Of a stretch of DNA of 64,000 nucleotides, positions 1 through 64,000 are shown in pieces; the first letter of the stretch is position 1; each line of letters starts with the position of its first letter. This DNA comes from Candidatus Latescibacterota bacterium (lineage in GTDB: Bacteria > Latescibacterota > UBA2968). The stretch lies in the NCBI GenBank assembly GCA_022824945.1, contig JAJDYX010000050.1, positions 1 to 64,000 of the forward strand, written 5' to 3'. The translations under genes were made by a program, and so were the position numbers. The notes beneath the pieces were generated by a model. It was not told the DNA's origin. It was given only the letters and a program-made list of their open reading frames with translations, and did not search any database.

Positions 1-1
1 C

Positions 2-598
2 GGGTATGCACTTCTGGCATTGACCACTGCCTTTTACGATATCTGGCGCGCACGCACAGATGATTTTTTTATTTATCCCCAGCACTTTGCTATCTTGGAC
101 ATCACCAGCGAAGGCGTCAATACGGGGTGTGGACGTCTGCCACTTGAGAAAAGTACGCTGGGCGGTCCCTGGGGCAACTTAGACGTCTGGCCCGACTCAA
201 AATGGATTCCCGCCCCCGGCAGTGTTTCCGGCATGCTCAAGAAAGCGTTTGACCTCCAGGTCAACCGCCTGTTCTGGCCCGAAGCCTTTCGCCCAAACCG
301 CGAAGAAAAATTTTTACCTGCTTACGCGGTCAAAATGCTCCGTACCCACCTGAAAGCTGTCTATTATTACAACACCTCCGAACCCAATATCGAAATCCAT
401 ACCGCACAAAACGTGCAAGACCTCCTTCAGACGAGCCTCAAAAGACTGTCCGACATAGATGGCCTATCAATACAACACTTTCTTCAGCGGCATGTTCTCG
501 AAAACCCTCAGACCGATCATCATTACGTCGAACAGTATCGCAAAGTAGATCTGGATCATTTTCTCAGCGACATGGCGGATTGCTTTGAAAATGCCTGA
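2..598 (+). CDS. Hypothetical protein, 5' end outside window
   Basis: The reading frame is open to the left edge, so the N-terminus lies outside the window and the first candidate start (TTG at 20) need not be the real one. The visible part is about 198 residues. It has a Trp/Pro-rich middle and a mostly helical, charged C-terminus ending in DCFENA. I recognise no family or catalytic motif. The stop TGA is followed at once by a TTG of the next gene, so the two are probably co-transcribed. Function unknown. Confidence 0.6.
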   Translation, partial: GYALLALTTAFYDIWRARTDDFFIYPQHFAILDITSEGVNTGCGRLPLEKSTLGGPWGNLDVWPDSKWIPAPGSVSGMLKKAFDLQVNRLFWPEAFRPNREEKFLPAYAVKMLRTHLKAVYYYNTSEPNIEIHTAQNVQDLLQTSLKRLSDIDGLSIQHFLQRHVLENPQTDHHYVEQYRKVDLDHFLSDMADCFENA

Positions 599-1999
599 TT
601 GTGCTTTTCACAATTTTCTCTTGCGGGGAATCCTTTGGCTAACGGTCAACTCTTACACCTGCTAACCGCCCGCGCCGAGTCTAAAAATCCCCTTCGCGTG
701 GGCCTCATCGGCGCTGGAAAGTTCGGCACTATGTTCCTGGCTCAAGCCCGTCGCGTTGCGGGGCTGCACGTCCTGGGTGTGGCCGATCTATCCATGCACC
801 GGGCGCGTGAAGCCCTCACGCGTGCTGAGTGGCCGCCCGAACAATTTGCCGCAACCCACTTCGATCACGCCCTCAAAACCGGCGCCACCCATCTTACCGA
901 TGACAGCGATGCCCTCATCCGGGCGGACGGTCTGGATGTTCTGGTCGAAGCCACCGGCAATCCTCTCGCAGGTATCCACCACGCCCTTCAAGCTATCGAA
1001 CATGGGTGCCACCTGGTCATGGTCAATGTCGAAGCAGATGTCCTGGTCGGTCCCATCCTGGCCCAACGTGCAGCATCCGCTGGCCTCGTGTACACCCTCG
1101 CCTATGGCGACCAACCGGCTTTGATCTGTGAACTGGTTGAATGGGCTCAGACCAACGGTTTCGACATTGTTTGTGCTGGCAAGGGCACCAAATACCGGCC
1201 CGCGTACCACACATCCACACCTGATACTGTCTGGGAGCACTACGGTTTGGATGCTGAAACCGCTGCAAAAGGCGGTCTGAACCCCCGTATGTTCAACTCC
1301 TTTTTGGACGGTACAAAATCCGCCATTGAAATGGCCGCTGTCTCAAATGCCACCGGTCTGAATCCCCAGCCCGAAGGCCTGAAATTCCCACCCTGCAGCA
1401 TCGACCAGCTACCCGATATTTGTCGGCCTCATAGCGACGGGGGGCAACTTTCCCACAAAGGAACCGTCGAAGTCGTCTCCAGCCTGCAACCAGACGGAAC
1501 TCCTGTAGATCGGGATCTGCGCTGGGGTGTTTACGTCACGATTGAAGCCCCCGGCGACTACATCCGCCGCTGCTTCTCCGAATACGGCCTTCCCACTGAT
1601 TCCACTGGACGTTACACGGCCATCTACCGCCCCTATCACCTGGTTGGCATGGAACTCACCACCAGCGTTTTACGCGCTGGCTTGCGCGGCGAAGCCAGCG
1701 GTGCGCCCGTTGTTTTTAATGCAGACGTTGTCGCCACTGCAAAACGCGATCTCTCCCAGGGAGAAATCCTGGACGGCGAAGGCGGCTACCGTGTGTACGG
1801 CAAACTTATACCGGCTGATCAAGCTCGTGCATCCAACACCTTGCCCATCGGACTGGCTCACGATCTCAAGCTAAAACACAAAATCGCCGCGGGACAACCC
1901 ATACACCAATCCGACGTCGAATTGGACGAAAACAACGCCATTCTCCGACTCCGCCGGGAGATGGTACAACGCTTTACAACGACAAAAAACCCCCGATAG
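599..1999 (+). CDS. SAF-domain homoserine dehydrogenase-like oxidoreductase (COG4091 type)
   Basis: A Rossmann NAD(P)-binding domain opens with VGLIGAGKFG at about residues 34-43 and is followed by VLVEATGNP, typical of homoserine-dehydrogenase-like oxidoreductases. The C-terminal ~100 residues (ATAKRDLSQGEILDGEG... to the end) resemble a SAF domain. This architecture matches the predicted homoserine dehydrogenases with C-terminal SAF (COG4091), found in sugar-acid and polyol catabolic clusters; the exact substrate cannot be read from sequence. The TTG at 599 abuts the previous stop. A second TTG at 635 has GGGGAA six bases upstream and is an equally good start. The stop codon lies inside the stem of the terminator that serves the convergent gene. 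Confidence 0.8.
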   Translation: MCFSQFSLAGNPLANGQLLHLLTARAESKNPLRVGLIGAGKFGTMFLAQARRVAGLHVLGVADLSMHRAREALTRAEWPPEQFAATHFDHALKTGATHLTDDSDALIRADGLDVLVEATGNPLAGIHHALQAIEHGCHLVMVNVEADVLVGPILAQRAASAGLVYTLAYGDQPALICELVEWAQTNGFDIVCAGKGTKYRPAYHTSTPDTVWEHYGLDAETAAKGGLNPRMFNSFLDGTKSAIEMAAVSNATGLNPQPEGLKFPPCSIDQLPDICRPHSDGGQLSHKGTVEVVSSLQPDGTPVDRDLRWGVYVTIEAPGDYIRRCFSEYGLPTDSTGRYTAIYRPYHLVGMELTTSVLRAGLRGEASGAPVVFNADVVATAKRDLSQGEILDGEGGYRVYGKLIPADQARASNTLPIGLAHDLKLKHKIAAGQPIHQSDVELDENNAILRLRREMVQRFTTTKNPR

Positions 2000-2018
2000 T
2001 GTAAAGCTATCGGGGGGG
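1987..2018 (-). terminator. Rho-independent terminator of the 2-10 kb minus-strand operon
   Basis: A 10-bp perfect stem (CCCCCGATAG / CTATCGGGGG, arms 1990-1999 and 2007-2016) with a 7-nt loop. On the minus strand it is followed by a T-run (complement of the A-run at 1984-1989). The plus strand has no T-run after the stem, so it mainly serves the DapA-family gene. Its left arm overlaps the last codons of the convergent plus-strand gene. Confidence 0.8.
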
Positions 2019-2036
2019 TTGGGGATGCGTTTCTGC

Positions 2037-2936
2037 CTACGACGCCTCTGTGCGGAATAGAGGGCGAAGTTTTGCGAGTATGGCGTCGAGTTCTCGGTGG
2101 TCGTCGTCGTCCAATTGTGTACTGCCGGGCGCGCGCATGCCGCTCGTTTTGAAGATGCCTCGGCGAATGAGCACTTCTTTGACCAGACGGAGACCGAGGA
2201 TTTGGATCAGGTTGGTGAGTGGAAGGAGTTGATCGAAAAGATCGCGTGCTCTGTCTTCATCGCCTGATTGAAAGGCCTCCCAGATGTCAACGTGAATATC
2301 GACAACCGGGGCGCCGGGCATAAAGCCACTGGCGCCTCGTCGCATTTCTGAGATCATCCAGCGGCACCATGCGCCACCAAAAACGCCCTGACAGTGATCT
2401 CCTGCTTCGGCGACAATGGCGCTGATGTGATGTGCGCTGGGGTTGGCTTCTTCTTTGACGTAGATGAGGTGCTCAACTTCGGTGAGGAGGCGAACGAGTG
2501 CGGGAGGTTGCATGCCAGCACCTGCGTTCTGGATGAAAATGGGCAATTGTCCCGCGGTGGAAATGGCCTCAAAGTAGCGGAGGTTTTCGTCCGGGCCACC
2601 GCTGCCCATATAGGGGGGCATAGCGATGACAGCATCGGCACCTGCACGTCCGGCATGGGCGGCGTGTTCGGTGGCTGTGGAGATATTGGTGCCGGCCACA
2701 CCGACGATGACGGGTGTGCGTTTGTCGGTTTTTTTGACGACGATTTCGACGAGGGTTTGTCGCTCGCGGTCGGAGAGATATTGAAATTCACCTCCGAGCA
2801 CGGGAAAGACCATGCCGCCTGCACCAGCGGCGATGCAGAAGTCGATTTGCCGCTCCATGCTTTCGATGTCGAAGTCTCCGGATTCGGCAACGGGCGTTTG
2901 TAATACGGGCAAGATACCGCGGATGGGATTGTTCAA
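2037..2936 (-). CDS. Dihydrodipicolinate synthase (DapA)-family aldolase/lyase
   Basis: 299-residue (beta/alpha)8 barrel of the DapA/NanA superfamily of class I aldolases. The Schiff-base lysine is Lys161 in the strand LIYVKEE. Two features argue against a genuine dihydrodipicolinate synthase: the GTTGE loop reads LGGE (residues 47-50), and the conserved Tyr of the YNVP strand is replaced by Gln-Asn (QNAG, 136-139). A catabolic aldolase or hydratase acting on a 2-keto-acid sugar derivative is more likely; substrate unknown. The TTG start is backed by AGGAG seven bases upstream. It is the last gene of the operon, 30 bp after the TonB receptor, and ends at the terminator at 1990-2016. Confidence 0.85.
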   Translation of the reverse strand: MNNPIRGILPVLQTPVAESGDFDIESMERQIDFCIAAGAGGMVFPVLGGEFQYLSDRERQTLVEIVVKKTDKRTPVIVGVAGTNISTATEHAAHAGRAGADAVIAMPPYMGSGGPDENLRYFEAISTAGQLPIFIQNAGAGMQPPALVRLLTEVEHLIYVKEEANPSAHHISAIVAEAGDHCQGVFGGAWCRWMISEMRRGASGFMPGAPVVDIHVDIWEAFQSGDEDRARDLFDQLLPLTNLIQILGLRLVKEVLIRRGIFKTSGMRAPGSTQLDDDDHRELDAILAKLRPLFRTEAS

Positions 2937-2966
2937 GGTGATCTCCTGTGTTAGAACTGCTGACGG

Positions 2967-5636
2967 CTAATAATCGTACGATAGCGAAATATTCCAGCGG
3001 CGGGATAGGCCGAGGAATACGCGAGCGCTTGCTGCGTCGTGATCGTTGCCGTCATCTGCATCGGACACATAGCGTTCGTCGAGCAAATTGAAGACGTGCA
3101 GTTGGAGTTTTACTTTGCCATTTCCAAATGTATTGCCGGGCAGGGTGTAGCCCGCATGCAGATTTATCAGGTTGTAATTTGGGAGTTGCCAGGATTGTTT
3201 TCGGTCGTTGGCATCTGTTCGATTGGCGGGGTCAAATTTGGCGTAGTGATCCATAAATCGCCGCAGACTCAGCGAGGTGTAGAGGCCGCGTGTGGGAAAT
3301 ATTGTGCCGCTCAGCGCAAGGGTTTTTTGCGCCGAGTCACCCACTTTTAGCCCTTTGGCATAGACTTGAAAGTTGCCGATAACAGATGGGTCTTCTTCAG
3401 GGGAAAATGTGACATTGGCATCGTTGAGCCATTCCCAGTTGCCCAGCGATAACATGCCGCGCAATTCCAGCATGGAATGGGGACGGGCTTTCAGGTCGAA
3501 CTCTATACCTGTATGTCGCGCGTCAATGCCGTTTAGCAAAAATCGAAAGCTCTGATCGAGCTTTGCACTGTAAATGCTCTTGGGCCACGAGCGGTCTATC
3601 CATCTGGTGTAATAGAAATTTGTGTTTGCTGTCACTACGCCGCGTTTGAAATAACCGGCACCCAACTCAAAGGCGGCGACTTTTTCATTGAATGTGGGGT
3701 CGTAGAGGCTGTTGTCGTAATGATAAACGGAGTCGAATTTGGGGGCTGTTGAAAGCCAGCCCACGTTGGCATACACATTGATTGCGGGGGTTGCATTGTA
3801 GTTGCCGCCCACTTTTGCGGTGTAGCCTTTGAAGTTTTCCCAATCTGTCTGATCCCAGTCGCCATTGACCTTTGCGCGGAAATAGTCGATGCGTTTATAA
3901 CCTGTTATAGACGCAGATGTGCTCAGAAATGCCGTAAAGTCGTTAAACCGGCCTTCGAGTTGTGCAAAACCACCACCCCAGCGCGTAAGGCCGTCGTTGT
4001 GGTAGGAGACTTTGTCACCGAGTCGCTTGACGGAGGTCGTGGCGTTTCTGTCCCAGGGGAAGACGTAATAATCGGCGCCGAGCAGATTGCGTACTTCGCG
4101 CCAATGCTGCCCTCTGTAATAGCGCAAGTCTATGCCAAAGGCCAGCGTGTAGATTTCGCTCAAACGGTGTTCGGCCGTGCTCAAATAACCATACCAGAAG
4201 TGTTGGTTGACCGAGTTTCGGATGACGGTTCTTGCCGCAATTTCATTGGCACCTACTTCGCCTGCGCCTACCAGGTCGGGATGGGATTCCGACGCTGTTT
4301 GGGTGTTCAATTCATCGGCAACGCGTTGCCAGTTGATGCTGCCATCGGGTAGCGAGCGCGGGTTGGTACCCAAACGCCCTGTGCCGCCGCCTTTGCCGCG
4401 CGAAAAATAAAATATGTTGGATAGGATGAACTGCTCGTTGGGTGTCCAGTACCAGTTCAAATTGATCTGGGGTTTGTGGTAAAAATTCTCGCGTTCCATG
4501 ATGATTTTACTGTCGCGCGCGTCGTGTACCTGGCCGTTGTAGTACTCCTGATAGGATGAGAATGGGGAGCGTCCCCAGTTGGGGTTGTAATCGATACCGT
4601 AGGTTCTCGCATCCGCAACATCAATCCCCAGGGAGCGGGCGTAATCGGCATCAAAGGTTGCGATGGATTGCTTGTAGAGGCGATGCCCGTGTCGTTGTGG
4701 CGCGCCTACGACAAACAGGTCAATTTTGTGTGTCTCAGATGCGAAATAGCTCAGTGCTCCAAAATAGGACCAGGCCGATGTCCACGTCTGATCGGGCAAG
4801 CCATCGCCAATTTTGCGGGTGAGACCCAGGGTGAAAGCGGTTTTGCCGTTTATCAAACCCGATGAAAAATTGACTGTGGTTTTGTAAAAGGCGTTGTTTC
4901 CCGCCTCCTGTTTGATTTTGAATCCGCGCTGTTGACGGGCGATGTCGGTGACAATGTTCATGGTGCCACCTACTGAGGCGATTGCCAGATTTGAGGCACC
5001 CAATCCGCGCTGGACCTGGATTGATGACGTGACATCGCTCAGGCCATCCCAGTTGGACCAATAGACCCAGCCGTTTTCCATATCGTTGACCGGTACGCCA
5101 TTGATCATGACGGCGACGTTGCGCTGGTCAAATCCCCTCACATTGATGCGAGAATCGCCAGGACCTCCCCCTTGCTCGGTTGCATAAACGCCCGGTGTAT
5201 CATTCAAAATCATCGGGAGATCGCGCGAGCCGAGTTTGCGCTCCATATCGGCTTTTGGAACGTCTGAGAAGGCAACGGGGGTTTCGCGCAATTTGGCGCG
5301 GTCGGCAACGATGGTGACTTCTTTGCCTCGAAATGCCTCGGGCATGAGTTCTACAATTAACTCGGTGGCATCCGCTTTTACAATGATAGAACTGCGATAC
5401 TCTTTGTATCCTACAAAACTTATGACGAGTGTATAGTTGCCTTCGCCGACTCTGGTGATCTCAAATTGTCCATCGAGATCTGTAGCGGTTCCTCGCCCGA
5501 TACCTTCTAAATATACGTTTGCGCTCGGCAGAGCTTCACCGGTTTCGGCATCGCGTACTTTGCCTTTTAACTCGGCGGCAGACAGGGTGGCGTGGGTCAG
5601 GAACAACATGGATAACACCATAACAATTTGTTTCAT
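2967..5636 (-). CDS. TonB-dependent receptor with N-terminal carboxypeptidase-regulatory-like domain
   Basis: 889-residue outer-membrane active transporter. A signal peptide ends about residue 20 (THATLSAA). A carboxypeptidase-regulatory-like domain follows at about 22-100 (LKGKVRDAETGEALPSANV). The plug domain covers about 110-230 (DLPMILNDTPGVY, INVRGFDQRNVAVMINGVP), and a 22-strand-type barrel runs to the terminal Tyr. This resembles SusC-like receptors, but no SusD partner is present. The open frame extends upstream into the creatininase gene. I chose the ATG at 5634-5636 because it begins a signal peptide and has GGAGGT four bases upstream. Ligand unknown; neighbours suggest the product of the beta-helix enzyme. 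Confidence 0.93.
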   Translation of the reverse strand: MKQIVMVLSMLFLTHATLSAAELKGKVRDAETGEALPSANVYLEGIGRGTATDLDGQFEITRVGEGNYTLVISFVGYKEYRSSIIVKADATELIVELMPEAFRGKEVTIVADRAKLRETPVAFSDVPKADMERKLGSRDLPMILNDTPGVYATEQGGGPGDSRINVRGFDQRNVAVMINGVPVNDMENGWVYWSNWDGLSDVTSSIQVQRGLGASNLAIASVGGTMNIVTDIARQQRGFKIKQEAGNNAFYKTTVNFSSGLINGKTAFTLGLTRKIGDGLPDQTWTSAWSYFGALSYFASETHKIDLFVVGAPQRHGHRLYKQSIATFDADYARSLGIDVADARTYGIDYNPNWGRSPFSSYQEYYNGQVHDARDSKIIMERENFYHKPQINLNWYWTPNEQFILSNIFYFSRGKGGGTGRLGTNPRSLPDGSINWQRVADELNTQTASESHPDLVGAGEVGANEIAARTVIRNSVNQHFWYGYLSTAEHRLSEIYTLAFGIDLRYYRGQHWREVRNLLGADYYVFPWDRNATTSVKRLGDKVSYHNDGLTRWGGGFAQLEGRFNDFTAFLSTSASITGYKRIDYFRAKVNGDWDQTDWENFKGYTAKVGGNYNATPAINVYANVGWLSTAPKFDSVYHYDNSLYDPTFNEKVAAFELGAGYFKRGVVTANTNFYYTRWIDRSWPKSIYSAKLDQSFRFLLNGIDARHTGIEFDLKARPHSMLELRGMLSLGNWEWLNDANVTFSPEEDPSVIGNFQVYAKGLKVGDSAQKTLALSGTIFPTRGLYTSLSLRRFMDHYAKFDPANRTDANDRKQSWQLPNYNLINLHAGYTLPGNTFGNGKVKLQLHVFNLLDERYVSDADDGNDHDAASARVFLGLSRRWNISLSYDY

Positions 5637-5685
5637 AGGGACCTCCATGATAGTGGAAATAGGACACGTATTGGATAATATATAC

Positions 5686-6585
5686 TTAAAATTCGCGATC
5701 TGGTACTTTCCAGTTGGCGTACCAGACAGAGTTTTCAGGGAGCGTGGCGTCGTCTGACCACGCCGTTTGCATGGTGCGGAAGTTGGGCAATTCGGGGCGG
5801 ATAACGGTTTCCCATATGTGTTCGACCTGGTCAAAGGTGCGAAGTTTTTGTGTGGGTCTTTCCGATTCATACGCGGCGAGCAATTCCCTAACTTTGTTGC
5901 CGAGCCACTCGGTTTCGTCATTGACCATGCGCTCGCCAATTTTGCGGTTGGATTCACGGACATTTTTGCCCATGGCAAAGTGTGGTCCGGGTTCGCTTTC
6001 GGGTGGTAAACGGGAGATATCGACACAGTCGGGTTCAATGGCCCACAGGAGAGATGTTTCAACTTTGCCAGCGTGGTCACCGCCGCTGTTGTTGTCATTG
6101 TCAAAGCCGGGTTCGTTGGCTTCAAAGTCTGGCAGGCTATACAGGCGTGTGCCCACATGGGGTTGGATGAGTTTGCACAGGGTTTTCAGGTCTTGCCAGT
6201 TGGGGCCGTAGTGCCCAGTGAGGAAGATGGCCGCGTGAAAGCCGAGGGTGTCGGCCTGGCGGATGTGATAGCAGATGTTTTTGAAGTGTTGCCAGGGCGG
6301 CATACAGGTTAGCCAGGAGCGTTCGGATTGGCCGACCGAGCGTTCTGACCAGAGGGCATAACCTCCAATTTCGTGGATATGCCAGTAGTCGGGCGGGGCG
6401 ACAATGCCTCCGTGTTTGTGCGCGGTGCGAACGGCAATGCCGTGGGCTTTGAGGGCGTCGAGTCCTACAGCATTTTGTGGGCCGTGTGGTTCGCACAGGC
6501 CATAGGAAAAATAGACGACTGGACAGGCTTTGAATGCGGCTTCGAGTTCATCGGGGAACATGCGCTCCCAGCGTACGTCTCTCAC
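5686..6585 (-). CDS. Creatininase-family amidohydrolase
   Basis: 299 residues of the creatininase fold (metal-dependent amide or formamide hydrolases, including creatinine amidohydrolase, FAPy deformylase and MftE). Conserved metal ligands appear in order: Glu32 and His34 in CEPHG, Asp43 in GLDALKAHG, a His in LTGHYG, and the late acidic site in GGDHAGKVETSLL. The GTG start has AAGGAG nine bases upstream. No signal peptide, so probably cytoplasmic. Third gene of the five-gene operon. A role in hydrolysing an amide of the imported compound is inferred, not shown. Confidence 0.88.
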   Translation of the reverse strand: MRDVRWERMFPDELEAAFKACPVVYFSYGLCEPHGPQNAVGLDALKAHGIAVRTAHKHGGIVAPPDYWHIHEIGGYALWSERSVGQSERSWLTCMPPWQHFKNICYHIRQADTLGFHAAIFLTGHYGPNWQDLKTLCKLIQPHVGTRLYSLPDFEANEPGFDNDNNSGGDHAGKVETSLLWAIEPDCVDISRLPPESEPGPHFAMGKNVRESNRKIGERMVNDETEWLGNKVRELLAAYESERPTQKLRTFDQVEHIWETVIRPELPNFRTMQTAWSDDATLPENSVWYANWKVPDREF

Positions 6586-6615
6586 GGTGGAGTACTCCTT
6601 TTGAGAAGTTTATTG

Positions 6616-8979
6616 CTACGATTCCAGATCGTGGTGCAGTTTTAGTTGGGCGATAAATTCTGGTGTGAGTGTGGTTCCCGAGTTTTTGAGATGGTTTATG
6701 ACATCGTTGCCGAGTGTTGTGTTGAGATGGTAGTATTGTACAGATTCGTTGATTTTGATGAAGCCCAGGCGGTTCATCAGGTCCGGATTTATGGTGCCGT
6801 TGACGATGGGCGCGTGAAGGGTGCAGTTGGTGAAGCGCGTGCCCAACGTGTTTTGCAGAATGTAAAATTGTTCTGGTACTGTTTTCACGTCGGGTTGGAG
6901 ACGGCACTCGGTAAATACGAGTTCGCCCCGCAAATTTGGTGCGGTTATGGTGTTCAGGCTGCACCGTTCAAAAGTCGCACTGGCAATGCAGTTGCCCAGG
7001 TATGCGCTGATATTTCCACAGTCGGTAAATCGCATTTTGGGATAGAGAGCGAGCGCATCGGCATAGTCAATCGCCGATTCTCCACCGATCAGGATGTGTA
7101 CCTGTTCGTCATCGTCGGCAATTTCCTGAGTGAATTTTTCGAGTTGGACATTGTCGCAGATGAGGGTGCTGTTGGCGTGGAGTTGCGTGCCATCATAGCT
7201 GCCATTGCCGCGCAGGTCGTAGTGGTGTGGGTTGGGTATGCGGATGAGGCGAACGCCCTGTTTTCTGCCTTCGACGGTGATGTTTCGAAATTCAATGCGA
7301 TTGGGGAAGAAGAGGCGGTCATTGTTTTTGGTTTTGGAAAAGGAAACGGTGTCCATGAGCCAGCACGGTGCAGTTGATGCAGGTGCAGCACTGTAATCGA
7401 TGAGCAGGTTTTCGATTGTGACAGTGCGTGCAAAGCCGATGGGATACTGGTAGTCGAAATCGGACGGACGACAGGATAGGACAGAGACGCGGCCATTACT
7501 ACTGGGCATTAACCGGCAGCCGCGGATGCGTATGTGTCCGTCCCATTTGGCGCCATAGTCGCGTCGGAAATTGACAAATTGGTTGCCGTGGCGCGTGGTG
7601 TTTTCGATTACCAATTCACCGCCACCTGTAAGCGCGATGCCTTTGAAGCCAATGGTGCAGTTGCTGATGTAGAGGTTCCAGCAGTGAAAATGCACATCGA
7701 TGCGGTTGAGGCGGCAGTTTTCGACGCGGAAGTTTTTGTTGAGGTTGGTGCCAAAAACGCCCCAGGCGACCCAGCCGCCTTCTGCTGTGATGTTGCGAAA
7801 GGTGCAATTGAGCATCCGCGCACCGCCAATGCCATAGGTGCCCGCACCGAGTACTCTGTCTTTTTCTTCGCGATTTTTCTCCCAGGGCATTGCGCGGATA
7901 TTTTCCAGTGTGACGTCGTAAACACCGCTGAATACGTAAAAGCCGCGACGGGGGTGCATGGAGATATCACTTTTCCCTTTTTCCAGACCCATCCATTGTT
8001 CGCGGATGATGGTGCGGCTGCGTTTTATGGAGATGCCGTGGTGGTGATACCGCCAGGAACTACCGCTTCCGCTGTCACCAGAAAAGTAAAATCCGCCGCC
8101 TTCGACAATGAGGTAATTGTCGTTGCAGGGTATGGCGGTGATGTCGGTGAAGTTTTTGAATTCCCAGGCTATATCGCCAATGATGCGGCCCTCTTCTTCG
8201 ACATAGAACAGTTCTTCGCGCCCCCATCCCGCCTTTGAATAATTGCCTGCCCGGATACCTATGCGATCATCATCATCTTCGGCGATGATAAGATGGCCTG
8301 CATATTGCGCCAGTTCTGGTATGAGTTGCACGCCGGGTTTTAGATTTTCCAATAAGGCTGTTTTAATGGGTTCGTCTCGCGTGAGTTTTTTCGGGGGGTG
8401 ATCGTTGAGAATTTCAAAGCGCGGCTCTCTTCGGCTGTTGTACTGTTCATCGATGTGAAAAGTGGTTTGCCCCCAGGAGACGTTGGTTTTGATGGATATG
8501 TCATTGGTTTGCGTGATCCAATATTCGCCGCTTAAATTCACAATTGGGACTTTGTGTGCATTGGCATATTTATGCGCCAGGGTTATTTGAATGCCGTCGT
8601 CGTTTTCACCATCGCCCATCGCCCCAAACATTTTGTAGTTCACGGCTTCGCTTTCGTGCAAGATGGCGACTAATCCATTGTCCAATGCGATGATGTCGGC
8701 ATCGTTTGGCTGGATATTTGCATCTGTTTTTTCGATGTGATACAGGGCTGCGCCACCGTCGCCGGGAATGTAAAAACCCGCGGTTTCTGCCCAGTCGCCT
8801 TCGCGGATTGCGGACGCGGATTTCATAGCTTGAACGGTGGCGTAGCGCGTTATGGTTGCACTGTTTGTTGTGTTCACGGCGATCTCCTGAGACAATGCGT
8901 GCTGTGTGAGAACAATACCACTGATACCAATGCCAGCGATTGCTTTGCGTCTGGATAATTTATGCGGTTGTTTGGACAT
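6616..8979 (-). CDS. Tat-exported right-handed beta-helix protein (pectate-lyase-like fold)
   Basis: 787 residues. The N-terminus has a twin-arginine signal (SRRKAIAGIGISG) cut near ALSQE. Residues ~65-170 resemble the start of pectate-lyase-3-like domains (FGAMGDGENDDGIQITLA), followed by long runs of beta-helix rungs (repeated N.T...NI, VENC, RIRGCRL, VTIENL, ITVEG). This is the fold of polysaccharide lyases and hydrolases; catalytic residues cannot be assigned by eye. An upstream GTG at 9021 overlaps the previous gene and would bury the signal, so I chose ATG 8979, although its SD is weak. It probably degrades a polyanionic glycan in the periplasm. Confidence 0.85.
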   Translation of the reverse strand: MSKQPHKLSRRKAIAGIGISGIVLTQHALSQEIAVNTTNSATITRYATVQAMKSASAIREGDWAETAGFYIPGDGGAALYHIEKTDANIQPNDADIIALDNGLVAILHESEAVNYKMFGAMGDGENDDGIQITLAHKYANAHKVPIVNLSGEYWITQTNDISIKTNVSWGQTTFHIDEQYNSRREPRFEILNDHPPKKLTRDEPIKTALLENLKPGVQLIPELAQYAGHLIIAEDDDDRIGIRAGNYSKAGWGREELFYVEEEGRIIGDIAWEFKNFTDITAIPCNDNYLIVEGGGFYFSGDSGSGSSWRYHHHGISIKRSRTIIREQWMGLEKGKSDISMHPRRGFYVFSGVYDVTLENIRAMPWEKNREEKDRVLGAGTYGIGGARMLNCTFRNITAEGGWVAWGVFGTNLNKNFRVENCRLNRIDVHFHCWNLYISNCTIGFKGIALTGGGELVIENTTRHGNQFVNFRRDYGAKWDGHIRIRGCRLMPSSNGRVSVLSCRPSDFDYQYPIGFARTVTIENLLIDYSAAPASTAPCWLMDTVSFSKTKNNDRLFFPNRIEFRNITVEGRKQGVRLIRIPNPHHYDLRGNGSYDGTQLHANSTLICDNVQLEKFTQEIADDDEQVHILIGGESAIDYADALALYPKMRFTDCGNISAYLGNCIASATFERCSLNTITAPNLRGELVFTECRLQPDVKTVPEQFYILQNTLGTRFTNCTLHAPIVNGTINPDLMNRLGFIKINESVQYYHLNTTLGNDVINHLKNSGTTLTPEFIAQLKLHHDLES

Positions 8980-8995
8980 AGTTTTTGCCAAATTT

Positions 8996-10042
8996 TTATT
9001 GTACTTTTCCGCGCCCGGCAACTTTCCATACGTGTTCTACATTGCCATTTCGCACGGCATAGACTTTGTCGTGTAGGTTGGTGGTCATGCCCTGATGCAG
9101 GGGAATGACGGAGATGCGGTCGCCTACGGTGAAGGTGTGGTTGCATTCTGAGATATCGACGTGGCCGTGTTCGACGGACATGCCGTAGATTTTGGCATTG
9201 GGGTGTTCAACGATGTACCCATAAGGAGTGGGGGCATAACTGGTGAATGTTTTTTGTCCGCCATCGATGATGACGCGGTCGGGTGTGGGGGTGCTGACAA
9301 CGGTGACTATCATGCGTTCGGCACAGGTGATGGGGTTGGGCGGGTTGTGTTCGCGGTTGATGCGGCGCAGGCCTTCAAAGACGTAGGAACCAATGCGGGT
9401 TTCGGTACAGCCAATGGCTTTGGAGACTTCGGCAGTGCCCGTGCCACCCCCGCTGATGGTGTTGAGCGCGATGCCCGCGTTTTGAAGCAGGTTGCGCGTT
9501 TGGTCGATGAAGGCTTTGGCGCGTTCGTGACTGGGATAGGTCATGATGCCCTGGAACTGAAGGCCGGGCATGGTTGTAACCTTTTGTGCGAGTTCAAGCG
9601 CGGCTTTGGGCGATTGTACGCCGCAGCGATTGCCTCCGGTGTCGCATTCGATGAGGATGTTGATGGCGGCGTGGTTTTTTTTTGCACCATCGGACAGTCC
9701 GCGTGCGGTGATTTCCGAATCGACGGCAACGGTCATGGTTGCGCGTTTGCACAGTTCGGCGAGGCGTTTGACTTTGATGGGTCCGACGATATTGTAGGGG
9801 ATGAGGATGTCGGGAATGCCGGCTTCAACCATGGCTTCGGCTTCGCCCACTTTTTGGCAGACAATGCCAATGGCTCCCGCAGCGAGTTGCATTTTGGCGA
9901 TTTCGGGGATTTTGTGCGTTTTGGTGTGTACGCGTAGCGGAATGTTGAATTTGTCGCATGCTTCTTGCGTTTCTCGAATATTTTTTTCGAGGATATCGAG
10001 GTCGATGGTGAGCGCAGGTGTGTCGAGGTCGTGTATGGTCAT
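8996..10042 (-). CDS. D-threonine aldolase / D-serine dehydratase-like PLP enzyme
   Basis: 348 residues with the alanine-racemase-like TIM-barrel N-terminus and the C-terminal beta domain of D-threonine aldolases (LDTPALTIDLDILEKN at the start, PLP lysine in RVHTKTHK, phosphate-binding SGGGTGT). A metal pair is visible late in HQGMTTNLHD, as in D-threonine aldolase and D-serine dehydratase. It should cleave or dehydrate a D-beta-hydroxy-amino acid. The ATG start has only a weak SD. First gene of the five-gene operon, with a candidate promoter at 10093-10121. Confidence 0.87.
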   Translation of the reverse strand: MTIHDLDTPALTIDLDILEKNIRETQEACDKFNIPLRVHTKTHKIPEIAKMQLAAGAIGIVCQKVGEAEAMVEAGIPDILIPYNIVGPIKVKRLAELCKRATMTVAVDSEITARGLSDGAKKNHAAINILIECDTGGNRCGVQSPKAALELAQKVTTMPGLQFQGIMTYPSHERAKAFIDQTRNLLQNAGIALNTISGGGTGTAEVSKAIGCTETRIGSYVFEGLRRINREHNPPNPITCAERMIVTVVSTPTPDRVIIDGGQKTFTSYAPTPYGYIVEHPNAKIYGMSVEHGHVDISECNHTFTVGDRISVIPLHQGMTTNLHDKVYAVRNGNVEHVWKVAGRGKVQ

Positions 10043-10092
10043 GGCAATATCTGTTCTTAAAAGGTGAAAATCGGTGTTGTGCGGGGATAGGC

Positions 10093-10121
10093 AATGTACG
10101 TTGGTCAGGGAAGGGCGTCAA
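10093..10121 (-). promoter_or_regulatory. Candidate sigma-70 promoter of the minus-strand operon
   Basis: Reading the minus strand: TTGACG, exactly 17 bases, TACATT. Transcription would begin near 10086, leaving a ~44-nt leader before the ATG at 10042. It is the best -35/-10 pair in this divergent gap. On the plus strand a perfect TTGACA at 10158-10163 lacks a good -10 at the right distance. Confidence 0.45.
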
Positions 10122-10185
10122 GTGGTTGTAAGTATGTTTAATCTCGTCGATAGTGCATTGACAATGTGCAGGTCGTTTTGTTATT

Positions 10186-10224
10186 TGAGGGGCGAGGGTT
10201 GGGGAGAATGGGCTGGCTGCTGGT
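10186..10224 (+). repeat. G-rich dispersed repeat, copy 1
   Basis: TGAGGGGC followed by GAGGGTTGGGGA and then GGCTGG/CTGGT blocks. A second copy with almost the same block order lies at 14863-14895. Both are intergenic. Function unknown. Confidence 0.5.
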
Positions 10225-10247
10225 AGCTATTTAACTGAGGAGGCAAA

Positions 10248-11333
10248 ATGGCAGATAAACTGAAGGTGGGTATTGTCGGAGTGGGAGGTATTGCGCGGAC
10301 GCATATTCCGGGTTGGCAGGCTTCGGCACACGCCGAATTGGTGGCTGGAAGCGATATTAGTGAAGATGTGTTGAAGGATTGGGGTGAACAATACGGGATC
10401 AAAAAACTGTATGTAAATCCGGAAGATTTGTTTGCCGATCCAGAGATAGATATTGTGGATGTGTGTACACCAAATAATTATCATGCGCCTCTATCTATTG
10501 GCGCGCTGGATGCGGGTAAACACGTGATTTGTGAAAAGCCTCTGGCACCGAGTCCCCAATTGGTGAAAGATATGATTGCCGCGCGCGACCGATCGGGCAA
10601 GTTGTTGATGTGCGCGCAATCGTCGCGGTTTGCGGGGTCATCTCTGGCGATGAAGCGGGAATTGGATACCGGGGTTTTGGGAAATGTGTATCACGCGCGA
10701 TGCTGGATGTTGCGAAAGTCGGGTGTGCCCGCGCGGCCGGGTTTTATTATGAAAAAGCACAGTGGTGGCGGGCCGTGTATCGATATTGGCGTTCATGTGT
10801 TGGATTTGACGCTGTGGTTGATGGGCAATCCAAATCCCGTAGCTGTAACGGGGGTGGCGAAGGCGGAGTTGGCACATCAGGAGGGCGCTTTCAGTACGAT
10901 GGGGCGCAGTGGTGGTGCGATTCCCGAAGAATTTGATGTGGAGGATTTTGCAGCGGCTTTTGTGCGGTTTGAAAATGGGGCTTCGCTTATTCTGGAGACG
11001 AGTTGGATGTTGCATCAAGGTCCCCCGTCAGAACGACAGATATGGCTTTACGGCACGAAGGGTGGCGCACATTTGCCCAGTAGTGAGATTTATTATTCGG
11101 ATTATAAGACGCAGCAACATCACAAATACGCATTGCAAGATACGGGCGATATCGCCAAAGCGCACGCACTGGAATGTATGACGTTTGCGGAGGCGATTAC
11201 AGAGGGTAAACCGTCACCAGTACCGGCTGAGCAGTCGCTTCAGGTGATGGCGATTTTGGATGGGATTTATCGCAGTGAAGAGGAAGGGCGTGAAGTGGAT
11301 ATAGCGCGAGATGCAAAAATAAATGCGAGTTAA
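10248..11333 (+). CDS. Gfo/Idh/MocA family oxidoreductase
   Basis: 361 residues. N-terminal Rossmann domain with GVGGIA at 11-16 and the family EKP motif at 96-98 (CEKPLAPS), then the C-terminal alpha/beta substrate domain with GGGPCIDIGVHVLDL. Members oxidise or epimerise sugars, inositols and related polyols with NAD(P). Substrate not predictable. The ATG follows GAGGAGG at good spacing. Its stop overlaps by four bases the stop of the convergent phosphatase gene. Divergent from the five-gene operon, so the two may share control. Confidence 0.93.
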   Translation: MADKLKVGIVGVGGIARTHIPGWQASAHAELVAGSDISEDVLKDWGEQYGIKKLYVNPEDLFADPEIDIVDVCTPNNYHAPLSIGALDAGKHVICEKPLAPSPQLVKDMIAARDRSGKLLMCAQSSRFAGSSLAMKRELDTGVLGNVYHARCWMLRKSGVPARPGFIMKKHSGGGPCIDIGVHVLDLTLWLMGNPNPVAVTGVAKAELAHQEGAFSTMGRSGGAIPEEFDVEDFAAAFVRFENGASLILETSWMLHQGPPSERQIWLYGTKGGAHLPSSEIYYSDYKTQQHHKYALQDTGDIAKAHALECMTFAEAITEGKPSPVPAEQSLQVMAILDGIYRSEEEGREVDIARDAKINAS

Positions 11334-12643
11334 TAAACTTTGTCGTCTTTGTTTTTCTTTTTCAGAGTATTTTTTGATCGGCGTTCGGGAGATTGAGGGG
11401 CGCGATCGATGAGTTTGTTGGGTTTGCCCATCTGTTTTACCAGATCAAAGGCATCGTAGAGTTCACCCACTGTGGTCATTGCGCGGTAGTGCAAGGTGTC
11501 GCCTGAGACAGTGATGATTTGATAAAGCTGTGTGTTTTCACCACCGCGCGTCATCCAGCGATCTTTTCTGAGTTTGAGTTGTTTGGGTCCGCTGACCGAT
11601 ACGACGTACACAGTGCCTTTGGTTGAGTCGCGCACGGTTACGCCGCTGCCGATATTGTGTCCTCTGGCATACGTATGGTTGTGTCCTTGAAGTACCAGAT
11701 CGACGGCGTATTTGTCAAAAAGAGGTTTCCAGGCTTCGCGCTGATCCTTATTTGCGAGGCCCTGGGTTGCGGCATAGATGGGATGGTGGAATGTGACAAA
11801 GGTCCATTTATTGGGGTTGTTTTCGAGTATTTTTTCCAACCAGGGGACCTGTTCTTTGTGGCGTTCATTGGAATTGAGTGAGATGATGCGTGCGCCCTGA
11901 TAGTCTGTGTAATAGGTTGTTTCCGCAAAGCCTTCGGGACCATTTTCAGGTAGGGTAAATTGCGGGTGCCATAGAACAGATGGACGGAGCGTGTCCCCAT
12001 CTTTATAGTATTCGTTATTTCCCGGCGTAGGAATGCTGGGGATTTTTGCATGGATCCAACTGCCAGACTCAAACCATTCATGCCAGTCGCTATCTTTGTT
12101 GGGATAATCGACGAGGTCGCCAGCGTGGATGATAAAGTCGGCATGGGGCGCGTCGAGTACGGCGGTTCGGATGGTGCGTGCCCACAGGGACAGCAGATTG
12201 TTTTGGGCATCGCCAAGGTAGATGAAGGTGAATTCATCTGGTTCGGCAGAGGCTGTGCGAAATTGATACCAGGAACTCCAGATTTTGTCGCTGCCCACGC
12301 GGTAGGCGTAGAGGGTGTTGGGTTTGAGACCCTTAAATGTGACCGAATGGAAGTGGGCGGTCTTTCTATTGCGTTTCCATTTTTCAGTGCGCGCGTTTTC
12401 GCTCCTGGCCCATGTGGTAAAATTGGCTGAGGCATTGGCTTCTGCGATCTGGCCTTCAGCTTGTGTGATGCTCGTATCGGTGCGCCAGGTGACGGATGCC
12501 GTGGTGGCGGGATCGCCCGACCAGGTGAGTATAATACGGTCGGGGATTTTTTTAGGAGCGGGATCTACGGCAGCACGGTGATACTCGTTTGTATAAGCCG
12601 GGGCTGTGAATAGGAGCAGAAGGATGAGGCAAATCGGGCGCAT
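11330..12643 (-). CDS. Purple-acid-phosphatase-like metallophosphoesterase, copy A (altered GNHE motif)
   Basis: 437 residues with a secretory signal (CLILLLLFTAPAYTN), an N-terminal Ig/fibronectin-like domain typical of purple acid phosphatases, then a calcineurin-type metallophosphoesterase domain: GDAQ, HAGDLVD, GNNE, FHHP, GHNHTYARG. The usual GNHE/D motif reads GNNE, so the catalytic His is Asn here. The neighbouring copy B is about 80% identical by eye and keeps GNHE. Start ATG 12643 begins the signal peptide; its SD (GGGGAA) is weaker than in copy B (AGGAGA). Probably periplasmic or extracellular; activity may be reduced or changed. Confidence 0.88.
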   Translation of the reverse strand: MRPICLILLLLFTAPAYTNEYHRAAVDPAPKKIPDRIILTWSGDPATTASVTWRTDTSITQAEGQIAEANASANFTTWARSENARTEKWKRNRKTAHFHSVTFKGLKPNTLYAYRVGSDKIWSSWYQFRTASAEPDEFTFIYLGDAQNNLLSLWARTIRTAVLDAPHADFIIHAGDLVDYPNKDSDWHEWFESGSWIHAKIPSIPTPGNNEYYKDGDTLRPSVLWHPQFTLPENGPEGFAETTYYTDYQGARIISLNSNERHKEQVPWLEKILENNPNKWTFVTFHHPIYAATQGLANKDQREAWKPLFDKYAVDLVLQGHNHTYARGHNIGSGVTVRDSTKGTVYVVSVSGPKQLKLRKDRWMTRGGENTQLYQIITVSGDTLHYRAMTTVGELYDAFDLVKQMGKPNKLIDRAPQSPERRSKNTLKKKNKDDKVY

Positions 12644-12675
12644 GGGGTTCCCCGGGTGAAAATTTTTAAAGACCA

Positions 12676-13989
12676 CTAAAAAACTTTATCGTCTTTGTCT
12701 TTCTTTTCAAGGGTATTTTCCCATCGGCGTTCGGGAGATTGTGGGGCGCGATCGATGAGTTTGTTGGGTTTGCCCATCTGTTTTACCAGATCAAAAGCAT
12801 CGTAGAGTTCACCCACAACGGTCATTGCGCGGTAGTGCAAGGTGTCACCTGAGACAGTGATGATCTGATAAAGCTGTGTGTTTTCTCCACCGCGGGTCAT
12901 CCAGCGGTCTTTTCTGAGTTTGTATTGTTTGGGACCGCTGACCGATACGACGTACACAGTGCCTTTGGTTGAGTCGCGCACGGTTACGCCGCTGCCGATA
13001 TTGTTCCCTCTGGCATACGTATGGTCGTGACCCTGGAGCACCAGATCGACGGCGTATTTGTCAAAGACGGGTTTCCACGCTTCGCGCAGGTCTTTGTTGT
13101 CGCGGCCATCGGATGCTGAATAGACGGGATGGTGGAATGTGACAAAAGTCCATTTATTGGGGTTGTTTTTGAGCACTTGTTCCAACCAGGGGACCTGTTC
13201 TTCACGACCTTCATTGGAATTGAGTGAGATGATGCGCGCACCCTGATAGTCTGTGTAATAGATGGTTTCCTCAAAGCCTTTGGGTCCATTTTCGGGCAGG
13301 GTGAAATGCGGTCGCCATAGGACAGATAGACGGCGAGTGACCCCATTTTTATAGTATTCGTGATTCCCCGGTGTAGAAATGCTGGGGATTTTTGCATGGA
13401 TCCAGTCGCCAGATTCAAACCATTCCTGCCATTCACTATCCCTGTTGGCACGATTGACGAGGTCGCCAGCGTGGATGATAAAGTCGGCATGGGGCGCGTC
13501 GAGCACGGCGGTTCGAATGGTGCGTGCCCACAGAGCGAGCAAATTGTTTTGTGCATCGCCAAAGTAGATGAAGGTGAATTCATCCGGTTCGGTAGAGGCT
13601 GTGCGAAATTGATACCAGGAACTCCAGATGTCGCCACTGCCCACGCGGTAGGCATAGAGGGTGTTGGGTTTGAGGCTCTTAAAGGTGACCGAATGGAAAT
13701 GGGCAGTATTCCCATTGTGTTCCCATTTTTCAGTGCGTGCGTTTTCGCTCCTGGCCCATGTGGTAAAGTTGGCCGAGGCATCGGCTTCTGCGATCTGGCC
13801 TTCAGCTTGTGCGATGCTCGTGTCGGTGCGCCAGGTGATCGATGCTGTGGTGGTGGGGTCTCCCGACCAGTTGAGTACTATGCGGTCGGGGATTTTTGAG
13901 GGAATGGAATCTACGGCAGCACGGTAATGCTCGTTTGCATAAGCCGGGGCTGTGAATAGGAGCAGAAGGATGAGACAGATCGAGCGCAT
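12676..13989 (-). CDS. Purple-acid-phosphatase-like metallophosphoesterase, copy B
   Basis: 437 residues, the intact member of a tandem pair. Signal peptide, Ig-like N-terminal domain (GDPTTTASITWRTD...), then the metallophosphoesterase motifs GDAQ, HAGDLVN, GNHEYY, FHHP and GHDHTYARG. The C-terminus (MGKPNKLIDRAPQSPERR) is shared with copy A. Secreted phosphomonoesterase or diesterase activity is expected from the family. The ATG at 13989 has AGGAG at good spacing. Copy A follows after a 32-bp gap on the same strand, so both may come from one transcript. Confidence 0.9.
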   Translation of the reverse strand: MRSICLILLLLFTAPAYANEHYRAAVDSIPSKIPDRIVLNWSGDPTTTASITWRTDTSIAQAEGQIAEADASANFTTWARSENARTEKWEHNGNTAHFHSVTFKSLKPNTLYAYRVGSGDIWSSWYQFRTASTEPDEFTFIYFGDAQNNLLALWARTIRTAVLDAPHADFIIHAGDLVNRANRDSEWQEWFESGDWIHAKIPSISTPGNHEYYKNGVTRRLSVLWRPHFTLPENGPKGFEETIYYTDYQGARIISLNSNEGREEQVPWLEQVLKNNPNKWTFVTFHHPVYSASDGRDNKDLREAWKPVFDKYAVDLVLQGHDHTYARGNNIGSGVTVRDSTKGTVYVVSVSGPKQYKLRKDRWMTRGGENTQLYQIITVSGDTLHYRAMTVVGELYDAFDLVKQMGKPNKLIDRAPQSPERRWENTLEKKDKDDKVF

Positions 13990-14058
13990 GGGGTTCTCCT
14001 GGTGAGAATGTGGGTTCAATGTTTTACTTACAAAGATATAATTCGTTCCAAATTAAAT

Positions 14059-14808
14059 TTAATCAATTTCAAGAGAGATTTCGTTGTTGAGTTGTTCGCG
14101 TTCGGAGCGCGAATCGGTTGTGGCGTAGTGGAGTATGAGTGCTTTGCGCCAGGTGTTTGTATGATTTATTTCGCTGTGGTGCAGGGTGCAGCCGTGGTGA
14201 AAAATGACGGATCCTGCTGGTACGGGACAGGCGACGGATTCGGGGAGGTCGATATTTTTTGTATCGGGTATGTGATGCACTGGGCGGTCTGGATCATGGG
14301 TGATGTCGAAGATGCCATGCCTGTGTGAGCCGGGTACATAACGCATGCAACCATTGGTATCTGTGGCTTCGTCTAAGGCAATCCAGGCGGTGACGAGACC
14401 ATTGATGGGTTGTACGCGAAAATAGCTCTGGTCCTGGTGCGCTGGTTTGGCCTGACCACCCGGTGGTTTGAGCAGCATCTGATCGCGAAAAACGCGAATG
14501 CGCGGTCCGATTAAGCCGCGCACGAGTGCGAGTAATTTGGGATGTTTGGCAATGGGACGATAGGCGGGGTCAAAGCGTACGACAAATGCGAGAACGCGCA
14601 CACTTTGATTTCGCGCTTCAAGGTTTGATTTGTCTTTTACGGTATTGCCTTCAAGGCCAATTGAGACGCCCTCGAATGCTCGATCCGGATCGGCTACAAT
14701 CTCGTCGGTGCGATGAATAACGTCGGCGAGTTCTTCTTTTTGAAAGAGGTTTTTTACGACGAGGTAGCCGTGGGTGTCGTAAAATGTTTTCATACTGTGT
14801 TCAAACAC
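14059..14808 (-). CDS. Phytanoyl-CoA dioxygenase (PhyH)-family Fe(II)/2-oxoglutarate oxygenase
   Basis: 249 residues of the double-stranded beta-helix oxygenase family. The Fe(II) facial triad is visible: His124-x-Asp126 in PAHQDQSYF and the distal His211 in LHHSEINHT, with Arg221 downstream for 2-oxoglutarate. GCMRYVPGSHRHG is the usual family signature. The start is GTG 14808, because AAGGAG sits six bases upstream of it. The in-frame ATG at 14793 lies five codons further in. The start codon and SD lie in the loop of a 16-bp inverted repeat (14791-14853). Single gene; small-molecule hydroxylase of unknown substrate. Confidence 0.9.
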   Translation of the reverse strand: MFEHSMKTFYDTHGYLVVKNLFQKEELADVIHRTDEIVADPDRAFEGVSIGLEGNTVKDKSNLEARNQSVRVLAFVVRFDPAYRPIAKHPKLLALVRGLIGPRIRVFRDQMLLKPPGGQAKPAHQDQSYFRVQPINGLVTAWIALDEATDTNGCMRYVPGSHRHGIFDITHDPDRPVHHIPDTKNIDLPESVACPVPAGSVIFHHGCTLHHSEINHTNTWRKALILHYATTDSRSEREQLNNEISLEID

Positions 14809-14853
14809 GGTGTTCTCCTTTGACGCGGAAAATACAGGTTTGAACACAGTATG
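14791..14853 (-). promoter_or_regulatory. 16-bp perfect inverted repeat enclosing SD and start codon of the PhyH gene
   Basis: CATACTGTGTTCAAAC (14791-14806) and its exact reverse complement (14838-14853), separated by 31 bases that hold AAGGAG and most of the GTG start. In mRNA this would form a long hairpin displaying the ribosome site in its loop. In DNA it is a possible two-site operator. The symmetry is certain; the role is inferred. Confidence 0.6.
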
Positions 14854-14862
14854 TCAAGCGTG

Positions 14863-14933
14863 TGAGGGGCTGGGGGTTGGGGACTGGAGGCTGGTTGGAT
14901 AGTCCACTCACCTCTTACGCCTCACCTTTTACG
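14863..14933 (+). repeat. G-rich dispersed repeat, copy 2, plus 14-bp-period tandem repeat
   Basis: TGAGGGGC, GGGGGTTGGGGA and GGCTGGT blocks match the copy at 10186-10224. Next to it CTCACCTCTTACG (14907-14919) and CTCACCTTTTACG (14921-14933) form a 12/13-matching tandem pair. It fills most of the gap between the PhyH gene and the permease gene. Confidence 0.5.
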
Positions 14934-14936
14934 TTA

Positions 14937-17333
14937 TTACTCATACCGCAATGCATCCACGGGATTTGCTCGCGCAGCTTTGATGGCCTGATAACTGACG
15001 GTCAGCAGCGCGATGAGTAAGGCGATGAGGCCGCTCAGGATAAATGTGCCGATGCTCAGGTTGATGCGGTAAGCGAAGCCCTGGAGCCACTGGTCCATTG
15101 CGTAATATGCGATAGGCCAGGCGATGATATTGGCGATGATGACGAGTTTGAGAAAGTCTTTGGAGAGCAAGCACACAATGCCTGAGACAGAGGCGCCGAG
15201 GATTTTGCGAATGCCGATTTCCTTGGTGCGCTGTTGGGTGGTAAACGCAGCCAGACCAAAGAGTCCGAGGCAGGCGATGAGGATGGCGAGGCCGGAAAAG
15301 ATTTGGAAGACGTGGGACATTTGTTGCTCCCGGTTGTAGAGCCTGGCGTAATCCTGGTCTAAGAATGTGTAGTTGAAGGGTTGATTTGGAGCGAATTTTT
15401 TCCAGGTTTCTTCAACCGCAGAAATGGCTTCTGCAACATTGCCGGGGTGGAGACGAATGGCAATATACATTGGAAACCGGTGCAGATAGGGCAATACGAG
15501 CGGTTTGATTTCCTGTTTGAGTGAGCCGATGTGGAAATCGGATACCACACCGATAATTGTTCCTTCGATTCCGCTGGCCCTTTTGAATTTTTTGCCGAGT
15601 GCGGTTTGCCATCCCAGTGCTTTGACGGCGGATTGGTTGACGAGAAATGCAGAGGCATCTGTTGCATATTCTGTGGGGGCAAAGTTGCGGCCTTCTACGA
15701 TTTTCAAATTCAGTGCCTCGACGTATTTTTCATCTACCAATGTGTATGTTAGGGATGTTTTTTCATAATTTGCCGGTTGTTCGGGTATGAAGAGCATAGA
15801 ATCAAAAGTACGCCCGGGTACGCCTGTATTGAGTGAGGCTGTAGCTACCTGTGGCAGTTTTTCGAATTGGTCTCTGAATGTGACCAAATTTTGGAGAGCT
15901 CGTTTGGGTGTGGTCACCAGGGAGCGTGGTATCCCCTGGAGAACAAGGACGTGTTCTTTGTCAAATCCGAGGTTTTTATTTTGCGTGAAGTGTAGCTGGT
16001 TGAGAATGACGAGGGTGCCGACCAATAGACTGATGGAAATGCAAAACTGTGCGATGACCAGTCCATTGCGAAGATAGGCTTTGCCCGATGATATATATCC
16101 TTTGAGCGCTGTAACAGGCCAGAATGAGGAGAGGTAAAGTGCTGGGTACATGCCGGATAGGAGGCTGACGACGATGATGAGAGCAAATAATCCAATGATC
16201 ACCTGGGGCGCGATCAGGCTACCCATTGTGAGGTGTTTGTTGGCAAGACCGTTGAGGAGTGGCAGCCCCAATTCGCACAATCCAATTGCCAGAATACTTG
16301 CGAAGGCGACGCAGATGGTGGATTCGGAGAAGAATTGACGAATGAGTTGCGAGCGGTGAGAACCGAGTACTTTTCGTACGCCGACTTCCCGGGCGCGGGT
16401 TGATGAACGCGCTGTGGAGAGGTTGACGAAGTTAATGCAGGCGAGTAGCAGAACAAAAGTTGCGATGAGTGAAAAGATATAGACATACATGATGTTGCTG
16501 TTTGCTGTGATTTCATATTTGAGGTTCGAATGTAAATGGATATCTGTGAGGGGCTGGATGAGGTAGTTGGTGTGGTAGCCGGGCATGGGAGGCATTTTGC
16601 TCAAGATGTGTTCGCGAACATAAGCTGTAAATTTGGTTTGCAATTCAGAGGCAGATGCCTCGTCTTTTAACATGAGGTACGTATAAACAGTGGCCGAACC
16701 CCAGTCTGATTTTCTGCGCTCGATAACGGGGAGTGTTTCGATGGGGGCGAGAAAGTCGAAGTGAAAGTGGGACTGGGGTGGGAATGCTTTGACCACGCCC
16801 GTGACTTGAAGCGATTTGCCATCGTTGAGGTCAAGGGTTTGTCCCATTGGATCGCGATTGGAAAAGTAACGTTGCGCGCTTTGTTCGGTGAGGATGACGG
16901 CATTGGGCACATTGAGTGCTGTTGCGGGATCTCCCGAGATGAAGGGGACGGTAAAGACATCGAAAAAGCTGCTTTCTGTGTAGTAAAAATTTTTCTCGAT
17001 GACATAATTCGATTCTCGGTGGATAGTTTGACTTTCTCTTCTCAATCGCGTGCTGTGGATTACTTCTGGAAATTTTTCTTTCAGTGTTTCTGATATGGGT
17101 ACCGATACATAGGGCGTAGTCCATTCGTTGTCGCCATATCGGCCGTCCCACAAAACGCGATAGATTTGATTGGCGTTTTTGTGAAATCGATCGTAGCTCA
17201 GTTCGTCCTGTACAAAGAGCATGATCAACATGCAGCACGCTATACCAACGGCGAGTCCCGAGATGTTGACAAAAGAATAGACTTTGTGACGCAAGAGTGT
17301 GCGGATGGCGACGGTGATGTGATTTTTGAACAT
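14937..17333 (-). CDS. FtsX/MacB-type ABC transporter permease, fused double-module form
   Basis: 798 residues. First transmembrane helix at about 20-43, a MacB-like periplasmic core domain at ~45-285 (VTGVVKAFPPQSHFHFDF), then the FtsX block of three helices (RSSTRAREVGVRKVLGSHRSQLI). The whole pattern repeats in the second half, ending with TKEIGIRKILGAS. Such ~800-residue permeases move lipoproteins or peptides, or transmit force, together with a separate ATPase, which is not in this window. ATG 17333 has AGGAGG four bases upstream; the long open frame before it is non-coding. A consensus sigma-54 promoter lies ~54 bases upstream of the start. Confidence 0.92.
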   Translation of the reverse strand: MFKNHITVAIRTLLRHKVYSFVNISGLAVGIACCMLIMLFVQDELSYDRFHKNANQIYRVLWDGRYGDNEWTTPYVSVPISETLKEKFPEVIHSTRLRRESQTIHRESNYVIEKNFYYTESSFFDVFTVPFISGDPATALNVPNAVILTEQSAQRYFSNRDPMGQTLDLNDGKSLQVTGVVKAFPPQSHFHFDFLAPIETLPVIERRKSDWGSATVYTYLMLKDEASASELQTKFTAYVREHILSKMPPMPGYHTNYLIQPLTDIHLHSNLKYEITANSNIMYVYIFSLIATFVLLLACINFVNLSTARSSTRAREVGVRKVLGSHRSQLIRQFFSESTICVAFASILAIGLCELGLPLLNGLANKHLTMGSLIAPQVIIGLFALIIVVSLLSGMYPALYLSSFWPVTALKGYISSGKAYLRNGLVIAQFCISISLLVGTLVILNQLHFTQNKNLGFDKEHVLVLQGIPRSLVTTPKRALQNLVTFRDQFEKLPQVATASLNTGVPGRTFDSMLFIPEQPANYEKTSLTYTLVDEKYVEALNLKIVEGRNFAPTEYATDASAFLVNQSAVKALGWQTALGKKFKRASGIEGTIIGVVSDFHIGSLKQEIKPLVLPYLHRFPMYIAIRLHPGNVAEAISAVEETWKKFAPNQPFNYTFLDQDYARLYNREQQMSHVFQIFSGLAILIACLGLFGLAAFTTQQRTKEIGIRKILGASVSGIVCLLSKDFLKLVIIANIIAWPIAYYAMDQWLQGFAYRINLSIGTFILSGLIALLIALLTVSYQAIKAARANPVDALRYE

Positions 17334-17386
17334 GGCTCCTCCTGTTGAAAAATAAGATAGGCTATCAAGTTTTATTTTTAATTCAA

Positions 17387-17401
17387 GCAATAACCGTGCC
17401 A
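17387..17401 (-). promoter_or_regulatory. Sigma-54 (RpoN) -24/-12 promoter of the permease gene
   Basis: On the minus strand the sequence reads TGGCACG, four bases, TTGC, an exact match to the sigma-54 consensus including the GG-N10-GC spacing. The ATG is 54 bases downstream. Palindromic CGGACAC elements stand about 100 bp upstream, where an activator would bind. Confidence 0.82.
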
Positions 17402-17463
17402 AAAACCGTTTATGTATATTTTTCAATAGGTTAAGTGAAAAGAGGGATTTGACGTCCCCACAC

Positions 17464-17506
17464 AAGTGTCCGATAATGATACAGTGGTGTCCGTTTTCGG
17501 ACACTT
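17464..17506 (-). promoter_or_regulatory. Putative enhancer sites for a sigma-54 activator
   Basis: A perfect palindrome GTGTCCG-TTTT-CGGACAC at 17487-17504, flanked by a further AGTGTCCG half-site at 17466-17473 whose partner half is degenerate. The centre is ~120 bp upstream of the expected transcription start, the usual position for NtrC-type activators. Which regulator binds is unknown; none is encoded nearby. Confidence 0.6.
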
Positions 17507-17605
17507 GGCACACAAATAATCTATGCCTTGAAACTGAACTATTTTGGAGGATAGTTCCAAAATGGTACACTTTTTTTGACGTTTAAGAATCGATCTGTCT
17601 AACCA

Positions 17606-18958
17606 TTAGCTCCGCGATGGGCGCAGGCTGCCCAGTTGAAATCGGCGGGGATCACCGAGGCGTTTGTCCAGAGCCTCGGGTGTCCAATCGGTGTGGGTGA
17701 GTGCCCAGTCGATTTCGCTGGCGAGCGGGCTGTCGAAGATGCCGGGGTCGTCTGCGCCGATGACGAGGTTGACATTTGATTTGAGGAATGTGTGGATGGG
17801 GTGGTGAGCGGGATCGGGCACGCCGCCGATTCGGAGATTGGAGGTGGGGCACGTTTCGATGACTGTGCCGAGTTGGGTGAGGCGGTTGAGAACAAATTGC
17901 TGGCGGTTGCGGATTGCTTTGAGGCGTTGGGGATTGTAAGGGCGCTCGACTATTTCGTCGGGTGCTCGATTTTTCAGGATTTGTCGTTCGGTTTGAAGTG
18001 CGCTGGCGTTCACTTCGATATCGAAAGCCGAAAGCTCTGGGGCGTACAGGAGATCGTAAGCGATCTGGTCAAGGCGTTCGCTGACTCGTTCTCCCATGTG
18101 TGCATCGGGACGACGCGCAATCGCGACTGCCGGGTCGAGGCCGAGTGCTATGGCGTGGCCCAATCGTCTGGTGCCCATTTCGGCAACTTCGTGACACCAG
18201 CGTATCGCACTTTCGAGGGATTTGTCAAAATAGCTTTCGCCCACATGATAGGTAATTTCGAGCGCGCGTTCGGGATGTTGTTGGTTGTCTTTGTGTAAGC
18301 GCTGAAAGAGTTCGCGGTTGTCTTTGGGGGGGTAGCCTTCTTCGATGTCGGCAAAGTCAATGCCGACGATGGTGGGGATGAGTTCGGGGTTTTCCTCCAG
18401 GAGTTCTTGCACCCATTCGTAGTCTTGTTGTGCGGTCTGGCGGTGCAGGGTGATGATGTAACGCGCGGTTGTGTTATTTTGCGATGCGTTTGAGAGGATT
18501 TGGGCATTTGTGCGGTGAAAGTCGATGAATGCCTCTCGCGTTTCCCCACCGCCGCTGGTACGGTATTCGACAAAGGTGATACCTCCTTTGCGATGCCGGT
18601 CATGTGCTTTGAAAAACGCCTTGATCAGAAGTTCCTGTCTTTTGGGTGGGTGTTTCAAAAGGCTGATGATGAGGTTGAATTTGGCTTTAAACCGACCAAA
18701 GTCGCCCCCGTCTTTTTCGGTGTAGATGTAGTGTTCTTTAAATTTGGCAAGTCCCGCGGTTGGATTGGATATGGCATCGCGGTAGAGCGCGATGGGATCC
18801 GGGCGAATACCATAAGCTTCTTCATAGGCGTCTGTAAAAGGCGTCCAGTCAATGTCTTCGTAAAGGTCTTTGCCGAGTTCTATGAGGTCTTCGGCGGTCA
18901 AGCATCCGCCTGGATGGACGTGGAGTTCACAAGTTTTGGCTAAGTGGAGTGGGGACAT
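17606..18958 (-). CDS. Adenosine deaminase-family amidohydrolase
   Basis: 450 residues of the metallo-dependent hydrolase superfamily, adenosine-deaminase branch. Metal ligands His13 and His15 in ELHVHPGG, a third His in TYHVGES, a catalytic-type His in RLGHAIAL, and the terminal metal Asp in GADDPGIF. TCPTSNLRIGG is also characteristic. It is longer (450) than typical adenosine deaminase (~340), with an insertion in the N-terminal half, so the substrate may be another purine or pterin-like compound. Start ATG 18958. Divergent from the XRE regulator across the palindrome at 19050-19083. Confidence 0.85.
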   Translation of the reverse strand: MSPLHLAKTCELHVHPGGCLTAEDLIELGKDLYEDIDWTPFTDAYEEAYGIRPDPIALYRDAISNPTAGLAKFKEHYIYTEKDGGDFGRFKAKFNLIISLLKHPPKRQELLIKAFFKAHDRHRKGGITFVEYRTSGGGETREAFIDFHRTNAQILSNASQNNTTARYIITLHRQTAQQDYEWVQELLEENPELIPTIVGIDFADIEEGYPPKDNRELFQRLHKDNQQHPERALEITYHVGESYFDKSLESAIRWCHEVAEMGTRRLGHAIALGLDPAVAIARRPDAHMGERVSERLDQIAYDLLYAPELSAFDIEVNASALQTERQILKNRAPDEIVERPYNPQRLKAIRNRQQFVLNRLTQLGTVIETCPTSNLRIGGVPDPAHHPIHTFLKSNVNLVIGADDPGIFDSPLASEIDWALTHTDWTPEALDKRLGDPRRFQLGSLRPSRS

Positions 18959-19049
18959 AGGGTATTCCTCTGAGATTCTGTTGGGTCGAGTTCAAAGTTA
19001 ATCTAATTTGCGGATTGAAACAATGGGCAAATAAGTAATTAATTTCTCC

Positions 19050-19083
19050 ATTGAAATATATCTCAAATTTGATATATTTCAAT
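19050..19083 (+). promoter_or_regulatory. Symmetric divergent promoter/operator (13-bp inverted repeat)
   Basis: ATTGAAATATATC (19050-19062) and its exact reverse complement (19071-19083) flank an 8-bp spacer. Because it is palindromic, the same TTGAAA-16-TATATT promoter is read on both strands, towards the XRE gene and towards the deaminase gene. The likely ligand is the XRE protein itself. The symmetry and hexamers are visible; the binding is inferred. Confidence 0.65.
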
Positions 19084-19156
19084 TCATGAATGAATCGAAA
19101 GCAAAACCTATTATATGGATAGGATCTTCGTTTGCACGTCAATTGGTATAGGAGAA

Positions 19157-19516
19157 ATGGATATGAAAAAAAGAAAGAAAGGCGAAATTGAATATCATGA
19201 AGGATCGGATAATGTGTATCGAGATCTGGGATTTAAAAATCCCGATGAATGGGCGACAAAAGCGCGTATCGCTACCGAGATATTTGCACTAATTAACAAA
19301 AAAAAATTAACACAGAAGCAAGCAGGCGAAATTTTTGGGATTACACAGGGGCGGGTATCAGACTTGAAACGAGGACAATTCGATAAGTTTTCAGTAGAGA
19401 AATTGATGTTTTTTCTCAACGCATTGGATTATGATGTAGAAATTCGCATTCATCCAAAAGTTGCCGAAGCTGCACGGGTTTATGTCAGTCATTCTTCAGT
19501 TCAATTCACCGCTTGA
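19157..19516 (+). CDS. XRE-family HTH regulator, HigA-like antitoxin type
   Basis: 119 residues with a helix-turn-helix at about 55-90 (KLTQKQAGEIFGITQGRVSDLKRG) of the small XRE/HigA class that usually acts as antitoxin and autorepressor. The ATG at 19157 follows GGAG; a frame extending to 19115 has no ribosome site. No toxin gene of the HigB/RelE kind is adjacent on either side, so this is an orphan regulator. It reads away from a perfect palindromic promoter that it may repress. Confidence 0.82.
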   Translation: MDMKKRKKGEIEYHEGSDNVYRDLGFKNPDEWATKARIATEIFALINKKKLTQKQAGEIFGITQGRVSDLKRGQFDKFSVEKLMFFLNALDYDVEIRIHPKVAEAARVYVSHSSVQFTA

Positions 19517-19575
19517 CGCGGCTTATTATTTGTGATATTTTATTAGGTGAAATAATCGCGCAAATGGAGGCTTAC

Positions 19576-19806
19576 ATGACCCTACAGTTGTTGATTTTTA
19601 TCGCTGCAATGATTTATCTGTGTTGGGTATCCGTTCGGTATTGGAAACGTCGCAATCGCAAAGATGGTCCGCTTATTGAAGTGGTTGAAAATAAGCCCGT
19701 GAGTAAGCCGTATAGACAGAGGCGGGTGGAAAAGAAAAAAGAGTCCGATGCCGACCGCGAGTGGCGCAAGCGCGTGCAGGACGAAATTGAAGATATGACA
19801 AAATAA
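19576..19806 (+). CDS. Small single-span membrane protein
   Basis: 76 residues: one N-terminal transmembrane helix (LQLLIFIAAMIYLCWVSV) and then a strongly charged tail rich in Lys/Arg/Glu (RRVEKKKESDADREWRKR). ATG 19576 has GGAGG five bases upstream, better than the earlier in-frame starts that overlap the XRE gene. It resembles small inner-membrane scaffold or regulatory proteins, but I recognise no family. Followed by a terminator, so the XRE gene and this one may form a transcription unit. Confidence 0.6.
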   Translation: MTLQLLIFIAAMIYLCWVSVRYWKRRNRKDGPLIEVVENKPVSKPYRQRRVEKKKESDADREWRKRVQDEIEDMTK

Positions 19807-19862
19807 ATCGTGGATCGAAAATCATTTATTTTCAGCGTTTAGGACCCTTTTCGCGTTACAAC

Positions 19863-19894
19863 AAAACCTCATCCTATTGGATGGGGTTTTTATT
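19863..19894 (+). terminator. Rho-independent terminator after the XRE/small membrane protein pair
   Basis: 12-bp stem AAAACCTCATCC / GGATGGGGTTTT (one G-U pair) with a TATT loop and a T-rich tail. Confidence 0.8.
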
Positions 19895-19966
19895 GTGCTT
19901 GCACTTGAGCGATTTGCTTGCTACGTTACTCGTGAGCGAGCAAACCCTTTGAATGGGATATTGGAT

Positions 19967-21094
19967 ATGCGCGAATATTTGATTATTGATGGTCATCTTG
20001 ATATGGCGTTTAACGCGCTGTTTTATCGCCGGGATCTCACGCAGTCTGTATATGTGTTGCGCGAGCGCGAAGACAGTATGGTGGGGGGATTGTCGGTTCA
20101 TCCGGATTCGCTGGAGAAACGCCTGGGACCACAGCCCAAGCGGTTTACGCCTACTGTTTGTTTGCCCGAGATGCGCAAAGGGCGCGTGGGGATTATGCTT
20201 TCGACCATTATGTGTCGCGTGCAAAATCCACAGGACAATACGCACAATGCGGTGCGCACACAGGATGTGGCTTATGCGCGCGGGCAATCTCATCTGGCGT
20301 ATTATCGGGCGCTGGAACGGTGTGGCGAAATTCGGTTTATCAAGTCTGTTGCAGATCTCAATGCCTGTGTTGCAGACTGGGAAAACCCCTCGGACGATAC
20401 GCCCGTGGGGCTTATTTTGTCGATGGAAAGCGCCGATCCGATTCTGGGTCCCGATCAGGTGGGCGAATGGTATGAAGCGGGATTGCGCTCTGTGTCTTTG
20501 ACGCATTTTGGCGCCAATACGTATGGGCATGGCACAGGTACGGTGGGTGGGCTATATCCTCCGGCTTACGCGCTGATGGACGCGCTGTCTGAGACCGATA
20601 TTGCGCTGGATCTGACGCATGCGGCAGACCTCACCTTCTGGCATATTCTCGATTATTGGAAGGGACCAGTGCATGCCAGCCATTGCAATTGTCGCGCATT
20701 GGTGCCGGGGCAGCGGCATTTGTCGGATGATATGATTCGCGCGATTACAGACCGGGGTGGTGTAATTGGGATGGTTTTTGCCGAGCAGATGCTGTCTCCT
20801 GCATGGAATTGGGACGATCCGAGTACGCATTATACCACGGCAACCCGACCGATGAAGGCAGTGCTCGAACACATCGATCACATCTGCGAACTGACCGGCA
20901 GCACGGATCATGTGGCTTATGGGACGGATCTGGATGGTGGATTTGGGCTGGAGCTTTCGCCCACAGATTATCATACGATTGACGATTTGCAGCGTTTTTT
21001 AAATCTCATGCGCGATCACGGCTATGGAGAAGACGATGTGAAGGGGTTTGCACATGGGAATTTGGTGCGATTTTTTACTACGGCCTGGGGATGA
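19967..21094 (+). CDS. Membrane dipeptidase (peptidase M19), copy 1
   Basis: 375 residues of the renal-dipeptidase family, a zinc TIM-barrel hydrolase. Visible ligands: His10-x-Asp12 in IIDGHLDMAF, the bridging Glu in SMESADPI, His in LTHFG and in ASHCNCRAL, and Asp in YGTDLDGGFG. Bacterial members cleave dipeptides, including those with D-residues, or related N-acyl compounds. The ATG 19967 is chosen because the family starts here; the longer frame back to 19877 overlaps a terminator. A paralogue starts one base after the stop. Confidence 0.9.
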   Translation: MREYLIIDGHLDMAFNALFYRRDLTQSVYVLREREDSMVGGLSVHPDSLEKRLGPQPKRFTPTVCLPEMRKGRVGIMLSTIMCRVQNPQDNTHNAVRTQDVAYARGQSHLAYYRALERCGEIRFIKSVADLNACVADWENPSDDTPVGLILSMESADPILGPDQVGEWYEAGLRSVSLTHFGANTYGHGTGTVGGLYPPAYALMDALSETDIALDLTHAADLTFWHILDYWKGPVHASHCNCRALVPGQRHLSDDMIRAITDRGGVIGMVFAEQMLSPAWNWDDPSTHYTTATRPMKAVLEHIDHICELTGSTDHVAYGTDLDGGFGLELSPTDYHTIDDLQRFLNLMRDHGYGEDDVKGFAHGNLVRFFTTAWG

Positions 21095-21095
21095 T

Positions 21096-22181
21096 ATGTC
21101 CGATCATACTTACTTTATTGTCGATAGCCATTTAGACCTCGCCTTTTGCGCCATTCAGGTCAACCGCGATCTCACGCAGCCCGCTGCAACTGTGCGGGTG
21201 CACGACTCGGAACCAACTACGCGCAGTTTTGGGTCGTGTACGACCACGTTTCCCGAGTTGCACAGGGGGCGAGTGGGGATTGTTTTTGGTACGGTGATGT
21301 CGCGTATTGATACCAATGATCGCTGGACGCGCACGGGGATGTGGGATCAGACGCAATGTCATGGTGTCGGGATGGGGCATTATGCCTTTTATAAGGCGAT
21401 GGAACGGCGAGGGATTATCCGGCAGATTCATACGGCTGAGGATTTGGACGCGTGCGTTGCGGCATGGGCACAGCCTTCGGCAGATACCCCCATCGGGCTG
21501 GTGCTGGCGATGGAAAGCGCCGATCCGATTCTCGATCCCGATCAGGTGTCCGAATGGCGGGATTTGGGCTTGAAAATGGTGAGTATTTCGCATTATGGCG
21601 TGAGTTCTTATTGCCACGGGACAGGGACGGAAGGGGGATTGCTGGATCGGGGCAGGCCATTGCTCGACGCGCTCAAAGCCGCGGGGATTATTGTGGATTT
21701 GACGCATACGACCGATCGGGCTTTCTGGGAAATTCTGGATTATTACGACGGGCCGGTGGCTGCAAGCCACCACAATTGTCGGGCATTGACGCCCGGGCAG
21801 CGGCAGTTGACTGATGATATGATCCGCGCGATTGTTGAACGCGGGGGAGTTATTGGCGCGGCTTTTGATGTGTGGATGCTCGATCCAGAGTGGAAGCGGG
21901 GCGTGCCGTGTTATGAGCAGACGACAAAGGCGACGCTCGAGACTGTGGTCGATCACATCGATCATGTGTGTCAGCTTGCTGGCAATGCGAATCATTCGGG
22001 TATTGGGACAGATCTGGATGGGGGGTATGGCCAGGAACAGTCGCCGAGAGACTTAAATACAATTGCCGATTTGCAAAATCTGGTGCCCATTTTTGAACGG
22101 CGCGGATATTCACCTGAAGATATTCAAAAGGTGTTGTCGGGAAATTGGGTGCGGTTGTTGAAATCGGTGTGGGAAAAGTGA
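21096..22181 (+). CDS. Membrane dipeptidase (peptidase M19), copy 2
   Basis: 361 residues, tandem paralogue of the preceding gene, with His12-x-Asp14 (VDSHLDLAF), Glu in AMESADPI, His in ISHYG and ASHHNCRAL, and Asp in IGTDLDGGYG. The ATG overlaps the upstream stop region (TGATATG), implying translational coupling. Similarity to copy 1 is clear but moderate (roughly half identical by eye), so the duplication is old and substrates may differ. No signal peptide is seen in either copy. Confidence 0.9.
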   Translation: MSDHTYFIVDSHLDLAFCAIQVNRDLTQPAATVRVHDSEPTTRSFGSCTTTFPELHRGRVGIVFGTVMSRIDTNDRWTRTGMWDQTQCHGVGMGHYAFYKAMERRGIIRQIHTAEDLDACVAAWAQPSADTPIGLVLAMESADPILDPDQVSEWRDLGLKMVSISHYGVSSYCHGTGTEGGLLDRGRPLLDALKAAGIIVDLTHTTDRAFWEILDYYDGPVAASHHNCRALTPGQRQLTDDMIRAIVERGGVIGAAFDVWMLDPEWKRGVPCYEQTTKATLETVVDHIDHVCQLAGNANHSGIGTDLDGGYGQEQSPRDLNTIADLQNLVPIFERRGYSPEDIQKVLSGNWVRLLKSVWEK

Positions 22182-22193
22182 GAGGATACAAAA

Positions 22194-23651
22194 ATGTCAG
22201 AGCGACCAAATTTGCTGTTGATTACAACAGATCAACAGCGCGGAGATTGCCTCGGGTGTGATGGGCATCCGGCGCTGGAGACGCCGTATCTCGATGAAAT
22301 GGCCGAGCGGGGAGCGCATTTCCCCCACGCATATACGTCGGTGCCATCGTGTACGCCTGCACGCGCGGGGATTATCACGGGGATGGATCAATGGAATCAC
22401 GGGCGGTTGACGATGACGGGAAGCCATCCGCTGGAATATCCAGCGACATTGCCAGGAGAACTTGCAGCGGCGGGATATCACACGCAGGCTGTGGGCAAGA
22501 TGCACCATGCCCCGCAGCGAAGGCTTTATGGTTTTCACCACATGGTGCTGGATGAAAGTGGACGGCGGGCGGGAGATTTTATCAGCGATTATCACTTGTT
22601 TTTTGATCAGCACAAGGAAGGTGCTTACGGGTATCGGGATCACAGTGTCGATTGGAATTCATGGATGGCGCGGCCCAGTCATTTGCCCGAGCATTTGCAT
22701 CCGACGCACTGGACGGCGAGCGAGGGGATTAAATTTTTGCAGCAGCGCGACCCGACCAAACCGTTTTTTATGTGGCTTTCGTTTGCGCGGCCCCATTCGC
22801 CTTATGATGCGCCCCAGGCGTATTGGGATATGTATATCAATAATGATGATATCCCCAAAGCCGCTGTAGGGGATTGGGCAGCGGAGTTTGATAAAAAGAT
22901 CGCCGATGTCAATGCGCCGCGTTCGCATCGCTCCGATGTCGAAACGCACAGGGGACGTGCGGGGTATTACGGCAATATCACGTTTATCGATCACCAGATT
23001 GGGCGCGTGCTGTACGAGTTGCGCCATCGGGACCCGCAAGCATACCGCAATACCCTGATTATTTTTACATCTGATCACGGCGATATGATGGGCGACCATC
23101 ACCACTGGCGGAAAACCTACGCTTACGAAGGGTCTGCGCGCATTCCGTTTATTGTTAAATATCCCGATACATGGGGCGATGTGGCGCGAGGGGTGAAGTA
23201 CGATCATCCGGTGGAGTTGCGCGATGTGATGCCCACATTGCTCGATGCTGCTGGGGTCGATATACCAGAGTCTGTAGATGGGCGGTCTCTTCTGGATATT
23301 GCGCGAGAAGATGACGAGGGGTGGCGTGCGTTTGTACAGGGCGAACATACATCGTGTTATACAAGAGAACACGGCATGCAATATGTCACCGATGGGCACG
23401 AGAAGTATATCTGGTTTCATCACACGGGAGAAGAACAGTTTTTTAATCTGGATGACGATCCATTGGAATGCTGCGAGTTGTCCGGGGATCCGGCTTATGA
23501 AGCGCGTATTGCAATGTGGCGCAGGCGATTGGCAGAGGTGAATGAAAACCGGGGTGATCCGAGGGGGCAAAATGGAGAACTCGTGCCGCAGTTCGATGGC
23601 GCGCTGAGTCTGTCGCCAAATTATCAGAAATGGAAAGACGCCGCACAATAA
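22194..23651 (+). CDS. Type I sulfatase (alkaline phosphatase superfamily)
   Basis: 485 residues. The sulfatase signature is C53-T-P-A-R within PSCTPARAGIITG; Cys53 would become formylglycine. Metal residues are Asp13 (TTDQQ) and the DHGDMMGDH segment. No signal peptide, so probably cytoplasmic, like several catabolic or choline-sulfatase-type members. The ATG lies 12 bp after the dipeptidase stop with GAGAGG upstream, so it belongs to the same operon. Substrate unknown. No formylglycine-generating enzyme is in the window. Confidence 0.93.
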   Translation: MSERPNLLLITTDQQRGDCLGCDGHPALETPYLDEMAERGAHFPHAYTSVPSCTPARAGIITGMDQWNHGRLTMTGSHPLEYPATLPGELAAAGYHTQAVGKMHHAPQRRLYGFHHMVLDESGRRAGDFISDYHLFFDQHKEGAYGYRDHSVDWNSWMARPSHLPEHLHPTHWTASEGIKFLQQRDPTKPFFMWLSFARPHSPYDAPQAYWDMYINNDDIPKAAVGDWAAEFDKKIADVNAPRSHRSDVETHRGRAGYYGNITFIDHQIGRVLYELRHRDPQAYRNTLIIFTSDHGDMMGDHHHWRKTYAYEGSARIPFIVKYPDTWGDVARGVKYDHPVELRDVMPTLLDAAGVDIPESVDGRSLLDIAREDDEGWRAFVQGEHTSCYTREHGMQYVTDGHEKYIWFHHTGEEQFFNLDDDPLECCELSGDPAYEARIAMWRRRLAEVNENRGDPRGQNGELVPQFDGALSLSPNYQKWKDAAQ

Positions 23652-23664
23652 TTGTGAGGATGCT

Positions 23665-24135
23665 ATGGACCCAAAATACTGGCTTGTAAAGTGCGAGTAC
23701 GATGTGTGCTCTTTTGAAGAATTGAGCAATCGGCCCAGTGGGATTGGGTACTGGCGAGGGGTGCGCAATTATCAGGCGCGCAATTTTATCCGCGACGAAA
23801 TGCAAAAAGGCGATCAGGCACTTTTCTATCAGTCGAATTGTAAAGATCCCGGTGTTGCCGGTATTGCCAATATTGTGCGTGCGGGATATCCCGATCCTTC
23901 TCAATTCGATGCGCAGCATGAGTACTACGACGAGAAGGCTTCCAGAGAAGATCCGCGCTGGTTTTCCTTTGATGTGCAATGGTCAAAAGCATTTGAGCCT
24001 TATGTCAGCCTGCAAGACCTCAAGAACAATCCCAAGCTCAAAGATATGAAGGTGGTTCAGCGCGGGCAGCGGTTGTCAATTCAGCCGGTGACAAAGGAGG
24101 AGTTCGAGATTGTGTGCGAGATGGGGGGCATTTGA
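23665..24135 (+). CDS. EVE domain protein (PUA-like)
   Basis: 156 residues matching the single-domain EVE family (YWLVKCEYDVCSFEEL at the start, GVRNYQARNFIRDEMQKGDQALFYQS in the middle, IVRAGYPDP). EVE domains are PUA-like modules that bind modified bases, from human THYN1 to domains in modification-dependent restriction systems. Stand-alone bacterial copies are common and poorly understood. No restriction gene is nearby. 13 bp after the sulfatase, with GAGGA before the ATG; last gene of the operon. Confidence 0.9.
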   Translation: MDPKYWLVKCEYDVCSFEELSNRPSGIGYWRGVRNYQARNFIRDEMQKGDQALFYQSNCKDPGVAGIANIVRAGYPDPSQFDAQHEYYDEKASREDPRWFSFDVQWSKAFEPYVSLQDLKNNPKLKDMKVVQRGQRLSIQPVTKEEFEIVCEMGGI

Positions 24136-24269
24136 CGAGATGAGGTAGTCAAACTATTAAAAAAAGAAATAAGACTTGACAAAAAATAGGTAGTGTTTAA
24201 ATATTTTTTAGTTTAAGCAGGTGTTTCGCTAACTGACCTCGCTAATTTGTATTAAAATGTGGTGATAGA
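24136..24269 (+). repeat. Promoter-bearing leader of the duplicated oxygenase gene, copy 1
   Basis: Starts with CGAGATGAGG and carries TTGACA at 24176-24181 followed after 17 bases by AAATAT, then GTTTCGCTAACTGACCTCG upstream of the gene. The same elements recur at 25451-25602, so the upstream region was duplicated with the gene. Confidence 0.6.
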
Positions 24270-25448
24270 ATGCAGATACCTTCCTCCTATCAGCCCGGGT
24301 ACAAAGAGGCCCTTCTGACCGATCCCGATCTCGCCAAAACATACATCCAGCACACGCTCATTGGCGATGCCGATGCCGATGCCTTAATCGACGCGATATC
24401 CGACATTGACCATGAGGAACAGGGCGAATTCATCAAGGCAGGGATGGATCTGGATGAGGAAAAACTGCGTGATGCGCCGCGGGAAGTGGGGGAGTTTTTT
24501 GAGAAGATCGGGACTCCGCCCGCGTGGTTCGACCCACAGTCCGTATATCCAGGATGCAGTGGCTTCCACGCGTACTCAGATCTGTTTCTCACCGCATTTG
24601 TCACCGATATCATCATACGGGGTTTTACAACGCTGATCAGCCAGTCGTTTTTTATTACGGGAAGGCTGACCGATTGGGGTGTGCGGCGGTTGAGACAGAA
24701 TATTCGGCATCTCTTAGAGATTATGTTGCCGGGGGGTCTGGAGCGGCAGGGCGAGGGCTGGAAATTATCTGTCCGTCTCAGGCTGGTGCATGCGCAAATC
24801 AGGCGACATCTTCTCGCTTCTGAAGATTGGGATCATGAGGCCCACGGTATGCCGATTAGCACTGCTCACGTCGCGCTTGCATCCTGTAATTTTTCCGGAA
24901 TGATGCTGGATTCAGCCGCGAGGATTGGCGCGCGCCTGAACGATGAAGAGCGCGATAGTTTTATGCAAATCTGGCGCTATACCGCTCATCTGATGGGTGT
25001 GCCCGATGTTCTACTATTCCGCAACGAAAACGAAGCCAAAGAAATATTCCGCGTGGGTTATATCTGCGAGCCACCCCCCGGTCTGGAAGCTATCGCTATG
25101 ACAAACTCGGTGATTGCCTCTGCCCCTTTAGTGATTGGGATTGATGACAGGGACGAGCGAGATGACCTGTCTAACTATGGGTACCGCCTTTCCCGGTCGT
25201 TGCTTGGAGACGAACTCGCCGATCAACTCATGTTCCCAGAAAGTCGGACTGCCGGGGCCGGAACGCTGGCATATTTGCGGCTGAGGCGCAGAATTCAGGA
25301 GATTATTGACATTTTTCGGTGGGGGAAGAGACCGAGGCAGCGTGCAAGGAATTTCATAACCTTGCTCCACATATCTATGCTCAAGCCAGATATGATCACT
25401 TACCGCTTGCCCAATCGCCTGCATGCAGATGCGGCGAGTTGGTGGTAA
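24270..25448 (+). CDS. MpaB/DUF2236-family oxygenase (latex-clearing-protein-like), copy 1
   Basis: 392 residues of the MpaB/DUF2236 haem-protein family, which includes rubber oxygenase Lcp and fungal MpaB. Typical segments are visible: GRLTDWGVRRLRQN and WKLSVRLRLVHAQIRRHLL in the helical haem pocket, then IWRYTAHLMGVPD. Members cleave or oxidise C=C bonds of polyisoprenoids or other lipids. No signal peptide. Tandem paralogue directly downstream (roughly 80% identical by eye). I see no strong SD before the ATG. Confidence 0.85.
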   Translation: MQIPSSYQPGYKEALLTDPDLAKTYIQHTLIGDADADALIDAISDIDHEEQGEFIKAGMDLDEEKLRDAPREVGEFFEKIGTPPAWFDPQSVYPGCSGFHAYSDLFLTAFVTDIIIRGFTTLISQSFFITGRLTDWGVRRLRQNIRHLLEIMLPGGLERQGEGWKLSVRLRLVHAQIRRHLLASEDWDHEAHGMPISTAHVALASCNFSGMMLDSAARIGARLNDEERDSFMQIWRYTAHLMGVPDVLLFRNENEAKEIFRVGYICEPPPGLEAIAMTNSVIASAPLVIGIDDRDERDDLSNYGYRLSRSLLGDELADQLMFPESRTAGAGTLAYLRLRRRIQEIIDIFRWGKRPRQRARNFITLLHISMLKPDMITYRLPNRLHADAASWW

Positions 25449-25450
25449 GG

Positions 25451-25602
25451 CGAGATGAGGCAGACAAACTACCAAATAAAACTTGACAAAAAATTGGTGA
25501 TATTCAAATATTCTTTTAATCTTGAAGAGTTTTTTTATTAACAAGTTAAGTATGTGTTTCGCTAACTGACCTCGAGAATTTGGATTAAAATGAGGTGCTG
25601 AA
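25451..25602 (+). repeat. Promoter-bearing leader of the duplicated oxygenase gene, copy 2
   Basis: CGAGATGAGG at the start, TTGACA at 25483-25488 followed after 17 bases by AAATAT, and GTTTCGCTAACTGACCTCG near the gene, as in copy 1. About 18 extra bases sit between the promoter and the shared block. The duplication unit is ~1.3 kb. Confidence 0.6.
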
Positions 25603-26778
25603 TTGCAGATACCTTCTTCATATCAACCCGGGTACGAAGAGGCCCTTCTGACCGATCCCGACCTCGCCAAAACATACATCCAGCACACGCTCATCGGCGA
25701 TCCCGATGCCGATGCTCTGATCAATGGATTAGCCGGTATTGACGAGAAGCAACAGGGCGTATTTATCAGGGCTGGAATGGATCTGGATGAGGAAAAACTG
25801 CGTGATGCGCCGCAGGCAGTACGGGCGTTTTTTGAGAAAATCGGGACTCCGCCCGCGTGGTTTGATCCCGATTCAGTATATCCCGGATGCCGTGGCTTCC
25901 AAGCCTATTCGGATCTGTTTCTCACCTCGTTCGTCGTGGATATTATTGTACAGGGTTTCACGACGCTGATCAGCCAATCGTTTTTCACCACAGGAAGGCT
26001 GACCGATTATGGGGTGCGGCGGCTAAAGCAAAATATACTTCACCTCTTAGAGATTATGTTGCCGGGTGGCCTGGAGCGGCATGGCGAGGGCTGGAAACTG
26101 TCTGTCCGTCTGCGGCTGGTACATGCACAGGTCAGGCGGCATCTTCTCGCTTCTGAGGAGTGGGACCATGAAGCCCACGGCATGCCGATCAGTGCTGCCC
26201 ACATCGCGCTCGCGTCCTGTAATTTCTCCGGGATGCTGTTGCGGTCAGCCACGCGAATTGGCGCACGTCTAAACGATGAAGAACGCGACAGTTTTATGCA
26301 GATATGGCGCTATACCGCTCATCTGATGGGTGTGCCCGATGCACTCATGTTCAGCAATGAGACCGAAGCCTGCGAAATATACCGCGTGGGTTACATCTGC
26401 GAGCCGCCTCCCGGTCTGGAAGCTATTGCTATGGCAAACTCGGTGATTGCCTCGGCTCCTTACGTGATCGGTATTGAAGACGAGAAAGAGCGAGATAATC
26501 TATCTGGTTTTGGGTACCGCCTTTCCCGAACGTTGATTGGAGACGAACTCGCCGACCAACTCATGTTTCCAAAAAGTCGAATATCCAGGACCGGGACACT
26601 GGCATATTTGCGGCTGAGGCGCAGAATCCAGGATATCCTCAATGTCCTGCTATGGTGGAGACCGGGTCATCGTACCCAAAACTTCATGGCCTTGCTCAAC
26701 GTATCTACGCTCGAAGAACATAAAATAAGTTACCGATTGCCCGACAAGCTACACGCAGACGAGTCAAAGCCGTGGTGA
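25603..26778 (+). CDS. MpaB/DUF2236-family oxygenase, copy 2
   Basis: 391 residues, same family and order of motifs as copy 1 (GRLTDYGVRRLKQN, RLRLVHAQVRRHLL, IWRYTAHLMGVPD, VGYICEPPPGLEAIAM). The N-terminal codons align exactly with copy 1, whose ATG is a TTG here (TTG CAG ATA), so the same start is kept with a weaker codon. Divergence is spread across the protein, more in residues 50-75 and at the C-terminus. The RND operon follows 107 bp downstream on the same strand. Confidence 0.85.
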   Translation: MQIPSSYQPGYEEALLTDPDLAKTYIQHTLIGDPDADALINGLAGIDEKQQGVFIRAGMDLDEEKLRDAPQAVRAFFEKIGTPPAWFDPDSVYPGCRGFQAYSDLFLTSFVVDIIVQGFTTLISQSFFTTGRLTDYGVRRLKQNILHLLEIMLPGGLERHGEGWKLSVRLRLVHAQVRRHLLASEEWDHEAHGMPISAAHIALASCNFSGMLLRSATRIGARLNDEERDSFMQIWRYTAHLMGVPDALMFSNETEACEIYRVGYICEPPPGLEAIAMANSVIASAPYVIGIEDEKERDNLSGFGYRLSRTLIGDELADQLMFPKSRISRTGTLAYLRLRRRIQDILNVLLWWRPGHRTQNFMALLNVSTLEEHKISYRLPDKLHADESKPW

Positions 26779-26885
26779 GGTATGACGGTCTTTATCCACT
26801 AGCGGTGTCGATAGTGCCAGGCATTCGCCTCGGTGAACAACTCGTCTTCGCACTTAATCCGAAATGGTCGAAGGAGTGACTACTT

Positions 26886-29168
26886 TTGCAATTAGAACGC
26901 TACACCGATGCAGTTTTGCGCTATCGATGGTTGGTCGTTGCGCTCGCAACGCTGGTCATGTTGGCTATTACGGCAGGTGTTCGCTTCATCACTGTTACGA
27001 ATGATTACCGCATTCTGTTTGGCGAAGACAATCCGCAACTCGCCGCGTTTGACGCTCTGGAGAACACGTATTCGGCCTCCAAAGCGGTACTGATTGCTGT
27101 TGCGCCGCGAGATGGCTCGGTGTTCACTCGCGAGGCGCTTGGCGCGGTTGAAGAATTGACCGAAGCTGCTTGGCGTGCGCCTTATTCCAGTCGCGTCAAT
27201 TCCCTTACCAATTATACCCATAGCGAAGCACTCAATGACGATTTGGTTGTTGCTCCGCTCGTCGATGACGCATCTTCACTGAGCGATGTCGATGTGGCGC
27301 GTATCGAAGAGAGCGCGCTGAATGCAATCGAAATTGTGGGGCGTCTGGTATCTCATGATGGGCGCACGGCAGGGGTGGCGATTAATTTTATCTTGCCCGA
27401 AAATGCGGATCAGGCAGTGGTCGAAATTACCGATTATCTCAATTCGGTTCTCAATCAAGCCCGCAAGATCTACCCGAATATCGATTATTACCTGACCGGC
27501 GATGTCGTCATGGATCGGACTTTCGCCGATGTTACGAAGAACGACATGGAGACCCTGACGCCTATTGTGTTTCTCATCATTGTAGGTGCCACTATTATTC
27601 TCCTGCGCTCGATTCTCAGCACTTTGGCCATTGTCGCCGTGCTGGTATTTGTCATCAATACGACCATGGGATTCGCCGGGTGGAATGGCGTGGTGTTCAG
27701 CCCCACCAATGCTGGCGTGCCGATTATCGTGATGGTGATCGCCATTGCTGATTCAATACACATTGTCACGAGTGTTTTACTGGGTATGAGGCGCGGTCTG
27801 GACAGAAATGCGGCGATTGTCGAATCGATCCGTATCAATGCCTATCCGATATTTATCACCTCGGTCACGACGGCGATTGGGTTCCTCAGTCTGAATGCTT
27901 CAGATTCGCCGCCTTTTCACGTTCTGGGCAATTACGTGGCATTTGGTGTATTATGTGCGCTTGTGTACACCATGACGCTATTGCCGGCATTGCTTTCGAT
28001 TCTGCCGTTGCGCGCCCCCCGTGTTCAGTCCGAGGGAACTGTCTTTTTTGATCGCTTTGCCGACTTTGTCATTGCCCGGCGCAAATTTTTGCTCTGGTTT
28101 GTCAGTCTGGTAGTCATTGTCCTGATAATCGGCGTTCACCGCATCGAATTGAGCGATAATCTGGCGCAGTATTTTGATGATCGCTATGCGTTCCGGCGCG
28201 ATACGGATTATATTATTGAAAACCTGACTGGTGTGGATAAGCTGGAATATTCGTTGAGTGCAGGGCGCGAAGGCGGCATTACCGATCCGGATTATCTGCG
28301 CCGAGTTGATGCTTTTGCCGAGTGGTATCGGACGCAACCCGAAGTGACCCATGTCCAGGCATTTTCGGATATTATGAAACGCCTCAATAAAAATATGCAC
28401 GGCGACGATCCTGCCTTTTATCGCTTGCCCCAAGACCCGGACCTGGCGGCGCAGTATCTGTTGCTTTACGAGTTTTCGCTTCCGTTCGGTAGCGATCTCA
28501 ATGACCGCATAGATGTTGCAAAATCCGCTACTCGCCTGAGTGTCGTGACCAGGAATGCGTGGTCGCGAGATCTGCGTGAACTCGATAAGCGCGCACAGGT
28601 CTGGCTTCGCGCCAATGCGCCCGCTTTTGCAAACGAAGCATCGGGTCTGAGCATGATCGCTGCCCATCTGACGCTGCGGAATATCAATAGCATGTTACGC
28701 GGTACGATTACTGCGATGGCACTTATCTCGTTCATTTTGATCTGGATCTTCAAGAGTGTTCGGGTCGGTCTCCTCAGTCTTCTGCCCAACTTTATTCCCG
28801 CGATTATGAGCTTCGGTCTGTGGGGCTATCTCGTCGGTCATGTGGGTATTGCCTCTTCGGTGGTGATTGCCGTTGTTTTTGGGATTGTCGTGGATGATAC
28901 GATTCATTTTCTGAGCAAATATCTGAAAGCCCGGCGCGAGGGTCTTCCTGCTCCTGAGGCCGTGCGCTATACTTTTAACACGGTGGGCCATGCGTTATGG
29001 ACGACGACCGCAGTGTTGTCAGTGGGCTTTCTGGTGTTCGCCACATCGGGATTTGAGGTGAGTTGGGCACTCGGCCTTTTGGTCACGATTACGATTGTCT
29101 TCGCGCTTGTTGCCGACTTTTTACTTTTGCCAACTCTACTGATTGCTATTGATCGGAGAAATTCATGA
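26886..29168 (+). CDS. RND/MMPL-family transporter
   Basis: 760 residues with two RND half-repeats. Each has one N-terminal helix (residues ~17-35 and ~395-415), a large periplasmic loop, and a five-helix bundle (about 228-375 and 620-755). Segments such as VIAIADSIHIVTSVL and FGIVVDDTIHFLSKYL are the proton-relay helices of the MMPL/HpnN group, which moves hydrophobic lipids to the outer envelope. The TTG start at 26886 has AAGGAG ten bases upstream. Its stop overlaps the next gene's ATG (ATGA), a coupled operon. The size suits lipid-exporting RND proteins rather than drug pumps (~1030). Confidence 0.92.
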   Translation: MQLERYTDAVLRYRWLVVALATLVMLAITAGVRFITVTNDYRILFGEDNPQLAAFDALENTYSASKAVLIAVAPRDGSVFTREALGAVEELTEAAWRAPYSSRVNSLTNYTHSEALNDDLVVAPLVDDASSLSDVDVARIEESALNAIEIVGRLVSHDGRTAGVAINFILPENADQAVVEITDYLNSVLNQARKIYPNIDYYLTGDVVMDRTFADVTKNDMETLTPIVFLIIVGATIILLRSILSTLAIVAVLVFVINTTMGFAGWNGVVFSPTNAGVPIIVMVIAIADSIHIVTSVLLGMRRGLDRNAAIVESIRINAYPIFITSVTTAIGFLSLNASDSPPFHVLGNYVAFGVLCALVYTMTLLPALLSILPLRAPRVQSEGTVFFDRFADFVIARRKFLLWFVSLVVIVLIIGVHRIELSDNLAQYFDDRYAFRRDTDYIIENLTGVDKLEYSLSAGREGGITDPDYLRRVDAFAEWYRTQPEVTHVQAFSDIMKRLNKNMHGDDPAFYRLPQDPDLAAQYLLLYEFSLPFGSDLNDRIDVAKSATRLSVVTRNAWSRDLRELDKRAQVWLRANAPAFANEASGLSMIAAHLTLRNINSMLRGTITAMALISFILIWIFKSVRVGLLSLLPNFIPAIMSFGLWGYLVGHVGIASSVVIAVVFGIVVDDTIHFLSKYLKARREGLPAPEAVRYTFNTVGHALWTTTAVLSVGFLVFATSGFEVSWALGLLVTITIVFALVADFLLLPTLLIAIDRRNS

Positions 29169-29974
29169 TACCAGTACGACCAATACATCTGCTTTTCGCG
29201 CTTTTTTCAATCATTTCATTTTGTCTCGGCGTATCAGTATCTGTTCGTTCTGAAACTGCGGAGGAAACCGGGCTAAAAATTGCACAGGATTCCCAGGATC
29301 GCGAGAAGGGTTTTGGCAATTTTACGGCTCAGCAAACCATGGTGTTGCGCAACAAACACGGGCAAGAGAGCCAGCGCCAACTCCGGGTAAAGGTTCTCGA
29401 AGTCTCCGAAGATGGCGACAAGAGCCTATTTGTATTTGACCAGCCGCGCGATGTCAAGGGAACGGCGTTGCTTATTCACGCTCATCGGGAAAGCGCGGAT
29501 GACCAATGGCTTTATTTGCCCGCTCTGAAACGCGTCAAACGCATTAGTTCGTCGAATCAGTCCGGCTCTTTTATGGGAAGTGAATTTGCTTATGAGGACC
29601 TGACCCCTCAGGCTGTGGAGAAATTTACCTATCGTTACCTGCGCGACGAGGCATATGGCGATTTGACATGCACGGTTACAGAACGCTTGCCCGTGGATAA
29701 GAAATCGGGCTATAGTCGCCAGGTGGTCTGGCGCGATAAGGATGAGTTGCGCGTCTGGAAAGTAGAGTATTACGACCGCAAGGATGCCCATTTGAAGACG
29801 CTCACTCTGGAAAACTACGCGCAGTACCTGGAGCGTTACTGGCGCGCTGGACAGATGACGATGGTCAATCATTTAACCGGGAAAAGTACCGTTCTGACCT
29901 GGACGGATTTTGAGTTTCAGACTGATCTCAACGATCGCGATTTCACACAAACTGGGCTGAAACGGGTGCGTTGA
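29165..29974 (+). CDS. LolA-like outer-membrane lipoprotein-sorting protein
   Basis: 269 residues with a signal peptide ending near VSVRSE, then an unclosed beta-barrel resembling LolA/LolB: FTAQQTMVLRNKHGQESQRQL, LFVFDQPRDVKGTALLIH, DDQWLYLPALKRVKRISSSNQSG (written here as short pieces of one stretch). This set matches the family of 'outer membrane lipoprotein-sorting proteins' encoded beside MMPL-type RND pumps. It probably carries a hydrophobic molecule across the periplasm for the RND protein upstream. Overlaps both neighbours by a few bases. Confidence 0.88.
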   Translation: MIPVRPIHLLFALFSIISFCLGVSVSVRSETAEETGLKIAQDSQDREKGFGNFTAQQTMVLRNKHGQESQRQLRVKVLEVSEDGDKSLFVFDQPRDVKGTALLIHAHRESADDQWLYLPALKRVKRISSSNQSGSFMGSEFAYEDLTPQAVEKFTYRYLRDEAYGDLTCTVTERLPVDKKSGYSRQVVWRDKDELRVWKVEYYDRKDAHLKTLTLENYAQYLERYWRAGQMTMVNHLTGKSTVLTWTDFEFQTDLNDRDFTQTGLKRVR

Positions 29975-31233
29975 TGTTACGTCGTACCGCTCTTCATATT
30001 TTACCTTTCGGCGCTGTCTGGATTTCGGTTCTGGTCTTTGCTGTTGGCGCACATGCCGAAATTGGAATTGACCGCGATTTTTCCGGGCGCGTGAATGTCG
30101 AAAGCCGATGGTTTCCCAAAGCCGGTGCCTTTTCCGGTCAGGGGGCGCATGCCATCGGCTTTGTTGTTGTGCCCAAACTCTATCTTGAAGACGCCAAGGG
30201 GCGGAGTTTCACGCTATCGACTTTCTTTCGCTACGACAATGCAGATCCACGCCGCACCCATGCCGATCTGCGCGAAGCCTATTTTCTGATATTCGGCGAG
30301 ATCGGCGATGGTGAATGGGAGTTGCGCGTGGGTATTGACCAGGTCTTCTGGGGCGTTACAGAATCGCAACATCTGGTCGATGTTGTCAATCAGATTGATC
30401 TGGTGGAGCATCCAAACGGCGTGTCTAAGCTGGGGCAGCCGATGGTCAATATTACCTGGTCCAGCGATTGGGGAGTAGTGGAATTTTTTGTTTTGCCGTA
30501 TCACCGGGTGCGCACGTTTCCGGGTCAATCCGGCCGCCTGCGTCTCCCGCTCGTGGTGGAAGATGAGCAAGTTGAGTACGAGAGCGAGGCGCATCTGGAT
30601 TTCGCTGCACGGTACAGTCAGAGTTTCGGTGCTTTTGATGCTGGTGTGAGTGTGTTCAACGGTACCAGTCGGGAGCCTTTTTTAATGCCGGGTGCGGATC
30701 GTAGCGGTGCGCCGGTATTGGTACAGCACTACGATCAGATTCGTCAGTTTGGACTGGATGCGCAACTGACTGTCGGTTCATGGTTGTTCAAGTTCGAGGC
30801 TATTCAGCGCGCGGGTGCTCGAAATCTGCTGGGTATGGAAGAAGATTATGTGGCTTCTGTCTTTGGCGGTGAATACACGTTTTATTCCGTGTTTGATTCG
30901 GCTGTTGATGTCAGCTTGCTCGGCGAATGGAATTACGATGGGCGGGGGCGCAATGCGACGCCGAGTCGCTCGCCCAATACGCTTGAGAACGATTTCTTTT
31001 TTGCCACGCGGATTGCATTCAACGATGTTCAGAGTACTGAAATTGTCGCGAGTATTCTGGGGGATGCGAGCCGTTCTACACGCGCACTCTCTGTGGAATT
31101 GGACCGGCGTCTCTCTGACCAGTTGTCTCTGGACATAGAGGCGATTCATCTTCTCAGTATCGACAAAGCAGATATCCACTACGATACGCGACGCGATAGT
31201 TTTGTTGATCTGAGACTGACTTACAATTTTTAG
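29974..31233 (+). CDS. Outer-membrane beta-barrel protein of the RND operon
   Basis: 419 residues. Signal peptide ending at AVGAHAE, then alternating amphipathic strands typical of a porin-like barrel (GRVNVESRWF, FTLSTFFRYDN, WELRVGIDQVFWGV) and a C-terminal strand ending LRLTYNF with the terminal Phe of outer-membrane proteins. The ATG overlaps the previous stop (TGATG); an alternative TTG lies one codon earlier. It resembles the DUF1302-like barrels that accompany RND + LolA-like pairs. Likely the outer-membrane exit or acceptor. Confidence 0.75.
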   Translation: MLRRTALHILPFGAVWISVLVFAVGAHAEIGIDRDFSGRVNVESRWFPKAGAFSGQGAHAIGFVVVPKLYLEDAKGRSFTLSTFFRYDNADPRRTHADLREAYFLIFGEIGDGEWELRVGIDQVFWGVTESQHLVDVVNQIDLVEHPNGVSKLGQPMVNITWSSDWGVVEFFVLPYHRVRTFPGQSGRLRLPLVVEDEQVEYESEAHLDFAARYSQSFGAFDAGVSVFNGTSREPFLMPGADRSGAPVLVQHYDQIRQFGLDAQLTVGSWLFKFEAIQRAGARNLLGMEEDYVASVFGGEYTFYSVFDSAVDVSLLGEWNYDGRGRNATPSRSPNTLENDFFFATRIAFNDVQSTEIVASILGDASRSTRALSVELDRRLSDQLSLDIEAIHLLSIDKADIHYDTRRDSFVDLRLTYNF

Positions 31234-31260
31234 TTGCTGCACACTCTGAGTAAAAAATAA

Positions 31261-31296
31261 AACCCCCGTCCGGAACGTCCAGGCGGGGGTTGTTTT
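31261..31296. terminator. Bidirectional terminator between convergent genes
   Basis: Stem AACCCCCG / CGGGGGTT with a short inner stem and a ~15-nt apical region, A-rich on the left and T-rich on the right. It can stop both the RND operon and the sulfatase operon. Confidence 0.75.
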
Positions 31297-31312
31297 GTTG
31301 TATGAAGGGCGA

Positions 31313-32632
31313 TCACCTCGCGACAGGTCTCATACCCGGTTCGCCCGCGTGGTAAGACGCCAGGCACCAGGGGTCTCGGGTTTCCCTGCGGAAGGTGCGA
31401 ACTTTTTGTTGCATGGCTTCGGCGATGTCCTGAACTGCGGGATCGTTGATGATGTTGGTGGATTCCATGGGATCGTTTTCAATGTCGAAGAGGGCTTCGG
31501 CGTCCTGGTGCAGAAATTTTTCCGTGCGGCGTTTGCCCATTTCCAAATTTTCGTTGCGTATGGCTTGCCAGGTGGGCGAGGCCCACAGGTCACTTGGCAA
31601 AGGGGTGGTGAGTTCGGGATAGAGATTGCGCACGTATTTGTATTTGCGTCCGCGCAGAACCCGGTAGGGATAGTAATTGGTGACTTCGTGGAAGGTGTGA
31701 GAAAAGAAGGTTTCGTCAAATCCCTCGGGGTGTGTCTCGTCGAGGATGGAGACGAGGGATTTTTCGGGCAAGCCTTCAGGGGGTTCAACGCCGCACCATT
31801 CAAAGACGGTGGGGGCGATGTTGTTCCAGTTGACGAGGGCGTCGCTGACAACGGCTTTGGCATTTGGGCGCACAATAATGAGCGGGCAGTGATGGCCTGT
31901 GTCAAAAGAAGAGCCTTTGCCGCCGGGAAAGGGCATGCCGTGGTCGCTCATGACAATGATCAGAGTGTCGTCAGCTCGTCCAGCGTCTTGAAGTGCCTGT
32001 ACGGCCATGCCAATGCCAGTGTCGAGGCGAGAGACGGATTGGTAGTATTCGGCAAATTCTCGTCGCACGTCTGGATGGTCGGGCAGAAAATCGGGGACGA
32101 TGACTTCTTCGGGCGAATACGTGACTTCGGGGACGCCGGGATAGGTTTGTTTGTTGCCAAAGTCGCGGTGGGGGTCTGAATAACCGACGTGGAGATAGAA
32201 TGGCTGGTCGTTGTCAATGCTTTCAAAGAATTTTGAGATGTTGTCTGCAATACCGCGCACATTGCGGCCACCGCCAGCTTCGTAGTTCCAGGGATAGACC
32301 GATTCGGGTTGTACGTGGAGTTTGCCAACAACGCCGGTGGTAAATCCAGCGGATTGTAGTGTTTTGGGAATTGACGGCATGTTGAGTTGCGTGTGGAAGT
32401 TATGGATGCTGTGCGAGTGGCCGTATTGTCCATGCGTGTGGCTGTAGTGTCCGGTGAGCAGGTTGGCGCGGCTGGCTGCGCACGATGGGGTGGTGCAAAA
32501 GGCGTGCTTAAATAAGGTGCCCCGCGCGGCAAGTGCATCTACGCTGGGCATTTTGATAACATTATTGCCATAACATCCGGCAATGGGGCTCCAATCGTCG
32601 GCAATGAGTAAGAGGACGTTGCGGTAGGACAT
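31313..32632 (-). CDS. Type I sulfatase
   Basis: 439 residues. Sulfatase signature Cys51-A-A-S-R (TPSCAASRANLLTG), N-terminal metal residues Asp12-Asp13 (LIADDW), and the distal IVMSDHGMPF segment. Formylglycine conversion of Cys51 is expected. The open frame extends far upstream in another gene's territory; I chose ATG 32632 because it begins the sulfatase fold and has AAGGAG in front. No signal peptide. 11 bp downstream of a second sulfatase, in one operon. Substrate unknown. Confidence 0.93.
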   Translation of the reverse strand: MSYRNVLLLIADDWSPIAGCYGNNVIKMPSVDALAARGTLFKHAFCTTPSCAASRANLLTGHYSHTHGQYGHSHSIHNFHTQLNMPSIPKTLQSAGFTTGVVGKLHVQPESVYPWNYEAGGGRNVRGIADNISKFFESIDNDQPFYLHVGYSDPHRDFGNKQTYPGVPEVTYSPEEVIVPDFLPDHPDVRREFAEYYQSVSRLDTGIGMAVQALQDAGRADDTLIIVMSDHGMPFPGGKGSSFDTGHHCPLIIVRPNAKAVVSDALVNWNNIAPTVFEWCGVEPPEGLPEKSLVSILDETHPEGFDETFFSHTFHEVTNYYPYRVLRGRKYKYVRNLYPELTTPLPSDLWASPTWQAIRNENLEMGKRRTEKFLHQDAEALFDIENDPMESTNIINDPAVQDIAEAMQQKVRTFRRETRDPWCLASYHAGEPGMRPVAR

Positions 32633-32643
32633 AAGATCTCCTT

Positions 32644-33960
32644 TTAATTTCTTATTGAACTGTTGTCGCGTTTTCGCTCGTCGGCTATGTGTTCGAGCAT
32701 TTGATGTACGCGGTCGGTTTGTGTGGAGGTAATATTTGTTGTTTCGTAGGGGTCGGAACCGATGTGAAAGAGTTCGGCTTCCTCGGGAGTTTGGCCTTCT
32801 TCGTATATCAATTTCCAATTGCCCGTTCGCATGCCAAATGACGAGCCTCTGAAGTTCCAGAAGATAGACCGTTCTTCGGGTACGGTGATGTCGCCTGTGA
32901 GCAGGGGCCAGATGTCTTGGCCATCCCATTGGGGATCGCTGTTGGGCGTGTACCCGATGAGATTGGTCAGGGTTGGCATCCAGTCGGTTATGTGCAGGGG
33001 ATGAAAGCATTTGCCGGGTTGCAGGTGAAAAGGCCAATTGATCAGAGAAGGGGTGCGGATACCGCCTTCGTAGAGTTGAGATTTTTGACCACGTAGGGGC
33101 AAATTGCAGCCCAGGCGCGGCATTTCTTCGTGGCGGCCCGGGTATTTGTCCGTGTCGTGAAGAGGACCGGCAGGGATGGCGCCGTTGTCCGATGAGAAGA
33201 TGATGATGGTGTTTTCGCGCTGGCAGGTGCGGGCAAGGGTTTCGACGAGTTGACCGATGGCGTGATCCATCTGGCTGGCGTAGGCGGCATAGGTTTTGAA
33301 TGAGCGGTCTTTGTTGTCGTCGGGATCGTAGCGCTGGTCTGAATAGCGGTCTATCCAGTGTTGTGGAGCTTTGATGGGGGTGTGAACAGCGGTGAAAGGG
33401 ACATAGCAAAACCAGGGGCCTGTTTGCGCTTCGATCCACTGGACAGCTTCCCGAGCGATGAGGTCGGTGACGTGACCGCGCTCTTCAATGAGTTCGCTAT
33501 TGCGGTGCCAGGTGACGCTGTAGGGTCCTGATTTGTAGTGGTGGTTATACGGGTCAACGCCGCCGGCCAGGCTCCCATAGCTGGTGTTAAAACCAAATTG
33601 GTTGGGACCGTATTCGGGAGAGGATCCCAAATGCCATTTTCCAAAAAGGCCGGTTTCGTAGCCCGCATTGCGGAAGGATGAGGCGAGTGTTTCATAGTCA
33701 TCTGGCAGGACGGGGGCGTTGGATGGGACGGTGGCGTGGCGTCCAAAGCGACCGGGATGGCGTCCCGTTAGAAAGCATGTGCGCGTGGGGGTACACATGG
33801 GACAGACGTAGTGCTGGTCGAGTTCGATTCCCGTGGCTGCGAGGCGGTCGATATTGGGCGTGCGAATGTGTGAGCCGTGATAGCTGACGTCGCCCCAACC
33901 CATGTCGTCGGCGAGGATAAAGAGGATGTTGGGTTTTTCAATTTTTCCAGATTTTGTCAT
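32644..33960 (-). CDS. Type I sulfatase (arylsulfatase-like)
   Basis: 438 residues. Signature Cys56-T-P-T-R in PMCTPTRTCFLTG; metal pair Asp18-Asp19 in ILADDMGWGD; IIFSSDNGA as the second metal segment. It belongs to the arylsulfatase A/B-like group and differs in subtype from the sulfatase downstream (CAASR). ATG 33960 begins the fold and is preceded by AGGAT; the longer frame runs into the VanZ gene. No clear signal peptide. The pair may remove sulfate at different positions of one sulfated glycan. Confidence 0.93.
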   Translation of the reverse strand: MTKSGKIEKPNILFILADDMGWGDVSYHGSHIRTPNIDRLAATGIELDQHYVCPMCTPTRTCFLTGRHPGRFGRHATVPSNAPVLPDDYETLASSFRNAGYETGLFGKWHLGSSPEYGPNQFGFNTSYGSLAGGVDPYNHHYKSGPYSVTWHRNSELIEERGHVTDLIAREAVQWIEAQTGPWFCYVPFTAVHTPIKAPQHWIDRYSDQRYDPDDNKDRSFKTYAAYASQMDHAIGQLVETLARTCQRENTIIIFSSDNGAIPAGPLHDTDKYPGRHEEMPRLGCNLPLRGQKSQLYEGGIRTPSLINWPFHLQPGKCFHPLHITDWMPTLTNLIGYTPNSDPQWDGQDIWPLLTGDITVPEERSIFWNFRGSSFGMRTGNWKLIYEEGQTPEEAELFHIGSDPYETTNITSTQTDRVHQMLEHIADERKRDNSSIRN

Positions 33961-33982
33961 GTCGGGTATCCTGTTAAATAGT

Positions 33983-34390
33983 CTATAAAATCCACTGTCT
34001 AATTTTACCGTTTTCCCTGTGTTTTGCATACCACAATAATAGGATGATGATTGCGACACCTGTGCCATCCCATACCACATCGGTCCAAACGCCAGTGCGA
34101 CTGGGTACAAAGGATTGATGGTATTCGTCCAGTATTGCATAAAGAATGGATATCAGGACGCTCCACAATACACAGGAGGTAAATCGGTTCTCTGTCCATA
34201 GAGATCGGAAACACAAATAGGTCAGAATAGCATATTCTGCTATGTGTGCGAATTTGCGCGCCGCCTGGTGTATTCGTTCACTGAAAAAGAAAATTTTTTC
34301 AGTGTTCTCGAACGATAGCAGGCCACTTGAACCAAAAAAAATTAAGAGTAGCCAGACAAACAGAGCGATGCGCCAATGCGTTATTGTCAT
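33983..34390 (-). CDS. VanZ-family membrane protein
   Basis: 135 residues with about four transmembrane helices and the VanZ core: ARKFAHIAEYAILTYL, then DEYHQSFVPSRTG and DVVWDGTGVAI. VanZ-like proteins are found across bacteria; one confers low-level teicoplanin resistance, but most have unknown roles in the envelope. It lies 12 bp after the LolA-like gene and 22 bp before a sulfatase, all on one strand, so it is co-transcribed with them. Confidence 0.85.
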   Translation of the reverse strand: MTITHWRIALFVWLLLIFFGSSGLLSFENTEKIFFFSERIHQAARKFAHIAEYAILTYLCFRSLWTENRFTSCVLWSVLISILYAILDEYHQSFVPSRTGVWTDVVWDGTGVAIIILLLWYAKHRENGKIRQWIL

Positions 34391-34402
34391 GTTTTTTTCA
34401 CC

Positions 34403-35143
34403 CTACTGTGCAGTTTTGAGGGCTTGTATCGCGTCGTCGGTAGCGTCGATGACGTGGGCACCCGAGGGCACGATAAATTCAAACCATTTGTCTTTGATGT
34501 CCGGATTGATACTCAAATTGTGAAAGGTCTGCGCGATGATCTCATTGTCTTCGGCATCAAAAAATCCAATCCGGCGCAACAAACCATCTTCGGGATTAAT
34601 GAGCAATTGTGCTTTGACTGGCGGGGTAGGCAGTTGTGTGTGCAAGAGGTTAGCTTTGGGTTTGGCTTCAAAGACGCGGTGGGGGCGTTCTTCAAATATT
34701 TCGTCTGTGGTGTAGCGAATGCTCGTCCATTCCAGACCTCTAAAGGGACGCAGGGGGTCGGCCTGGTCTGCATCGGCTTCGAGGTTGGTGATGCGATAGA
34801 CGCGCCCCAGGTTCACTTTGGAGACGATTTTTTCTTCGCGGTCATAGGTCCACATCAGGCCGCCATCCGACAGGCGTTGTGAAATGATCACTTGATCTTG
34901 CAAGGTATCGAGGCGCATCAGGTTGGGGCGCTTAAAGGTTGCACTGGCATTGAGCGTTAGTTCCTGATTCATAACGCGAATGACAGTTGATTGTTCGGCT
35001 TTACAGGTAGCGATTTCTCTGGCATTTTTTTGAATTTCAACCATTATTGCATCGGTTTTCCCATCCCCTGTTGACATTTTGTTTTCATTTTCCGCGCTGA
35101 CCTGAGTTGTGAGGATCAGCATTGCGATCACCCAGCGTTTCAT
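34403..35143 (-). CDS. LolA-family outer-membrane lipoprotein carrier-like protein
   Basis: 246 residues with a signal peptide (MKRWVIAMLILTTQVSAE) and a LolA-like half-barrel: QELTLNASATFKRPNLMRLDTLQDQ in short strands, DGGLMWTYDREEKIVSKVNL. Periplasmic carriage of lipoproteins or other lipids is the family role. ATG 35143 has AAGGAG seven bases upstream. The start codon is only 12 bp from that of the divergent trmY gene. First gene of the LolA-VanZ-sulfatase-sulfatase operon. Confidence 0.82.
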   Translation of the reverse strand: MKRWVIAMLILTTQVSAENENKMSTGDGKTDAIMVEIQKNAREIATCKAEQSTVIRVMNQELTLNASATFKRPNLMRLDTLQDQVIISQRLSDGGLMWTYDREEKIVSKVNLGRVYRITNLEADADQADPLRPFRGLEWTSIRYTTDEIFEERPHRVFEAKPKANLLHTQLPTPPVKAQLLINPEDGLLRRIGFFDAEDNEIIAQTFHNLSINPDIKDKWFEFIVPSGAHVIDATDDAIQALKTAQ

Positions 35144-35155
35144 AACTTGCTCCTT

Positions 35156-35752
35156 ATGAGAAATTTTATTCTTCGCGCTCGCAAAGGCCCGACCACACCA
35201 GATTTTTCGCTGGATGATCTGCACCGAGTTGGACGATTGGAGATTGTAGCGCATTGTTTGGCTAATGCACTTTTTTATTCTCAAAATATACGAACCAATA
35301 CTGCTGTACATCTCGTTTTTGATGGACCTTCGGATCCGCCGAAAACCGTGCGTTTTGAAAGCGATCATTTACCCTATTTGGGTGGGTTTGATGAACGCAC
35401 TTTAGCAGGAGTGGTACAAAAAGCACTATCTGCTGGAAAAGGTTTGTCATTGGGCGAAGAGCGGCAGGTTGAAGACGGTCTTTTTGTGGCGAAAAAGGGA
35501 TTTGAACGCGTTGTGCAAGATAGCACGGAATCGCTCTATGTGCTCGAGCGCAGAGGTGTTGACATCCGTACGGTGACATTTCCCCAGGATGTGACGTTTG
35601 TTTTTTCAGACCATCTCACAATGCCAAAAAAAACGGCTAAATATTTGCGCCGCCTCGGTGCTAAACCAATTTGCGTGGGGCCTCGAATGTTGTTTGCCTC
35701 TCAGTGTATTGTGCTGCTACACAATGAATTGGACAGGCAGGGTGTTTGGTAA
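35156..35752 (+). CDS. trmY: TrmY-like tRNA (pseudouridine-54 N1) methyltransferase
   Basis: 198 residues of the SPOUT family COG1901/TrmY. Recognised by MRNFILRAR at the start, GRLEIVAHCLANALF, VHLVFDGPSDPPKTV, DERTLAGVVQKAL, and the C-terminal knot with FSDHLTMPKKT and SQCIVLLHNELDR. TrmY makes m1Psi54 in archaeal tRNA and is patchy in bacteria, so a bacterial copy is noteworthy. ATG 35156 aligns with family N-termini, but no SD is visible because the preceding bases are the complement of the divergent gene's SD. The cofactor-binding knot seems intact. Confidence 0.82.
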   Translation: MRNFILRARKGPTTPDFSLDDLHRVGRLEIVAHCLANALFYSQNIRTNTAVHLVFDGPSDPPKTVRFESDHLPYLGGFDERTLAGVVQKALSAGKGLSLGEERQVEDGLFVAKKGFERVVQDSTESLYVLERRGVDIRTVTFPQDVTFVFSDHLTMPKKTAKYLRRLGAKPICVGPRMLFASQCIVLLHNELDRQGVW

Positions 35753-35761
35753 AGTGGTTTA

Positions 35762-36256
35762 CTAAAAGAGTTTGAATGTCGCGCCGATGTGTCCGGAAAA
35801 TCCGCTGACAACATTATTTTGATCTTCGATAAATTTGATCCTGGCAAATAGCCCGAGTTTTTCACCTATTGGAAATTTGTATCCCAATTCCCCACCTATA
35901 AAGCGCTCAGAAGCACCATCGGATAGTACTAGTCCAATACTCGGTCCAAAAAACAGTTTGTGGGATTCAAAGTCGCGCATGCCAACCGCATAATTGAGAC
36001 TCAGGCCCAGGGTTTGCATCACCGGGCTGGCAAAACTTATGTCGTAAAACGGCGCGAGTATTAATGGACCGGGCAGGTTAGCATGTAAAGAGGTGTGCAG
36101 AGCGATCCCGCCAGCTGATTCAAAACGCGGGCGAATACTGTCGTTCCACATAAAGCCTCCACCCAGGTTTACGCCATCGATAAATGCCGCATCGGCAGTG
36201 TCCATACCAGAGGATAACACACATAGCGCGAGACATAAACTTTTTAGAATCTTCAT
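35762..36256 (-). CDS. Small outer-membrane beta-barrel protein
   Basis: 164 residues: signal peptide ending near MDTADAA, then alternating hydrophobic strands (GGIALHTSLHANLPG, GLSLNYAVGM, RFIGGELGYKFPIG) and a C-terminal strand ending IGATFKLF with terminal Phe. An 8-strand barrel of OmpA/OmpX size is likely. GGAG precedes the ATG. 28 bp after manC on the same strand; convergent with trmY, 9 bp from its stop. Role unknown. Confidence 0.75.
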   Translation of the reverse strand: MKILKSLCLALCVLSSGMDTADAAFIDGVNLGGGFMWNDSIRPRFESAGGIALHTSLHANLPGPLILAPFYDISFASPVMQTLGLSLNYAVGMRDFESHKLFFGPSIGLVLSDGASERFIGGELGYKFPIGEKLGLFARIKFIEDQNNVVSGFSGHIGATFKLF

Positions 36257-36284
36257 AAAATCTCCTTTAAAGTTTGATTCCAGA

Positions 36285-37349
36285 TCACACGTATCGCTCG
36301 TCCAATGCCGCGACCACGTCTTTTACGCGCTGAGAGCCATCGCGGGGTACAATAAGCAGGGCATCGCCCGTATCGACTACGATTAAATTCTCGACATCGA
36401 CCAGTGCAATTACTTTGTCTTTGCCGCCATAAACCGTTGTGTTTTTCGCATTGAGCGATAGCACATCGCCATGTAGTAAATTGCCATTTTCATCTACGGG
36501 CAAGACATCTGTCAAAGCTCCCCACGCGCCAATATCGCTCCAATCGATATCTGCTTGCAGGGTCGCAATATCCGGCGCACGTTCGATAATCGCATGATCA
36601 ATGGCGATGTTTTTCATTTGCGGATAGACCTCGGCAATGACGTCTGCATCTCGTCCCACTTTAGCAGCGGTGCCAATTTGTTCGAGCAGGGCATACATCT
36701 CGGATTCAAATTTTGCAAAAAGATCCAGCATTGTTCTGGCTTTCCACACAAACATATTGCTATTCCACAGATATTGACCGCCCTCCAGATATGTTTTTGC
36801 AGTCGCCGCATCGGGTTTTTCTTTAAATGACTCTACGACATAAACCGGCTCGTTGTTTACTCTGGCAATCACATTGCCCTTTTGTATATACCCAAAGCCC
36901 GTGTCTGCGCGCGTTGGTTTTACACCGAGTACAAACAGGGTATCTGGGCGATCCTCTATCGCGTCTGCTGCTACTTTGAGCAACCGACAAAATTCCTCTG
37001 GTTTGCCAATGTGGTGATCAGAACCCAAACTCGCAATTGTACATCCGGGAAAACGGGCTTCCAACAAGGCGCACTCAAGCCCTACCGCAGGCCCTGTGTT
37101 GCGGAGTGCTGGTTCTAAAATCGCATTTTCAGGAGGTAATTCGGGCAATTGTTCTCGAACGCTATGCAATAGTTTTACGCTGGTGGATACAAAAATATCA
37201 TCCATTTTAGCCAGCGAATTGAGGCGATTTACCGCCTCTTGCAACATCGTGTGTTCACCTGTTAAAGCGTGAAATTGTTTGGGCCTATTTTGGCGGCTCA
37301 AAGGCCATAGCCTCGTGCCAACACCGCCCGCGCGAATTACAAATTTCAT
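36285..37349 (-). CDS. Mannose-1-phosphate guanylyltransferase
   Basis: 354-residue nucleotidyltransferase making GDP-mannose from mannose-1-phosphate and GTP. The pyrophosphorylase signature RAGGVGTRLWPLSRQNRPKQF-type loop is at residues ~4-25 (GGVGTRLWPLS shown), followed by GSDHHIG, FKEKPDAAT and DIDWSDIGAWGAL. It is the short (~350) form without the C-terminal isomerase domain of longer AlgA/ManC proteins. ATG 37349 chosen to start the Rossmann strand. The product feeds surface polysaccharide or lipid glycosylation. Divergent from nadA. Confidence 0.92.
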   Translation of the reverse strand: MKFVIRAGGVGTRLWPLSRQNRPKQFHALTGEHTMLQEAVNRLNSLAKMDDIFVSTSVKLLHSVREQLPELPPENAILEPALRNTGPAVGLECALLEARFPGCTIASLGSDHHIGKPEEFCRLLKVAADAIEDRPDTLFVLGVKPTRADTGFGYIQKGNVIARVNNEPVYVVESFKEKPDAATAKTYLEGGQYLWNSNMFVWKARTMLDLFAKFESEMYALLEQIGTAAKVGRDADVIAEVYPQMKNIAIDHAIIERAPDIATLQADIDWSDIGAWGALTDVLPVDENGNLLHGDVLSLNAKNTTVYGGKDKVIALVDVENLIVVDTGDALLIVPRDGSQRVKDVVAALDERYV

Positions 37350-37413
37350 GTCCCGTATCCAGGTATTACAAAACAAAAAGTAATGTCTCTTGCCAGAGGG
37401 CACAACCGAAACC

Positions 37414-37442
37414 TTGCAGCAAAGGCCGTCTTTTTATATCTT
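37414..37442 (+). promoter_or_regulatory. Candidate sigma-70 promoter of nadA
   Basis: TTGCAG, 17 bases, TATCTT in the manC-nadA divergent gap. Moderate hexamer matches only. It gives a leader of about 50 nt before the AGGAG and ATG of nadA. Confidence 0.35.
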
Positions 37443-37498
37443 TATTCAAATCCACACGCATCATCGGGGGTGCTACCCCACAACAGGAGCTGACTCTT

Positions 37499-38548
37499 AT
37501 GGCACTGACTGCCACAACTTTGGAAGAGACCTATCAACAGATGGCCGAACGATTAGAGGGCATTGTGCCCGATATTGAATTGCGCTACAAAGCCGAATTG
37601 GCTTACGAAATCAACAAGCTAAAAAAAGAGCGCGGGGCCATTATCCTCGGGCATAACTACATGGAGCCAGCACTTTATCACTCTGTGCCAGATGTCGTGG
37701 GCGATTCGCTCGAGTTATCGCGTAAAGCCGCAGAAACCGACGCCGATCCCATTGTTTTTTGCGGCGTGCGCTTTATGGCCGAGACCGCAAAAATTCTGAA
37801 TCCCGACAAAACCGTGCTCTTGCCCGCGCGCGTTGCAGGCTGTTCACTCGCCGCGAGCATTACCGCGGAAGATGTTCGCAATCTGCGCGAACAATATCCA
37901 GGCGTTCCGATTGTTACGTATATCAACACTTATGCCGATGTCAAAGCTGAGTGCGATATTTGCTGCACATCGGGCAATGCCCACAAGGTTGTTGAATCGC
38001 TCAATTCGGATACCGTTATCTTTTTGCCCGACGAGTACTTAGCCGCTAATGTGGCGCAAGAGACCGACAAACGCATTATTTTTCCCACAGTAACGGGATT
38101 TTCCGATCCCAAACCCGGTCTTGAATACGAAATGATCGGCTGGCATGGTCGGTGTGAAGTACATGAGCAATTTACGGTTCAGGATATTGAAAATGTGCGC
38201 GTGCAGTTTCCGGATGTCGTTGTACTCTCCCACCCGGAATGCAGTCCTGAAGTGGTCGCTGCGTCCGATTTTTCGGGCAGTACCTCTCGCATGGTTGATT
38301 ATGTGCGCGAAATGGATGCCGAGCGGTATTTGCTACTCACAGAATGTAGCATGGGCGACAATATCGCCGCGGAAAACCCGGATAAAGAAATGGTTGGTCT
38401 GTGCAGCATTCGCTGTCCACATATGAACGAAATTACACTTGAAGACACGCTCAATGCACTTGAATATAACGAGCAAATCATCGAAGTGCCCGAAGATATC
38501 CGCGTGCGCGCATTAAAAGCTGTGGAACGCATGCTGGAAATTGTATGA
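37499..38548 (+). CDS. nadA: Quinolinate synthase NadA
   Basis: 349 residues. Condenses iminoaspartate with dihydroxyacetone phosphate to quinolinate in NAD synthesis, using a 4Fe-4S cluster. Conserved features: GHNYMEP (residues 51-57), GDSLELSR, Cys115 (VAGCSLA), Cys248 in SHPECSPEV, and the C-terminal CSIRCPHMN with Cys302 and Cys306. The ATG follows AGGAG at eight bases. Stands alone without nadB or nadC in the window. A clear terminator follows. Confidence 0.96.
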   Translation: MALTATTLEETYQQMAERLEGIVPDIELRYKAELAYEINKLKKERGAIILGHNYMEPALYHSVPDVVGDSLELSRKAAETDADPIVFCGVRFMAETAKILNPDKTVLLPARVAGCSLAASITAEDVRNLREQYPGVPIVTYINTYADVKAECDICCTSGNAHKVVESLNSDTVIFLPDEYLAANVAQETDKRIIFPTVTGFSDPKPGLEYEMIGWHGRCEVHEQFTVQDIENVRVQFPDVVVLSHPECSPEVVAASDFSGSTSRMVDYVREMDAERYLLLTECSMGDNIAAENPDKEMVGLCSIRCPHMNEITLEDTLNALEYNEQIIEVPEDIRVRALKAVERMLEIV

Positions 38549-38577
38549 CCGCTTAAAAAATACAGTTATGCGATACC

Positions 38578-38605
38578 AAAGGCCCGATACATTCCGGGCC
38601 TTTTT
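38578..38605 (+). terminator. Rho-independent terminator of nadA
   Basis: AAAGGCCCG / CGGGCCTTT stem (38578-38586, 38595-38603) with an 8-nt loop and a T-tail. Confidence 0.85.
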
Positions 38606-38702
38606 GTGTTTCGATATTGCGTGTGAAACCTGTGCCTTTCATCCTGATCATCCTCTCATCCTGAAAATCCTGATCCTTTTTGCGTTTCGATATAAACCTG
38701 TG
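38601..38702 (+). repeat. Composite direct repeat around ATCCTGA tandem units
   Basis: TTTTTGTGTTTCGATAT (38601-38617) recurs as TTTTTGCGTTTCGATAT (38677-38693), each followed by AAACCTGTG (38626-38634, 38694-38702). Between them lie four imperfect ATCCTGA-type units (38641-38675). Intergenic; looks like a short repeat family. No gene in this gap. Confidence 0.6.
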
Positions 38703-38723
38703 TGTTTTGATCAACGCCCAATC

Positions 38724-40055
38724 TCACTCACCATTGTAAACTTCTGTTTGGAACAAATTGTTTTGAAAATCGAGGTACTGATCTTTTGTCATCTCTGGCT
38801 TGTAATTTGCAAGGACGGCTTTTGCCTCTGCCGCGCGGTCGTATAACAGGTCCACTGCCATCAGTGCCAATGATTTTGCCGGTTCTACATATCCCATCTC
38901 TTTATCAGAAATATGCCACTCGACGCTGTGTCCCGGTCCTGTAGCGCCCGACATATAGGGATGAATCGCGGGCATAATGCAGGATATATCGCCCATATCT
39001 GTTGATCCCGTTCTGTGGCCGACTGCACAAAATTCATCTTCTCCCAGACACGCTCTGGCATTTTTTTCATAGAGTGCCTGCAAGTCTGCATTGTTTTTTA
39101 ACGGCATATATCCCGGTAGCGTTTCTATTTCTACTGTTGCACCAAGTGCCATTGCGCCGGCTCGAAGTGCGCGATCTACTTTCATACTGGCATCGAGAAT
39201 CGCTTCTGCTGTGCGCCCCCGAACATAAGTTTCCATACAAACTTCGTCGGGTATGACATTGACCAAATCTCCGCCTTTGGTGATGATGGGGTGTACCCGA
39301 ACTGCATCGTGGTCCTGGAATGTTTCACGCTGTGCATTGATGGCACTCAGAGCAATTTGAGCGGCATTCAGGGCATTGATGCCCCGGTGTGGTGCGCCTC
39401 CCGCGTGTGCGGCTTTGCCCACAAACCGAATCATCTTTGCCACAAACCCATTAGATGAGGCGGAGACCGCGGCTTTGGTCAATGATTCATCGCTATGTGT
39501 ATGAATCATAACCGCCATATCGATATCGTCAAAATGTCCGTGCTTGATCAATTCGGGCTTGCCACCCAAAAAGCTCAGTTTACCAGATTTTACCAGATTT
39601 AAACGATATTCAACCTCTACAAATTCCTCTGCTGGCACGGCAAAAAAGACGACCCGGCCCGCCAAATCATCAACCACATGCGCATCTACCATGCCCATCA
39701 TTGCTCCCATCAATCCCGCGATCTGTGCATTGTGACCACAAGCATGTGCGGCCCCCGTATCGGGATTGGCATTGGGATGGCCGGAGACCACGAGTGAGTC
39801 GAGTTCGCCGATCAGTGCAACAGTTGGGCCAGGCTTGCTCCCATGCAATACGCCCTTTACACCTGTAAGCGCCAACTCGGTTTCACACGGCACGCCAAAC
39901 TCATTCATTGTTTGCGATACCAGCTTTGCTGTCTCAAATTCCTTAAATCCCAACTCGGGATTCACCATAATGTGATCGCCAATGCGACAAATCTGATCTC
40001 GACGTCGATCAATGGCTTCACAAATGCGTTTCTTGAGTTCGGCTTTTGTAGACAT
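38724..40055 (-). CDS. M20-family amidohydrolase (aminobenzoyl-glutamate utilisation/AbgB-like)
   Basis: 443 residues. Metal-binding segments: ACGHNAQ, PAEEFVE, MIHTHSDES, and the C-terminal SGATGPGHSVEWHI. The family hydrolyses N-acyl or amide bonds of amino acids, such as p-aminobenzoyl-glutamate or indole-amino-acid conjugates; the exact substrate is open. GGAGG is placed well before ATG 40055. Follows the MraY-type gene by 19 bp on the same strand. Confidence 0.9.
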   Translation of the reverse strand: MSTKAELKKRICEAIDRRRDQICRIGDHIMVNPELGFKEFETAKLVSQTMNEFGVPCETELALTGVKGVLHGSKPGPTVALIGELDSLVVSGHPNANPDTGAAHACGHNAQIAGLMGAMMGMVDAHVVDDLAGRVVFFAVPAEEFVEVEYRLNLVKSGKLSFLGGKPELIKHGHFDDIDMAVMIHTHSDESLTKAAVSASSNGFVAKMIRFVGKAAHAGGAPHRGINALNAAQIALSAINAQRETFQDHDAVRVHPIITKGGDLVNVIPDEVCMETYVRGRTAEAILDASMKVDRALRAGAMALGATVEIETLPGYMPLKNNADLQALYEKNARACLGEDEFCAVGHRTGSTDMGDISCIMPAIHPYMSGATGPGHSVEWHISDKEMGYVEPAKSLALMAVDLLYDRAAEAKAVLANYKPEMTKDQYLDFQNNLFQTEVYNGE

Positions 40056-40074
40056 ATTTTCCTCCGTTTACTTC

Positions 40075-41118
40075 TCACCTGATTTTTAGTAATAATATCA
40101 GCAAAAGAGGCGTTACTATGGCTTGTAAGAGCGTAAATCTGACCAGTACCTGTGTATTGGACCAACCCCATTTTTGACGGACGTGATCGTGCAAGGGATA
40201 ACGCACCTGTTTGAAAATGCCGATTTTTAAAAAGCGCAACAAAGCGACTTTCAGAAGGCCTGTTGCGCCATTGACCAGTACCACCCCAGCAACTACAATA
40301 ATCAAAAACGGATTGCCACACGCCAGGACCAGCATGCCGAGTAATAAGCCCAGAGGACGAGATCCGGCATCGCCCATTAACACGGCACTTGGATTGGCAT
40401 TGTGCCACAAATAGCCCACCAAACACCCCGTCATGACAAAAGCCATTACTGCCCAATTCGCGCCCTCTTTATAGTGTGGCACAAGCAGGTATTGAGCGAT
40501 ATCTCGATGCCCCACAATGCCGTACAGTGCACCCCCTAAAAAAATAAATGCCAGCATGCACAAACTGCCCGATAGGCCATCTACGCCGTCTGTGCAATTT
40601 GTAGCGTTAATAGTCATCCACAACAAGCACGTAGCAATAGGGATATAAATCCAGGGTGGGACAATAACCGGTGTTTTAATGAGCGGCAGCCACACTTCAA
40701 CCGGTGCCATCTGGCACACTACCATCGCACCCAAAATAGAGATGACCAGATCGAATAACCCCATGCGGTATTCACTCCACTCATAGCGGTCATCGAGAAA
40801 CCCCACCACCATCGCCAAAAACAAGCACCCCAATGCGGCCAGATAGCGCGTTCCAAGCGGTACAAATAAAAATCCGACGACAATAAAAATAGAAATAAAA
40901 ATAACGCCTGCCCCTACGGGTTTGCCCTTATTTTGGGCGGCGCCAACAGCATGAGCTCGCCCTTGATCGCGCGGTAATCGGTGCCACAATTTGGGCAAAA
41001 TTCTCCAGGTGAACACGCAGGCGAGCGCGGTACCTGCACCAACTAAAAATAGATGAGAAGTAAAGAGGCGAAATGGTCCATAGATGTCCAACAATTGCTC
41101 TCCCAGCCAGTAGAGCAC
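40075..41118 (-). CDS. MraY/WecA-family phosphoglycosyl transferase, MraY-like
   Basis: 347-residue polytopic membrane enzyme (about ten helices) that transfers a phospho-sugar from a UDP-sugar to undecaprenyl phosphate. Motifs in order: GKPVGAG, GFLDDRYEW, NATNCTDGVDGLSG (Mg-binding), MGDAGSRPLG, and RYPLHDHVRQKWG, which corresponds to the PLHHHFE loop peculiar to MraY rather than WecA. So lipid I synthesis is the best guess, though the His loop is altered and the gene is outside a division/cell-wall cluster. GTG start with GGGAG upstream. Confidence 0.85.
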   Translation of the reverse strand: MLYWLGEQLLDIYGPFRLFTSHLFLVGAGTALACVFTWRILPKLWHRLPRDQGRAHAVGAAQNKGKPVGAGVIFISIFIVVGFLFVPLGTRYLAALGCLFLAMVVGFLDDRYEWSEYRMGLFDLVISILGAMVVCQMAPVEVWLPLIKTPVIVPPWIYIPIATCLLWMTINATNCTDGVDGLSGSLCMLAFIFLGGALYGIVGHRDIAQYLLVPHYKEGANWAVMAFVMTGCLVGYLWHNANPSAVLMGDAGSRPLGLLLGMLVLACGNPFLIIVVAGVVLVNGATGLLKVALLRFLKIGIFKQVRYPLHDHVRQKWGWSNTQVLVRFTLLQAIVTPLLLILLLKIR

Positions 41119-41257
41119 AGCACAATCTCCCGTGTGATATGATTTGAAAAACGAAACAAATCAGGACCAATGTAAGGTCTCTATCATTAAAGGGCAAGTC
41201 TGAACTCATAGCCAAGCCCTTTGCGGGTGATTGTTTACCCATTTTCAAAGAAAAACC
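41119..41257. other. Intergenic stretch upstream of the putative attenuator unit
   Basis: Divergent gap of ~400 bp in all between the MraY-like and methyltransferase genes. This first part shows no gene or strong inverted repeat beyond a short GGGT/ACCC hairpin near 41225-41240. The rest holds the promoter, mini-ORF and terminator described next. Confidence 0.4.
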
Positions 41258-41286
41258 TTGACGCGAAAACAGAGACTTTCTATTTT
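41258..41286 (+). promoter_or_regulatory. Sigma-70 promoter of the attenuator/methyltransferase unit
   Basis: TTGACG, exactly 17 bases, TATTTT. Predicted start near 41293, a few bases before an ATG at 41296. It is the only convincing promoter between the MraY-like gene and the methyltransferase gene. Confidence 0.55.
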
Positions 41287-41295
41287 GTGGTCATT

Positions 41296-41445
41296 ATGAA
41301 CACATTGATCAAAAACCCGGTTCTTTTTTCAAATCCAAACACAGTTTTGGCCGGGGATGCGTTTGCCCATACCGCCCAGCATCACACTCATCCTGCTACG
41401 TCTGCGACTTTTTGCATGACGCGCTCGGCGGTGGATATGTCATAA
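41296..41445 (+). CDS. Putative His-rich leader peptide (49 aa)
   Basis: Short ORF beginning at or just after the predicted transcription start, so it would be leaderless or nearly so. Four His codons fall within eight positions (His25, 29, 30 and 32: HTAQHHTHP), at 41368-41391, about 77-100 bases before the terminator stem. A promoter, then a His-rich mini-ORF, then a terminator, ahead of a HisI-like gene is the layout of a histidine attenuator. No antiterminator pairing is obvious, and the peptide is longer than known his leaders (~16-20 residues). It may simply be a chance ORF in a leader or small RNA. Confidence 0.35.
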   Translation: MNTLIKNPVLFSNPNTVLAGDAFAHTAQHHTHPATSATFCMTRSAVDMS

Positions 41446-41467
41446 CAGTTTGTCCAATAAAATGAAT

Positions 41468-41502
41468 AAGCCCGCTGTCGAGAGACAGTGGGCTTTTTTT
41501 TT
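41468..41502 (+). terminator. Strong terminator directly before the methyltransferase gene (possible attenuator)
   Basis: 12-bp stem AAGCCCGCTGTC / GACAGTGGGCTT (one G-U pair) closed by a GAGA loop and followed by a long T-run. It ends 12 bases before the start codon of the methyltransferase, leaving no room for a promoter in between. Expression of the downstream genes from the nearby promoter therefore needs read-through. Confidence 0.85.
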
Positions 41503-41514
41503 AGGGAGAGTTAA

Positions 41515-42237
41515 ATGGCACACAATGACGATGCTTATGGACGGATGATGTGGGATTTTCATCGCGGCATACCCGCAGAGGAAATTGCAGAACGCGAAGA
41601 TGGATATATAACTTCTGGTACTTCCAGTGCATACTTCAATCCGTATTGCGACTGGTCCCCGCATCAGCGAGAATCGATGAATTATGTTCGTGGACGCATT
41701 CTCGACATTGGTTGCGGACCCGGGCGTCATGCGATCTACCTTCAGGAAGAAGGTTTTGATGTTTTGGGCATTGATACTTCTCCTCTTGCGATCAAGGTGG
41801 CGAAAGAACGCGGTCTCAAAAAAGCCAGGGTTTTGAGTATAACACAAATTTCCTTTCGGATCGGTCAGTTTGATACGATTCTCATGATGGGCAATAATTT
41901 CGGTCTTTTTGGCAATCTGAAGCGCGCCCGATGGCTGTTGCGAAAGATGCGTAATATGACATCTGCCGATGCGAGGATTATTGCCGAATCAGCAGATCCT
42001 TATAGCACCACGAGAAAAGCGCATCTGGATTATCACAAATTGAATCGCGAGCGGGGCAAGTTCTCGTGTCAGCTCAAAATTCGCATTCGATACGAACATT
42101 ATATCGGCGCCTGGTTTGAATATCTCAAAGTATCTCGAAAAGAGATGGCATTTATTCTCAAAGGCACTGGCTGGCAGATTTCGCGGTTTATTCCGGAAGT
42201 CGGGAGTGTTTATGTCGCGGTTATTGAGAAAATTTAA
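41515..42237 (+). CDS. Class I SAM-dependent methyltransferase
   Basis: 240 residues. SAM-binding motif I is [15 protein letters not shown] (~62-76), followed by acidic loop II ([12 protein letters not shown]) and [15 protein letters not shown] in the motif IV region. The substrate domain is not diagnostic; it is the generic methyltransferase domain type. GGAGAG right after the terminator T-run serves as its SD. First gene after the putative attenuator and 33 bp before hisI, so probably in the same transcript. Confidence 0.85.
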
Positions 42238-42270
42238 GAAGGCGACCTGTCTGGAGCGGAGGAAGTAGTT

Positions 42271-42699
42271 ATGTCTATTAATCAGCAACTCGAAGAAAGT
42301 ACAGAAATCTATCTCGATTTTGAAAAGCTACGCAAGGTTGCACAAACCGACCATCTCGTGATTCCCGTTGCGGTACAGGATGTGGATAGCAAAGCCGTTC
42401 TCTTGATCGGCTATGTCAATGAACAGGCGCTCGACTATGCGCTTGAACACCGCGTGGCAACTTTCTGGAGCACATCGCGCAATGAACTCTGGATTAAAGG
42501 GGCGACTTCTGGTGATATGCTCGAATTGGTCGATGTACGCATCAACTGCGAGCAAAATTCACTGCTTTATCTCGTGCGTCTCAAAGGCGAAGGATCGTGC
42601 CATACGAAAGAAAATGGTCGAGCGCGGTACGGCTGTTATTATCGCAGCATTGATAATGAAAAATTGATATTTGTAAATCCCAAAATCATACCAGAGTAA
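42271..42699 (+). CDS. Phosphoribosyl-AMP cyclohydrolase-like (HisI) protein with altered metal site
   Basis: 142 residues. HisI opens the adenine ring of phosphoribosyl-AMP in histidine synthesis. The frame of the family is clear: IPVAVQDVDSKAVLLIGYVNE, STSRNELWIKGATSG, and zinc cysteines Cys93, Cys110 (SCHT) and Cys122. The usual D-C-D-x-D metal motif reads N-C-E-Q-N (92-96), so all three Asp are replaced, and there is an insertion between the last two Cys. Either a divergent active enzyme or a paralogue with another role. No other his gene in the window. Confidence 0.8.
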   Translation: MSINQQLEESTEIYLDFEKLRKVAQTDHLVIPVAVQDVDSKAVLLIGYVNEQALDYALEHRVATFWSTSRNELWIKGATSGDMLELVDVRINCEQNSLLYLVRLKGEGSCHTKENGRARYGCYYRSIDNEKLIFVNPKIIPE

Positions 42700-42705
42700 C
42701 GAGTT

Positions 42706-43206
42706 ATGTCATCACAATCCGTTATCCGAATCCGCGCAGATCAATGGCAAATCCTCAGGGATGTGCGCCTTCGTGCACTTGAAGATGCGCCTTATGCTTT
42801 TGGTACAACGCTATCAGAAGGTCAAGAAAGAACTGACAGAGACTGGCAGGATATGGCGAGGGACCATGCTACTCTGCTAGATCGCGCATATTTCATGGCT
42901 TATGTGGGAGATAATCCCTGTGGGATGGCAGGATGTTATCGTACGGCACCAGATACAGTAATGCTCACCGCGATGTGGGTCGCACCCGAATTTCGGGGAC
43001 AAAAGATCGGTGAACAGATTGTGCGCGCCGTCATAGAATGGGCACGGGAGGGTGGGGCCACCACGCTTGAAGCATGGGTCAGCGAAGATAATTCAGCGCG
43101 TTTCTTTTATCAAAAAATTGGATTTGAAGAGACTGATTTAAACGAACCGCTTCGCTCAAATTCCAAAATTCAGATCATTTTGATGAGGCGCGATATTACA
43201 CCCTGA
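42706..43206 (+). CDS. GNAT-family N-acetyltransferase
   Basis: 166 residues. Acetyl-CoA-binding motif A at MWVAPEFRGQKIGEQIV (~90-107), then AWVSEDNSARFFYQKIGFEET, the motif B region with the late Tyr. The family acetylates amines on small molecules or proteins; the target is not evident. Six bp after the HisI-like gene and same strand; last gene before a separate promoter for prs. Confidence 0.9.
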   Translation: MSSQSVIRIRADQWQILRDVRLRALEDAPYAFGTTLSEGQERTDRDWQDMARDHATLLDRAYFMAYVGDNPCGMAGCYRTAPDTVMLTAMWVAPEFRGQKIGEQIVRAVIEWAREGGATTLEAWVSEDNSARFFYQKIGFEETDLNEPLRSNSKIQIILMRRDITP

Positions 43207-43214
43207 AATCGGGG

Positions 43215-43243
43215 TTGATTCGCTATCTTCTCAACAGTATATT
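43215..43243 (+). promoter_or_regulatory. Candidate sigma-70 promoter of prs
   Basis: TTGATT, 17 bases, TATATT, in the 112-bp gap between the GNAT and prs genes. It would give prs its own transcript with a leader of ~70 nt ending in GGAGG before the GTG. Confidence 0.45.
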
Positions 43244-43318
43244 GCTCACATGGGAAATGGTGTAAAAATGCGGTTGATTCAGACAATTCAGAGCACTCGA
43301 CGAGAGGAGGGAGAAAAC

Positions 43319-44293
43319 GTGGGTTACGATCTCAAAGTTTTTTCGGGTAATACCAATCGACCATTGGCAGAAGATATTTGCAATATTCTCGACACTCGGC
43401 TTGCCGAAGCCACTGTGACCCGTTTTTCAGGTGGCGAAACACATGTGCAAATTGATGAAAATGTGCGTGGCTGCGATGTTTTTATTGTTCAACCTATTTG
43501 TGAAAATGAAGAAGAAGGCATCTCGCCCAATGACGCTTTGATGGAACTTCTCATTTTGATCGATGCTGCGCGACGCGCCTCTGCGCGACGCATCACAGCG
43601 GTTGTGCCCTATTATGGCTATGCGCGGCAGGATCGCAAAGACCGTCCCCGTGTGCCCATCACAGCCAAACTGGTCGCCAATATGATTTATACAGCTGGAG
43701 CGCGGCGGGTTTTAACCCTGGACCTGCACGCCAATCAGATCCAGGGTTTCTTCGACATACCCGTTGATCATCTCTACTCCATTAATATTTTAGGCGAATA
43801 CTTCAGGATGAAAAATCTCAAAAATCTCGTTGTTATGGCACCCGATGTCGGCGGTATAAAAATGGCGCGCGCGTATGCCGAACTGCTCGGTGCGCCGTTG
43901 GCTATTGTGGATAAACGCCGCTGGAGTGGTCAAAAAACTGAAGTTCTGAACGTTATTGGCGAAGTGAAAGACAAAAATATCGTCATTGTTGACGATATTA
44001 TCTCTACGGGTAGTTCTCTCATCGAAGCCGCATCCGCACTCAAAGACAAAGGCGCACGCGATATATGCGCTACTATTGTTCACCCGGTGCTGGCAGATCC
44101 TGCCGTTGAGCGCGTGGAAAATTCCATTCTTACAGAGCTTGTCGTTTCCAATTCCATTCCCGTGCCCAAACGCGCCCAAAATGGGAAAATCAAAATTCTA
44201 TCAGTTGCTCCCATTCTCGCCGAATCCATCCGCCGCATCAATAACGATGAATCCGTCAGTAATCTCTTTGCGAATGCGAAGGTGGAAGGGTAA
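43319..44293 (+). CDS. prs: Ribose-phosphate pyrophosphokinase
   Basis: 324 residues. Makes PRPP from ribose-5-phosphate and ATP, precursor of purine, pyrimidine, NAD and histidine synthesis. Signature pieces: LKVFSGNTNRPLAEDI, YGYARQDRKDRPRVPI, LDLHANQIQGFFDIPVDHL and the PRPP loop VDDIISTGSSL. The start is GTG 43319 because GGAGGGAG lies just upstream and the protein then aligns with the ~315-residue family; earlier ATGs (43250, 43268) add a non-conserved tail. It sits near nadA and the HisI-like gene, both in PRPP-using pathways. Confidence 0.95.
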   Translation: MGYDLKVFSGNTNRPLAEDICNILDTRLAEATVTRFSGGETHVQIDENVRGCDVFIVQPICENEEEGISPNDALMELLILIDAARRASARRITAVVPYYGYARQDRKDRPRVPITAKLVANMIYTAGARRVLTLDLHANQIQGFFDIPVDHLYSINILGEYFRMKNLKNLVVMAPDVGGIKMARAYAELLGAPLAIVDKRRWSGQKTEVLNVIGEVKDKNIVIVDDIISTGSSLIEAASALKDKGARDICATIVHPVLADPAVERVENSILTELVVSNSIPVPKRAQNGKIKILSVAPILAESIRRINNDESVSNLFANAKVEG

Positions 44294-44315
44294 ATACGAT
44301 AGATACAAGGGGATT

Positions 44316-44351
44316 GAAAAAATCCCGCCAGAAAGTCTATCCTGACGGGAT
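44316..44351 (-). terminator. Terminator of the DUF433 gene
   Basis: On the minus strand ATCCCGTCAG and CTGGCGGGAT pair over ten positions with one T-G wobble, followed by six T. It lies between prs and the convergent DUF433 gene. Confidence 0.65.
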
Positions 44352-44384
44352 GGAAAGGTGTTTATAGCGGCAGGGCAAGAGGCA

Positions 44385-44696
44385 TCAGGCCAGACCTATT
44401 GCCTTTAAACGTTTGACCAGGGAGGACGGCGAGGTTGCTTTTTGTATTTGATCAACAGATTCCAGTCGTTTTTCAATATCCCGGTCGAGTTCTGTTTTAT
44501 GATCCCAATAATATGCCAATGCAGAATGGATCTGCCCCATGCTCAAATAGGGATGTTGGAAATGCAGTTCTTCAGGACTCCAGCCATAAGCAAGATGGTT
44601 GGTAATTAGTTCAACCACTTTCATTGTTGTGCCCTCAATCAATGGCACTTGATTTTCGGTGACCTGAATATGCTCATATCTCGTTTCGGTTAGCAC
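44385..44696 (-). CDS. DUF433-family protein (antitoxin-like)
   Basis: 103 residues. The middle (LIEGTTMKVVELITNHLAYGWSPEELHFQHPYLS in pieces) is the winged-helix-like DUF433 core often paired with a PIN-like (DUF5615) toxin. No such toxin is adjacent here, so it is an orphan. GTG start with GGAG nine bases upstream. Single gene with its own terminator. Confidence 0.82.
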   Translation of the reverse strand: MLTETRYEHIQVTENQVPLIEGTTMKVVELITNHLAYGWSPEELHFQHPYLSMGQIHSALAYYWDHKTELDRDIEKRLESVDQIQKATSPSSLVKRLKAIGLA

Positions 44697-44736
44697 GCGA
44701 GGCTCTCCTCATGATATGATCTTAATCAACTTTCCA

Positions 44737-45273
44737 TTAGGGTTTGCCAATGTTAAAGCCAATCCCCACGGCTGTGCGCAGGGCACTTGCGTCTTCCTCC
44801 TCGCCGATGACCCAGCGAACCTCAAATAAAATCTCCATTCTGCGGTTCAATAATTGTTTTTCCATGCCGACCAGAATAAAGTGAAGCGCAGCCTGATATT
44901 CGTTTTGGAATTCGTTGATGATCAACCGCTCTCGCCGCACCCGGTTCACCCCCAATCCACCACCCATATACGCATATGCGGTTCCCGATTTATGCGGCCA
45001 CAAGTACTTTAGAAAAGCCCCACCGCCTCTCGCCTGAATCTCGGTACCGTCAAGATCGGACCCGCTACCTGTCTCAGCACCTATTTCGAGGCGAAGATTG
45101 GGCGAAAATACGGTTGCGATATCTGCTTGAAGCACAAAGAAATGCCGCGTGTCGTTTGCCTGTACAACATCTAAACCAACCTTGGTCGCCAGATTGTAGA
45201 GCTTAAAACCGGCCTGGACACTTGATGCAAAAAAAATTAAGACCAAAAATCCGACACCAGCAAAAACCCTCAT
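44737..45273 (-). CDS. Secreted/outer-membrane protein, small beta-barrel
   Basis: 178 residues. Signal peptide cut near SSVQA, then alternating strands with glycine turns (FFVLQADIATVFSPNLRLEIGAE, AYAYMGGGLGVNRV, MEILFEVRWVIGEE) and a final strand GIGFNIGKP. Barrel-like, but without a terminal aromatic residue. GAGGAG precedes the ATG. I recognise no family. Confidence 0.65.
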   Translation of the reverse strand: MRVFAGVGFLVLIFFASSVQAGFKLYNLATKVGLDVVQANDTRHFFVLQADIATVFSPNLRLEIGAETGSGSDLDGTEIQARGGGAFLKYLWPHKSGTAYAYMGGGLGVNRVRRERLIINEFQNEYQAALHFILVGMEKQLLNRRMEILFEVRWVIGEEEDASALRTAVGIGFNIGKP

Positions 45274-45317
45274 AGTACACTCCTCACAGCACTTTTTGGC
45301 AGTGCCGAATAAATTTT

Positions 45318-45635
45318 CTATCTACGCGATGCCAGTGCTAATTGTTTGAGATAAGAATAAGTATAAATTCCCGTATCGTGTCCATCTGTCCAGCGAATTT
45401 GGATGGCGTAATTTCCGACTGGAACGACATCTGATAGATCTGCTGATGGTGTTTGTTCTGCAGTAATCATCTGCAATTGGTCATCTTGCTTTGCCCGCAG
45501 GTCTTTACACAATGCACACGGGCAGGCTTTTCGCACGTCGGATAATCTCGCACGCAAAATCCCATCGTCTGCCCAATCCATTTCGAGCCATCCCTCTGCG
45601 CGGTCAACGCGAATGCGTCTGGGTTTTTCTGACAC
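45318..45635 (-). CDS. DUF971-family protein
   Basis: 105 residues matching the DUF971 / gamma-butyrobetaine-hydroxylase N-terminal-like fold: RIRVDRAEGWLEMDWADDG, the cysteine motif CPCALC, VGNYAIQIRWTDGHDTGIYTYSYL in pieces. These small proteins may bind iron or zinc and are often linked to Fe-S metabolism (Mrp/ApbC fusions). GTG start with AGGAGG upstream, overlapping the end of the TPR gene region, so co-transcribed with it. Confidence 0.85.
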   Translation of the reverse strand: MSEKPRRIRVDRAEGWLEMDWADDGILRARLSDVRKACPCALCKDLRAKQDDQLQMITAEQTPSADLSDVVPVGNYAIQIRWTDGHDTGIYTYSYLKQLALASRR

Positions 45636-45645
45636 GCCCCGCCTC

Positions 45646-46338
45646 CTAACGCCTCAACCGATGCCTCAATCCCAATTCTTGAAGCAGAATACCATACTGA
45701 TCGCGCAGACCGTTTTGCAGAGCAAAAGCGCGGTTATAGGCAATTGCCGCATCTTCAAAAAAACCCTGAGCTGTCAGGGCACGCCCCATTAAAATATAAT
45801 TGAGCGCGTAATGGGGCATGCGTTCTGCAGTCTCACTGGCCATGTCGAGTGCCCGCTCTAATTGTCCCGTTTTCAAGTAAATCCAGCCCAAACCCTGATA
45901 GGCTGCGATGACATCGGGGTCCAGGGCAAGCCCTTGCAGGTAATATTGCTCTGATAGAATCATATCGCCTATTTGCTGATATAAATATCCAAGCGTGACC
46001 AGAGCGCTTGCGTCAGTCGAGTCCTGGACGGCCAACTGCTGGCAGACGTCAATTGCGCGATCAAAATCTTCCACTCGCAAATAAGCTGATATGAGGAGGC
46101 GCAATGCTTGTGTGTGTGCGGAGTTTTTTTCCAAAATATCGCGTAAGGCGACAGCAGCAGCACCGGGATTGCCAACTTCCAGAGAATCGACAGCACTTTT
46201 CAATGCAGGGTCGAGAATTACAGCTATCGAATCATCCGAAACTACGATCGTCGGGTCACTGCTTTCAAACACCTCTTGAGCACTGGAAATTTCGGCACAC
46301 AAAAACACAATGGCGATTATTCCCAGCCGCAATATCAT
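45646..46338 (-). CDS. Secreted TPR-repeat protein
   Basis: 230 residues. Signal peptide (RLGIIAIVFLCAEISSAQ), then at least four tetratricopeptide repeats from residue ~55 (AAVALRDILEKNSAHTQALRL; FDRAIDVCQQLAVQDSTDASA; LSEQYYLQGLALDPDVIAAY; LERALDMASETAERMPHYAL). Probably a periplasmic scaffold. AGGAG before the ATG. 10 bp upstream of the DUF971 gene. Confidence 0.85.
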   Translation of the reverse strand: MILRLGIIAIVFLCAEISSAQEVFESSDPTIVVSDDSIAVILDPALKSAVDSLEVGNPGAAAVALRDILEKNSAHTQALRLLISAYLRVEDFDRAIDVCQQLAVQDSTDASALVTLGYLYQQIGDMILSEQYYLQGLALDPDVIAAYQGLGWIYLKTGQLERALDMASETAERMPHYALNYILMGRALTAQGFFEDAAIAYNRAFALQNGLRDQYGILLQELGLRHRLRR

Positions 46339-46848
46339 ATACTTCTCCTGACAATATTAAAAAATCGCGCAACGCTTTAGATATGCCAACTCAGCAGGGT
46401 CGGGAAAAGGATTTCCCTCCTACGATACACCTGTTAGAGCAGGCATTACTGAATACAGGCTCCCCGATAGAGTCATTCGAGGACATGCCTTCAGCACAGG
46501 CCTTGCCGCGATCGATTCTCCTCTATAGATGCAAGGGGCGTCCAGTGCAGGGCCATTGAACTGATGACTGCGGCAAACTCGATCGAGTCGTTGCAGTTGT
46601 GCCCCACTCAAAGGGATCGACTCTGGGATACTCAGTAGAGGCGTATGGAAAAACGTTTTTTACGCGATGTAGTTGCAAGCCTTGACGTACAGAAAGGCCC
46701 GGCTCGTAAATTTCAATGGCCGGGCGATTGCACCACATCACAAGAACAAGGTCGGGATCGATCTCGATTCGCTGACAAATCAATTTGAGTATCAGATAAG
46801 CACTTGCCATAAATTTGGTCATAGAACGCTTTCTATTTTGAGCCTTGA
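46339..46848. other. 510-bp region with no confident gene
   Basis: Between the TPR gene and the dockerin-like gene. It contains a 7-bp GC hairpin (GCCCGGC / GCCGGGC, 46697-46725) and one minus-strand ORF listed separately. I see no promoter-quality hexamers, repeats or terminator. It may hold a decayed gene. Confidence 0.4.
46523..46822 (-). CDS. Doubtful 99-residue ORF, possible gene remnant
   Basis: ATG at 46822, 26 bp downstream of the dockerin-like gene on the same strand, no good SD. The first third (FMASAYLILKLICQRIEID) looks protein-like, and codon choice resembles real genes, but the C-terminal half is low in structure and I recognise no family. Could be a small hypothetical gene or the tail of a decayed one. 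Confidence 0.25.
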   Translation of the reverse strand: MTKFMASAYLILKLICQRIEIDPDLVLVMWCNRPAIEIYEPGLSVRQGLQLHRVKNVFPYASTEYPRVDPFEWGTTATTRSSLPQSSVQWPCTGRPLHL

Positions 46849-47685
46849 TCACGAATCGCTCTTGCTGCCAAACGCGGCGACAAAGCGGAGAAAATCTTGA
46901 AATTCAACTGTCCCGTTTCCATCCAGATCCATACGGGCATCGAAACCGTCATCAGATGAAGACTTGCCAAATTGCGCGACAAAGAGGAGAAAGTCTTGAA
47001 ATTCAACTGCGCCGTTTCCGTCAAAATCACCAATTAGCGTAGTCGGTGTTGGAGGTGTTGGAGGTGTTCCCGTATCTGTTGCTTTCGCAAAAGTGATAAT
47101 AATTCTAACCGGATCATCTGGCGGGGCGTGCTGAGAAAGTGCATTCATGGCCAGGCCTCTTACAGCTTCGGGTAATGAGGCCAGTAATTCATCTAACTGA
47201 AGCGGGCGTATGATATGCAGTGAATCCGCGGTAGCTGTGTACGTATAATTGAGTGGATCTTCATTTTCGCGCGTTATGGTGAGTGCATGGGTATCGGACG
47301 CGACCGTGTAATTGCCTGTGTATTGGCTCGTATCGAGTACAGCGACCGAAATCTGAACCAATAAGAACGCAGAGATATTCGTCTCTGTTCTGTAGTCAGA
47401 TTTCACACTGCCATCTGAACCAAAAGTTATTGTGCCGTTGATCTCGCCTGCAACTGTAAGAGGCTTTACTGCCTCCACGAGCGCGGCCGGAACATAAGCG
47501 TTCAGATTGACCTTGTCGGCTACCCAGGAGCCGACGATATCGCCTCCTTGAGGCGTAGGGTTTTCTGGTAGGACGCCCGCATCTACCTGTCCAAATGCCA
47601 TGAACGCCGTCATAATTAGAACGCAGTTTCTCAATACTTTAAACCGCCATTTTTTGACCGCGATACCAAATTTTGACCCTTTCAT
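46849..47685 (-). CDS. Secreted protein with C-terminal dockerin-like calcium-loop pair
   Basis: 278 residues. Signal peptide near residues 15-37 (CVLIMTAFMAFGQVDA), a beta-rich lipocalin-like middle (VGSWVADKVNLNAY, GTITFGSDGSVKSDYRTE), a Pro/Thr linker (GTPPTPPTPTT), and residues ~218-278 with two Ca-loop/helix units: DFDGNGAVEFQDFLLFVAQFG and DLDGNGTVEFQDFLRFVAAFG (each written as motif type D.DGNG.VEFQDF). This is a type I dockerin-like or terminal secretion/anchoring module. No cohesin is in the window. The same module ends the S41 peptidase at 50769-52256. Confidence 0.82.
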   Translation of the reverse strand: MKGSKFGIAVKKWRFKVLRNCVLIMTAFMAFGQVDAGVLPENPTPQGGDIVGSWVADKVNLNAYVPAALVEAVKPLTVAGEINGTITFGSDGSVKSDYRTETNISAFLLVQISVAVLDTSQYTGNYTVASDTHALTITRENEDPLNYTYTATADSLHIIRPLQLDELLASLPEAVRGLAMNALSQHAPPDDPVRIIITFAKATDTGTPPTPPTPTTLIGDFDGNGAVEFQDFLLFVAQFGKSSSDDGFDARMDLDGNGTVEFQDFLRFVAAFGSKSDS

Positions 47686-47807
47686 ATCCCTCCTCCAGTG
47701 TTTATTCGGTTCTTCTAAAACGCACGATCACTTTCAATTTACGCAATTCGCGTGCCTCCTGCAATACTTAACTCATCTTGTCAAATCTTTCATTGCGTGG
47801 TATTTTG

Positions 47808-47830
47808 AAGTATCCTGTAAAATGATACTT
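47808..47830 (+). promoter_or_regulatory. Inverted repeat upstream of the 2-hydroxyacid dehydrogenase gene
   Basis: AAGTATC / GATACTT with a 9-bp spacer, ending just before the AAAGGAG ribosome site. Possible operator or leader hairpin; short, so moderate weight. Confidence 0.4.
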
Positions 47831-47845
47831 GCGAAAGGAGCGCGT

Positions 47846-48790
47846 ATGCAATATCGAGTTCTCGTCGATGTCGATCTTCCAGATGAAATTCCAGAGATGA
47901 TGAATAATCGCTGCGAACTGCACATTTTGGCACATGGCGATGTTTCAGATGATAAATTCGCGTCTGCACAAGGGCTACTCACTTATGGACACCCGATTAT
48001 CGATGGCGCGTTTATGGATCGCCTGCCCAATTTGAAAGTTATCAGTAATTTTGGTGTTGGCGTAGATCATATTGATTTATCAGCGGCCAAACAGCGCGGG
48101 GTTCCCGTGGGCAATACGCCCAATATGCTCGATGGCGCGACAGCCGATATGACCTTTGCCATGCTCATGGCTGCGGCTCGCAATATCGTTATTGGGGATC
48201 GCTTTGCCCGCAGTGCGGCTTTTACACACTACGATCCACGCATTTTGATCGGTCACGAAATCCACGGTACGACATTGGGTATCATCGGCATGGGAAATAT
48301 CGGCAAGCAGGTCGCGCGACGGGCGCGGGGATTTGACATGGATGTGCTGTATCACAACCGAAAGCCAGATCCCAAAGCCGAGATCGAGTTAGGCGCGACT
48401 TATGTATCTCTCAACGCTTTGCTCGAACAATCGGATTTTGTCACTTTGAATATGCCGCTGACTGAGGAAACGCGAAATATGATTGGTCGAGATCAACTCA
48501 GGCGAATGAGAAGAACCGCTATACTGGTCAATCTGGCACGCGGAGGTGTTATTGATCACGATGCACTCGTAGAAGCTCTTGAGAATAATTGGATCGCAGT
48601 TGCCGCACTCGATGTGACTGAGCCAGAACCCCTTCCACGCGACCATCCTCTCCTTTCCATGGACAATGTGGTTATAGTCCCTCACCTGGGTAGTGCCACA
48701 CGCCAGACGCGCATTGCTATGGCCCAGCGCACGGTGGATAATCTTCTCGCAGGGCTTACGGATCAGCCTTTGATCACTTATGTGGTGTAA
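47846..48790 (+). CDS. D-isomer-specific 2-hydroxyacid dehydrogenase
   Basis: 314 residues. NAD-binding GMGNIGKQVARRA motif at ~148-160, HNRKPD after the second strand, the catalytic Arg in NLARGGVIDHDAL, the Glu in ALDVTEPEPLP and His in VPHLGSATRQT. Members include hydroxypyruvate/glyoxylate reductases and phosphoglycerate dehydrogenases; without an ACT domain and given its length, the former is likelier. ATG 47846 follows AAAGGAG; the long frame upstream overlaps the divergent gene. Confidence 0.9.
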   Translation: MQYRVLVDVDLPDEIPEMMNNRCELHILAHGDVSDDKFASAQGLLTYGHPIIDGAFMDRLPNLKVISNFGVGVDHIDLSAAKQRGVPVGNTPNMLDGATADMTFAMLMAAARNIVIGDRFARSAAFTHYDPRILIGHEIHGTTLGIIGMGNIGKQVARRARGFDMDVLYHNRKPDPKAEIELGATYVSLNALLEQSDFVTLNMPLTEETRNMIGRDQLRRMRRTAILVNLARGGVIDHDALVEALENNWIAVAALDVTEPEPLPRDHPLLSMDNVVIVPHLGSATRQTRIAMAQRTVDNLLAGLTDQPLITYVV

Positions 48791-48843
48791 GACGGATATT
48801 ATTGGAGGAGGGGGGAGAAATAGGATGTTTGGGGCAGGTGCTT

Positions 48844-49914
48844 TCACATCTGACCTAATTCAATGCGTTGACCCGTGTCATTTGACCTGTATGCCGCTTC
48901 AATGATTCTGGCGATTTTCAAGGCGTCTTCTCCAGTGGTTGGAGCCGTGCCTTTGCCCGCAGTAGATCGAATAAAGTCATCCATAAAAGCGATCCCGTAA
49001 GCCCCGCCATAAGCATCGACTTCGGGTAGCGTATAATCAAAGGTTCGCTGAGATGCGGTGTGCCAGCCTTCTGCAACGCTTTCGAGATACAATTCTGATG
49101 GGCCACCTGAGGGCGTCCAGAACACGCGGCCCTCATTGCCGCGAAATCCCATATACGTGTCGTAATTCGGTCCCATATAACCCGCGCCGCTTATTGATAG
49201 TTGATATCCTGCCTGCATGCTCCCCAGCGCGCCATTGGAAAACCGGAAGGATAGAGACGCCACGTCTTCAACATCGATGTCTTCGCCACTGAGCGTATCG
49301 ACAACGGCAGAAACAGAGACGATGTCCGCGTCCATGATATAGCACAGCAGGTCGATATAATGACATCCCAACCACGATAAGATGCCGCCGCCGGAAATTG
49401 ACCGATCAAATAGCCAGTGTTTGGGGTTGCGAAATTTTACCTGTGATGTGACCATCCGAGATTCACAAGATGTCACGCGACCTATTGCACCACCCTGGAC
49501 GAGTCTTCGCGCTTCACAAGAGGCGGGGTGATAGCGATTCTGATACATAACGCCCAGTTGTACGCCCGCTTTTATCGCGTCATCCACGACCTGAGAAACA
49601 GCGGCAACCGAAGCCCCGATGGGTTTTTCGCTGATGACGTGAATGCCCTGCTCGAATAAGCGCAGGCAAAGGTCTGGGTTCTGATTGTTGCGGGCACAGG
49701 CCACACCAAAGACTATATTTTCAGATCCCAAAAGTACGCTGAGATCGGAATAAGCACCCGCAACTTTATCTGTTGAATTAAAGCTGTTCAGAGCCGAGGG
49801 ATCGGTGTCGTACAGAATAATCTCATCGACCAGTGAAGAAGCCTGCAGAGTTTTGAAATGGGCTCCTGAATGGGGATGTGTGAGGCCAAATAAGCCAGCG
49901 CGAACCGGTTTCAT
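48844..49914 (-). CDS. Gfo/Idh/MocA family oxidoreductase
   Basis: 356 residues. The N-terminus is GLFGLTHPHSG, an atypical nucleotide loop in which the usual GxGxxG is changed and carries His, seen in some family branches. Then SEKPIGAS as the EKP motif and GGILSWLGCHYIDLL in the substrate domain. ATG 49914 with GAGGAT upstream. It follows a TIM-barrel epimerase by 10 bp; such pairs act on sugars or inositols in sequence. Substrate unknown. Confidence 0.88.
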   Translation of the reverse strand: MKPVRAGLFGLTHPHSGAHFKTLQASSLVDEIILYDTDPSALNSFNSTDKVAGAYSDLSVLLGSENIVFGVACARNNQNPDLCLRLFEQGIHVISEKPIGASVAAVSQVVDDAIKAGVQLGVMYQNRYHPASCEARRLVQGGAIGRVTSCESRMVTSQVKFRNPKHWLFDRSISGGGILSWLGCHYIDLLCYIMDADIVSVSAVVDTLSGEDIDVEDVASLSFRFSNGALGSMQAGYQLSISGAGYMGPNYDTYMGFRGNEGRVFWTPSGGPSELYLESVAEGWHTASQRTFDYTLPEVDAYGGAYGIAFMDDFIRSTAGKGTAPTTGEDALKIARIIEAAYRSNDTGQRIELGQM

Positions 49915-49924
49915 TAGATTATCC

Positions 49925-50737
49925 TCAAGATAAATATGGCAGTACTTCGCTTTTGAGCGCGTTGAGATATGTCCATTCTTCACCGGGGTCCTGGAAGATC
50001 AATGTATAATATCCCGAGAATTTGGCTTCGCGCGTCAAGTCCAAACAGGCCAGGAATTGGTCTCGCAACATTACTCCATCTTCGTAATCCGCTTTGGTGT
50101 GAATCGTATCTGCAAATGGCAAGACTTTTGCGAGGTCGCTCAGCTTGTGTTCCCCTTTGAAGTTCCCAAAATCAGTACACAGTCCGATTTTTTTCTCGCA
50201 TCTGTTTAGAATATCCAATAGAGGGTCGGCGCGCTGGGTCAGCCGTTTGAAATTCTCGGTCATGACACGCACGCCACAATCGCGTGCATAGTTTGACAAT
50301 TGCAGGAGATTTTGAGTGCTGAGCGCTATGGATTCCGCGTCTGGCTCTGCTTCGCCAGCTATTACGCGCACATTCGCCGCGCCACAGGTGGATGCGATGT
50401 CGATCCATCTCCGAATTTCCGCCAGATCCTTTTCTCTCTGTGCTGTATCGGGATGTGTAATATCCCAGGCGTCGATCAAGATGCTGTAAAGCGATACGCC
50501 ATGTCTGTCCAGTTCTGCGCGCAGGTCTGCAATAAATGCATCATCTGTCGTGGGAAAATGAAAATGGCAGATTTCCAAATGCCCAATGCCATGCGATGCC
50601 ACTTCGCGGGGAACATCGAGTAGCTTTATGCGCCCCCCATCACCATTTCGATTCACAAATCCATCGGGTGTGCGATCGTACCACGCCCTTCCCAAAGCGC
50701 GGTGTAAGCTCCAGGTGGAAATAGATAGTTCTGGCAT
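49925..50737 (-). CDS. Sugar phosphate isomerase/epimerase (xylose-isomerase-like TIM barrel)
   Basis: 270 residues. Metal site residues lie in the usual order: Glu in HLEICHFHF, Glu in VMTENFKR, Asp in GLCTDFGNFKG, His in TIHTKADY, plus the C-terminal strand YTLIFQDPG in which the expected Glu is replaced by Gln/Asp. Family members isomerise or epimerise ketoses, or dehydrate inosose. AGGAG before the ATG. Operon partner of the Gfo/Idh gene. Confidence 0.88.
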   Translation of the reverse strand: MPELSISTWSLHRALGRAWYDRTPDGFVNRNGDGGRIKLLDVPREVASHGIGHLEICHFHFPTTDDAFIADLRAELDRHGVSLYSILIDAWDITHPDTAQREKDLAEIRRWIDIASTCGAANVRVIAGEAEPDAESIALSTQNLLQLSNYARDCGVRVMTENFKRLTQRADPLLDILNRCEKKIGLCTDFGNFKGEHKLSDLAKVLPFADTIHTKADYEDGVMLRDQFLACLDLTREAKFSGYYTLIFQDPGEEWTYLNALKSEVLPYLS

Positions 50738-50768
50738 GTTGTAATCTCCTCAAATTATATTATGACGC

Positions 50769-52256
50769 CTACTTGCCAAAGGCACTGGCAAAGATCAAAA
50801 AGTCCCCAAACCCAATTGTACCATCGCTATCCAGATCGTACTTCGCATCATATCCTTCGTCGTCCCGGCTCAATCCGAATTGCTGCACAAATAGCAAAAA
50901 GTCGGCAAAATCAATGCGACCATCACCGCTAAAGTCGGGTCTCGCCAGAAAAAAATCAAGGGCTGCGTTGATCAACGGATCCTCGCCCGTAGTGTCAGTG
51001 GAAAATGCAACGTGGATATCAGGTGATAGGCCCTTCCCCTCGAATGGATTTCCATCGGGTGTGAAAGCCACCCAAGAGGGCAAAAAAACGGTTACGCCAT
51101 TCGACAAGGATATGGGTTGAGGATTACCCGAGCTACCATAAGACTTCTCACCCATCAACGTACATTGTGACACCTGCTTCATCATTAGCAGGAATGCCTC
51201 GCAACTGCTCACGTTGACCGGTCCCATCAGAACGACTGTGCGCCCTCGAAAACCGGGGACGGATGGCGTCGGATTTAGCGTTCGGGGCATAATTTCAGAA
51301 AATCCTGATGGCATAGAGGGGTCGCGGAAGCGATGCTGAGCATACACCACGGGGTGCTCGACAAATCGACCGGCGATTTCCTTGGCCAACTGCTCGGCTC
51401 CCCCGCTATTGAATCGAACATCCAAAATCAAAGTATCGTCGGGTGCCAGTCCATCAATCCAGGCTCCGGCGGCTTCGATATCCCCGGACTGTTCTTGCCG
51501 CCAGGTCCCAATCATCAGATACGCCGGTCCATCCTGAAATCTTCCGGTAGCCACTGCGTCATTGACGAATCGGAACACAGGGACAGTTTTTTGAATCAGG
51601 TCGAGATCCACGTTGGGGCTTATGTTTCGCCGAAAGCTGGCAAAAGTTTCATCACCCACTTTGAGCCAGATGTGAATATCGCGTGCGACCTCCAGAAGCT
51701 GTCCAGCAAGCATGGCAAATTGGGCGCGCGTCTTCGCGTCAATCAACCGCGACTCAAACTCGGCAAATCTGGCGTCCCAATCCACGCCTTGCAAATCCCG
51801 ATGGGAATACCGATCCTCAATGGCCGATCTCAACTGAGTCAAAGATTCTCGATTCAGTTCTTGAGATAGGGTATCCACTTTGCCCGATGGAGCAGTGCGG
51901 AAGGAGATGGGATATGGAACAGCGGGAAGCCCGTTGATTCCTCGGAAATTCTGATAACGATCTGAATTTATGCTCAACCAGTATGCGTGATCCGGTTTGA
52001 GTCTTATCGGGAGAACGACGGTCGTGTTGGATATCCACTGCTGTCTGCCGACAACTTCTGGGGCCGTGGGGCCACCACCCACAAACGAAACACCGGTGGC
52101 CATGGGCTGATCGAAAGTAACGCGCAGTTCATTCGTCGCGGGATCTACCGACATCGCGCCGTTCTCCGGAGAGGTCCGAACTACGCGAGGACGCTCCTGA
52201 GCATCTACGGTTACGAATCCGACGAAAAATAAAAGATAGAGCAGCGTTTGGCGCAT
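50769..52256 (-). CDS. Secreted S41-family peptidase with dockerin-like C-terminus
   Basis: 495 residues. Signal peptide to ~19 (LLFFVGFVTVDAQ). Bacterial Ig-like domain (Big_5 type, SPENGAMSVDPATNELRVTFDQPM in pieces) at ~25-120. Then a tail-specific-protease-like S41 domain: LDVRFNSGGAEQLAKEIAGRF, the Ser in NVSSCEAFLLMM, and a possible catalytic Lys in GEKSYGSSG. The last ~55 residues repeat the calcium-loop pair (DFSGDGRIDFADF, DLDSDGTIGFGDF). ATG 52256 chosen to start the signal peptide. Likely extracellular or surface-attached peptidase. Confidence 0.87.
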   Translation of the reverse strand: MRQTLLYLLFFVGFVTVDAQERPRVVRTSPENGAMSVDPATNELRVTFDQPMATGVSFVGGGPTAPEVVGRQQWISNTTVVLPIRLKPDHAYWLSINSDRYQNFRGINGLPAVPYPISFRTAPSGKVDTLSQELNRESLTQLRSAIEDRYSHRDLQGVDWDARFAEFESRLIDAKTRAQFAMLAGQLLEVARDIHIWLKVGDETFASFRRNISPNVDLDLIQKTVPVFRFVNDAVATGRFQDGPAYLMIGTWRQEQSGDIEAAGAWIDGLAPDDTLILDVRFNSGGAEQLAKEIAGRFVEHPVVYAQHRFRDPSMPSGFSEIMPRTLNPTPSVPGFRGRTVVLMGPVNVSSCEAFLLMMKQVSQCTLMGEKSYGSSGNPQPISLSNGVTVFLPSWVAFTPDGNPFEGKGLSPDIHVAFSTDTTGEDPLINAALDFFLARPDFSGDGRIDFADFLLFVQQFGLSRDDEGYDAKYDLDSDGTIGFGDFLIFASAFGK

Positions 52257-52352
52257 GATTAACACCTGATACAAACGCAGGATAGATAATTCTGTAATTT
52301 TATGACCGACTCACACAATACTTCCTCCAAAGATTGCTATGGTATCTGATTT

Positions 52353-53411
52353 TCACGTCTTGCATCTCACCTTTTCAGCCAACCGACATATAGCCTGGGC
52401 GGCTTCGTCAACATCGGATTTGGAAATGCCGATGTGCGGGATCAATCTTATCAGATGTGTGCCGATGACGCTTACGCGTATGCCGTATTCGGCGAGCAAT
52501 CGGTCGCCAAAATCGCGGGCGGAGATGCCCAATTGGGCTACGTCAAAGCGCACCATATTGGTTTCTACGCCTTCGATATCGATCCCGATGCCGGGAGCTT
52601 TTGCAATACCTTTTGCCAGGCGTTTTGCATTGGCGTGATCTTCTGCCATTCGTTCGACGTTGTGTTCTAACGCGTAAATACCAGCGGCGGCAATGATGCC
52701 GGCTTGTCGCATAGCACCTCCGATGCGCTGTTTCCACTGCCAGGCATTGAGGATAAAATCTGAAGGTCCTGCCAGTACAGCCCCCACAGGCGCGCCCAGG
52801 CCCTTGCTCAGGTCGATCCACAGGGTGTCAAAAGACTCGGCATAATCTTTTGGCGCAATGCCGGATGCAACGGTTGCATTCAGGAGCCGTGCGCCGTCCA
52901 TGTGCGTTAAAGTACCTTTTTCGTGCGCCAGGTCGCATACTGCGCGTATATGTTCGAGGGGCCATATACGTCCCCCCGGCATATTTGTAGTTTGTTCGGC
53001 ACAGACGAGGCGGAAGGGGGGTCTGTATCGCGTTGACGGCACCATAACCTCTGCCATTTGCTCGGGTGTGAACATGCCATTTTTTCCGTCGATGGGATAC
53101 AGCGTTGCGCGAGCGAGCACTGCTGCCCCACCTGCTTCTGATATGAGCGGATGTGCGGTGCGATCTACTAATATGAGATCTCCTGCACGGCAGTGAACCG
53201 CATAAGAAATCTGGTTGCACATGGTTCCCGATGGCAAAAAAAGAGCCGCCTCTTTGCCCAGCATCTCGGCGACCATATCCTGTAGGGCATTCACCGACGG
53301 GTCCTCGCCCTTTTGCTCATCACCCACTTCTGCTCGACACATAAACTCGCGCATCGCTTGTGTTGGCACAGTGGATGTATCGCTGTAAAGATCAATTTTA
53401 ATGTCAGTCAT
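52353..53411 (-). CDS. Threonine aldolase / beta-eliminating lyase-family PLP enzyme
   Basis: 352 residues of low-specificity threonine aldolase type: DLYSDTSTVPTQAMREFM at the start, GDEQKGEDPSVNALQ, HMDGARLLNA (PLP Asp), and DLSKGLGAPVG with the PLP lysine near residue 204. It cleaves L-threonine or allo-threonine to glycine and acetaldehyde, or related hydroxy-amino acids. The ATG directly follows the stop of the PAC2 gene (TAAATG), so they are coupled. A weak SD GGAG lies inside the previous gene's end. Confidence 0.92.
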   Translation of the reverse strand: MTDIKIDLYSDTSTVPTQAMREFMCRAEVGDEQKGEDPSVNALQDMVAEMLGKEAALFLPSGTMCNQISYAVHCRAGDLILVDRTAHPLISEAGGAAVLARATLYPIDGKNGMFTPEQMAEVMVPSTRYRPPFRLVCAEQTTNMPGGRIWPLEHIRAVCDLAHEKGTLTHMDGARLLNATVASGIAPKDYAESFDTLWIDLSKGLGAPVGAVLAGPSDFILNAWQWKQRIGGAMRQAGIIAAAGIYALEHNVERMAEDHANAKRLAKGIAKAPGIGIDIEGVETNMVRFDVAQLGISARDFGDRLLAEYGIRVSVIGTHLIRLIPHIGISKSDVDEAAQAICRLAEKVRCKT

Positions 53412-54371
53412 TTATCTGCTTTCTCCTGGGCCAGATTTGAAAAGATTCAGAAACCGATCTTCGTAAAATGGATAGAGGTTCCAACGGTCGAGTTCTGCTT
53501 TGAGTTCATTGGCTTTTTTGTGAAACTGGTCATTTTCTTTCACTTCGCGAAACATCTTTTCAATGCGTTCCATAACGGACTGCGGCACTTTATCCTCTTC
53601 GATCTTTCCGCCTGGAAATTCGTTTTCTGGAATATCGTCCATGTGGGAGAATGTCTTTTGGATCTGCATCTCAATATCTTCCATTGTGCCTTCCATCTTT
53701 TCGGCAGCGTCGTCAATTTCCGACATATCGACTGAAAAATTTAACAAATCAGCCAAAGTTAGCACAATCTCTTTTGATGCTTTGGGATTTGGAATGGGTG
53801 CTGCGTATTGCGGCATGGTTCCCAAAAAACAGGCCGCATTGAGTTCGCGTTTTTTGGCAAAGCCCAACAACAGGCCATTAAGTCCCGAAACCATCCCTTC
53901 TTTTAATATCTCTATTCCGTGAGATGACAGCAAATCTCGAAATTCAGTGTTGTTCGCCACCCCCAGCACGTGAGCGTCTTCTTTGTGGCTGGCCTGTGTG
54001 AGATAGGCCGCGCCTGTGAGGACCGTATCGATGCCCACCCGCTGCCCCACATCCAGAATTTTGTCCAGCAATTCATCGCCGGGTGCTCCGCCTATTTGCG
54101 CTTCGCTTTGAAAAATAATCAAATCGTGTTCTTCCACTGCATAAAATATATGAGCAGGTGGATCGGGAAAGGTCGCCATCCCGTCTTCTACAATCATGGC
54201 TTCGGGCGGGAAGTGAGATCGCATGTCTATTTCAGCAAATGCGACGGCATCGAGTTTGCGCCGGATATAGTCAATGGCACCAATGCCAACGCTGCCCATA
54301 CCGGGCCATCCGGCAAGTAATACGGATGCCCGAAAAGAACGGGGCAATTCTTTCAATACGTTTAGTTTCAT
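53412..54371 (-). CDS. PAC2-family protein (COG2047-like)
   Basis: 319 residues. N-terminal ~230 residues match the PAC2 (proteasome-assembly-chaperone-like) fold: VLLAGWPGMGSVGIGAIDYI, IVEDGMATFPDPPAHIF, LIIFQSEAQIGG, VSGLNGLLLGFA. A helical, Glu-rich C-terminus follows (~235-310). Archaeal and actinobacterial members have unclear roles; no proteasome gene is in the window. ATG 54371 has AAGGTC upstream; a TTG six codons earlier is possible. Why it is coupled to a threonine aldolase gene is not known. Confidence 0.85.
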   Translation of the reverse strand: MKLNVLKELPRSFRASVLLAGWPGMGSVGIGAIDYIRRKLDAVAFAEIDMRSHFPPEAMIVEDGMATFPDPPAHIFYAVEEHDLIIFQSEAQIGGAPGDELLDKILDVGQRVGIDTVLTGAAYLTQASHKEDAHVLGVANNTEFRDLLSSHGIEILKEGMVSGLNGLLLGFAKKRELNAACFLGTMPQYAAPIPNPKASKEIVLTLADLLNFSVDMSEIDDAAEKMEGTMEDIEMQIQKTFSHMDDIPENEFPGGKIEEDKVPQSVMERIEKMFREVKENDQFHKKANELKAELDRWNLYPFYEDRFLNLFKSGPGESR

Positions 54372-54442
54372 TTTATGACCTTTCCACAAGGGACAAAGCG
54401 TTTTAAAAATAATATCAAATTATAGGCTTGAACACAACCATA

Positions 54443-55534
54443 TCAATGATCAGAATTCCATTTTTCGAGCGGATGCGAACGGTCGGGGTTTGGAAAAATA
54501 ACGCGTTGTCCAGAAATTTGAGATGCGTACGCCCCGTGAATCATTTCCAGTGCCCAACGCGCATCTCGATCACTGGAAATGGGTGCGCGATCGCTTTCTA
54601 TGGCGTCAATCAGGTCGATAATGGCGCGATAATTTCCCGTCTCCTGCAAGTGATCCCCCGCAAGATCGAGCGCATGCCATGTATGGCCACCTCTCCAGGG
54701 TGACCACAGGCCATCTTCGTAAATGGCAATCGCTTCTGCGCCGCCGCTTATGGCTATCCGTCCAGATTCTCCGACCAGCACCAACCCGTAACCCTGTCCG
54801 TTTCCCGCTTGATTGGCCCGCGAGACAAATGAGCCATCCACGCCATTACCAAAAGAAAACAGGCTGACCACCCCATCGCCCGCAATTGCGCCAATTGGCT
54901 CTGTGGCTTCCCGCACATCCTCGGGCGCGATTTCTCGATCTCCAACTGTCACGCGCGCTGTCATCCACAGGGGATCGCCACCCCAAAAGCGCATCATGTT
55001 GAAGAGATGTGTTCCCAATACCAGCATGTCTTCGCCGCCTCCCCGATGGTCTTGTTTGCCATACGCATGCATGGATAGGAGTTTCCCAATTCGATTTTCT
55101 CGTATTAGATCGCGCACTTGATGTACTTGTCTGAGATAAACAGCTTGATGCGCTACGGCAACTTTGCGGTTGTTCTGTTCGGCAGCAGCTACAATGCGGT
55201 CTGCAGATGCGAGGTCGCCAGCAAGAGGTTTTTCCGCATAGACATGGCATCCGGCTTCGATACACGCCACGATCATTTCTTCGTGACAATCGACCCACCG
55301 GGGGCACACGCTGACAATATCGAGGTTTTCTTTCGCCAGCATGTCGCGATAGTCCGCATACCCTCGCTGTGCTCCGGCATCTGCAATTGCCTTTTCTCGT
55401 CCGGCGGCATCCGGATCGGCTACGGCGATCATATCCGCGCAGTCGATTTTTTGATAGGGCACATGCAGGCCATGTCCAAAATTTCCCTGTCCGGTCCGAC
55501 CGATAGCACCGGCGCGATAGCGTTTTGCTGCCAT
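54443..55534 (-). CDS. Gfo/Idh/MocA family oxidoreductase
   Basis: 363 residues. N-terminus GAIGRTGQGNFGHG carries a longer nucleotide loop than usual; AEKPLAGDL is the EKP motif; substrate domain with LGTHLFNMMRFWGG. AGGAG before the ATG. It lies 11 bp after the alcohol-dehydrogenase-like gene and the three genes to 57386 form an oxidoreductase/epimerase operon, as in inositol and uncommon-sugar catabolism. Exact substrate unknown. Confidence 0.9.
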   Translation of the reverse strand: MAAKRYRAGAIGRTGQGNFGHGLHVPYQKIDCADMIAVADPDAAGREKAIADAGAQRGYADYRDMLAKENLDIVSVCPRWVDCHEEMIVACIEAGCHVYAEKPLAGDLASADRIVAAAEQNNRKVAVAHQAVYLRQVHQVRDLIRENRIGKLLSMHAYGKQDHRGGGEDMLVLGTHLFNMMRFWGGDPLWMTARVTVGDREIAPEDVREATEPIGAIAGDGVVSLFSFGNGVDGSFVSRANQAGNGQGYGLVLVGESGRIAISGGAEAIAIYEDGLWSPWRGGHTWHALDLAGDHLQETGNYRAIIDLIDAIESDRAPISSDRDARWALEMIHGAYASQISGQRVIFPNPDRSHPLEKWNSDH

Positions 55535-55545
55535 TGTGACTCCTC

Positions 55546-56586
55546 TTAAGGTAAAAATACGACGCCCAGTGCAGTGTTGGGATTCTGGATGAGTTCTTCA
55601 CATGCTTCGGGTGCGTCATCTAATGCGACCCGATGTGTGATGAGGGGGGATACTTGTAAGTGTCCAGAATCCATGAAGCGCAAGCATTCTTCTAAATTCC
55701 GCCTCGTTGTCCATTGCATAAAAACGGGGGGATAATCCGCACCGTGTTCCCATTCTTCGTCGTGATACCCCGGTCCCGTGCGTGCGGCACTGCGTACATC
55801 CAGATTACCCAGCGCGGATGCGAAACCGTGTTCTATTCGGGCGCCGCCCACAATGACAATGCGCCCCATCAAGTGTGTGTCGGGTGCTTTTTTAATCATT
55901 TTGCTAAGCGTGATAAAAGCTGGCGTGCCATCGCCACCAAAAGCAATTACACCGCCATCAATACCATAACCGCGCGTAAAAGTGCGAGATACTTCTACCG
56001 GGTCTTCCTCTGTGATATTGACCCCGCGCAGCAAGCCACAGGTCGCGGCTTGTTTTAGACGCATGGGCAATTGGTCCAGGCCCATTACATAACATCCCGA
56101 AATGCGCGCCCATTGACAGGTGAACTGTCCCACAAGCCCCAGGCCCGCCACGGCGATGTGTTCGCTGAGTTGAAATGCGCCGCGCCGCACGGCATTTAAG
56201 GCGGTTGCGACCAGATGAATAGACGAGGCATCCTCATCGCTGACGCCATCGGGAATGGGCACTGCCATATTGCGTGGTACACAGGCATGGGTTGCATGTT
56301 GGGCATATCCGCCTCCCATACAGGCTACGCGCGTTCCAAGAGGTATGTCTTCACACCCCGCACCTTGCGCCACGACCACGCCAGCATTGGAATATCCAAA
56401 TGGGCGAGGTGCGGCATCCGATGGATTTTCTCGTCGCCTTTTCACGCCACCTAACTCCGTGCCGGGGCTGACCATGCTCGCGGTGACTTCTATTTGAACC
56501 TGGCCTGGCTCTGGGTCTGCAACCGGTTCTTCAAGGACCGAAATTCGGCCCTGCCCGTCAATCGCTGCTACCTTTCGCATTGCCAT
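55546..56586 (-). CDS. MDR-superfamily alcohol/polyol dehydrogenase-like protein
   Basis: 346 residues. GroES-like N-domain (GQVQIEVTASMVSPGTELG, GYSNAGVVVAQGAG) and Rossmann domain (VAGLGLVGQFTCQWAR). The usual catalytic zinc Cys-His pair at the start (GxCGTDxH) is replaced by SPGTELG, as in the branch that includes bacteriochlorophyllide-a and threonine-dehydrogenase-like homologues, so the zinc site may be absent. ATG 56586 has GAGG six bases upstream; its start region overlaps the previous stop. Second gene of the operon. Confidence 0.87.
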   Translation of the reverse strand: MAMRKVAAIDGQGRISVLEEPVADPEPGQVQIEVTASMVSPGTELGGVKRRRENPSDAAPRPFGYSNAGVVVAQGAGCEDIPLGTRVACMGGGYAQHATHACVPRNMAVPIPDGVSDEDASSIHLVATALNAVRRGAFQLSEHIAVAGLGLVGQFTCQWARISGCYVMGLDQLPMRLKQAATCGLLRGVNITEEDPVEVSRTFTRGYGIDGGVIAFGGDGTPAFITLSKMIKKAPDTHLMGRIVIVGGARIEHGFASALGNLDVRSAARTGPGYHDEEWEHGADYPPVFMQWTTRRNLEECLRFMDSGHLQVSPLITHRVALDDAPEACEELIQNPNTALGVVFLP

Positions 56587-56594
56587 TGGTGTCC

Positions 56595-57386
56595 TCACAT
56601 TGCCACAATTTGTTTCATGCGTTTTGCCATCTCAATTTGTACGTCCCGGTCGCCACCTACTTCGTGGATGACATATCGGTCATAGCCAATATCGCGCAAC
56701 CCCTTCATGACTTCTGGCCAATCCGTATCCCCATCCATCAGCGGTACAAAATTGCGTTGCTGACGAACAAAGTCCTTAAAATGCACCCGTTTAATCCGGT
56801 GTTGAAGCCCGCGAATCCAGTGCTCTGGATATCCATAAAACATCATATTGGCCGTATCGAGATAAATTCCGACCCAATCGTTGTCCACGGCATCGACAAA
56901 CTCGCGTGCTTCTTTTGGGTTGAGCAAGAACTTATTCCACACATTCTCTATGCCGACTGCAACGCCTTTTTTCTCGGCATAAGGCGCAATCTCTTTCATC
57001 GAGACCAGGAAATCATCCCATGCGTCCTGATATGTACCGTCAACCGGGAGTTGACCCGGATGGAGTAAGACTGCGTCGGTTTCGACCAGACGCGCCACGT
57101 CAATGGCGCGGCGCAAGCTCTTCATGCCAGCTTCGCGTTCTGCCGGATCTCGGCTGAGAAAATTGCCCCGGTTATCATATCTGGCAATCGCACTACTGAT
57201 TTCAATGCCCGCGTTATCACATCGTTTTTTGACACCGCGCACCTCGTGGTCACTCATATCTACATTTGGATCACCTTCCGGTGAAAATACCAGTTCGAGT
57301 GCCTCATAACCCGCATCACGGCACAATTGCAATGTTTCATCCAGTGTCAGTTTGCCCAGGATAATTTGCGTCACTCCTATTTTCAT
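56595..57386 (-). CDS. Sugar phosphate isomerase/epimerase (xylose-isomerase-like TIM barrel)
   Basis: 263 residues with the metal-binding order of the family: Glu in ALELVFSPEG, Glu in VGIENVWN, Asp in IYLDTANMMF, His in RVHFKDF and Glu in YVIHEVGGD. Close to the D-tagatose/L-ribulose epimerase and inosose-dehydratase-like proteins. GGAG before ATG. Its stop overlaps the leader of the next gene, so translation is coupled. Confidence 0.9.
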   Translation of the reverse strand: MKIGVTQIILGKLTLDETLQLCRDAGYEALELVFSPEGDPNVDMSDHEVRGVKKRCDNAGIEISSAIARYDNRGNFLSRDPAEREAGMKSLRRAIDVARLVETDAVLLHPGQLPVDGTYQDAWDDFLVSMKEIAPYAEKKGVAVGIENVWNKFLLNPKEAREFVDAVDNDWVGIYLDTANMMFYGYPEHWIRGLQHRIKRVHFKDFVRQQRNFVPLMDGDTDWPEVMKGLRDIGYDRYVIHEVGGDRDVQIEMAKRMKQIVAM

Positions 57387-57417
57387 CGCCAGTCTCCATC
57401 AGGTTGGGTTTGTGTAT

Positions 57418-59073
57418 CTACGGTATGTTTTCGCCTCTCTTTTCCAATTCTTCGGCGATTTCGTCAATCAGGACAGCCAGTTGCAGGATATTTTCACTCG
57501 TGATTGAGCCGAGAAATTTACCTGAATCCCTATCTGTGACCGGTATCACGGACAGTGAATGATTCGCCATGCGCTTTAGCACATCTTCAATTGGCTCGTC
57601 GAGATGGGCTTGTGGTAGATTTGTACGCAACACATTGCCAATCTGCGTATCTGTCCTGAGTTTCGAGGGCATGGCCTTCAGGCGGGGAAGCGAGACGACG
57701 CCTTCAACATTACCACCATCGACCACGAGGTAATCCTGTTGATTTGGTACGGCCCAGTAATCGACAAAATTTTTGGCCGAGAGTGCTGGGTTGGGATAGG
57801 TACGCGTTCTGTCTATGACGTGATTGACGGTAATGTCCTGCATCGTATGGCGGGCAAAAGAAAGCGGTACGGAGTCGGGTAGCTTAGGTTGATGGGTTTT
57901 CTTCGCTTTGGTGATCGCGAAGTCGATTGCTGGTGGCATAAGTATAATGTAGCCGAACATCATCAGCACGAATAGTGAGAAGACATCTTGTCCGATCACA
58001 CCGCTCTCAAAGAGGACGAGGAGGAGGGCAATCTCCGCCACTCCCTTTGCCATCAGCCCCGTGGACTGGGCGAGGGGGTTGTCTAGACGAGCTATATAGG
58101 TACCGATGAACGCACCGGCGAATTTGCCCAACGATGGGAATACGACCAATGCGACGATGGTCGCGATTGGCAGAGTTGTAAAAGACAGGTCCAGATGCAG
58201 ACCAGCCGAGGCAAAGAAGAGCGGGACAAACAAGCCCTCTGCCGCGCTTCGCAGACCGGGCAGGACGTCTTTATGCACCTGATGGGGCAGACCTGACAGG
58301 GCAGCGCCGAAAAGCAATGCGCCAATGGAGCCGTGCAGGTGGATTTTTTCAGCGCCTACCACCATCAGGAAAAGCCCACCGATTAGCAGTCCAAACGATA
58401 GTTCGGGCACGTCCAAAAAACGCTGTAAAAAGATAATTACAGGAGGCAGAAGCCGCGTTGATAAAAACCACGCTACTATTGCGAAAATCGTCATTTGTAC
58501 CAGCAGAAAGAGCACGCTGGCAACACTCAGTTCATGGTCATGTTCACCAATGGAGAACCCGACTACGAGCAGAGCGAGCAACTCGGCGATGATCACTGTG
58601 GTGAATATCTCGAGGCCGATGGGTTCTTTGAAATGTTCTTTATCGGCGAGTACCTTTGCCACAAGTCCCAGACTGGTCAGCGACAGGATGCCGGCCAGAG
58701 CCAGCCCCTCTGTAAAACCGAGATTGAGGGAGAATTGCCCGATTTCGAAGAGGCTGGATGTGAAGACGATGGAGACGAGCAGTGAGACGAGCACAGACAC
58801 AATCGCTGCGACAAAAAATCGCCCGCGAATGGTCGCTACAAAACTCGGTATATCAATCTCGTCAAGGCCGACCAGAAAGAAGAAGACAAAGATACCGATG
58901 CCTAAGAAGGTTTGCAGTTCGCTCGTTAGTTCAATTATATTTGTGACGGGACCGAGCAGGGTGCCGGTTATTGTATAGGCTACGATTGAATTTAAGCCAA
59001 AACGCTTAAATATACCCTCGAAGAGCTTGCCCACGACAATGAGCAGACCAAGGGGTAGCAGGGCGTCAATCAT
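57418..59073 (-). CDS. CPA2-family cation:proton antiporter with C-terminal CBS domains
   Basis: 551 residues. Twelve or so transmembrane helices over ~1-385 of the KefB/NapA type (FFFLVGLDEIDIPSFV, GLALAGILSLTSLGLVAKVL, LFVPLFFASAGLHLDLSF, LMAKGVAEIALLLVLFESG). After a linker, residues ~415-540 form a CBS pair (DITVNHVIDRTR...; IEDVLKRMANHSLSVIPVTDRDSGK in pieces), which may sense nucleotides. K+ or Na+ exchange for H+ is the family role. The start has no strong SD. Same direction as the operon downstream. Confidence 0.92.
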   Translation of the reverse strand: MIDALLPLGLLIVVGKLFEGIFKRFGLNSIVAYTITGTLLGPVTNIIELTSELQTFLGIGIFVFFFLVGLDEIDIPSFVATIRGRFFVAAIVSVLVSLLVSIVFTSSLFEIGQFSLNLGFTEGLALAGILSLTSLGLVAKVLADKEHFKEPIGLEIFTTVIIAELLALLVVGFSIGEHDHELSVASVLFLLVQMTIFAIVAWFLSTRLLPPVIIFLQRFLDVPELSFGLLIGGLFLMVVGAEKIHLHGSIGALLFGAALSGLPHQVHKDVLPGLRSAAEGLFVPLFFASAGLHLDLSFTTLPIATIVALVVFPSLGKFAGAFIGTYIARLDNPLAQSTGLMAKGVAEIALLLVLFESGVIGQDVFSLFVLMMFGYIILMPPAIDFAITKAKKTHQPKLPDSVPLSFARHTMQDITVNHVIDRTRTYPNPALSAKNFVDYWAVPNQQDYLVVDGGNVEGVVSLPRLKAMPSKLRTDTQIGNVLRTNLPQAHLDEPIEDVLKRMANHSLSVIPVTDRDSGKFLGSITSENILQLAVLIDEIAEELEKRGENIP

Positions 59074-59207
59074 AGATAGAGTCTCATATTTTTGGAGAGT
59101 TCAGCATCCCGGAGGGATGACAGCGAATAGGATATATATGTTTAATATGAAAATAAATCGCTCAACAAAAAAAGCAAGCCTTTATCACGCCCTTTGCCTC
59201 GCGTTTA

Positions 59208-59244
59208 TATAATGCTTGACAAGGCATTGTTTTTTCGCTATCAC
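59208..59244 (+). promoter_or_regulatory. Candidate promoters of the solute-binding-protein gene
   Basis: TTGACA at 59216-59221, 17 bases, TATCAC. A perfect TATAAT at 59208-59213 lies just upstream but lacks a -35. Either may drive the lipoprotein gene at 59311. Confidence 0.4.
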
Positions 59245-59310
59245 ATCGCCTTGTTCATGCTGTTTGCAAACCGCCATCACATACAACACAATAACTCTGG
59301 AGATTGCGCT

Positions 59311-60621
59311 ATGAGGCACACATGTATTCTATTTGGTCTGATATTTCTCTTTGTGGGGTGTGAGCCAGCTAAGTCCCCGACACCGACGAAACGCTCTATC
59401 ACAATATGGTGGGCGCAGTGGGATCCCGCGGATGGACTTCAGGAATTGGGGAATAAATTCGAGCAGGAAACGGGTATTGCCGTTAAAGTCCACCAGATTC
59501 CCTGGCCATCTTATCAGGATCAGGTCTTTCTCAATTTTGGGAATAATGAAACGGATTTTGACATTGTGATTGGCGATAGTCAGTGGATTGGACGAGGCGC
59601 GACACGCGGCCTTTACGTCGATCTGACGGACTGGCTACCCACGGCAATTGATATCGACAAAATTCATCCCCGCGCTGCGCGTTATTTGTGCGAATACCCG
59701 CCCGGTGGTGGCAAATTCTACGCTGCGCCATGCGAGACCGATGCCGTCGGATTTGTCTATCGCAAGGACTGGTTTGAAGATCCCGCCGAGCAAGCGGCAT
59801 TTAAAGAGAAATACGGGCGCGATCTGACGATTCCCGACAATTGGGATGAATTCCGCGATCTGGCTGAATTTTTCCATCGTCCCGATCAAAAACAATACGG
59901 CTGCGCTCTGCTCACCGGGCGAGGATATGATTCGATGACGATGGGTTTTCAGATGTTTATGTGGGGTTTTGGCGGATCGTGGGGTGAGTTTGGCGAATTT
60001 GCGGTGGATGGGTATGTCAATAAACCGGAAGTGGCAGAGGCTCTGGCGTATCTGAAAGAGTTGCTACAATACGGTCCCAATGGCGCGACCAATTTCGACT
60101 ATGGCAAAACCTACGAGGCTTTTATCAATGGTTCGACGGCTATGAGCATGAACTATTTCGCCTTTTATCCCGGCATTGTGAAACAGATGGGGGACAAGGC
60201 GGGATTTTTCATGGTGCCCAAAGCTGGCGACAAGCGCGTGGTGAGTCTGGGGGGGCAGGGATTCAGTATTTCGACCAAAACGTCCGCAGAACAACAGGAA
60301 CTGGCTAAGCAATTCATCGCGTGGTTCTTGCAAACCGATATTCAAAAAGAATGGATTACCAAAGACGCTGGATTTACCGCCAATACAGATATTCTCAATA
60401 GCGAAGAATTTCGAAACGCATCTCCGTACAACCGTGCTTTTGCAGAGTCGCTCGATTATCTCCAGGACTTTTGGAATGCGCCTGTTTACAATGAGTTGCT
60501 CGCGGTTTCACAACGATATTTGGGCGAAGCGATTGATGGGGTTACGCCCGCGCAGGAAGCCCTCGACAAAATCGCCGCCGAACACGAGCAGATTTTCAAA
60601 GATGCCGGTTTGTTGAAGTAA
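59311..60621 (+). CDS. Family 1 extracellular solute-binding lipoprotein
   Basis: 436 residues. Lipoprotein signal with lipobox LFVGC (Cys17). The mature part is a sugar-binding-type ABC substrate protein: SITIWWAQWDPADGLQEL, KFEQETGIAVKVHQIPWP, GSTAMSMNYFAFYPG, MVPKAGDKRVVSLGGQGFSIS in pieces. It should capture a sugar or glycoside for an ABC importer, yet no permease or ATPase gene is present; the next gene is an oxidoreductase. ATG 59311 chosen for the signal peptide, GGAG upstream; the frame extending to 59194 is not conserved-looking. Confidence 0.9.
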   Translation: MRHTCILFGLIFLFVGCEPAKSPTPTKRSITIWWAQWDPADGLQELGNKFEQETGIAVKVHQIPWPSYQDQVFLNFGNNETDFDIVIGDSQWIGRGATRGLYVDLTDWLPTAIDIDKIHPRAARYLCEYPPGGGKFYAAPCETDAVGFVYRKDWFEDPAEQAAFKEKYGRDLTIPDNWDEFRDLAEFFHRPDQKQYGCALLTGRGYDSMTMGFQMFMWGFGGSWGEFGEFAVDGYVNKPEVAEALAYLKELLQYGPNGATNFDYGKTYEAFINGSTAMSMNYFAFYPGIVKQMGDKAGFFMVPKAGDKRVVSLGGQGFSISTKTSAEQQELAKQFIAWFLQTDIQKEWITKDAGFTANTDILNSEEFRNASPYNRAFAESLDYLQDFWNAPVYNELLAVSQRYLGEAIDGVTPAQEALDKIAAEHEQIFKDAGLLK

Positions 60622-60650
60622 TCACAACTCAAAAAGGAAAGTACAACTCT

Positions 60651-61685
60651 ATGTCCTCTTTCAAAACGCCTGAAGACATCAAAGTGGGTGTTATCGGCTA
60701 CGGCGGCGCATTCAATATGGGCCGTCAGCATCTTACGTTTATGAAAAAGGCGGGTATGACGCCTGTTGCGGTTGCAGAACTCGACGAAAAGCGCTTGAAG
60801 GTCGCGCGAGAAGAATTTCCCGGTATTGAGACCTATACATCTGTGTCTGATATGCTGGACAACTCCGATGTCAATCTCGTTGTGATCATCACCCCGCACA
60901 ATACCCATGCCGAACTGGCATTGCAATGCCTGCGCGCAGGTCGCCATGTCATCAGCGAAAAACCGCTGGCGATCACGACTGAGGAATGCGATGCGATGAT
61001 CCGCGAAGCAGGAAAGCGAGACCTCCTTCTTTCTACTTATCACAATCGCCATTGGGATGGGTGTATTCTGGAAGCTCTCGAACAGATTCACTCGCGCAAG
61101 GTTATTGGGGAGGTCTATCGCATTGAAGCACATATGGGGGGATACAACCGACCGGGCGACTGGTGGCGCAGTAGTAAGAGTATCTCAGGGGGTATTCTCT
61201 ACGATTGGGGTGTTCATTTGCTCGAATACTCGCTTCAGATTCTGCAATCGGATATTGTGGAGGTCACCGGGTTTGCACACACCGGTTTCTGGGCTGATGA
61301 GACCCCCTGGCAGTCCGATACCAATGAAGACGAGGCCACGGCTATCGTGCGTTTCAAGGATGGGACCTGGATCAATCTCACGATGTCGAGTATTGCATCT
61401 GCCCCCCGCAAGGGCTGGCTCGAGATTACCGGTACGGCCGGTACTTATATTTTTGATGGCGGGACGTACGAAATTTTGCAGATAAAAGATGGGGAAAAGG
61501 TTGTTTCCTCTGGCAAAAATCCCGGTCACCAATACGATAAATACTATGACAATATTGCCGCGCATCTCTCGACGGGTGAAGATTTGATTATCACACCTGA
61601 ATGGTCCCGCCGTCCCATTCACATCCTGGACCTTGCCTGCAAAAGTGCTGAGGCTGGACAAACGCTCAAGGCGAAATACGCATAA
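60651..61685 (+). CDS. Gfo/Idh/MocA family oxidoreductase
   Basis: 344 residues. Rossmann start VGVIGYGGAFNMG (residues 12-24), SEKPLAITTEE as the EKP motif, and GGILYDWGVHLLEYSL in the substrate domain. It lies 29 bp after the solute-binding lipoprotein and likely acts on the same imported sugar. AAGGAAAG upstream of ATG at a rather long distance. Substrate unknown. Confidence 0.92.
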   Translation: MSSFKTPEDIKVGVIGYGGAFNMGRQHLTFMKKAGMTPVAVAELDEKRLKVAREEFPGIETYTSVSDMLDNSDVNLVVIITPHNTHAELALQCLRAGRHVISEKPLAITTEECDAMIREAGKRDLLLSTYHNRHWDGCILEALEQIHSRKVIGEVYRIEAHMGGYNRPGDWWRSSKSISGGILYDWGVHLLEYSLQILQSDIVEVTGFAHTGFWADETPWQSDTNEDEATAIVRFKDGTWINLTMSSIASAPRKGWLEITGTAGTYIFDGGTYEILQIKDGEKVVSSGKNPGHQYDKYYDNIAAHLSTGEDLIITPEWSRRPIHILDLACKSAEAGQTLKAKYA

Positions 61686-61726
61686 TGCGTGTGGTCTGAT
61701 CTGTGGATAGATATACATCTTGTACC

Positions 61727-61755
61727 TTGCAATTGTCTGCTTATTGCGGTATGAT
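61727..61755 (+). promoter_or_regulatory. Candidate sigma-70 promoter of the WDxEGA-type small gene
   Basis: TTGCAA, 17 bases, TATGAT, giving a ~40-nt leader before the ATG at 61800. Suggests this small gene is transcribed separately from the upstream Gfo/Idh gene. Confidence 0.45.
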
Positions 61756-61799
61756 TATATTCTATATCGCACATCAAATTCTATTAAAAGGAATACATC

Positions 61800-62219
61800 A
61801 TGGCCTCAGTAACTGTTCCACCAACTATTTCCGCCCAAATGCGCGAAAAATATCAACTGACTTCGGACTCTCATGTTCAGGTTGTCGCTGAGGCAAAGGA
61901 GCGGTTACTTGCTCTGGAAGATGATTGGGATAGGGAAGGGGCACCTGCTTACTGTGAACAAACCATAGAGGCCGCTGCTGCTTTTTTTTATCAATTGGTG
62001 GAGAGATCTGAGTTAGCAACGCCGGTAAGGATTCTTCCAGCCAGCGAGGGGAGCATTGATCTCCACTGGAAGACAGCGCGGTTCGAGCTTTTGGTCAACT
62101 TCCATCCTGACGGTTCGGTATCCTACTACGGGGATGACTATTGCGAAAATGTCATTCAGGGCAAGACTCGTCCCAAGCCTGAGGTTATCGCGTACTGGAT
62201 GGAGCATCCTGGTGAATAA
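61800..62219 (+). CDS. Hypothetical protein with a LALEDDWDxEGAP motif
   Basis: 139 residues. The stretch LLALEDDWDREGAPAY (~36-51) followed by hydrophobic helix and LHWKTARFELLVNFHPDGSVSYYGDDY resembles a widespread small-protein family of unknown function often found singly. No signal peptide or catalytic motif visible. AAGGA before ATG, its own promoter and terminator, so a monocistronic gene. Confidence 0.75.
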   Translation: MASVTVPPTISAQMREKYQLTSDSHVQVVAEAKERLLALEDDWDREGAPAYCEQTIEAAAAFFYQLVERSELATPVRILPASEGSIDLHWKTARFELLVNFHPDGSVSYYGDDYCENVIQGKTRPKPEVIAYWMEHPGE

Positions 62220-62258
62220 GCGGCCCATGTCTCTCGACACAGGCCGCTTTCGTTTTTT
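62218..62258 (+). terminator. Terminator after the small hypothetical gene
   Basis: AAGCGGCC / GGCCGCTT outer stem with an imperfect inner stem (TGTC/GACA) and a T-rich tail (CGTTTTTTA). Confidence 0.75.
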
Positions 62259-62267
62259 ATCACTGGA

Positions 62268-62990
62268 CTAAATGCCAATCCGCTTTGGAAATACTGTTAC
62301 CCCCCAATTCACATACTGGTCTCGCTCCTCAGGTGTCTCGGCACTCATGCCCACTCTCACTTGTGTGTCTTTCACCTGATCGAGCACATGTTTTACGCAG
62401 TCTTCTACCGTCCGATATGGAAATTGGGGATGCGCCTCAATGCTAAACATCAGATCGTTTGGCCCAAAGTTCAACACATCCACTCCTGGTTTAGCTAACT
62501 GCGCGGCATTGATTACTGCTTCGACAGATTCAATTTGAATTGCCAGCCATCCGTACGCATTCCACCATGCGGCATATTCCAACCGGTCTGGCCGCTCGTC
62601 CAGCCTCACCCGATGTACGCCGCCCCAACTGCGCTTGCCCTTCTGGGGATAATAAAAGGCGCTCACGGCTTCATCTATAATTGCCTCGCTTTCGACTTCT
62701 GGCACCATAATCCCCGAAGGTCCCAGATCGAGATAATTGCCGATTAGATAGGCGTGGCGGGTATGTTTAATCCGAATCTGAACGGGTAAATCCAATTCCC
62801 GGGCCATGATACAGAAAGCCACCAGGTGGGCTTCGTTAAAAGGCCCGTGTTGTGCATCTACATTTAGATAGTCACATTCGTGTTTTGACAGAATATCTGT
62901 CAGTTCTCCTTTTTCAATATCCATTGGCACGCCAATAGAATGTATTATTTCACCATTTCGAATTCGCTGTTTTAGGGTTTTTTCTGACAT
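62268..62990 (-). CDS. HpcH/HpaI-family aldolase
   Basis: 240 residues. Class II 2-keto-acid aldolase type: YLNVDAQHGPF (His and acid of the active site; most members have D.EHG), SGIMVPEVESEA, and WLAIQIESVEAV (Glu metal ligand), but the Asp that usually follows the VP motif differs slightly. Cleaves 2-keto-3-deoxy acids or related compounds to pyruvate and an aldehyde. AGAGG before the ATG. 14 bp after the amidohydrolase, same strand. Confidence 0.88.
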   Translation of the reverse strand: MSEKTLKQRIRNGEIIHSIGVPMDIEKGELTDILSKHECDYLNVDAQHGPFNEAHLVAFCIMARELDLPVQIRIKHTRHAYLIGNYLDLGPSGIMVPEVESEAIIDEAVSAFYYPQKGKRSWGGVHRVRLDERPDRLEYAAWWNAYGWLAIQIESVEAVINAAQLAKPGVDVLNFGPNDLMFSIEAHPQFPYRTVEDCVKHVLDQVKDTQVRVGMSAETPEERDQYVNWGVTVFPKRIGI

Positions 62991-63004
62991 TATGCACCTC
63001 TTGT

Positions 63005-64000
63005 TCAGTCCAATCCGTAGAGTTCCCGGGCATTCTCAGCCATAATTTGTTTTTTTACCCGTCGGTCCGATACATAGCGCAGTGCTTGGTCGGGAGAATC
63101 AAAATCCCAGTGCGGATAATCGGTCGCAAACATCAGTTTGTCATCCATGTCCATGTGCGCCAGCATCTGCTCGAAATACGCCGGATCTGAAGGTTCTTCT
63201 ACCGGCTGTGTGGTCAGATAGAAATGGTCCCGGATATATTCTGAGGGCAGTCGTTTCAAATAGGGCACCTCCATCTCGAGTTTTCGGTACCAGCTATCCA
63301 TCCGCCACATCAGAGGTGCCACCCATCCGAAACCGCCTTCGATTAGAACGATCTTCAAGTCGGGAAATCGTTCGAAGACGCCTTCGTACACATAGCTCGT
63401 AACCTGTGCCTGAAATGCCAGGGGCATCCCGCCGTGATCCTGGATATAATGTGCTGCTTTGCCCGCGCCCGTAATTGGACCAATACCCGTGCCACCAAAG
63501 TGAATGCCGATGGGGAGGTCGTAGTCAACGGCTGCCTCGTAAATTTTCCAGTATTTACGTCGGCCCAACGGTTCCATTGTGCGCGCCATGAACATCAGTT
63601 GTACAAATCCCGGGTGATCGCCCAGGCGTTCAATTTCAGCGACGGCGAGATCGGCGTCTTCATACGCGACAGTCAGGGATGCACGCAACCGCTCATCTTT
63701 TTCCAACCATTCGGCTATTTGCCATTCGTTAACCGCCTGTGCAATCGCCGCTCCGTATTCCAGATTTTGTTGCCCCCCAGCAGGCGATAGCGGATTCAAT
63801 ATGCCGTAGTCCATTTCCCAGGTATCCAGCAATTGTTCCTGCATAAAGCCCAGATGGGATCCCGGTGGTCCTTCAGGAGGGAATGCATCGTTTCGCGCTG
63901 CAAAGGGTACAGCTCTCGGACAATTGGAACCTGCGCGTCTGCGTCCTGCAATGCCCAGATGGTAATCTTTCCACGCGCTGGGCATATAATCTACCCAGAC
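63005..64000 (-). CDS. Amidohydrolase-2-family metal-dependent hydrolase, 5' end outside window
   Basis: At least 326 visible residues of the amidohydrolase 2 group (aminocarboxymuconate decarboxylase-like TIM barrel). The frame is open to the right edge, and residues VWVDYMPSAWKDY are typical of internal rather than starting sequence, so the N-terminal metal HxH lies outside. Visible: GIHFGGTGIG, LKIVLIEGGFGWV, YLTTQPVEEP and FATDYPHWDFDSP with the terminal metal Asp. May hydrolyse or decarboxylate an aromatic or lactone compound. Confidence 0.85.
   Translation of the reverse strand, partial: VWVDYMPSAWKDYHLGIAGRRRAGSNCPRAVPFAARNDAFPPEGPPGSHLGFMQEQLLDTWEMDYGILNPLSPAGGQQNLEYGAAIAQAVNEWQIAEWLEKDERLRASLTVAYEDADLAVAEIERLGDHPGFVQLMFMARTMEPLGRRKYWKIYEAAVDYDLPIGIHFGGTGIGPITGAGKAAHYIQDHGGMPLAFQAQVTSYVYEGVFERFPDLKIVLIEGGFGWVAPLMWRMDSWYRKLEMEVPYLKRLPSEYIRDHFYLTTQPVEEPSDPAYFEQMLAHMDMDDKLMFATDYPHWDFDSPDQALRYVSDRRVKKQIMAENARELYGLD

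Follow-up and report, generated by a model that had tools for sequence, protein, structure and literature searches.

A five-gene cluster of Candidatus Latescibacterota with a predicted beta-helix polysaccharide lyase and an apparently modular make-up

Described relatives and layout of the cluster

Several described systems resemble parts of the cluster considered here. K64-ORF41 (8x8m) is a beta-eliminating lyase of a Klebsiella phage, where it forms part of the virion and carries a T7-type domain at its N-terminus; an extract of its description names Tyr528, His574, and Arg628 as the catalytic lyase residues (PMC11652154). The SPO1/CampHawk tail fibre (phrog_23059), of ~1025 aa, is also a phage virion protein, and for the SPO1 type an excerpt mentions "putative pectin lyase domains" (PMC3868849). 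WceF of Pantoea stewartii (6tgf) is a bacterial, non-virion glycan enzyme with a tailspike fold, which acts on the EPS of its own host. In SusC/SusD loci, a TonB receptor whose N-terminal domain is of the carboxypeptidase-regulatory kind adjoins a glycan enzyme. For two of the other proteins, the described relatives are L-2-keto-3-deoxyarabonate (L-KDA) dehydratase (3fkk, 7c0c), and the fold-type-III family members D-threonine aldolase (4v15) and BhcC (6qkb); all have a Schiff-base lysine.

The cluster is on contig JAJDYX010000050.1 of a Candidatus Latescibacterota bacterium, of which a stretch of 64,000 nt (the window) was analyzed. An earlier note on this DNA had described an operon of five intact genes, all in one direction and separated by 16-49 bp, and the reading frames at 2037-10042 on the minus strand bear this out:

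8996..10042, minus strand: D-threonine-aldolase-like (DTA-like) PLP enzyme of fold type III; first gene
6616..8979, minus strand: RR-signal beta-helix protein, predicted polysaccharide lyase; ATG at 8979
5686..6585, minus strand: creatininase-family protein, by Pfam and conserved motif residues
2967..5636, minus strand: TonB-dependent receptor; ATG at 5636
2037..2936, minus strand: DapA-superfamily enzyme, by Pfam (DHDPS) and solved-structure match
10121-10093, minus strand: promoter-like site TTGACG-17-TACATT, by scan and genus alignment
2016-1990, minus strand: terminator hairpin, then a T-tract; hairpin kept in most aligned genus members
10248..11333, plus strand: divergent Gfo/Idh/MocA oxidoreductase, beside the operon

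The gaps are 16 bp between the DTA-like and beta-helix genes, 30 bp from there to the creatininase-family gene, 49 bp before the receptor gene (a mechanical ORF for which, reaching 6158, is an over-extension), and 30 bp between the receptor and DapA-like genes. As far as the sequence goes, transcription of all five as a single unit is plausible. The promoter scan by itself proves nothing, with 15 sites against 10.7 expected; both hexamers of the candidate promoter (10093-10121) are identical in 7/7 aligned genus members, the window included. The candidate terminator hairpin (1990-2016) is kept in four of five aligned members, again including the window, and the T-tract in three; the fifth member has a different short inverted repeat followed by T, as read by eye. 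Both signals had been proposed in the earlier note, and both hold up in this comparison.

The beta-helix protein as a predicted polysaccharide lyase

The beta-helix protein has an RR motif (SRRKAIAG, recognized by eye only) and no match in a Pfam scan. Its AlphaFold model (pLDDT 89.6) is a right-handed parallel beta-helix, a fold shared with its top solved match by Foldseek, the K64-ORF41 depolymerase (E 1.3e-19, TMq 0.58). The top viral structural match is the CampHawk tail fibre (TMq 0.88, rmsd 2.3, 33% identity), and the likeness extends to the sequence profile: the PHROG tail-fibre family phrog_23059 is matched at E 4.6e-130, and the best 18 phage records align to 70-78% of the protein at 38-40% identity. 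Identity to K64-ORF41 is 14-20%; in an hhalign comparison of a 43-row alignment with this enzyme (E 1.1e-8), its catalytic Tyr528, His574, and Arg628 fall on Y382, H430, and R472. All three are kept in 72/72 cellular loci, and the same Tyr, His, and Arg were read from the alignment in a 30% paralogue, which is present in seven genus genomes. Unlike both phage counterparts, this is a cellular protein, chromosomally encoded and with an RR signal. By fold match and aligned residues together it is a good candidate for a polysaccharide lyase of the SPO1 tail-fibre/K64-ORF41 kind, in agreement with the polymer-cutting role that the earlier note had given it.

The protein could instead act as a hydrolase, or bind glycans without any catalytic activity. 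Tailspike-fold proteins include hydrolases, WceF being one according to an extract of its description (PMC7949094), and the catalytic His is replaced by Arg or Tyr in two of the five SPO1-type phage copies examined. WceF is a weak structural match to our protein (E 4.5e-5). Retention of the Tyr, His, and Arg of a beta-eliminating relative throughout the cellular loci and in the paralogue argues against this alternative, which we regard as unlikely.

The predicted lyase has homologues in other phyla near sulfatase/BNR_4, GH88, glucuronyl esterase, PL6, and GH28 genes (10 hand-picked neighbours). At least one relative of these families or of SusD is found at 16 of 65 beta-helix loci, and a relative of an ABC-type binding protein at 13, both counts being without a background control. 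These carbohydrate genes are suggestive support for a glycan role. By record titles the cellular family spans at least seven phyla, and a limited search of literature available in part found no reported activity for it. The findings point to a family of cellular enzymes that resembles a phage capsule-cutting lyase in fold and, apparently, in catalytic residues; a single purified member could show whether it is a new polysaccharide lyase family, and could hint at the targets of SPO1-type tail fibres.

A recent phage origin of the gene was considered and rejected. In a tree made by a quick method and carrying a long-branch warning, the window's gene is placed among rows from Latescibacterota, Planctomycetota, Lentisphaerota, and Armatimonadota, and the phages are on the Bacillota side, beside a long-branch row. 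No phage-type Pfam families were found among eight proteins scanned around the gene, itself included.

Receptor and associated enzymes

The receptor has Pfam CarbopepD_reg_2 (carboxypeptidase-regulatory-like, 2e-21) and Plug (3e-15) domains, which are consistent with the uptake function proposed for it. TIGR04056 gives 69.8 bits against a cut-off of 368. Structure modelling, suggested in the earlier note for both this protein and the beta-helix, was informative for the latter; the receptor model is poor (pLDDT 52.9). The likeness to SusC/SusD loci does not extend to SusD: the Pfam scan found no SusD-like protein among eight scanned, and with gaps of at most 49 bp the operon has no space for such a gene. 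Bacteroidota homologues of the beta-helix protein are found near SusC/SusD. SusD pairing is a Bacteroidota habit, so its absence here, correctly observed before, is not the distinguishing feature it was taken for.

The DapA-like protein (Pfam DHDPS, 4e-34) has L-KDA dehydratase as its best, distant solved match (118 bits). Its active site includes the Schiff-base lysine (K161), Q136 in place of the aldolase Tyr, and E163 at Lys+2; a review gives Gln and Glu as marks of L-KDA dehydratase (Gln143, Glu173). Lys, Gln, and Glu are all present in 9/9 orthologues of at least 56% identity, and Gln and Glu in six of eight more distant rows as well; being found in 15/17 aligned DapA-family rows overall, these marks are not peculiar to the operon's gene. 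Glu199 and Glu200 of L-KDA dehydratase are lost, with A and W in their places. An aldolase role is disfavored by the Gln for Tyr and the Glu at Lys+2.

The DTA-like protein (Ala_racemase_N, 1e-25; D-ser_dehydrat, 1e-14) retains the Schiff-base lysine, in HTKTHK, but the HxD motif of the solved D-threonine and hydroxyaspartate aldolases (4v15, 6qkb) is here HQG. In D-threonine aldolase this His-x-Asp is the metal site. The motif is missing in 22/22 orthologues, with Gly at the Asp position in 19 and Glu in three. This loss and the dehydratase-type Gln and Glu of the DapA-like protein make it doubtful that the operon encodes "two carbon-carbon lyases," as had been claimed. The beta-hydroxyaspartate cycle was rejected as a setting on the two components searched, BhcC and BhcD: the BhcC model gives 227.6 bits against the DTA-like protein (cut-off 690) and the best BhcD match in the genome 73.8 (cut-off 500).

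The creatininase-family protein (Pfam Creatininase, PF02633; 1e-19, 71 bits, cut-off 31.3) keeps E32/H34/D43, H125, and E176, which we take to be its metal ligands, with all five in 19/19 aligned rows. No solved relative was found by sequence at E <= 0.001, and a literature search found no paper joining D-threonine aldolase and creatininase.

Recurrence in the genus and possible function

The cluster was compared across 11 genomes of the genus, this one and 10 others. The five-gene order is uninterrupted in six of the 10 (7/11 with this one), and consistent in one more where a contig break splits it; the co-location in relatives suggested for checking in the earlier note is thus found within the genus, and the case that the note named as refuting its reading, genes scattered with no such co-location, does not hold. 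In G004 and G009, glycosyltransferase-like genes, some of them antisense, follow the creatininase gene, and in G003 the latter carries an in-frame internal deletion. In G008, a single contig, the beta-helix, receptor, and DapA-like genes are >800 kb apart, the first in a signal peptidase-Gfo-PhyH neighbourhood, and DTA and creatininase orthologues are absent. Outside the genus, the complete set was not found in any place searched. G014, from another genus, has DTA, beta-helix, and creatininase genes together; seven genomes (G011, G012, G015-G018, G020) have the DTA and creatininase genes adjacent without the beta-helix, the lyase being wholly absent from six and elsewhere in G012; and another family has receptor orthologues (75-84%) without the remaining cluster genes. 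From these sequence comparisons, the cluster looks like a modular patchwork whose full set is found in one genus only, and the integrated five-gene pathway of the earlier note is not borne out. A compact "operon" of one genome can prove a one-genus patchwork on comparison.

It is possible, at a probability clearly short of even, that the DTA-creatininase pair, the beta-helix gene, and the receptor-DapA pair are independent modules, perhaps transcribed from one promoter without belonging to one pathway. In favor of this are the pair without an adjoining lyase, the free-standing receptors, the rearranged or altered clusters of G003, G004, G008, and G009, and a creatininase-receptor gap of anywhere between 32 and 178 bp across seven compact genomes, leaving room there for a second promoter. 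The unbroken order in most of the genus, with the promoter-like site retained, argues against it, as does the constancy of the receptor-DapA gap (30-38 bp wherever the two are adjacent, in 10 genomes of the genus, all but G008).

The substrate proposed earlier was a nitrogen-containing acidic glycan or a hydroxy-amino-acid conjugate. An acidic glycan is still the likely target, but the nitrogen-containing part was drawn from family names only. On such a glycan, or an amino-acid-decorated uronate, the creatininase would cut an amide and the DTA-like enzyme process the freed hydroxy-amino acid; the family names suit this, all five motif residues of the creatininase are intact, and a uronate lyase is a plausible role for the beta-helix. 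The universal loss of HxD among DTA orthologues, the DTA-creatininase pairs without or apart from a lyase, and the lack of any DTA or creatininase match (E <= 1e-5) near all 65 other beta-helix loci, that of G008 included, make this quite improbable.

We lean slightly toward an operon, assembled from modules, that scavenges a uronate-containing (acidic) glycan. The RR-exported beta-helix enzyme, possibly in the periplasm, would use Tyr382, His430, and Arg472 to cleave the glycan by beta-elimination; the receptor would take up oligosaccharides; the DapA-like enzyme would dehydrate a uronate-derived 2-keto-3-deoxy sugar acid; and the older DTA-like/creatininase pair would handle some small amide or amino compound, in a step either accessory to the rest or unrelated to it. 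In favor of this reading are the lyase evidence for the beta-helix, the carbohydrate genes near its homologues, the dehydratase-type residues of the DapA-like protein, the unbroken order in most of the genus, and the 152 sulfatase matches of the genome. Counting against scavenging, GH88 has a single weak match in the genome (28.5 bits, cut-off 26.6), so that an enzyme commonly acting next after uronate lyases is all but missing, and none of the five genes encodes an inner-membrane transporter, uronate isomerase, or uronate reductase. Also on this side are the missing Glu199/Glu200 and the commonness of the Gln and Glu marks in the DapA family, the two phage copies with another residue for the catalytic His, the receptor orthologues found alone, and the variable creatininase-receptor gap.

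In a more specific and still less probable version, the targets would be amino-acid-decorated uronate polymers, such as capsules or exopolysaccharides of co-living bacteria: the tailspike-like lyase would open the polymer, the creatininase-family enzyme free an amide-linked amino acid, and the DTA relative, without its metal ligand, process this by new chemistry. If true, the pathway would consume capsules with hardly any help from unsaturated-uronyl hydrolases of the GH88 type.

The divergent Gfo/Idh/MocA gene, a possible partner of the operon, is 94-99% identical and next to it in all six relatives checked (L003-L008).

Layout and conservation of the proposed operon

The genome of origin (5.49 Mb) is in 57 contigs, with the window covering bases 1-64,000 of contig 34. 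The earlier note proposed an intact catabolic operon for a polymer at 1987-10121, whose genes lie at:

2037-10042, minus strand: from first to last, genes for a D-threonine-aldolase-like PLP enzyme (DTA), a beta-helix protein, a creatininase-family protein (creatininase), a TonB-dependent receptor and a DapA-superfamily enzyme (DapA)

An ORF check reproduced all five ORFs, their shared direction, and the gaps of 16, 30, 49, and 30 bp, with start codons shifted inwards for the receptor (to 5636) and the beta-helix gene (to 8979). Pfam confirms the families of four of the five proteins; the beta-helix protein had no match in Pfam or NCBIfam. A promoter-like TTGACG-17-TACATT upstream is identical in all seven aligned genus members (window and six relatives). 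The downstream hairpin is present in four of five aligned members (window and four relatives), and the T-tract following it in three of these five. The five-gene cluster is real, and its genes are plausibly on a single transcript.

All five proteins were searched for in 60 genomes (the window's own and 59 relatives). The complete order is found uninterrupted on one contig in 7 of the 11 genus genomes (G000, the window's own, and G001, G002, G003, G005, G006, and G007), and among the genomes searched the full set was seen in this genus only. Of the named records, the closest come from Latescibacterota bins, although one of them (L008), 92% identical over the beta-helix gene, has a Gemmatimonadota title. 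In G003 the creatininase (locus L003, 12395-12700) has an in-frame loss of residues 82-275 (194 residues, including H125 and E176), which is either a true deletion or a product of faulty assembly; the operon there is otherwise intact. Gene order in G010 is consistent but divided at contig ends: the creatininase stops 12 bp short of the end of contig C114, and the receptor begins at base 128 of C19. Downstream of the creatininase, G009 has an insert of ~1.8 kb and G004 one of more than 3 kb, both with glycosyltransferase-like genes (confirmed by Pfam for the G009 gene only) and antisense frames; the G004 receptor and DapA are on a separate contig, cut at its edge. These genes may have been inserted there, or may be older ones lost elsewhere. 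They are at loci L113, L006 (13308-15110), and L007 (5109-8542), and one G009 gene is shortened. G008, in one contig, has no DTA or creatininase orthologue; its beta-helix gene is at 4.16 Mb, receptor at 1.56 Mb, and DapA at 5.00 Mb.

Partial sets outside the operon

The five-gene set is modular. Among the matches listed, DTA (at least 52% identity) and creatininase (at least 62%) orthologues are both present in 22 of the 60 genomes, counting a DTA fragment of 77% in G012. They flank the beta-helix gene in 11 (10 genus members and G014); are adjacent without it in seven (G011, G012, G015, G016, G017, G018, and G020), with stops in the DTA of G011 and G012 and the G012 beta-helix gene located elsewhere; and are on separate contigs in four (G013, G021, G026, and G036). 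The G008 beta-helix gene neighbors signal peptidase, Gfo/Idh/MocA oxidoreductase, and PhyH genes. This oxidoreductase (62-67% identical) adjoins DTA-creatininase in G011, G012, G015, G018, and G020, and the PhyH (72% over 105 residues) is upstream of DTA-beta-helix-creatininase in G014.

In another family, f4, eight genomes (G027, G037, G040, G041, G042, G044, G045, and G046) have receptor orthologues with 75-84% identity. DTA orthologues of the two families share only 53-59% identity, which suggests that the receptor gene was transferred. In the five f4 receptor loci read (L077-L081), no other operon gene is adjacent; L079 has a 26% identical DapA-family ORF ~5 kb away. Among 65 beta-helix loci other than L003-L009 (including that of G008, L010, and L027, by coordinates that of G012), none had a DTA or creatininase match, and one weak DapA and one weak receptor match were found (E ≤ 1e-5); neighbors could be missed at short loci, since just 40 of the 65 are at least 20 kb. 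That the five genes work as a unit pathway is unproven.

The beta-helix protein as a predicted lyase

The predicted lyase family is the strongest result of the analysis. The confident AlphaFold model of the beta-helix protein (pLDDT 89.6, pTM 0.87; residues 1-40 below 50) has as its top viral structural match the CampHawk tail fiber (TMq 0.88, rmsd 2.3, 33% identity), and as its top solved-structure match 8x8m, K64-ORF41. The review PMC11652154 describes K64-ORF41 as a beta-eliminating lyase with catalytic Tyr528, His574, and Arg628, residues verified here in the phage gene sequence; by hhalign they align with Y382, H430, and R472 of the window protein. Equivalents are conserved in all 72 cellular loci found, 42 of which were aligned with the window sequence (43 sequences). 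A tblastn search returned 58 phage records, 19 from Bacillus. Of five SPO1-type phages, all have the Tyr and Arg, and three have the His (SPO1L3, phi18, and Goe16; L116, L117, and L119); the predicted catalytic His is Arg in CampHawk (L115) and Tyr in Adastra (L118), possibly switches from enzyme to binding protein among close phages. A second relative in the window's genome (G000:C1:27671-28945, L002), 30% identical, has the same Tyr/His/Arg; such paralogues occur in 7 of the 11 genus genomes and in six genomes of other genera, one with a stop.

Among 10 hand-picked neighbors of beta-helix homologues elsewhere are a sulfatase/BNR_4 frame and genes for GH88, glucuronyl esterase, chondroitinase B (PL6), and GH28; by a rough count without background control, 16 of the 65 loci have at least one relative of these families or SusD. 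An acidic glycan is therefore a likely target. Pedobacter-like genomes have a second beta-helix/DapA-type pairing (L036, 12359-15662; L028 and L034 are similar): the beta-helix gene, then genes for a membrane protein, an NAD-epimerase-family protein, and a DHDPS-like protein slightly below the Pfam cut-off.

Small-molecule enzymes and genome content

The DTA Schiff-base Lys is conserved; the HxD of 4v15, 7dib, and 6qkb reads HQG in the window. Of 22 DTA orthologues (identity 52% or higher), 19 have Gly at the third position and three have Glu, which could serve these three as a replacement ligand; three remoter rows of the 25-row alignment read HPC, HPC, and YSD. Creatininase E32, H34, D43, H125, and E176 are conserved in all 19 aligned rows. 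DapA is closest to L-2-keto-3-deoxyarabonate dehydratase, for which the review PMC9795676 gives Gln143 in place of the aldolase Tyr, Glu173 as special to dehydratases of this type, and Glu200 as second base. The Gln and the Glu at Lys+2 are present in 9/9 DapA orthologues and 15/17 rows overall; unlike the dehydratase, the window's DapA lacks Glu200.

The window's genome (5.5 Mb) has an extreme number of sulfatase matches, 152 (170 first-look candidates, 150 scored), and only one match to GH88, a weak one at 28.5 bits against a cut-off of 26.6. This gene content fits life on sulfated glycans; lake Latescibacteria are described in PMC4454575 as having many polysaccharide lyases, plus sulfatases and GH88 genes. 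Two further gene pairs in the window are tandem copies:

11330-12676 and 12676-14019: purple-acid-phosphatase-like metallophosphoesterase (Pfam on the first copy only)
24270-25448 and 25603-26778: MPAB/Lcp oxygenase-domain protein (PF09995 on the first copy only)
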